Source of the DNA: a virus
Length of the DNA: 23,977 nt
Direction: 5' to 3' (one strand)
Virus record (IMG/VR): IMGVR_UViG_3300009436_000113
Span: 1 to 23,977 of that record
Shown here: positions 1-23,977 of the stretch, piece by piece
Position numbering within the stretch: the stretch's first letter is position 1
Layout: each line of letters begins with the position of its first letter
Notes under the pieces: generated by a model
What the model was told of the DNA's origin: nothing
Seen by the model: only the letters and a program-made list of their open reading frames with translations
Database searches by the model: none
Made by a program: the position numbers and the translations under genes

Positions 1-578
1 TATGTATCGTTAATATGGTTAGGCTCTTGTCTATACACATGTCTAAGTCCACGTTCAATGTGGTCTAGTCTACAACGTGGGTGTGGTCTAAATACTATAG
101 GACGGTCTGTGTGTTTGCGTATTTCATCGTAAGTGTTTAGAAACCAATTACTCATACGTGGCATGCCTTGCCATTGTAAACTTTTATCATGTTGTCCACA
201 TACAAGAATATGTTGGCCATCGTTAGTCCAACGTTTTGCTTCAAGTCCTAGTAAGTCTGCTCTAGTACTGTCGTTGCCTTTAGCACCAAAGTTAGCATCG
301 CTGTTAATACCATTGATGCCTACTTTCCATGTAGTGCCTCTTTGAATTCCGCCTACTTCTAATACTATTACAGGTTTGTTTATTGCTCGGAAGTGTTCCC
401 AGACTTTTTGGTTTCCAGCCATTCTGCCAAACCAAAGCACACTCCAAATAACAGCAACATCGCAATCCCAGTCATTAACAGTAACGGTATGGCCAGCACT
501 ATGCAAACTAGTTGCAAAAGCGTCAAACACTGGTTTACTATTCTGTGCACCATTCTCTGTAAATAAACTAAACTTCAT
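1..578 (-). CDS. GT-B-like surface-sugar protein, 3' end cut by window edge
   Basis: This reading frame starts with ATG at 578 and stays open to base 1, so the C-terminal part lies outside the window. The start overlaps the preceding gene by 11 bases, and AAGGAG lies about 12 bases upstream. The visible ~192 residues include a CDVAV segment near residue 40 and a block near residues 126-172 running from ILVCGQ through a Trp and a helix to RPIVFRPHPR. The same block occurs in the 1380-2327 gene (ILLCLQ ... RPIIIRPHPG) and, more weakly, in the 2324-3319 gene. The three are therefore tandem paralogs. The pattern resembles GT-B glycosyltransferases or capsule-polysaccharide transferases; the nucleotide-sugar half would lie in the missing part. 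The donor and acceptor are unknown. It is the last visible gene of the sugar cassette. Confidence 0.8.
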   Translation of the reverse strand, partial: MKFSLFTENGAQNSKPVFDAFATSLHSAGHTVTVNDWDCDVAVIWSVLWFGRMAGNQKVWEHFRAINKPVIVLEVGGIQRGTTWKVGINGINSDANFGAKGNDSTRADLLGLEAKRWTNDGQHILVCGQHDKSLQWQGMPRMSNWFLNTYDEIRKHTDRPIVFRPHPRCRLDHIERGLRHVYRQEPNHINDT

Positions 579-1383
579 TCCAATATGACTCGCTCCTTGG
601 CTGTAGTAAGTCTTTCTTTCGACTCCTACCTTCTTGCTTTCTTACACCTTTAAGATGATCAAAGAATGCGCCAAGTTCACAATTAATTAACGGATGACCT
701 TCTCCGTTTACAAGATGTCCGCTGAAGTCTTTAATGTTTTTATGTTCTATTCTAATTTTCTTTAGGACTTGATCAAACACATAACTGTCATGCCATTCTT
801 CCATCTTAAAGATTCCGTCATCAGCTTCTTCGTAAACTCTTTCAAACTCTTTTAGGAATGCATCGCACCCTGGAGTTCTAAGTGTAAGTCCGTACCACCC
901 GCACTCAGGCCATTTTTTATTTCTACCTAAGTAGTGTAACCATTGTGATGCAGGTATTAAATTTCTAAATTGTCCGTAAGTAATAGGACTGTGTACATAT
1001 GTATCACCGTCAATCCAAACTAGAATATCTGTGTTAGGATCTTGTGCGGCTTCAAATACTGCATATGTTTTGTTTGCAAAACGTACTGCGTCCCACTTAA
1101 ACTTCTTATGATGATCTCTTGGGCGTCTAGCAGGCCAAGGACATATACCATTTGCTTTAGGATCGTCTTTGTGTCTTTCTTTAAATGCATTAAGTTTTGG
1201 TAATACTTCTTTAGCATTTACAACTTTGATATTTGCACCTGGTGGTACAACAGGAATACAATCTTCTGCATATACTACTAGCTCAACTGCCGGGTGTACG
1301 TTCTTAGCCCAACTATCAATAAGACGTTGTCCGTATTCTTCTAATCCTGGTTGATGAAATGTTGTTATACATTTTATTCTCAT
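568..1383 (-). CDS. GT-A type glycosyltransferase-like protein
   Basis: A 271-residue protein beginning MRIKCITTFH. The frame is open upstream to 1449, but ATG at 1383 is chosen because it gives a 4-base ATGA overlap with the stop of the upstream gene, the coupling used elsewhere in this cassette; the longer start would lie 70 bases inside that gene. The segment DILVWIDGDTYV (about residues 119-130) is a hydrophobic strand ending in a D-G-D motif, the usual metal and nucleotide-sugar site of GT-A glycosyltransferases. It is preceded by a basic HHKKFKWDAVRF helix. No signal peptide or membrane segment is seen, so it should act in the host cytoplasm. The function is inferred from fold-like motifs; the sugar is unknown. 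Confidence 0.75.
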   Translation of the reverse strand: MRIKCITTFHQPGLEEYGQRLIDSWAKNVHPAVELVVYAEDCIPVVPPGANIKVVNAKEVLPKLNAFKERHKDDPKANGICPWPARRPRDHHKKFKWDAVRFANKTYAVFEAAQDPNTDILVWIDGDTYVHSPITYGQFRNLIPASQWLHYLGRNKKWPECGWYGLTLRTPGCDAFLKEFERVYEEADDGIFKMEEWHDSYVFDQVLKKIRIEHKNIKDFSGHLVNGEGHPLINCELGAFFDHLKGVRKQEGRSRKKDLLQPRSESYWNEV

Positions 1384-2327
1384 TTTACGTATCTCCTCAT
1401 CCATTCCCATGCTTCGCCACTTTTTAAGTCTGCAAAACTCCAATGGCATTGTGATATTTTTCTAATCCATTTTTCTCTATCAAACGGTCTTAATTTTGAC
1501 AATGCATCTATTCTTTGAAAGCATACTTCTTGTACTTGACTTGCTTGCCAGTCTTCGCATATAACAGGAACACCTTCTATAATACTAGCTACACCTGGGC
1601 TACTGTTGTACACAATAGAACAATGTGCAGTTGCTAGGTCTTGTGCAATGTCTGGTTGAAAACTAATTCTAATGTTGTCGCCTGTGATTCTTTTTACATA
1701 CTCAGGTGCTTTTTTATCTCCTGGGTGTGGTCTAATAATAATAGGTCTAGTTGTGTACTGTCTAATCTCTGCAATTTTAGTATTAGCCCAAGTAACAACA
1801 TCTTTACCTTTCATGCTCCAACCACCATTACGTTGTAAACATAATAAAATATTATCTCTGTTATTATAGTCCCATGGCTTTAGTTTAACACCTAAGTCAC
1901 GTTGTATCTTTTCCCATTGTGCATCACCTGGCTCTTCATTGCAATACTCTGCGGTGTTAGCAAACACTCCATCATAACTATAACGTAAGTAATGATGTGG
2001 TTCATTTTGTTTTGCTTTGTATAAAAATAAGTTACTATCTGCTGTAATAAAACGTTTGTTAGCTGTGTTACTTGCAATACTTCTGCGTAAGTTAATGTGT
2101 GGTACTGCTTGACTGTCTTCGTGCATAAAGCCTTGCATAACAGCTACGTCACATGCCATTGTATCAAATCCATCATATACCAACCCGTTGTCCCCCGACA
2201 CCCTGACTCCTGATATAAAATTTTTGATAATATCTAATTTATGATTTGGTTTAATTGGTCTACCCGGCTTAGGTAACTTGCCTTTGTTCCCAGGTGGTAT
2301 AACTTTAGTGTAACCTATAACTCTCAT
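1380..2327 (-). CDS. GT-B-like surface-polysaccharide transferase, paralog 2
   Basis: A 315-residue protein starting by ATGA overlap with the gene upstream. The C-terminal half has the layout of a GT-B nucleotide-sugar domain: ILLCLQ near residue 160, RPIIIRPHPGD at about 194-204, then YNSSPGVASIIEGVPVI at about 240-256. The last block fits the NSxxxxEAxxxGxPV pattern of capsule or Kdo-type transferases, where a small-residue loop and a glutamate hold the donor. It shares the RP-R-HP block with the gene at 1-578 and the YNS-GxP block with the gene at 2324-3319, so these look like duplicated genes that diverged. It probably decorates lipopolysaccharide, capsule or a virion protein; the substrate cannot be read from the sequence. 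Confidence 0.7.
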   Translation of the reverse strand: MRVIGYTKVIPPGNKGKLPKPGRPIKPNHKLDIIKNFISGVRVSGDNGLVYDGFDTMACDVAVMQGFMHEDSQAVPHINLRRSIASNTANKRFITADSNLFLYKAKQNEPHHYLRYSYDGVFANTAEYCNEEPGDAQWEKIQRDLGVKLKPWDYNNRDNILLCLQRNGGWSMKGKDVVTWANTKIAEIRQYTTRPIIIRPHPGDKKAPEYVKRITGDNIRISFQPDIAQDLATAHCSIVYNSSPGVASIIEGVPVICEDWQASQVQEVCFQRIDALSKLRPFDREKWIRKISQCHWSFADLKSGEAWEWMRRYVK

Positions 2328-3319
2328 TTTACTATGCTCCAGGCGTAACCACTTAACATTTCATCATATGTAAATTGGTTATTAGATAGGTATCTACACA
2401 AATAAGTTAACTGTTTCCTCCCTGGATGCTCAGCAAATTCAATTCTCTTTAAACTAGTTTCGCAAATATCTTGAGCACAATTTGGTCCTAGCACTACGGC
2501 AGGTTTACCATATATCATTGCTTCAAGTGCGGCAATACTGTTGTATGTTACTAGGCAATGTACATCATCTGCAAGTGCCTGCTCCATTGTGTTAACACTA
2601 ACACGATCTTCTCTACTTGGCTTCTTACGTAGCTGTACAGGTCTTGATGTGTTCTTTCTAATAGTAGCAATAGTTTGATCGATCCATGTGTCCAAGTCTT
2701 GATCAAAGTATTTCATTACCTTTTCGCTTGGTGGTACTACTAATATTTTACGTCCTGGTGTTGCGTCTTTAAATGGAATAGCTAATGAATTCCAACGTCC
2801 GCCACCATACCATTTATCTGATCCTGGTTGCTCTCTGTCAGGCATGTGTAAGTTTTGTAATGCATTTTTTACAATTCTATGATAAGTTTTTTTACCATTT
2901 GGATTACGTGTACTTGGATTGTTACCTACATAACCTGTGTCCATAAAGTAGAAATCTCTACCACGTTCAATACACATCTTAATTAATTTTTGTTTGCCTA
3001 GTCCTCTAACTAGTAATGGAGTATCATCTTCCCAATCAACATCGTCAGCACGAATATACTTACCGCCACTACCTAGTGCCATGCCCATTACAAAAGAATC
3101 AATAAGTCCAAAAGAACCTTTAACTTTCTTTTCTACTTTTTTAATTCCGCTGTCTACACATATTACTGGAGGGTTTTTTACTTCTTGGAAAACTTCTGAA
3201 ACTGCTTCTACAGCATGCCTTTGTTCTCCAGTTGCAACGCTGTGCAAAATCTTATCTATCATTTCTTTTAAATGTGGTCTAATCACTCTGGTATCCCATT
3301 CGCCTGTATTTTGTTCCAT
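2324..3319 (-). CDS. GT-B-like surface-polysaccharide transferase, paralog 1
   Basis: A 331-residue protein whose start lies one base after the stop of the upstream glycosyltransferase, with no clear Shine-Dalgarno sequence, so translation is probably coupled. The C-terminal half shows ILVVPPSEK near residue 192, a helix ending SRPVQLRKKPS at about 225-235, and VTYNSIAALEAMIYGKPAVVLG at about 257-278, matching the donor-site pattern of the two downstream paralogs. The first ~65 residues (acidic and basic helices) have no counterpart in them. The RPHP block is altered here to RKKPS, so substrate or activity may differ. Role inferred: transfer of a sugar or sugar phosphate in surface-glycan building. 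Confidence 0.65.
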   Translation of the reverse strand: MEQNTGEWDTRVIRPHLKEMIDKILHSVATGEQRHAVEAVSEVFQEVKNPPVICVDSGIKKVEKKVKGSFGLIDSFVMGMALGSGGKYIRADDVDWEDDTPLLVRGLGKQKLIKMCIERGRDFYFMDTGYVGNNPSTRNPNGKKTYHRIVKNALQNLHMPDREQPGSDKWYGGGRWNSLAIPFKDATPGRKILVVPPSEKVMKYFDQDLDTWIDQTIATIRKNTSRPVQLRKKPSREDRVSVNTMEQALADDVHCLVTYNSIAALEAMIYGKPAVVLGPNCAQDICETSLKRIEFAEHPGRKQLTYLCRYLSNNQFTYDEMLSGYAWSIVK

Positions 3320-3320
3320 A

Positions 3321-4001
3321 TTATCTATCCATCATTTGATATAAATTGTCTTTCCATTCTTGAGCAAATTCACAATTCCGATAGTTCTCAAACCAAGGTC
3401 CACCTTCTGTATAATGAATAAGATTAGGCTTTTCAATATCATCATACACACCTACTAGATAGTTCCATGTGTGATCTAATTCTCCTAGATACGCATCATC
3501 TTCAAGCCAACTAAATCTGTGGAAGTATGCTCCGTTTAATTCGTTACTGTTTACCATGTCTTGTGTAAGTCTAGCATTTTGTGGATGTTCGCAGTTGAAC
3601 AGCATTACACTTGACCAATTCTTACGTGGATAAACTGTTTGTTTTTGTCCGTCCATCTTAGTACCTTCTTGTACTTCGTAATCATGTTTAACACACATAA
3701 CAGCATATTTGTCGTCTGCTTGATCAAATAATTTTTGTATGTCTGTTTGTAAAATCATATCACAGTCTATAAACAATGCCCAACCTTTAAAGTTTGTAAG
3801 CTCTGGAACTAGGAATCTTGTGAATGTAAATTCAGTACTTGCTAGTTTGTCAATTGGTCTTTTATACCAACCAGAGTCTCTTAACTCTTGTTGTTTTAAT
3901 GAATGTACACTTACGTTTTTACTTTGAGTTTGGATACTGTGTTTACATACTTGGTATGCAATATCTTCTCTTGGATCGTATCCTACAAATACTTTATTCA
4001 T
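3321..4001 (-). CDS. GT8-like glycosyltransferase (GT-A fold)
   Basis: A 226-residue protein starting MNKVFVGYDPRED, the typical opening of GT8-like enzymes. WALFIDCDM (about residues 74-82) carries the D-x-D motif that binds metal and nucleotide-sugar. The late segment IHYTEGGPWFENY (about 195-207) matches the HxxGGPWF signature common in phage and bacterial GT8-type proteins. The start is an ATGA overlap with the methyltransferase stop, giving translational coupling. It is soluble, with no signal peptide. Retaining hexosyl transfer is the family's usual chemistry; donor and acceptor here are unknown. Confidence 0.82.
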   Translation of the reverse strand: MNKVFVGYDPREDIAYQVCKHSIQTQSKNVSVHSLKQQELRDSGWYKRPIDKLASTEFTFTRFLVPELTNFKGWALFIDCDMILQTDIQKLFDQADDKYAVMCVKHDYEVQEGTKMDGQKQTVYPRKNWSSVMLFNCEHPQNARLTQDMVNSNELNGAYFHRFSWLEDDAYLGELDHTWNYLVGVYDDIEKPNLIHYTEGGPWFENYRNCEFAQEWKDNLYQMMDR

Positions 4002-4672
4002 GCTTTGACCTTCCTAACATATACTGCGGTTCTATCAATAGTATGTATCTCAAGAGAGGTGCCAAACACCTCATGAAAGGCTTTTTGACTTCCACGCCAA
4101 CTGTTATAGTCGTCTAAAACCATGTAACCACCTACGTTTAATAACGGCCATAGTGTTAATAATTCTTGTAATGTACTTTCATACCAGTCGGTATCTAAGC
4201 GTAATAATGCAATATTTTTTGGTAAATTATTCTTATCTAATAGTGTTTGTTCAACAGGACCTTTAATAAAATTGCACTGATGTGGAGGAATATATTTGAA
4301 TACATTAGTACTAACTTCTCCAATTTCTGCTCTGCACCACTGATCGAAACCGTGCTTTGCTTTGCGACTAAACCTTGCATGTGTTACTGCACCTAGTTCA
4401 TTTATTTTATGATCATGTACAGTTGGTTCTGTCATGCCTTCAAATGTATCGTATAACCAAAAGTTTCTATTTGTTTTATTATTAGCTAACCAAGCACTAA
4501 TAATTTGTCCGCCCTTCCATACTCCACACTCAACTATATCGCCTGTAATATTATTAGCGTCAAGGTCTCTTACAGCCCGTATAGTCTGTGTTATACGTTG
4601 TCCGCTTGTCATTGTATACGGAGCAACTTCTTCTACTATACGAAGCTCTTTTTTAGTTGGGACGAATTCCAT
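3998..4672 (-). CDS. TylF/macrocin O-methyltransferase family protein
   Basis: A 224-residue SAM-dependent methyltransferase. Motif I, GDIVECGVWKGG (about residues 44-55), forms the SAM loop. LYDTFEGM and LLRLDTDWYEST (about 157-168) match the acidic strands of the TylF family, where LDxDWYxST is diagnostic, and GGYMVLDDYNSW (about 181-192) follows. TylF enzymes methylate sugar hydroxyls. The position between a nucleotidyltransferase and glycosyltransferases fits O-methylation of a phage-directed sugar. The start overlaps the upstream stop by one base (TAATG), so the two are coupled. The acceptor sugar is unknown. Confidence 0.85.
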   Translation of the reverse strand: MEFVPTKKELRIVEEVAPYTMTSGQRITQTIRAVRDLDANNITGDIVECGVWKGGQIISAWLANNKTNRNFWLYDTFEGMTEPTVHDHKINELGAVTHARFSRKAKHGFDQWCRAEIGEVSTNVFKYIPPHQCNFIKGPVEQTLLDKNNLPKNIALLRLDTDWYESTLQELLTLWPLLNVGGYMVLDDYNSWRGSQKAFHEVFGTSLEIHTIDRTAVYVRKVKA

Positions 4673-5484
4673 TATACTGGCGATCCTTCATGCCACTGAT
4701 CATACTCGTAATCTGGAACACCACGTCTTTCAATATCTTCTTCTATACATTGTTCGCCACGTTGTATTTCTAGTATATGTGCATTTACTTTACCAGGGTT
4801 ACTTGGTAAGTGCCATACTTCTTTAGCAATATCATAAGGAACACTTTTTGGTGTTAAGTAAACAATTTCTTGTCTGCCTTCCCATTCGGTTACCATTTTA
4901 ACTTCGCCTTCAAGTACGTTCCATTGTTCACTACGTTTAAAATGTTTTTGGTCGCTTAGACGTTTGCCTGGATATATTACAAGCTCTTTTACTTTGTAAC
5001 CTTGTTCGGGTTTGTCATCTAGTACACGCCAATAACCCCAATCACGTTCTGTCTTTTGTGTCTTCCACTCGTCTAGTATCCAACTGCTACTATTCATTTT
5101 GTTTTCTCCACCTACCCCAAATTCAAAATGGACTTGAGGATGGTCGCCGTATATTTTGTACTCTGGAGTTGTTGTATTAGTTCTGTCACCGCCATTAGCA
5201 AAAATAACTTTTCCTACTTCGGTTGACATGGTATGGAATATTGCATGACATGCTGAATCGTCTTCATCGTCAAAGCCTATAACTTTGTCTACGATGGCAA
5301 GTTCACTTATGATTGCAAGTCTTTCTTTAAAGGACATGAAAGGCCGACCCTTTTTTCGAGTCAGCCATTCATCTGAGTTTACTGCAACAATTAGTTTATC
5401 ACCTAATTGTTTTGCGGCCTTGAAGTATTCAATATGGCCGGAATGTAAGGGATCGAACCCACCTGTCACTAGTACGTTTATCAT
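4672..5484 (-). CDS. Cytidylyltransferase-like domain fused to a C-terminal cupin
   Basis: A 270-residue two-domain protein. Residues 1-125 form a nucleotidyltransferase: VTGGFDPLHSGH carries the HxGH catalytic motif (H14 and H17), VAVNSDEWL follows, and KMNSSS near residue 128 stands where TagD/RfaE-type enzymes have their second motif, so CMP or AMP activation of a phosphorylated polyol or sugar is likely. Residues ~145-255 look like a double-stranded beta-helix cupin with H-x-KRSEQWNVLEGE and a final VWHLPSN strand, similar to the C-terminal isomerase half of mannose-1-phosphate guanylyltransferases. It may make an activated sugar for the downstream transferases. There is no Shine-Dalgarno sequence; TTTAAATA lies 5 bases before the ATG. 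The family is confident; substrate and cupin activity are not. Confidence 0.82.
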   Translation of the reverse strand: MINVLVTGGFDPLHSGHIEYFKAAKQLGDKLIVAVNSDEWLTRKKGRPFMSFKERLAIISELAIVDKVIGFDDEDDSACHAIFHTMSTEVGKVIFANGGDRTNTTTPEYKIYGDHPQVHFEFGVGGENKMNSSSWILDEWKTQKTERDWGYWRVLDDKPEQGYKVKELVIYPGKRLSDQKHFKRSEQWNVLEGEVKMVTEWEGRQEIVYLTPKSVPYDIAKEVWHLPSNPGKVNAHILEIQRGEQCIEEDIERRGVPDYEYDQWHEGSPV

Positions 5485-5489
5485 ACTAG

Positions 5490-5497
5490 TATTTAAA
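5490..5497 (-). promoter_or_regulatory. Possible late-promoter box before the nucleotidyltransferase-cupin gene
   Basis: TTTAAATA on the minus strand, one mismatch from the T4 late box TATAAATA, ending 5 bases before the ATG at 5484. Transcription starting at the usual distance would begin at about the start codon. It is a weaker match than the others and lies in an operon, so it may be chance. Confidence 0.35.
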
Positions 5498-5499
5498 CT

Positions 5500-6084
5500 T
5501 TAACGGTTTAGTGTTTCGATATACTGGATTACATTTTCAGGTGTTGATTCAACATACGGATCTTGATCGTCTCCGCAGTTGTTGTAACCTTCTTCAATGA
5601 AACTTTCATTAACAGTCATATTGTCAACATACATTGCATATCTCCATGATCTGTTTGCAAAGCCTAAATGTTGTTTATTACAAAGCATACCAATAGCATG
5701 TGTAAAGTCTGCATTACCATCTGCTAGTAATTTAACGTTAGTACATCCTAGTTCTTTAGCCCATGCATTCATTACAAATGCATCGTTAACACTTACACAA
5801 TATATTTCATCTACGCCTTGTGCTTTAAACTGTTCATACATTTTTTCAAATGTTGGTAGTTGTTCTGAACTACACGTTGGTGTAAATGCTCCGGGCAAAC
5901 CAAAGATGACAACTTTTTTATTTGCAAAAAGTTCTGCACTAGTTTTCTTTACCCAACAGCCACCAATGGCACATCCGCCATCATCACCAACTTCATCTCC
6001 TTCACGTAAAACGAAAGTGACATCTCCTGGAATCTTATCCCATTTTTCAATTATTTTCTTTTCACCTGGTAATTGGTAACTCAT
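5500..6084 (-). CDS. Peroxiredoxin, Prx5-like
   Basis: A 194-residue thiol peroxidase. GLPGAFTPTCSSEQLP (about residues 62-77) is the Prx5 active-site signature, with C71 as peroxidatic cysteine and T68 just before it. Later come DEIYCVSVNDAFVMNAW, the LLADGNADF strand and SWRYAMYVDN, which holds the conserved arginine near residue 146. The end, DPYVESTPENVIQYI, matches the usual Prx5 C-terminus. It reduces peroxides using a cellular thiol; no glutaredoxin domain is fused and none is encoded nearby, so a host partner is needed. Extra cysteines at C38 and C43 could act as resolving residues. AGGA lies 13 bases before the ATG. It sits between the recombination genes and the sugar cassette and is a candidate auxiliary metabolic gene. 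Confidence 0.9.
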   Translation of the reverse strand: MSYQLPGEKKIIEKWDKIPGDVTFVLREGDEVGDDGGCAIGGCWVKKTSAELFANKKVVIFGLPGAFTPTCSSEQLPTFEKMYEQFKAQGVDEIYCVSVNDAFVMNAWAKELGCTNVKLLADGNADFTHAIGMLCNKQHLGFANRSWRYAMYVDNMTVNESFIEEGYNNCGDDQDPYVESTPENVIQYIETLNR

Positions 6085-6103
6085 ATCTTAATTTATTCCT
6101 ATG

Positions 6104-6559
6104 TTATATACTAGCATCTTCCATGCCAGCTACTCTTAATTTAACTATGTTTGTAAGTTGCCATTGTTTTTGATCTAGGCCCTTACAAACGCCTAACCAT
6201 TTATTACGCATCAATGCAAACTCGTTAATGATTTTTTCATAATCAACAACGTCAGCTTCACCGTCTACATATTTTTCTACATCTCTACTCGACAATGCAC
6301 GAGCATAGCTTTCTAAATATTTCCTAAAAAAGCTACTACGTAACCTACGTAACTCAATGTTTAGGTATTCTAATATTGCTTCTAGCTCTTGTAATTGGTT
6401 GAAACGTTGTTCAACTATACCCGGCATTGATGCCGAAGCTCTTTCAACATTACCTTTTATTTTGCACTCCAATCTTGCTTCTTGCAACTCACTTTCGTAA
6501 AATGCAATAGCTTTTGGAATGTTGCTAATGTCTCTAGCAATATCAGAATACCATCCCAT
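6104..6559 (-). CDS. Small helical protein, candidate UvsY-like recombination mediator
   Basis: A 151-residue protein, predicted almost wholly helical, starting by TAATG overlap with the gene upstream. Residues ~50-80 (LQELEAILEYLNIELRRLR) form a likely coiled coil. The C-terminus, KGLDQKQWQLTNIVKLRVAGM, has the spacing of the C-terminal helix of T4 UvsY (aromatic, hydrophobic, Asn/His-Ile, Arg, Gly), and both proteins have a D-x(3-5)-KxxxD stretch before it. UvsY loads UvsX onto gp32-coated single strands. The location two genes after uvsX and three after gp32 fits that role. The similarity is my reading by eye and is weak; it may instead be an unrelated conserved helical protein. Confidence 0.55.
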   Translation of the reverse strand: MGWYSDIARDISNIPKAIAFYESELQEARLECKIKGNVERASASMPGIVEQRFNQLQELEAILEYLNIELRRLRSSFFRKYLESYARALSSRDVEKYVDGEADVVDYEKIINEFALMRNKWLGVCKGLDQKQWQLTNIVKLRVAGMEDASI

Positions 6560-6792
6560 TAGTAATCGTCCTCGTTATCAAACGAATCTTCGTCGGCTTC
6601 TTCTTCTAGAAAATACCCAATAGCTTTATCTAAGTTATTGTCAGAACCTAACGCATCTCTAAATGCTTCATCACTTGTACCCAAGTCAGCACATAGATCA
6701 ACATACTTTTCAGCAATAGTTTCTATATGTTTCTTATCAAGATACTCTTTGAACACTTGCCAAACTTCTATAACTGTTGAACCTGATTCCAA
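6559..6792 (-). CDS. Small acidic conserved phage protein
   Basis: A 77-residue protein with a TTG start (the bases at 6790-6792 read CAA on the plus strand), placed 5 bases after a good AGGAGA site. The pattern VWQVFKEYLDKKHIETIAEKYVD followed by a DKAIGYFLE helix and an acidic tail resembles small unknown proteins that sit near uvsX in T4-like marine phages. There is no cysteine pair, membrane segment or known catalytic motif apart from a single buried cysteine. It lies between uvsX and the UvsY-like gene, so a role in recombination or replication is possible but unproven. Confidence 0.78.
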   Translation of the reverse strand: MESGSTVIEVWQVFKEYLDKKHIETIAEKYVDLCADLGTSDEAFRDALGSDNNLDKAIGYFLEEEADEDSFDNEDDY

Positions 6793-6836
6793 TTTATTCT
6801 CCTTAGTTTTAATACTGCTACTTATACAAAAAGTAG

Positions 6837-7922
6837 TTAGCTATTAGCTACTTCTGCCTCATCGGTTTCGACTACGGCTTCTTCAACTGTTTCAACTGCT
6901 TCAGCAATGTTGGTCCAGTCCATCATAATTGTGTCAAGAGCGTCACCGCCTGCTTCCCACACTTTACGATATTCTTTTACTTCATTACCTTTAGAATCAG
7001 TATACCTTAGTCTGTTACCGTCTTTGACAAGTAAACCTTTTTTCTCAAACAAGTCAACCAATCCACTGTATGGATTCATACCTGTTTCATAAGGAATCTT
7101 AACTTGTACTCCTTCAAAAGGTTTTGCATAACGAGTTTTCATAACCTTACAGCCTGCACGGATACCCATAACTTGACTGATCTTGTTACCATCTTCGTCT
7201 TCTTTTAGCTTCAACTTTTTCATTGCAACAACAATACTTGATGCATAGATAAAGCCTTGTCCACCTGATATCTTATCATCTGGATCAAACATATCTTGTG
7301 AAGCGTATGTGTGATTAGTACAAACTAATCCTACATTACAACTACCAATCATGTTAACAGTATTACGGACTAATGAAGTTAGTGCTTTAGGCTTACGACC
7401 CATATCACCTTTCATATCACCCTTGTTAAACTGGTCAACATCTGTAGGTGTAAGTAACATACCTAAACTGTCAACTACAAACAAAATCTTAGGACGTTCT
7501 TCGTCTGGCATTGTTTTATAGTCAATCATAAACGTACTAATAGTTTTAGCAACGTCATCAATCATTGACATGTTTAGTTTAAGAAGTTTATCTTCTGATG
7601 TATCAACATCGAGAGCTTTAAGCCAACTCTCATCAAGTGCGTTCTCTGAGTCAATTAAGACTACAAAGATACCTTGTTCTTGTGCCGCTTTTACAATGTT
7701 ACCTGCACAGATATAACTCTTACCTGCACCAGATTCTCCTGCAAAAACAGTTACCTTACCTAGCGGAACACCTTTGTGAAAGTCGCCACTAATAAGATAG
7801 TTTAAGGCATAGTTACCTGTACTAATCCAATCAGTTGGATCGTTAAATCCACTACTCATGCCTGTGATTGATTTAGTTAAGTTTTTACGAAACTTAGAAA
7901 CGTCAAATGCTTTATTAGCCAT
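6837..7922 (-). CDS. uvsX: UvsX, RecA-like recombinase
   Basis: A 361-residue RecA-family strand-exchange protein. GESGAGKS at residues 62-69 is Walker A. IFVVLIDSENALDESWL follows at about 84-100 with the catalytic-glutamate region, KILFVVDSLGML near 144-156 is Walker B, and VGLVCTNHTY is the strand ending in the DNA-sensing motif of the family. It forms filaments on single strands, displacing gp32, and drives recombination-dependent replication and repair. The acidic tail after ~residue 335 (VETVEEAVVETDEAEV) may modulate DNA affinity. AAGGAGA lies 5 bases before the ATG. It follows gp32 by 62 bases, a gap that holds an 8-bp hairpin. Confidence 0.96.
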   Translation of the reverse strand: MANKAFDVSKFRKNLTKSITGMSSGFNDPTDWISTGNYALNYLISGDFHKGVPLGKVTVFAGESGAGKSYICAGNIVKAAQEQGIFVVLIDSENALDESWLKALDVDTSEDKLLKLNMSMIDDVAKTISTFMIDYKTMPDEERPKILFVVDSLGMLLTPTDVDQFNKGDMKGDMGRKPKALTSLVRNTVNMIGSCNVGLVCTNHTYASQDMFDPDDKISGGQGFIYASSIVVAMKKLKLKEDEDGNKISQVMGIRAGCKVMKTRYAKPFEGVQVKIPYETGMNPYSGLVDLFEKKGLLVKDGNRLRYTDSKGNEVKEYRKVWEAGGDALDTIMMDWTNIAEAVETVEEAVVETDEAEVANS

Positions 7923-7950
7923 TGTATCTCCTTATCAGATTGTCTGAATA

Positions 7951-7972
7951 GGGTGTAGCGTTAACTACACCC
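7951..7972 (-). promoter_or_regulatory. Hairpin between gp32 and uvsX
   Basis: GGGTGTAG and CTACACCC form a perfect 8-bp stem with a 6-base loop, lying between the gp32 stop and the uvsX ribosome site. No T-run follows, so it is a poor terminator. It may slow polymerase, protect mRNA ends, or separate gp32 and uvsX expression. Confidence 0.5.
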
Positions 7973-7984
7973 ACTCAGTTTAAA

Positions 7985-8953
7985 CTAGCTCTGGCGGCTT
8001 CTGATCATCGCTAGGATGTCTTCTGCTTTGTTGCCATCGCCTGCCGCTTCAGTTGCCGTAGGTGCTACTGCATCAGCTACTGGAGCCGTTGCTTGTGCTA
8101 CTGCTGGTGCCGCTGGAGCCGGTGTTGGTGTAGTTGCTTTAACTGGATCGCCAGTTGCCGCTCTTACGCCTGCTGGTCTAAAGTATTGACCAAATGCTTC
8201 CATGTCGTATGCTTCACCATCTACTGATGCTTCAAACATTTTCTTGATAACTTCAACTGCTACTGCTTCAGGTTTCTTAGGCAAGTAGTCGCTCATGTTA
8301 AACAAGCCGTGGTCTTCGATAGCCTTATACTCTGACTCATCTAATGGACGCTCTCTACGAGCCCAGTTTGATGTTGAGTAATCAGCATATCCACCTTTGG
8401 ATGTTTTTGCGATTCTAAAGTCTACACCTGCTGTGTAGTCTGTAGGTAGTTCGTTCATATCTGGATCCATTAATGCTCCCTTAATAATTTGGAAGATTTG
8501 TGGTCCAATTATAAAACGTCTGATTGGGTTTTCCGGAGTTTGATCCTCTGAAATTTGGTTATCAGTCACAAAGCCTTGGAATACGTATGAACGCTTCTTC
8601 CAATACTTACGACCCATATCCTCTAACTTTGGATCTTTAAACCATCCACGTACCTCTGAAAGTACTGGACAAGTTTCCCCATACATTTCCATACATGGTA
8701 CTTGTACCTGTACTGGACGAGAGTCTGTCTCGCCTTTAATTCCAGCGAATGGAAGTTTAATCATTAAACGTTCCTGCCAGAAAAATGTATTGTTTTCGTC
8801 ACCATCAGGTAAGAATCTGACTGTGCTAGTCTGACCTTCCTTCAAATTCCAAAATGGGTAAATTGCGTTGTCGCCGCCGCTTCTGTTGTCTGAACCACCT
8901 GTGCGTGATTCTTGCTCTTTAAGTTTAGCTCTGATCTCTGCTAATGTTGCCAT
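7985..8953 (-). CDS. gp32: gp32 single-stranded DNA-binding protein
   Basis: A 322-residue homolog of T4 gp32. The N-terminal ~20 residues (basic, MATLAEIRAKLKEQES) match the cooperativity arm. The core opens FWNLKEGQTSTVRFLPDGD at about 35-52, the gp32 pattern. C87 and C95 (PCMEMYGETCPVL) align with zinc ligands of T4 gp32, but the third cysteine is leucine here. The stretch 265-300 is Ala/Pro/Thr-rich and ends in an acidic tail, the protein-interaction arm. It coats single-stranded DNA in replication and recombination with UvsX. A consensus AGGAGG site lies 8 bases before the ATG. A sigma70-like promoter and a folded leader precede it. Confidence 0.95.
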   Translation of the reverse strand: MATLAEIRAKLKEQESRTGGSDNRSGGDNAIYPFWNLKEGQTSTVRFLPDGDENNTFFWQERLMIKLPFAGIKGETDSRPVQVQVPCMEMYGETCPVLSEVRGWFKDPKLEDMGRKYWKKRSYVFQGFVTDNQISEDQTPENPIRRFIIGPQIFQIIKGALMDPDMNELPTDYTAGVDFRIAKTSKGGYADYSTSNWARRERPLDESEYKAIEDHGLFNMSDYLPKKPEAVAVEVIKKMFEASVDGEAYDMEAFGQYFRPAGVRAATGDPVKATTPTPAPAAPAVAQATAPVADAVAPTATEAAGDGNKAEDILAMIRSRQS

Positions 8954-8982
8954 AGTTATTGCCTCCTATAAGTTTTAAGCCT

Positions 8983-9033
8983 ATGTGCTTTAGTGCGGAA
9001 TATTCCGCTGTGCCTTTTAAAGTAGTAGCACAT
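8983..9033 (-). promoter_or_regulatory. Structured leader of gp32 mRNA
   Basis: The leader has a perfect 7-bp long-range stem (ATGTGCT at 9033-9027 with AGCACAT at 8989-8983) enclosing the 14-base palindrome GCGGAATATTCCGC at 8995-9008. The stem begins at about the predicted transcription start. T4 gene 32 is known to be autoregulated through a folded leader; a similar role here is inference. Confidence 0.5.
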
Positions 9034-9038
9034 GTTAT

Positions 9039-9067
9039 ATACTACTACAGTTACTTAGTAATGTCAA
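9039..9067 (-). promoter_or_regulatory. Sigma70-like promoter before gp32
   Basis: TTGACA (9062-9067, minus strand) is a perfect -35 box, 17 bases from TAGTAT (9039-9044), a 4-of-6 match to the -10 box. Transcription would start near 9032, giving an ~80-base leader before the gp32 ATG. An early or middle promoter is expected for a replication gene; no late box is seen here. Confidence 0.6.
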
Positions 9068-9093
9068 CCACTAGGTTGCCAAAAAAGTGATTC

Positions 9094-10932
9094 TTAGTTA
9101 TTAATGCCTGCTAGTGATTTGATTCTTTCCATCTCACCATCTTTACCTTGCATCAATCTTGCAATCATTTTCTCAGCTACTGGTACGCTGTTCTCACCAA
9201 ATTCTTTTTCACATGCAGTTACTACTGCTTGTTCGCCTTTTGGAAAGTTGTTAGTTGTGTAGTCATAATAACTCTTAACTAGCTCTTCTAACTTCTGTCC
9301 TGGTGTTCTATTATCACCTTGATCGCCGTCCATTGCGTCTGGAGTATCAGGGTGCATCATTTGTCCTTGAGGATTAATTTTGACATCCATAGTGCCTGTG
9401 TCGTCAGCTTCTTTTGCTTTCTTTTGTGCTTGAAAAGACTTACTATGCTTAGTATACTCATCGCCTGATAAATCTCTTGGACCTTTATTATGGTTTTTCT
9501 TTAACCATTTTGTAAAATCTGTTGTTGGATCGCCTGCTTTTTTTGATGGCACATTGTCGTCATCTGATTCAGATGCTAAATCACCCGTGTCAATTTGATT
9601 CATAATATTGGAATTCTTTCCTTTTAAGTATTTCATTACTAATGGACGGACACATGTATCTGCATCTTTTTGTCCAACTTTCTTGAACATGTCTAAAAGC
9701 ATTGGATCGTCTATAACGCCCTTCATGCTTTCGATTGCATTCGTGCCGTTTATCCCGGCAGGAAAATGTTGAGCCATTAAGCCATTAATTTGTTTAACCG
9801 CGGCCGCTTGTGCTTCTTCGTCACCGTCAATTAATGCATTGTCTTCCTCTCCTACGATTGAATCTAACGCCCTCTCAAATTCCATTTCTGGAGTTTGTAC
9901 TTCTGCTTCTTCTACTTCTGCCTCTACTTCAGTTTCTGTAACAAAGTCTTCTGGAGTTGTTTCAGTTGCAGTTGTTACTTCACTTACTAGTCTATATACG
10001 TAAGGAAATACATCTTTTAATTCTTCGTTAAATGTTCTGATAGTTAATTGGTCAATCCAATTTTCTGCAACATCTTCTGGAACATTTTCATTTACTACAG
10101 GAGCAAAATTTGCAAATGTTTCTTTGTAATAGTTACTACGTTGTAGTTTCATTACTTCTGTTTTGATGTTTTCTAATCTTACATCTACTGCTTCCATGTA
10201 ACCTTTTAAGCCTTCTGCCATTACGCTTGAACGGTTCATGTAAGTTTTGAACTTACGTAGTTTGTTTAATTCTGTTGACATCTCAACAATGTGTTTACCA
10301 AAGTCATCGTACTGGTTGCCGCCTTCTGCTACGTGGCGTGCCATTGCTCTAGCACCATTTAAGTGTCTGAATGGATATTTAAATCTTTCTCCAGCTTCAC
10401 TTTCAATATACATACTGTGTACGTTTTGTGTTCTTGATCCAGGAACTTCTTGGTTCACTGGTTTCGTGTGCTTGAGTACTAAACGAGCAGTATCGATATC
10501 TTCGAAACTTGTTCTACTAGTACCGTACATTTTTGACTCACTCATTTGTGTTTCTCCGGCAGTTTTTGTTAAGTGTGCGTAATCTCTTTTGTCTAGATTA
10601 CTTTTTGTAATATCTCTTGTATCAAAGTTCAACATATGCTTCTTAGAAAAAATACGTATTTCTTTTAGAAAGTTATACCAATTGTTCTTTTCAGCTTCTC
10701 CGGCTTCTGCCATAAAGTCCTGATTAAACAATACAGTAACACCTGACTTTTCATCTAGTGTGATACTAACTTTTCCTAGTACGTTTGCACCTTCTTTGTA
10801 ATCAAAATCAAAGTACTTTGCTAGTCTTGGCTCATCTGTTACAGCACCTTGCTCGTCTCCGATTGTTACTGATTCGAATCTGCCTCTAATTTTGGCAAAT
10901 AATTTTTCTGATATAGGTTCCATGTTGCTCAT
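9094..10932 (-). CDS. Large conserved marine T4-like phage protein, function unknown
   Basis: A 612-residue protein of unknown role. Residues 1-320 form a folded region rich in helices, opening LFAKIRGRFESVTIGDEQG and including many aromatic and basic residues. A Glu-rich linker occupies ~320-370. Two segments look like copies of one helical module: ~384-439 (AQHFPAG ... KYLKGK) and ~551-597 (NNFPKG ... ARLMQGK). The C-terminus ends RIKSLAGINN. It begins 8 bases after the gp17 stop with no ribosome site; GATAAATA lies 5 bases before the ATG. Its place between large terminase and gp32 and the late box suggest a virion or packaging role, but this is inference. No enzyme motif was recognised. 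Confidence 0.85.
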   Translation of the reverse strand: MSNMEPISEKLFAKIRGRFESVTIGDEQGAVTDEPRLAKYFDFDYKEGANVLGKVSITLDEKSGVTVLFNQDFMAEAGEAEKNNWYNFLKEIRIFSKKHMLNFDTRDITKSNLDKRDYAHLTKTAGETQMSESKMYGTSRTSFEDIDTARLVLKHTKPVNQEVPGSRTQNVHSMYIESEAGERFKYPFRHLNGARAMARHVAEGGNQYDDFGKHIVEMSTELNKLRKFKTYMNRSSVMAEGLKGYMEAVDVRLENIKTEVMKLQRSNYYKETFANFAPVVNENVPEDVAENWIDQLTIRTFNEELKDVFPYVYRLVSEVTTATETTPEDFVTETEVEAEVEEAEVQTPEMEFERALDSIVGEEDNALIDGDEEAQAAAVKQINGLMAQHFPAGINGTNAIESMKGVIDDPMLLDMFKKVGQKDADTCVRPLVMKYLKGKNSNIMNQIDTGDLASESDDDNVPSKKAGDPTTDFTKWLKKNHNKGPRDLSGDEYTKHSKSFQAQKKAKEADDTGTMDVKINPQGQMMHPDTPDAMDGDQGDNRTPGQKLEELVKSYYDYTTNNFPKGEQAVVTACEKEFGENSVPVAEKMIARLMQGKDGEMERIKSLAGINN

Positions 10933-10937
10933 GTTAA

Positions 10938-10945
10938 TATTTATC
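10938..10945 (-). promoter_or_regulatory. Late-promoter box before the 612-aa gene
   Basis: GATAAATA, seven of eight bases of the T4 late box, overlapping the gp17 stop codon and ending 5 bases before the ATG at 10932. Transcription would start at about the start codon. Confidence 0.5.
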
Positions 10946-12530
10946 TCATATTAGTCGAAACGAATATAGGCATGGGCGGTTCGTAATCTTCGCTTGATTC
11001 TGCCTGATTGAACGATTCGTATACTCTTGGATCCCAGTCTTTTAATACTGCGATTATACGCATACTTAGCAATGTTGCACTAACTAAATCGTCTGTTTCT
11101 CCGGGTTTTGCTTTATAACTACTACCACTTGCTACAAATCCTTTAAGCTCTGATAGTAATACTTTGCTGTTTACTTGTAGTTTATCGTTTTCGATCATAG
11201 TTTTTAATCGACTACAAGCACTAATTTTAGTACTGTGTGTTGTGTTAAATCCTTTACGGAACTTACGCACATGTCCTTTACGCATAGGTTCACTTGTAAG
11301 TAGCCCTGGTATATTCTCTTCTCCAAGGTCTCTAATAACAATTAATGCACCTTCTCCAATACTGTTGTTCTCTACACTCCAATATATGTTTGATCCGTTG
11401 TTATTACATTGCTCTTTAATATAATCACATATATCTTTTAAAACTCTAATCTGTCCTGGTATAGCAGTTTCGTTATGTCTCCATTCTGCTATTTGCTTAT
11501 AGCTTGGTACTTCAAATACTTGTATTGCGGCAAAGTCGCCTCCAGTACCCATACTAGGATCAAGGGCAACAACATAGTTGTTATCACCTGTTGGTTTGCC
11601 GTACCAACGTGTTTGACCCATATTAAGTATTGGATCTGTACCTTCCATTGATGCTAACTTAATACTATTAATAAGTGTTTCATCATAGATTAAGAATTCA
11701 CAACCATACTCACGTCTAAACTTTTCTTCACCAATACGCCCAATTTCATTCTTCCTCCATTCTTCATCTCTGTCAGGATGTTCGTCCCAACTACATGTAA
11801 AACCATGAAAGCCATTCTTACCAATAGATGCTTCGTTACCGTGTTCGTCAAATTTATCTTCTGACTCTTTCCAAATAACAGCAAATGTATCTTCATCACT
11901 ATTAGGTGTACTTGTAATAATAGCACGACCACCTGTTGCTAGTGTAGGAGATATTGATGTCCAAAATTCTTCTGCAATGTTAGGATTAACAAATGCAAAC
12001 TCATCACAGTATAGTAATGATATGGACATACCACGTCCTGTGTTTCCTGTTGTAGTAGCACTAACAATACGTGATCCGTTTTCAAATTCCATGCTACCCT
12101 TGTTGTAGTTAGTAACACCTGCTCTAATATGATCAGAACACATTTCATACACGTATCTAATACGTTGCATAATTTCTTGGGCACCTGTATATTTGTGTGC
12201 GGCAATTAGTATTGTTTGATCTGGATGAAACATTGCATACCAACACAAGTAAATTGCGGCAGTAGTTGTCTTACCAGTTTGTCTTGGCAACATATTAATG
12301 TTAAAACGGAAGTCGTGATAACTCTGTAGTAAACGTACTTGATATCCATATGGATCAAATAATAATTTACCTTTTACAGGGTGCTGAATAAATGCAAACT
12401 TCTTAGCAAAGTACAAGTATCCATCTTTTGGATCCATGCATTGCTTAAGGTCGTCAATCTGCGCCTCGGTATATGTATCTCTTGTGTGTGCCTTCTTTGT
12501 TAAGACACCATCTAAACTCTTTGTTGCCAT
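10941..12530 (-). CDS. gp17: gp17 large terminase subunit (packaging ATPase and nuclease)
   Basis: A 529-residue large terminase, shorter than the 610 of T4. LPRQTGKTT (about 81-89) is Walker A, SLLYCDEFAF (about 171-180) is Walker B with its catalytic glutamate, and IITSTPN (about 204-210) is the coupling motif. The nuclease half shows VALDPSMGTGGDF (D324), WSVENNS (E386) and GETDDLVSA (D480/D481), the three acidic sites of the RNase H-like terminase nuclease. It cuts concatemers and drives DNA into the prohead with gp16. The gene starts just past a strong terminator, with no ribosome site and a degenerate AGTAAATA box 5 bases before ATG, so it probably has its own transcript. The 612-aa gene follows 8 bases later. 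Confidence 0.96.
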   Translation of the reverse strand: MATKSLDGVLTKKAHTRDTYTEAQIDDLKQCMDPKDGYLYFAKKFAFIQHPVKGKLLFDPYGYQVRLLQSYHDFRFNINMLPRQTGKTTTAAIYLCWYAMFHPDQTILIAAHKYTGAQEIMQRIRYVYEMCSDHIRAGVTNYNKGSMEFENGSRIVSATTTGNTGRGMSISLLYCDEFAFVNPNIAEEFWTSISPTLATGGRAIITSTPNSDEDTFAVIWKESEDKFDEHGNEASIGKNGFHGFTCSWDEHPDRDEEWRKNEIGRIGEEKFRREYGCEFLIYDETLINSIKLASMEGTDPILNMGQTRWYGKPTGDNNYVVALDPSMGTGGDFAAIQVFEVPSYKQIAEWRHNETAIPGQIRVLKDICDYIKEQCNNNGSNIYWSVENNSIGEGALIVIRDLGEENIPGLLTSEPMRKGHVRKFRKGFNTTHSTKISACSRLKTMIENDKLQVNSKVLLSELKGFVASGSSYKAKPGETDDLVSATLLSMRIIAVLKDWDPRVYESFNQAESSEDYEPPMPIFVSTNMR

Positions 12531-12535
12531 ACTAT

Positions 12536-12543
12536 TATTTACT
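12536..12543 (-). promoter_or_regulatory. Degenerate late-promoter box before gp17
   Basis: AGTAAATA, six of eight bases of the T4 late box, between the T-run of the upstream terminator and the gp17 ATG, with a 5-base gap. Since the terminator should block readthrough, some promoter is needed here, and this is the only candidate. Confidence 0.45.
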
Positions 12544-12544
12544 C

Positions 12545-12571
12545 AAAAAAATACCCGCCGGAGCGGGTATT
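12545..12571 (-). terminator. Strong intrinsic terminator after the 118-aa gene
   Basis: On the minus strand, AATACCCGC and GCGGGTATT form a perfect 9-bp stem around a UCCG tetraloop closed by C-G, the very stable C(UNCG)G class, followed by a run of seven Ts. It ends the 118-aa gene transcript 40 bases after its stop and just ahead of gp17. Confidence 0.93.
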
Positions 12572-12610
12572 GAATGTTGTTGTGACGTTTGTTATTATTA
12601 TTATTCTTGA

Positions 12611-12967
12611 TTAACCAGTTACGGTTAAGAAAGTTGCTTCTACAACATCGGTGCCTGTTACATCAACGTTGTTTGGTCCTACTGCTGTACCTAATGCTCT
12701 AATACGTGCTTGTAAGTCCGCTGGGCTTGTATTTCTGTCTGTAATAACGCTAATCTCACCTGATGCATCGTTTTTTACAGCATACATCAAAGGATTAACT
12801 TCTTTAATAATCATTTCTACTGCTTCATCAACAGCATCATCTTCAGCTCTCAAATCAACATCTGTATTACCAGCAACTTGTACTGTGATTAAAAACCCTT
12901 TAGCACCATGGGAATATACATTACCTGCTGTAACACTTAATCCATTAGTTCTTGCAAATCCAGCCAT
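12611..12967 (-). CDS. Small abundant-looking structural protein candidate
   Basis: A 118-residue protein, MAGFARTNGLSVTAGN, with no signal peptide or catalytic motif. The composition alternates beta-prone segments (GFLITVQVAG, SVITD) with an acidic helix near residues 43-58. The ribosome site is the best in the window: TAAGGAGATATAAATG, a consensus site at ideal distance, and the gene ends in a very strong terminator. Both point to high expression, as for a major virion part. Position among head and packaging genes fits a head-decoration or scaffold-related role, but I do not recognise the family with certainty. It is 11 bases downstream of the 336-aa gene and shares its transcript. Confidence 0.85.
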   Translation of the reverse strand: MAGFARTNGLSVTAGNVYSHGAKGFLITVQVAGNTDVDLRAEDDAVDEAVEMIIKEVNPLMYAVKNDASGEISVITDRNTSPADLQARIRALGTAVGPNNVDVTGTDVVEATFLTVTG

Positions 12968-12977
12968 TTATATCTCC

Positions 12978-13988
12978 TTAGTGTCCACCGCAACTACTTG
13001 CGTATAGCTTTTCAAATTTTTCTTTGCCGCAACCAAATTTAGAATCTACTTTTTTAAGCATTTCATTTTTTGAACATCCACTTGCGTCAAGTCGTTTCAT
13101 TTCTTTTTTACAGCCAGCTTCGTCGAAACTATCTTCTTTTGCTTCGCCAAACTTTTCAGCAAACTTAGCTTTTAATTCTTCTCTAATCTTATTTTCAAGT
13201 GCCATTGGATTATCACCGCCTGCTACTTTTGGATATGATTTCTTTTCTTTATTAAGTCCGCCTGCTAAGTCTTTAGTCATATACTTTGTATCCTGATGTT
13301 GTTCATCTGGACTGTTAGCATAATCTTCGTTTCTTTTACCGTTCATTACTGCGTCAATAATATGAGCATTGTCTTCAATAGAACCATCGCCTGTAATTTT
13401 ATTAAGCATTTTTAGACATGTACTTGTAATCGGACTTGCACCTGATTTGTTATCTGCAAAATCATCGTGGTCTTCATCGGACCATTCACTATCATTGCTA
13501 TCAGCATTGTAACCTTTCACTTTGTTAAATGCTTCTACTTCATTTTGTTCATAAAAGTCTGTAGCAATACCTGAGTCCAATGCCCACGTTACATAACCTT
13601 CTGGTAATGTGTCTCCGTTACCGCCTTCGTACTTAGAATACTTTTCAATCCACTGATTAATTTGTCCTTTCATTTCATCTGAAACTTCAACTTCTGCCTC
13701 TTCACCTACGTTTTCATCTTGCATTGTAAGTTTCGTTGGCATGTCACTTGGCATCTTCATTGGCATTGGACCATCTTTTGGACCATCCATCTTTTTCATA
13801 ATGTCCATTGATTTCTCAATGTCGCCACGCATACCTAAACTTGGCATTGGCTCTGGGTTAAGATCTTTATCTCCTAACACTTTAAATAATTCGCCTACTT
13901 CTTGTGGACTATCACCTGTTAATGAAATGTTCATTGATGCCGCTTCGTTAAGGTCATCAATTTTTTTGTAAATGTCATTTAGTTTCAT
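12978..13988 (-). CDS. Conserved T4-like marine phage protein, Cys-rich C-terminus
   Basis: A 336-residue, mostly acidic and low-complexity protein. The first ~40 residues hold NISLTGDSPQEVGELFKVL, a pattern common in marine T4-like phage proteins of unknown role. A Met/Pro-rich, flexible stretch spans ~45-90. Residues 221-246 hold DYANSPDEQHQDTKYMT followed by DLAGGLN, sharing its EQ-x-QDT-x-Y core with the next gene downstream of gp16 (188 aa). The last 45 residues form a compact cysteine module (C293, C305, C320, C333) with Lys-rich helices, which could bind metal or form disulfides. The start ATG lies 1 base after the 188-aa gene stop; GGGGAG lies 9 bases upstream. Function unknown; a head or scaffold role fits the location. 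Confidence 0.82.
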   Translation of the reverse strand: MKLNDIYKKIDDLNEAASMNISLTGDSPQEVGELFKVLGDKDLNPEPMPSLGMRGDIEKSMDIMKKMDGPKDGPMPMKMPSDMPTKLTMQDENVGEEAEVEVSDEMKGQINQWIEKYSKYEGGNGDTLPEGYVTWALDSGIATDFYEQNEVEAFNKVKGYNADSNDSEWSDEDHDDFADNKSGASPITSTCLKMLNKITGDGSIEDNAHIIDAVMNGKRNEDYANSPDEQHQDTKYMTKDLAGGLNKEKKSYPKVAGGDNPMALENKIREELKAKFAEKFGEAKEDSFDEAGCKKEMKRLDASGCSKNEMLKKVDSKFGCGKEKFEKLYASSCGGH

Positions 13989-13989
13989 A

Positions 13990-14556
13990 TTATTTGCTCC
14001 CCATTGGGCTTTTGCTTTGTGGTTCGCCCATATCTTGAATTTGTTCTTTGTTTGGTTGAATGCTTCCTATTGGATCATTCTCTCTTTCTTTACGTGCTTG
14101 TTCTAGCTCTGCTAGTAAGCCCATAACTCTTTCACCTGTCACTTGCTTATGAACTGCTGGATCTGATTCTGGTAAGTCGCTACCTAATGCTGGCTCATAA
14201 ACTTTAGTGTATTCTGTATCTTGATATTGCTCTTGTGGAGCATCTAAGTTTCTTACAATTAAGTGTGACTGTGGTAACCCGCATGTCTGTGTTAAGTATT
14301 CTGCTAACACAGGTGCAATAGTAGGATATGCTAATTCCGCTTCGCAGTAATTAACTTCGCAGTTTTGTAACTGTGGAAAATCTAATGGGCGTTCTGTAAT
14401 CGGTGTTCGTTTACAATCCGTCATATTCATTACACCAAACTTCTGAAGTGATTGTTCCATAGTGTCCATGCAACCTTCAGGTAGTTCGCCTGCAATACCA
14501 ATTTTAAATTTATAAGTCTTTTTCGACTCTGTTAAATAATCTGCAAATGTCTTCAT
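13990..14556 (-). CDS. Conserved T4-like marine phage protein (188 aa)
   Basis: A 188-residue protein starting MKTFADYLTE. Residues ~14-104 alternate strand and helix (KFKIGIAGELPEGCMDTME ... NCEVNYCEAELAYPT) like a duplicated ferredoxin-type fold; the DFPQLQNCEVNY pattern resembles a family seen in marine T4-like phages. Cysteines at 29, 48, 66, 71 and 92 are not in zinc spacing. Residues 106-118 (APQEQYQDTEYTK) repeat the EQ-x-QDT-x-Y core of the adjacent 336-aa gene. The tail is charged and disordered. A late box at 14575-14582 and AAGGAA before the ATG indicate a late gene. No function is known to me. Confidence 0.82.
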   Translation of the reverse strand: MKTFADYLTESKKTYKFKIGIAGELPEGCMDTMEQSLQKFGVMNMTDCKRTPITERPLDFPQLQNCEVNYCEAELAYPTIAPVLAEYLTQTCGLPQSHLIVRNLDAPQEQYQDTEYTKVYEPALGSDLPESDPAVHKQVTGERVMGLLAELEQARKERENDPIGSIQPNKEQIQDMGEPQSKSPMGSK

Positions 14557-14573
14557 ATCAGTTCCTTATATGT

Positions 14574-15062
14574 TTATTTATCCATGTTTTTCAATTTCTC
14601 AAGCAAACTGTTACGGTCAGTAACTACGTATCCTTCACCATTTACAAGCCCAGAATCTTCATATCCGCTGTCTTTATCTTGCTTTTCTTTCTTAAGTTGC
14701 AAGTCAATCATTTTTAATTTCTTATCTAGTTTTGCAACCTTGGCGTCAAGAGCCGTTTTAAGCATTCCTCCAGCCACTTCAAATACTCTGCCACTATATC
14801 TACTCTCCACATTCATACCCAAATCCATTAGATCATCATAGGCTGTAGTAGCCTTTAGTGCAATTTCGTTGAGTTCTTTATCTGCTAATTCACCTAGTCC
14901 TTTTACAGCTGGTAATGCCGCAGTAATTTTATCAAGTTCTGCAATATCTCTAAAGTCTTCTTGTTGGTCTGCTTTAACAACATCATTAGAGTTTGATTGC
15001 TCTTGTTTAATAATTTCCTGACTTTCAGGCAAATTGAGTAATTCTTCTAGTTTCTTAGTCAT
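14574..15062 (-). CDS. gp16: gp16 small terminase subunit
   Basis: A 162-residue protein with the layout of T4 gp16: an N-terminal variable part (LEELLNLPESQEI), a central coiled-coil core (~60-135) with YDDLMDLGMNVESRYSGRVFEVAGGMLKTALD, and a Lys-rich helix (KVAKLDKKLKMIDLQLKKEKQ), then a variable tail. Small terminases bind viral DNA, assemble as a ring, and stimulate gp17. Length matches T4 gp16 (164). It is two genes upstream of the 118-aa gene and three ahead of gp17 on the same strand. GATAAATA at 15089-15096 lies 26 bases upstream; a weak GGAAA ribosome site precedes the ATG. The assignment rests on pattern, size and context, not catalytic residues. Confidence 0.8.
   Translation of the reverse strand: MTKKLEELLNLPESQEIIKQEQSNSNDVVKADQQEDFRDIAELDKITAALPAVKGLGELADKELNEIALKATTAYDDLMDLGMNVESRYSGRVFEVAGGMLKTALDAKVAKLDKKLKMIDLQLKKEKQDKDSGYEDSGLVNGEGYVVTDRNSLLEKLKNMDK
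14575..14582 (-). promoter_or_regulatory. Late-promoter box before the 188-aa gene
   Basis: GATAAATA, seven of eight bases of the T4 late box, overlapping the end of gp16. It leaves an 18-base leader carrying the AAGGAAC ribosome site before the ATG at 14556. Confidence 0.65.
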
Positions 15063-15088
15063 TTTGGTTTTCCATTATATGCTACTAT

Positions 15089-15096
15089 TATTTATC
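15089..15096 (-). promoter_or_regulatory. Late-promoter box before gp16
   Basis: GATAAATA immediately after the gp4-type gene stop, 26 bases before the gp16 ATG at 15062. Confidence 0.7.
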
Positions 15097-15534
15097 CTAT
15101 TTTCGTTTGCCTGAGTGAAAAATGTCTTTTTCGGTTATAACTCTAAAGAAGATTTTCTTCTGTTTACACCACGCTCTAGCGGCTTCCCACTTAGCAACAT
15201 TTTGGATATACTGTGCTTGACGCCATTTATCACGTCCAACATTCTCTTTCATAGTTTGATTATCAGGCTTAACTTCAATTAGTTCAACATGTGGTCTACC
15301 ATTTTTATCGCTGTATTGTATTAAGAAATCTGGTACATAAACTGTATGCTTACCTGTTAATGGATTTCTATATGGTATCTTAACACTTTCACTTGCCCAT
15401 TTACTAACACTAGGACTTTCATCGCAGAATTTCATAAATGCAAATTCCCAACTACTTCTGTATATAGGTGTCTTTGTACCTAAGTATTTTTCGGGGTACT
15501 TTAATGTATACCGACCCTGAGCAAACTTACCCAT
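15097..15534 (-). CDS. gp4: gp4-type head-completion protein, PD-(D/E)xK nuclease fold
   Basis: A 145-residue homolog of T4 gp4 (150 residues). GRYTLKYPEKYLGTKTPIYR with SSWEFAFMKFCDE opens as in gp4, then KWASESVKIPYRNPLTGK, VPDFLI (D69) and VELIEVKP (E87, K89), the active-site D...ExK of the restriction-like nuclease fold. The end, FFRVITEKDIF, also matches. gp4 acts after packaging to ready the head for tail joining; a trimming nuclease role is inferred in the family. No ribosome site; the start is 4 bases after the upstream stop, so translation is coupled. Gene order here places it before gp16. Confidence 0.9.
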   Translation of the reverse strand: MGKFAQGRYTLKYPEKYLGTKTPIYRSSWEFAFMKFCDESPSVSKWASESVKIPYRNPLTGKHTVYVPDFLIQYSDKNGRPHVELIEVKPDNQTMKENVGRDKWRQAQYIQNVAKWEAARAWCKQKKIFFRVITEKDIFHSGKRK

Positions 15535-15538
15535 AGCA

Positions 15539-15949
15539 TTATACCACTATGTTTCTAGTTTCTAATTTATTAGTTGCTTGGTCTACTTTGTAACCTAGTG
15601 TACTGATTTTTGATCTATTGTAATTTAAAATTTCTGTAATTACTGAACTTAATTGTACTTGGTCAAATCCGGCAAGTGTATCTATTAACTCAAAGATTTT
15701 TACGTTATCAATTTTTGCTTGTTGCATAACAATAGTTGCAACACTATTAGCACTAACTTCATCAAAGCCTCTTTTAGAAAAGAAAGCTACAGTTGCATCA
15801 ACTTCGTTACTTGAAAATTCAAATGGCTCTGAATAATATTGATTAAAGAATTGTTTTACTTTAGTCGCACTATCGCCTGCCTTAGCTGGAAGGTTACCAT
15901 ATAAATTAGTTGGTGTACTATTTTTGTTAGTTGATATATTGTCGCCCAT
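15539..15949 (-). CDS. Helical protein between tube-like and gp4 genes, unknown function
   Basis: A 136-residue protein. A flexible N-terminus (~20 residues, Asn/Thr-rich) is followed by SATKVKQFFNQYYSEPFEFSS and a series of amphipathic helices, ending in KVDQATNKLETRNIVV. The gene begins 9 bases after the stop of the tube-fold gene, with AGGA 9 bases upstream, and is followed 4 bases later by gp4. No motif, cysteine pair or membrane segment is visible. Its position in the late tail/head cluster and its helical make-up suggest a minor virion or assembly protein; I do not recognise the family. Confidence 0.82.
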   Translation of the reverse strand: MGDNISTNKNSTPTNLYGNLPAKAGDSATKVKQFFNQYYSEPFEFSSNEVDATVAFFSKRGFDEVSANSVATIVMQQAKIDNVKIFELIDTLAGFDQVQLSSVITEILNYNRSKISTLGYKVDQATNKLETRNIVV

Positions 15950-15958
15950 AAATTAATC

Positions 15959-17314
15959 CTATGTAAATAGAGTATTACCATTAGCATTTGAAATAGCTTT
16001 TTCTCTTGCTGATGCTTTATCTGCCGCCGTTTGTGCATTGTATGCCGCACTAATAATTTCCGGTAACGGTGATCCGCCGTTGTTAATATGATCCTTCTTA
16101 AAGAAAGTACTTTTAGCTACTGAGTCAGCCGCACCTGGATTTCCTTTTAAGAAGTTAGTAACACTACTTAGTGGGTTACCAATTTTACCACTAGCAACTC
16201 CGGCTAGTGTTGTTAAGCCTGCAACTGTAGCAATAGTGCTAAAGCTACCACCTGAACCGCCTGACTTAGGAAATGCAAGATTTGCTACGCCACTAACATC
16301 AATGCCAGTTGCTTTACCAATTTGGTCTTTTAGTATTCCAAATCCTTCTTCACGTAGTCCTTCTTTACCTAAGCTCTTAGCATTTTGCGTTATGCTAGTT
16401 GCTTTTAATACTGTACCTAAAAAGTTTGTTGGACTGCTAAATGCCGCCCCACTACTAATGTCTCCAAACACTTCACCAATACCGCCTGCAATACCGCCAA
16501 CACCGAACACACTACTAGTTCCACCTCCTCCTAATGAATTAGGACTTGGTACTTGATCGTAATGGCCACTTGCACTACCAAAGCTCTTAGGTGCTGAACC
16601 ATCTTTAACTGGTCCTCTTGCATACCATACAGTTTCGTATTGTATTGTCATGTTGTTTGCAACTGAGTCACTTGAACTGTTGTCCATAGTGTCGTGTCCC
16701 CATTCACTAATGATAGGGTTAACTAATGTAAACGCTGTGTAACGTTTTCTCGACATTTGATAAATTTGAATACTTTCAAAAAACGGTTTAAGAGAATCGT
16801 TATCCATACCGTATCTAAAACTGTTTGCCGCTTCACCTTGATAACTAGATGCTCTATTGTACGCCGCATTAGAAGTATTAGGATTTGTACTTCCGTCTAT
16901 ACTTGCATAGTTACCATCTTTAAAATAATATCTATAGTATGCTTCCCACATAGCAGTTGTTTGACCAAAGTTGTCATCGTGGAATACAACGTTAATAGGA
17001 TCGTAATCTAATCTTGTTTGTAAATTTCTTTTCTTATTGTATTGATGCTTTAGTGTTGTTGCAATTTGATACTTAGGCAAGTCAACACTTTTAACAAGCA
17101 TATTAATTTCTTGTGTTTTTAATTGAGGAATTAATTGTACTGCTTCAGGATTTAAATTAAAACTTACGTGATAAAGAAATTTACTTTTAGGACTTAGTCT
17201 ATGTGCGTCATCAACAAAAAGTCGAGCCGCGTGTGCTTGGTCGCCTAAGTTACCTTTAGGGCTTAATGCACCACTTACTAAATTATCTAAAAACCCGTTG
17301 AGTTTATTTGCCAT
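15959..17314 (-). CDS. Tail-tube-fold protein, candidate baseplate tube initiator or cap
   Basis: A 451-residue protein in two parts. Residues ~40-235 have the beta-rich pattern of the gp19 tube family: FLYHVSFNL, INMLVKSVDLPKYQIATT, LDYDPINVVFHDD, MWEAYYRYYF and MTIQYETVWYARGPV. Residues ~240-400 are Gly/Ser/Ala-rich and low in complexity (LGGGGTSSVFGVGGIAGGIG). In T4, gp48 and gp54 combine a tube-like domain with extra segments at the baseplate end of the tail; this product may do the same, which is inference. It lies next to gp19 with its own late box (17334-17341) and a good AGGAGAG site. Confidence 0.7.
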   Translation of the reverse strand: MANKLNGFLDNLVSGALSPKGNLGDQAHAARLFVDDAHRLSPKSKFLYHVSFNLNPEAVQLIPQLKTQEINMLVKSVDLPKYQIATTLKHQYNKKRNLQTRLDYDPINVVFHDDNFGQTTAMWEAYYRYYFKDGNYASIDGSTNPNTSNAAYNRASSYQGEAANSFRYGMDNDSLKPFFESIQIYQMSRKRYTAFTLVNPIISEWGHDTMDNSSSDSVANNMTIQYETVWYARGPVKDGSAPKSFGSASGHYDQVPSPNSLGGGGTSSVFGVGGIAGGIGEVFGDISSGAAFSSPTNFLGTVLKATSITQNAKSLGKEGLREEGFGILKDQIGKATGIDVSGVANLAFPKSGGSGGSFSTIATVAGLTTLAGVASGKIGNPLSSVTNFLKGNPGAADSVAKSTFFKKDHINNGGSPLPEIISAAYNAQTAADKASAREKAISNANGNTLFT

Positions 17315-17333
17315 TGTTACTCTCCTGTATTAA

Positions 17334-17341
17334 TATTTATC
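17334..17341 (-). promoter_or_regulatory. Late-promoter box before the tube-fold gene
   Basis: GATAAATA, 19 bases before the ATG at 17314, with AGGAGAG between them. It lies just downstream of the gp19 terminator, so this gene starts a new late transcript. Confidence 0.75.
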
Positions 17342-17366
17342 CTAATAAGATAAGTGCGTACAGAAT

Positions 17367-17401
17367 AAAAAAGGATGTCAAAATTAATTGACACCCTTTT
17401 T
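17367..17401 (-). terminator. Intrinsic terminator after gp19
   Basis: A 14-bp stem (AAAAAGGGTGTCAA with TTGACATCCTTTTT on the minus strand, one G-U pair) with a 6-base loop. The flanking A- and T-runs mean it could act on either strand. It separates gp19 from the tube-fold gene. Confidence 0.88.
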
Positions 17402-17426
17402 AAGTTTCAGGAAATATTGTTAACTA

Positions 17427-18056
17427 TTAACTTGCGCCGCCGCCTGTAATAGCTGTGTTAACTGTACGTCCGATTGCTGTTCCTACGCCTGTACCTTGTG
17501 GGCTTTGAATAGCGTTATCGTAGCGTATTGCTAGTGCAACAGTTACTGGATCGTTAGTAGAGTAAGACAAGCTGTTATAGTTTGCTGACTCTAAGTAACA
17601 ACCATACAATTCAAATGTCTCTAGTACACTTGCTGTATTAGCACCGTTACCACCGTCTAATATTTCAATTCTTGTAACGAATTTGTAATCGCTACCTGAC
17701 GCCGCCGAACTTTGTTCGAAGAAGTCAAATTGTTTCTGTAGTTGCTCGCCAACAAGTTTTTGTACGTTGTTACTAACATCTTCACGTAAGTTAAGTGTAA
17801 TTGGTTCCCAAGTGTGTTTACCTGCTAGGTATACACGTGAGTTATACACGTCTACTGTGATCTGTTCGAAACTAACGTTTGGTCTTGTTACGTCTACAAC
17901 CTGTTTGGTTAGTTCTGTTGTTGGTGTTGATACTCCAAAATTTTCAAGACTCACTCTAAAGCGGTATTGTAGTTTCGGCATCAACAAACCTTGGTTACTA
18001 GCTGAAGAGCTAGAATCCAAAGGTACTGTAATTTTGCTTAGTGTTGAAATTGCCAT
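17427..18056 (-). CDS. gp19: gp19 tail tube protein
   Basis: A 209-residue tail tube monomer. LQYRFRVSLENFG opens the beta-barrel, followed by VVDVTRPNVSFEQITVDVYNS and AGKHTWEPITLNLRED, the typical gp19 sequence, then a strand set VTRIEILDGG and a C-terminal FELYGCYLESANYNSLSYSTN. Length compares with 163 in T4, with extra residues mainly at the ends. It stacks as hexamer rings inside the sheath. It begins 33 bases after the sheath stop, with its own GATAAATA box (18079-18086) and AGGAG, and ends at a strong terminator, consistent with high, separate expression. Confidence 0.94.
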   Translation of the reverse strand: MAISTLSKITVPLDSSSSASNQGLLMPKLQYRFRVSLENFGVSTPTTELTKQVVDVTRPNVSFEQITVDVYNSRVYLAGKHTWEPITLNLREDVSNNVQKLVGEQLQKQFDFFEQSSAASGSDYKFVTRIEILDGGNGANTASVLETFELYGCYLESANYNSLSYSTNDPVTVALAIRYDNAIQSPQGTGVGTAIGRTVNTAITGGGAS

Positions 18057-18078
18057 TATAATATCTCCTGCTTGTAAG

Positions 18079-18086
18079 TATTTATC
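18079..18086 (-). promoter_or_regulatory. Late-promoter box before gp19
   Basis: GATAAATA between the sheath stop and the gp19 ATG, 22 bases upstream of the start, followed by the AGGAG ribosome site. It should give extra tube mRNA beyond readthrough from gp18. Confidence 0.75.
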
Positions 18087-18089
18087 ATA

Positions 18090-21000
18090 TTAAAGCCCTG
18101 CTATCTCACCAGTGTTTTTAAGCCTTAATGGAATGTAAATAAACTCCACTGCTTTCACTGGTTCAATTGCTACGTCTAAGTAAAGTTCATTTCTATCAAT
18201 TCTACTTGGAGTATTGTTACTTTCGTCACATACTACTAAGAAGTCATATAATGCTCTTTGTCCTACTAGCTCTAATAGTAAACTATCTGCCTGTGCTTTA
18301 ATCTCATCACGTGTGATTTTGTCATTTGGCTCAAAGATATAAGGTTTAGCAAGTTTGTTAAACTGCGAACGTAAGTAAATTACTAGTCTTGCAACGTTGA
18401 TTCTGTCTAAAGCACTAGCATTTTTAGCTCTTGTCTTTTGACCAAAGTTAACAAGTCCTGCACCACTTAAGAACGTTACAGGGTTAATAGCATTACCGTA
18501 TAATGTATCACGCTGTCCTTCGTTAAGTGCTACGCTTTGGAATTCACCTTCGCTTGTAATGTATCCTGCACTTGAAGCATTTGTAATTCCACCACGTCTT
18601 GTTCCTGCTGGAGCAAACCATGGAAACGATACTTGATCGCTTAATGCCATTGTGCGTAGTATACCATGACTTGCTGGAACAACTACGTTGTTACCTGCGT
18701 TATCACTTGAGAATAAACTTGGATAAAACACACCTAAGTATTCATCAAATGTAACTAATCCATCGTCATTATCTTCTACTGCAAGATTTACGTTAGTTGC
18801 ATATTCGTTTAATGAAGTTGCATCTGGTGTTAATCTAAACGGTAAGTCACCTACAACAAACGCACTAATGCCTCTATCATAGTTAAGTGTTTTCATTTCA
18901 CCAATTAGCTCTGAGTAACCTGGGCAAGCCATCAAGTTAAAGATTCTTGAATTATCATCTCTAATATCAGCGTTGCTGTTAACCATTGCTTGTAATGCTT
19001 GTACTACAACTTTACGTTGGGCTTTTCTACCAAACGAGCCTGCACCATTTTCTTGGTTAGCTGATTCAGTTACCCATCTATTAGTTGCGTATGCCGCCAT
19101 TGACTCATCATTGTTAAATCTAATGTTAAGTCCTGAAGTATCAATATAGTTACGTACATATTTCTTAACGTTAAATCCTGAACGTCTCATGTTCCATAGC
19201 AACATACCTTTTGGATATAGTGCTGGATCCGGAGCGTCAAAGTCTAAGAAGTTGCTTACTAGTAATGCAGGGATCGTTGCCGCTGTATCACCGTTAACAC
19301 CACTTGTACCATAACGTGCATCTGCAAATAATATACCATCTTCAGTAGTTTGGTCACCTGTATCAAGTGCAATCCACTTTAATGAAGTAGCGTTGTATTT
19401 GTAAATTTTTGGATAGTTTTCTAAGTCTGCTGTACTAATCCAAATGTCACCATTTTTAAGATCAGTTGCATCTGACTGTTTAGTAGGCTCAGTAGCACTA
19501 ACAATTGGTCCTGCTGGATCAGTTTTGTCTGCACTATTAGCATCGTAGAACGGTGCTGTTGAGTCTTGGTAACCTACCCAAGTAGTACCATTGTGTATCA
19601 TCATATCTACTTCGTCTACAATACTGTTGTACCATAATGCACCGTCAGCTGTTAATGCTGTTGGAGCAGTTGTACTTGGTGTGTATGTTAAGTATTTCCA
19701 GTTACTAGCAACCATATCAAATGCATTACCTGAAGCATCTGTATATAAGTTTGGAGTTGCTGTTGCTGAATTTGAACCATTGTAAGCTACAAATCCTGCT
19801 AAAGCTAATCCGCTGTTAGTATCTGTAATGTGGATGTCACCACCGTCATTGTGTTCAATAACTACTCTGTTTGAAGCGTCAACACTTGCTACAACGTTAG
19901 TTAATCCTGCGGAGTTAATTGCACCTGCAATATCGTCTGCATCGTCAGCCGCACCGTTAGTTGTTACACTAATTGTTACTGCCGCACTTAACGTAGCACT
20001 TGCTGGAGCAGTTTCTGCAATATCAAATGCATAAGTGCCAGTAGTTACTTGTGTTGTAATAATGTCTGAAGTAATTTTAGTATTACCTGTTGACTGTCTT
20101 CTGTGTATTTTAAAGTCACCAATTGGATTAGCTGATTCATCATTGCTAGTTTTGATGTAAACAGTTCCAACTGCTAAGTTCTTACCACCGCCTGCTTTAT
20201 CTAAGCCGTATAATGCCGCCTCAGGTGTTGCATACATTGGTGCCATTTTAGTTTCCCACAAGTTAGTTGTTGCGTTCCAAACTTTAACTTTCCAGTTAGC
20301 ACCTAAGTTAGGTTGTGTAGTTTTAACCCAAATACTTCCAGTTGGTCTTGGAGCAGTATCTGTTGACTTGTACTCAGGTACACTAGTATGCGGAGCAATA
20401 GTATTTTTAGGTGCTTTATAAGTAGCCGCCGTTAAACCAATCTCTGCTAATAGTGTTGAAGCGTTAGTTGCTAATACAACGTCTGCGCCTGTTGAGTAAA
20501 TCTCTAATTTGTTGTTAACAACTACTGAACTAATTCCAGCAATACCTGCTGAACCAATAGCTGTTTGAACATCACTTAATGCTGTTCCGCCACTTGTTAC
20601 AACAGTACCGTTAATGCTCATTGAAGCACCGCCAGTAATAGTTGGATTTGAAATTGTTCCTGTTACAGTTGCCCATGAACTAATCCATGCTGTTGATCCT
20701 ACTTGTACCCAACTACCATCGCTCTTTTTATAGAACAATTTGTTAAGTGTAGTAGTAGCAACAATAGCGTAGTCACCAATTGCACCAACAGAAGTTTTTG
20801 GTGTGCCGCCTGTTACTTTAGTAGTATCTGTAATTACTGTAGGAACTTTATTCGTAAAGCTCTGTCCACCAGTAACAGTACCCGCCGCGCCGTTCCATTC
20901 AAAAATACCAAACACACTATTTGCTGTATCAAACCAATATGTGCCATCTGCTGGATTTGCCGCTGGCGCACTCGCAGAAGCCATTAGCTCTGATGTGTTT

Positions 21001-21341
21001 AGTGTTGCTCTAGTTACGTAAGCTCTGTTAGCTACTCCTAAATATGAGTAGGCCGCTTGTAACCCGTATTCGTTTAATTCACTACCATGTAGTGCGTTGT
21101 TGTTTGTGTCCGTATAGAAAGTCGGATCTCCAAACAAGTCTGTTAATTCTCTTTGTGAGGTAACCAAATAAGGTTTACCTGCATTTGCCGCAATCGTTGC
21201 CGACGCAGTCCCTGTTCCAGCACCGTTTTTCTTGTCTTGTGCGGAAACAACAAAAATCATTGGTACTGTACCTGGCTCAGCTGGTGTATAGAAACTTTCG
21301 TCTATAACGCTGACCTGTACTCCTGGTGATACTAAAGCCAT
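18090..21341 (-). CDS. gp18: gp18 tail sheath protein with a large modular insertion
   Basis: A 1083-residue sheath, versus 659 in T4. Residues 1-115 (MALVSPGVQVSVIDESF, RELTDLFGDP, GLQAAYSYLGVANRAYVTRA) and ~670-1083 (ARYGTSG onward, ending RNELYLDVAIEPVKAVEFIYIPLRL) match gp18; the C-terminal part forms the contractile core. Residues ~116-665 are an insertion made of short modules of the form G-x-x-W-x(12-20)-W/Y-x(5-8)-W, at about 132, 188, 334, 566 and 630, alternating with two IN-type modules at about 228-303 and 449-518. These probably lie on the sheath surface. A perfect TATAAATA box and AGGAG precede the ATG. Confidence 0.95.
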   Translation of the reverse strand: MALVSPGVQVSVIDESFYTPAEPGTVPMIFVVSAQDKKNGAGTGTASATIAANAGKPYLVTSQRELTDLFGDPTFYTDTNNNALHGSELNEYGLQAAYSYLGVANRAYVTRATLNTSELMASASAPAANPADGTYWFDTANSVFGIFEWNGAAGTVTGGQSFTNKVPTVITDTTKVTGGTPKTSVGAIGDYAIVATTTLNKLFYKKSDGSWVQVGSTAWISSWATVTGTISNPTITGGASMSINGTVVTSGGTALSDVQTAIGSAGIAGISSVVVNNKLEIYSTGADVVLATNASTLLAEIGLTAATYKAPKNTIAPHTSVPEYKSTDTAPRPTGSIWVKTTQPNLGANWKVKVWNATTNLWETKMAPMYATPEAALYGLDKAGGGKNLAVGTVYIKTSNDESANPIGDFKIHRRQSTGNTKITSDIITTQVTTGTYAFDIAETAPASATLSAAVTISVTTNGAADDADDIAGAINSAGLTNVVASVDASNRVVIEHNDGGDIHITDTNSGLALAGFVAYNGSNSATATPNLYTDASGNAFDMVASNWKYLTYTPSTTAPTALTADGALWYNSIVDEVDMMIHNGTTWVGYQDSTAPFYDANSADKTDPAGPIVSATEPTKQSDATDLKNGDIWISTADLENYPKIYKYNATSLKWIALDTGDQTTEDGILFADARYGTSGVNGDTAATIPALLVSNFLDFDAPDPALYPKGMLLWNMRRSGFNVKKYVRNYIDTSGLNIRFNNDESMAAYATNRWVTESANQENGAGSFGRKAQRKVVVQALQAMVNSNADIRDDNSRIFNLMACPGYSELIGEMKTLNYDRGISAFVVGDLPFRLTPDATSLNEYATNVNLAVEDNDDGLVTFDEYLGVFYPSLFSSDNAGNNVVVPASHGILRTMALSDQVSFPWFAPAGTRRGGITNASSAGYITSEGEFQSVALNEGQRDTLYGNAINPVTFLSGAGLVNFGQKTRAKNASALDRINVARLVIYLRSQFNKLAKPYIFEPNDKITRDEIKAQADSLLLELVGQRALYDFLVVCDESNNTPSRIDRNELYLDVAIEPVKAVEFIYIPLRLKNTGEIAGL

Positions 21342-21375
21342 TTTATTTTCTCCTGTTGATATAGCATGTTACTAT

Positions 21376-21383
21376 TATTTATA
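21376..21383 (-). promoter_or_regulatory. Perfect late-promoter box before gp18
   Basis: TATAAATA, an exact T4 late box, on the minus strand 34 bases before the sheath ATG at 21341, with AGGAG just before the start. It is the only exact match found and drives the most abundant tail protein. Confidence 0.85.
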
Positions 21384-21438
21384 CCATTTTGCATAAAAGG
21401 CCTCTTTATCTACCCCTAAAAAGGGATCGAAAAGGGCA

Positions 21439-21446
21439 GGTAAATA
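21439..21446 (+). promoter_or_regulatory. Possible late-promoter box before the HNH-like gene
   Basis: GGTAAATA on the plus strand ends 5 bases before the ATG at 21452. It is a six-of-eight match, in the same arrangement as gp17 and the 612-aa gene. A GGGCAGG just ahead may instead act as a weak ribosome site. Confidence 0.4.
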
Positions 21447-21451
21447 CATAT

Positions 21452-21790
21452 ATGAGACCTTTATGTAAATGTGGCGTTAAACCTGTAGCAATTAACTATT
21501 ATAAAAAAGGAAAACCGTTTTATAGGAGTAAGTGTGAGTCATGTCTTAGACATGGCAAGCCTGTACATGGTGCTCCTAAGTGGAAACAGTCTGGTTATGA
21601 AAAGAAACAGATTTGTGACAAGTGCGGATTTAAAAGCAAACACAAAGAACAGTTTTCAGTATACTATATTGACGGTGATCTTAATAATGTAAGATTTAGT
21701 AACTTAAAAACAATATGTGCTAATTGTAGTAAAATTATGTACAAAGAAGGATTTAAATGGAAGCAAGGTGATTTGCTACCTGACTTCTAA
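21452..21790 (+). CDS. Small HNH-like zinc-finger protein, probable degenerate nuclease
   Basis: A 112-residue protein beginning MRPLCKCGVKP. The frame is open from 21389, but ATG at 21452 is chosen because this is where the conserved sequence starts and because the longer start would lie at the gp18 promoter. C5, C7, C28 and C31 form one likely zinc site; C55, C58, C89 and C92 form a second. Between them FSVYYIDGDLNN and SNLKTICANC follow the HNH pattern, but the usual catalytic His-His is Tyr-Tyr (71-72), so cleavage is doubtful. A similar small gene sits near the sheath gene in marine T4-like phages (from memory). It runs opposite to its neighbours and overlaps the 3' end of dNMP kinase by 38 bases. 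Confidence 0.85.
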   Translation: MRPLCKCGVKPVAINYYKKGKPFYRSKCESCLRHGKPVHGAPKWKQSGYEKKQICDKCGFKSKHKEQFSVYYIDGDLNNVRFSNLKTICANCSKIMYKEGFKWKQGDLLPDF

Positions 21791-22346
21791 GTTCGTCAAT
21801 AGTACCATTGTTTTCTAATGTTTGTGAAAATTTAGTATGAGCCCAAGCCCATTCGCTAGGGTGTATGTCACTAGGCTCTGTATCAAACTCAACATACTCT
21901 GTAAACCACTTAGGATCTTGTCCACGTTTTACACGCCATACATGTCCGCCTACTTCATGTAGCATTTTTGCTTCATTAGGAAAACGTGTATCAGGTAATA
22001 CCCAATTAATGTTTGGATTGTCAATAATTTTCTGCTTTACTAGGGATACCCAAATACCATCATAGAATCCGTTACGCATACATTCTGTACCAAATTCTTG
22101 TAATACTAATCTAGGTGTAATTGTACGTCCAGTTTCTTTTGTCCAAAACTCGTCTACTTTCTCACGCCATTCTCTAGATTCTGTTGTTTTGCCATCAAGC
22201 ATATCTCTGCTCCACCCAAACATAACGCCTACGCTATCTTTAAGTTTATCTGCAAATGATATCTTTTGGAAATTATGTTCACTAATCAAATAATCAGCAA
22301 TAGTATCTTTACCGCTACCAATTAACCCACATACACCAATAATCAA
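21753..22346 (-). CDS. gp1: dNMP kinase, T4 gp1-like
   Basis: A ~197-residue P-loop kinase that phosphorylates deoxynucleoside monophosphates for phage DNA synthesis. GLIGSGKDTIADYL at the N-terminus is Walker A, LVLQEFGTECMRNGF matches the LMQALGTD region of T4 gp1, WVLPDTRFPNEA matches the PDTR segment, and the end (LENNGTIDELRSQV) matches too. TTG at 22346 is chosen as start: a GAGGAG site lies 7 bases ahead of it and the residue count before the P-loop equals that of T4 gp1. ATG at 22361 is the alternative, but it lies only ~5 bases from the predicted transcription start. The sigma70-like promoter suggests early expression within a late region. Confidence 0.88.
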   Translation of the reverse strand: MIIGVCGLIGSGKDTIADYLISEHNFQKISFADKLKDSVGVMFGWSRDMLDGKTTESREWREKVDEFWTKETGRTITPRLVLQEFGTECMRNGFYDGIWVSLVKQKIIDNPNINWVLPDTRFPNEAKMLHEVGGHVWRVKRGQDPKWFTEYVEFDTEPSDIHPSEWAWAHTKFSQTLENNGTIDELRSQVANHLASI

Positions 22347-22372
22347 AGTCTGACTCCTCATAAAATAAAACT

Positions 22373-22401
22373 ATTATACAATAGATTTATCAGGAAGTCA
22401 A
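22373..22401 (-). promoter_or_regulatory. Strong sigma70-like promoter before dNMP kinase
   Basis: TTGACT (22396-22401) and TATAAT (22373-22378) on the minus strand are separated by exactly 17 bases, an 11-of-12 match to consensus. Transcription would start near 22366. The element overlaps the space between gp13 and the kinase. Confidence 0.8.
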
Positions 22402-22408
22402 GTGTTTA

Positions 22409-23164
22409 TTAACCGATTGTGAATCCGTAGCCTACGCCGCCAGCAACATTTAGTTTTAGTTCTTCTTCTAACTTTTCCATTTCAGCTTGTGCTTCTGCTT
22501 TGAGTGCATCACCGTTAAGCGTTGAACCACCTTGTGGTCCTGCAATGGTTGCGAACTTACTACGTGCTTCGCCTAGCATATACTTACAACTAGCAAGGGT
22601 ATAATCTTTAATCCATTGCTTACCAAGATAGTCTTTAAGTAATTCACTATCTGGTCTGTGATTGTAAACATATAGCAGTAATGTTTCTTCTGCTCTAGGT
22701 CTTTGTAAAACTGTTAATTTTTTAGTTGTAGTATTCCAATTAAATTCGATAAAAGAACCAAACATACGTCCTACAAGTTCTTGGTACTGACTAAACATAT
22801 CATATGTTGCTAGTCCGCCCATGTTAGAACTTGATAACAAGTAAGTGTTAGTGTATGCCATGTTGAATGGTTCAAACAATGTACCACCATCGCCGCCACC
22901 TGAACGTGAACCAATTGAACGTCTAAATAATTTTCTAACTTCAGTTACTTCTTCTGGTAACGTATATTCATTTTGGTCAATTATTGTAGGCATAAAAAGA
23001 TATGACTCTTCAACTGAGTTATCTGAACGCTGTCTAAATTTGCCAAGGGCTTTTTCTAGTGCAGTTTCATAATGAATAGGGTCAAGTTCAACATCGACCA
23101 TGCCTCCGCCTAACATAGCGTTTACATAATCGAATACATCTTGTTTTTGTGTGCTTAATGCCAT
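22409..23164 (-). CDS. gp13: gp13 neck protein
   Basis: A 251-residue neck protein, compared with 309 in T4. DVFDYVNAMLGGGMVDVELD with PIHYETALEKALGKFRQRS matches the N-terminal helices of gp13, and EYTLPEEVTEVRKLFRRS and ETLLLYVYNHRPD follow. The C-terminal helix is Glu-rich (QAEMEKLEEELKLN). gp13 and gp14 form the collar that closes the head before the tail attaches. CATAAATA lies 17 bases before the ATG with GGAGAA between. It is divergent from gp14; the two are more often on one strand in T4-like genomes, as far as I know. Confidence 0.85.
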   Translation of the reverse strand: MALSTQKQDVFDYVNAMLGGGMVDVELDPIHYETALEKALGKFRQRSDNSVEESYLFMPTIIDQNEYTLPEEVTEVRKLFRRSIGSRSGGGDGGTLFEPFNMAYTNTYLLSSSNMGGLATYDMFSQYQELVGRMFGSFIEFNWNTTTKKLTVLQRPRAEETLLLYVYNHRPDSELLKDYLGKQWIKDYTLASCKYMLGEARSKFATIAGPQGGSTLNGDALKAEAQAEMEKLEEELKLNVAGGVGYGFTIG

Positions 23165-23181
23165 TTCTTGTTCTCCACTAG

Positions 23182-23189
23182 TATTTATG
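23182..23189 (-). promoter_or_regulatory. Late-promoter box before gp13
   Basis: CATAAATA, seven of eight bases of the T4 late box, 17 bases before the gp13 ATG. It faces away from the gp14 box five bases further right. Confidence 0.72.
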
Positions 23190-23194
23190 CTAAC

Positions 23195-23202
23195 GATAAA
23201 TA
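23195..23202 (+). promoter_or_regulatory. Late-promoter box before gp14
   Basis: GATAAATA on the plus strand, 8 bases before the gp14 ATG at 23211. With the gp13 box it forms an inverted repeat, TATTTAT and ATAAATA around seven bases (centre near 23192). The mRNA would start within a few bases of the start codon, and no ribosome site is seen. Confidence 0.65.
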
Positions 23203-23210
23203 CTTATACT

Positions 23211-23977
23211 ATGCCAAGACTCAGTTTATACAAACCCGAAAAGGGCAACGATTACGATTTCTTAGACAAAACTATCACCGAGATGTTTACAATAGGTGGT
23301 ACAGATGTCTTTGTACATAAGTATCTAGGCCCCGCAAATCCGGACGAAGCAGACGCTACGCCGGCACAACCTCGTTACGATGCTGTTAAAGAAACCAACA
23401 TACAAGACATGTTATTCTTAGAAAACAGAGATCGTAAGTATGATCCAGACATTTATACAATGCGTGGCATTTATAATATACAAGACATTGACTTTGATAT
23501 GAGTCAATTCGGATTGTTCTTACAAAACGATACATTGTTTATGACAATTCCTATTAATTATAGTGTTAGAACACTAGGACGTAAAATTATGCCAGGAGAT
23601 GTTATTGAACTTCCACACTTAAAAGACGAACATGCACTTAATGATTATAGTGTAGCACTAAAACGTTTTTATGTTGTAGAAGATGTAAACAGAGCCGCTG
23701 AAGGTTTTACACAAACTTGGTATCCACATTTATACAGAATTAAATTAAAACAAATTGTTGACTCGCAAGAGTTTAAAGAAATACTTGATTTACCTTCAGA
23801 AGAAGGAAGTACAAATACACTACGTGATGTGCTTAGTACATACGAACAAGAAATGCAGATTAATAATGCTGTACTTGCTCAGGCAGAAGCTGATGCACCT
23901 AAGTCAGGATACGATACTACAAACTTATATACTATTGCTAAAGATGAAGATGGTAACGTAGCATTAAAAACAACAGA
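23211..23977 (+). CDS. gp14: gp14 neck protein, cut by right window edge
   Basis: The frame opens at ATG 23211 and stays open to the end of the window, giving 255 residues visible. RLSLYKPEKGNDYDFLDK opens it; MRGIYNIQDIDFDMSQFGLFL and LGRKIMPGDVIELPHLKDE follow, then RFYVVEDVNRAAEGFTQTWY with PHLYRIKLKQIVDSQEFK, the pattern of neck protein gp14 in T4-like phages. T4 gp14 is 256 residues, so this one may extend beyond it or stop soon. It works with gp13 at the head-tail collar. It is one of only two plus-strand genes here and shares a divergent promoter region with gp13. Confidence 0.85.
   Translation, partial: MPRLSLYKPEKGNDYDFLDKTITEMFTIGGTDVFVHKYLGPANPDEADATPAQPRYDAVKETNIQDMLFLENRDRKYDPDIYTMRGIYNIQDIDFDMSQFGLFLQNDTLFMTIPINYSVRTLGRKIMPGDVIELPHLKDEHALNDYSVALKRFYVVEDVNRAAEGFTQTWYPHLYRIKLKQIVDSQEFKEILDLPSEEGSTNTLRDVLSTYEQEMQINNAVLAQAEADAPKSGYDTTNLYTIAKDEDGNVALKTT

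Follow-up and report, generated by a model that had tools for sequence, protein, structure and literature searches.

A tail sheath of a jumbo-type phage lineage with a modular insertion of W-type units and flagellin/hook-type modules

The tail sheath of a phage related to PA5oct, RaK2, and Atu_ph07 carries, between N- and C-terminal core parts, an insertion of about 550 residues that contains two families of internal repeats: W-type units and IN modules of the flagellin/hook type. Its gene lies in a 24 kb virus record (IMG/VR IMGVR_UViG_3300009436_000113; the full stretch of 23,977 nucleotides analyzed is termed the window), with no larger genome behind it. The modular insertion is real and is not peculiar to the window phage, its layout being shared by the whole phage lineage. 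We consider it reasonably probable that the insertion constitutes a separately folding outer arm, which lies outside the contraction machinery and makes lateral virion contacts; the outward position and the contact role are inferred.

Identity of the sheath gene

The gene encodes the contractile tail sheath of a jumbo-type myovirus. The family phrog_10581, "tail sheath", spans the entire 1083-residue protein (E 1.5e-222), and the sheath C-terminal domain PF17482 matches residues 976-1072 (E 3.7e-14; 53.1 bits against a cutoff of 26.9), as it also does in 48 of 48 sheath relatives. Profile matches to solved structures include T4 gp18 (8.2e-27), while a Foldseek search with the sheath model returned T4 (E 3.6e-20) and Afp2 (TM 0.63 by target length); the core fold, built by both termini, is common to T4, AFP, and T6SS-like sheaths. 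The gene adjoins that of the tail tube. Downstream of the sheath lie the tube gene and a gene for another tube-like protein, and upstream those for a dNMP kinase and Ad2 (Table 1). This gene order matches that around the sheath of the jumbo phage PA5oct, whose sheath homologue carries an annotation of detection by ESI-MS/MS. Between sheath and tube, PA5oct has a gene for a Hef-like homing endonuclease (L084:5733-7349), which the window lacks.

Elsewhere in the window, a run of sugar-related genes occupies 568-5484 on the minus strand, including a glycosyltransferase family 8 gene (3321-4001), a TylF-type methyltransferase gene (3998-4672), and a gene (4672-5484) for a fusion of a cytidylyltransferase with a mannose-6-phosphate isomerase-type domain; the ORFs beside them at 568-3319 have no Pfam match. 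A peroxiredoxin-like gene (Redoxin PF08534; 5500-6084, minus strand) lies between the sugar genes and recombination genes.

Table 1. Positions in the window of the sheath gene, the parts of its product, and neighboring genes.
Feature	Residues	Position	Strand	Remarks
Tail tube protein		17427..18056	-	phrog_4542; 44% identity to PA5oct tube
Tail sheath gene		18090..21341	-	ORF of 1083 aa
C-terminal core	666-1083	18093..19346	-	contains PF17482 at 976-1072
Insertion (putative outer arm)	116-665	19347..20996	-	folds alone in prediction; 382-695 aa in 87 relatives
W5 unit	614-662	19356..19502	-	hhalign W3 41, W1 30
W4 unit	548-594	19560..19700	-	hhalign with W1 45; 103/103 sheaths
IN2, flagellin/hook IN-type module	428-520	19782..20060	-	self-match with IN1; PF07196 10.4 bits, below cutoff
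W6 unit, without tryptophan	382-427	20061..20198	-	hhalign W5 22, W3 20; three predicted strands
W3 unit	322-368	20238..20378	-	hhalign with W5 41
IN1, flagellin/hook IN-type module	222-308	20418..20678	-	self-match with IN2; consensus to PF07196
W2 unit (doubtful member)	180-218	20688..20804	-	three predicted strands 191-213
W1 unit	118-156	20874..20990	-	hhalign W4 45, W5 30; 103/103 sheaths
N-terminal core	1-115	20997..21341	-	T4 gp18 41-88 alignment (weak); conserved in all relatives
Deoxynucleoside monophosphate kinase		21753..22361	-	PF21448; 36% identity to PA5oct; conserved sheath neighborhood
Head-tail adaptor Ad2		22409..23164	-	phrog_211; 47% identity to PA5oct

Position and fold of the insertion

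Alignment by hhalign places T4 gp18 residues 424-648 on sheath residues 842-1078 with a probability of 99.7, and T4 residues 41-~88 weakly on residues 57-~113 (probability 19). By this alignment the insertion starts where domains II and I of T4 gp18 start, and the boundaries that a first-pass annotation had proposed between gp18-like N- and C-terminal parts, at about residues 116 and 665, prove to be about right. In T4, domain I protrudes outward and has no contacts between subunits; its binding partners are the baseplate and the retracted fibers (PMC3004832). Because the insertion occupies the site of these outward domains, the arm is likely to lie on the outside of the sheath.

AlphaFold modeled the whole sheath (87 homologous rows) with a pLDDT of 90.5, and residues 116-668 alone with a pLDDT of 93.8 and a pTM of 0.82; the monomer prediction that the first-pass annotation had called for thus has the insertion folding independently. 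Six W-type units and two IN modules stand between the N and C core in the model, and a three-strand pattern, read by eye, is predicted in each of the six units. Homology of the insertion to T4 domains I-II was considered and rejected, no T4 sheath appearing among the Foldseek matches listed for it.

Two repeat families

Internal repeats, on which the modular reading of the first-pass annotation depended, were found by profile self-comparison in two families. When 4950 pairs of non-overlapping 50-residue slices were compared by hhalign, nearly all of the best pairs joined IN1 (221-305) to IN2 (431-520), W1 (118-150) to W4 (550-590), or W3 (322-366) to W5 (612-660), and pairs of core with core were absent from the top scores. 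A second hhalign comparison set the units against control segments of the core, after two control pairs with residues in common had been left out: W1-W4, W3-W5, W1-W5, W5-W6, and W3-W6 scored from 45 down to 20 (Table 1), against 17 for the best true core control. One repeat family thus comprises W1, W3, W4, and W5 together with a further unit at 382-427. Four of the five W modules originally proposed, at about residues 132, 334, 566, and 630, stand; the fifth, at about 188 (W2), does not score above the background of the core controls and is rejected as a certain member, while the sixth unit at 382-427, which lacks tryptophan, had been overlooked.

Composition points in the same direction: the insertion has six G-x-x-W motifs where shuffling gives 1.25 (p about 0.001), and tryptophan is 4.5 times commoner there than in the core. 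With an iterated W profile, every one of 103 non-redundant sheaths showed exactly two copies (W1 and W4), and the shuffled and reversed decoys gave no match. A chance origin of the repeats is rejected on the strength of the slice test, the control test, the profiles, and the G-x-x-W shuffles. Pfam returned no Ig domain in the sheath, and antibody matches to the insertion in Foldseek had a probability of at most 0.18 among the matches listed.

For the IN modules, a profile made from IN1 recovered IN2, and an iterated IN profile found 165 copies in 95 of the 103 sheaths, zero to three in each, against a single decoy match. The window's own copies lie below the cutoff of Flagellin_IN (PF07196; 22.7 bits), with no match for IN1 and 10.4 bits for IN2. 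The family consensus passes it (33.2 bits, E 5.8e-8), as does an Atu_ph07 module (25.9 bits), and nine of 48 full-length relatives match Flagellin_IN at E<0.1, the best at 1.8e-6. Against solved structures, the IN profile matched the flagellar cap protein FliD best (E 0.0015 and 0.0034). Flagellins rank first among the Foldseek matches listed for the insertion (E 2e-3 to 5e-3, probability 0.99-1.00), albeit with low TM-scores over the long query. These signals of flagellar kinship are modest, but independent and of one direction. The proposal of two modules of flagellar hook type is accordingly borne out by the self-match, by the match of the consensus to Flagellin_IN, and by the Foldseek flagellins.

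Conservation and layout among relatives

At least 595 relatives of the sheath occur in IMG/VR. Sheath length, a comparison also suggested at the outset, is 1078-1098 aa in the complete members of the nearest 80 of these; wider sampling extends the range to 879-1211 aa, with insertions of 382-695 aa among 87 relatives. Still larger cyanophage sheaths, S-CBWM1 (1492 aa) and S-TIM5 (1137 aa), are found among BFVD matches. As single queries of viral contigs, the Vibrio 2.275.O and SCTP-2 sheaths returned no relative, although an alignment-based search found some. When the fetched loci were searched for modules in further proteins close to the sheath, the matches were all sheath reading frames that are broken or partial; in contigs L147 and L092 the sheath reading frames are interrupted or cut, probably through assembly errors or as fragments.

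Where the W scaffold is constant, the number and placement of IN modules vary. Counted before and after W3 in the 103 sheaths, one plus one is the commonest layout (65), followed by zero plus one (25) and zero plus zero (8); two plus zero (3), one plus zero (1), and three plus zero (1) are rarer. On a tree of the core alone, IN layout needs about 12 changes against 35 for shuffled labels, a count that is rough because the tree is a quick one in which some long branches meet, and because any divergent IN copy that escaped the profile would be scored as a loss.

Purifying selection acts on the insertion, which drifts two to three times faster than the core. Among 87 pairs whose synonymous sites are not saturated, dN/dS amounts to 0.08 in the N core, 0.10 in the C core, and 0.20 in the whole insertion, within which IN1 (0.25) and IN2 (0.29) exceed the W units (0.13-0.19); these values are descriptive, since many pairs reuse the same few sequences.

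The same units in other virion proteins

The first-pass annotation pointed to similar W-rich units in fiber proteins of marine phages, and for this jumbo lineage the statement is right, since W units occur near the N-termini (residues ~55-135) of tail-fiber-type proteins in the jumbo genomes searched. Carriers are found in Atu_ph07, Phosso, PA5oct (gp317, annotated ESI-MS/MS), and IMG/VR relatives, one of whose proteins also carries a Collar domain. An IN module, for its part, is present in the PA5oct virion structural protein gp181 (L175:1147-3120; E 2.4e-9), while the iterated IN profile detected none in the PA5oct sheath.

Possible roles of the putative outer arm

In the reading that we propose, the N- and C-terminal core parts would assemble into the helical sheath that surrounds the tube and would power contraction, and the arm of ~550 residues would emerge at the site of the exposed domains I and II of T4 gp18. 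Its chain of three-stranded W-type units would be a conserved scaffold, carrying at two positions the flagellin/hook IN modules as the variable part. The arm would thus stand outside the extended tail, take no essential part in contraction, and make lateral virion contacts. Support comes from the match of the insertion point to T4 domains I-II, from the folding of the arm alone in prediction, from the conservation of the W units beside variable IN modules that drift faster than the core, and from the resemblance of the IN modules to outer flagellar modules and the sharing of W units with fiber proteins. Relatives provide a further argument: among RaK2-like phages, CBB bears hair-like filaments along the sheath, for which its authors could not name the genes (PMC5259590), as does phAPEC6, at three rings (PMC7247149). 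Against it, three rings of filaments in phAPEC6 contrast with an arm on every sheath subunit, whiskers are borne mainly on the capsid in Atu_ph07 (PMC6102473), and the N-terminal alignment to T4 is weak.

As to what the arm contacts, our best single guess, a tentative one, is that it may dock fibers or whiskers along the tail, much as T4 domain I binds the retracted long tail fibers; stabilization and adhesion follow close behind. Sheath stabilization, in which arms would touch those of neighboring subunits, is possible but somewhat unlikely. An invariant W scaffold would suit it, and for domain II of phage 812 a stabilizing role is suggested by Evseev et al. 2022 (PMC9230969); contracted tails are, moreover, rarely found on CBB particles, from which their authors infer high stability (PMC5259590). 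However, T4 domain I makes no inter-subunit contacts (PMC3004832), and the fast drift and the gain and loss of the IN part ill suit a tight interface there.

Adhesion is doubtful: hundreds of exposed modules would weakly bind host-envelope glycans, flagella, or particles, and so hold the phage near cells. The probable exposure of the arm, its W-rich beta units, and the faster drift of the IN modules are all in keeping with this, and such a role is proposed for Ig-like sheath domains in the same paper (PMC9230969). Yet neither the whole sheath nor any single unit matches a carbohydrate-binding family in Pfam, and no positive selection was seen. Across phages with many different hosts the module tryptophans hardly vary, which would be easier to reconcile with a structural role than with a binding site specific to the host.

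It is very unlikely that the insertion is merely tolerated without a selected role, for although its rate is relaxed relative to the core, purifying selection acts throughout (dN/dS 0.13-0.29) and the W scaffold is retained in relatives only about 35% identical. Hardly credible is the earlier suggestion of a site of rapid exchange, at which cassette-like swapping of modules would diversify the surface: IN modules do vary in number and slot among distant relatives, and a few pairs have an IN1 identity far under the core trend, but module identity otherwise tracks core identity (r 0.61-0.78), falls smoothly toward module centers in the five pairs profiled, with no abrupt block swap seen in them, dN/dS is low, and layouts are clade-bound.

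Returning to an outer arm that makes lateral contacts, a broader and rather improbable extension is that sheaths and flagella, both polymers with a conserved core, share a module type as their exposed outer layer, through exchange or common origin, and that in these phages the W units of sheath and fibers dock fibers or whiskers in line along the sheath.

Whatever the arm contacts, the large multi-domain sheaths of a jumbo lineage common in metagenomes gain an anatomy, a fixed scaffold of W units with optional flagellin-type modules in defined slots, and the role of the extra domains therefore becomes testable via single modules in a cultured relative. Surface modules of sheath, fiber, and flagellum also become linked, although a new mechanism is not demonstrated by this anatomy.

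Comparison with known systems

Multi-domain sheaths, this family included, were already modeled by Evseev et al. 2022 (PMC9230969), whose Type 3 comprises the sheaths of Agrobacterium phage Atu_ph07, Salicola phage SCTP-2, and Klebsiella phage RaK2, in which the N- and C-terminal core is conserved and several extra domains lie between. In its predicted structure the window sheath shares with this class at least three domains, the extras lying between N and C core. In the excerpted text of that paper, the Atu_ph07 sheath has 1086 aa and five or more domains, the extra domains are described as mainly Ig-like, without W units or Flagellin_IN being named, and sheath and flagellin are compared in general layout (conserved termini) rather than in module homology. 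In the open-licence literature we found no report of Flagellin_IN modules in a sheath, which is weak evidence of absence. Atu_ph07 and its kin carry both IN modules before W3, whereas the window sheath carries one on either side.

T4 gp18 resembles the window sheath in its core, where equivalents of domains III and IV are present, and in its insertion site; its domains I-II, however, amount to 258 residues (88-345), and the arm has no sequence match to them, nor a fold match among the Foldseek matches listed. The Flagellin_IN modules of FliD, flagellar hook proteins, and flagellin outer domains share with the sheath IN modules a pattern of strand, ING, strand, helix, and strand, but the sheath copies sit inserted in a phage sheath, and those of the window fall below the Pfam cutoff. 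The fiber proteins of the lineage, finally, bear the same GxLWyD...lkvyxGtxWv unit as the sheath, often in tandem; in fibers the W units precede the fiber repeats, whereas in the sheath they are spread through the inserted arm with IN modules between them.
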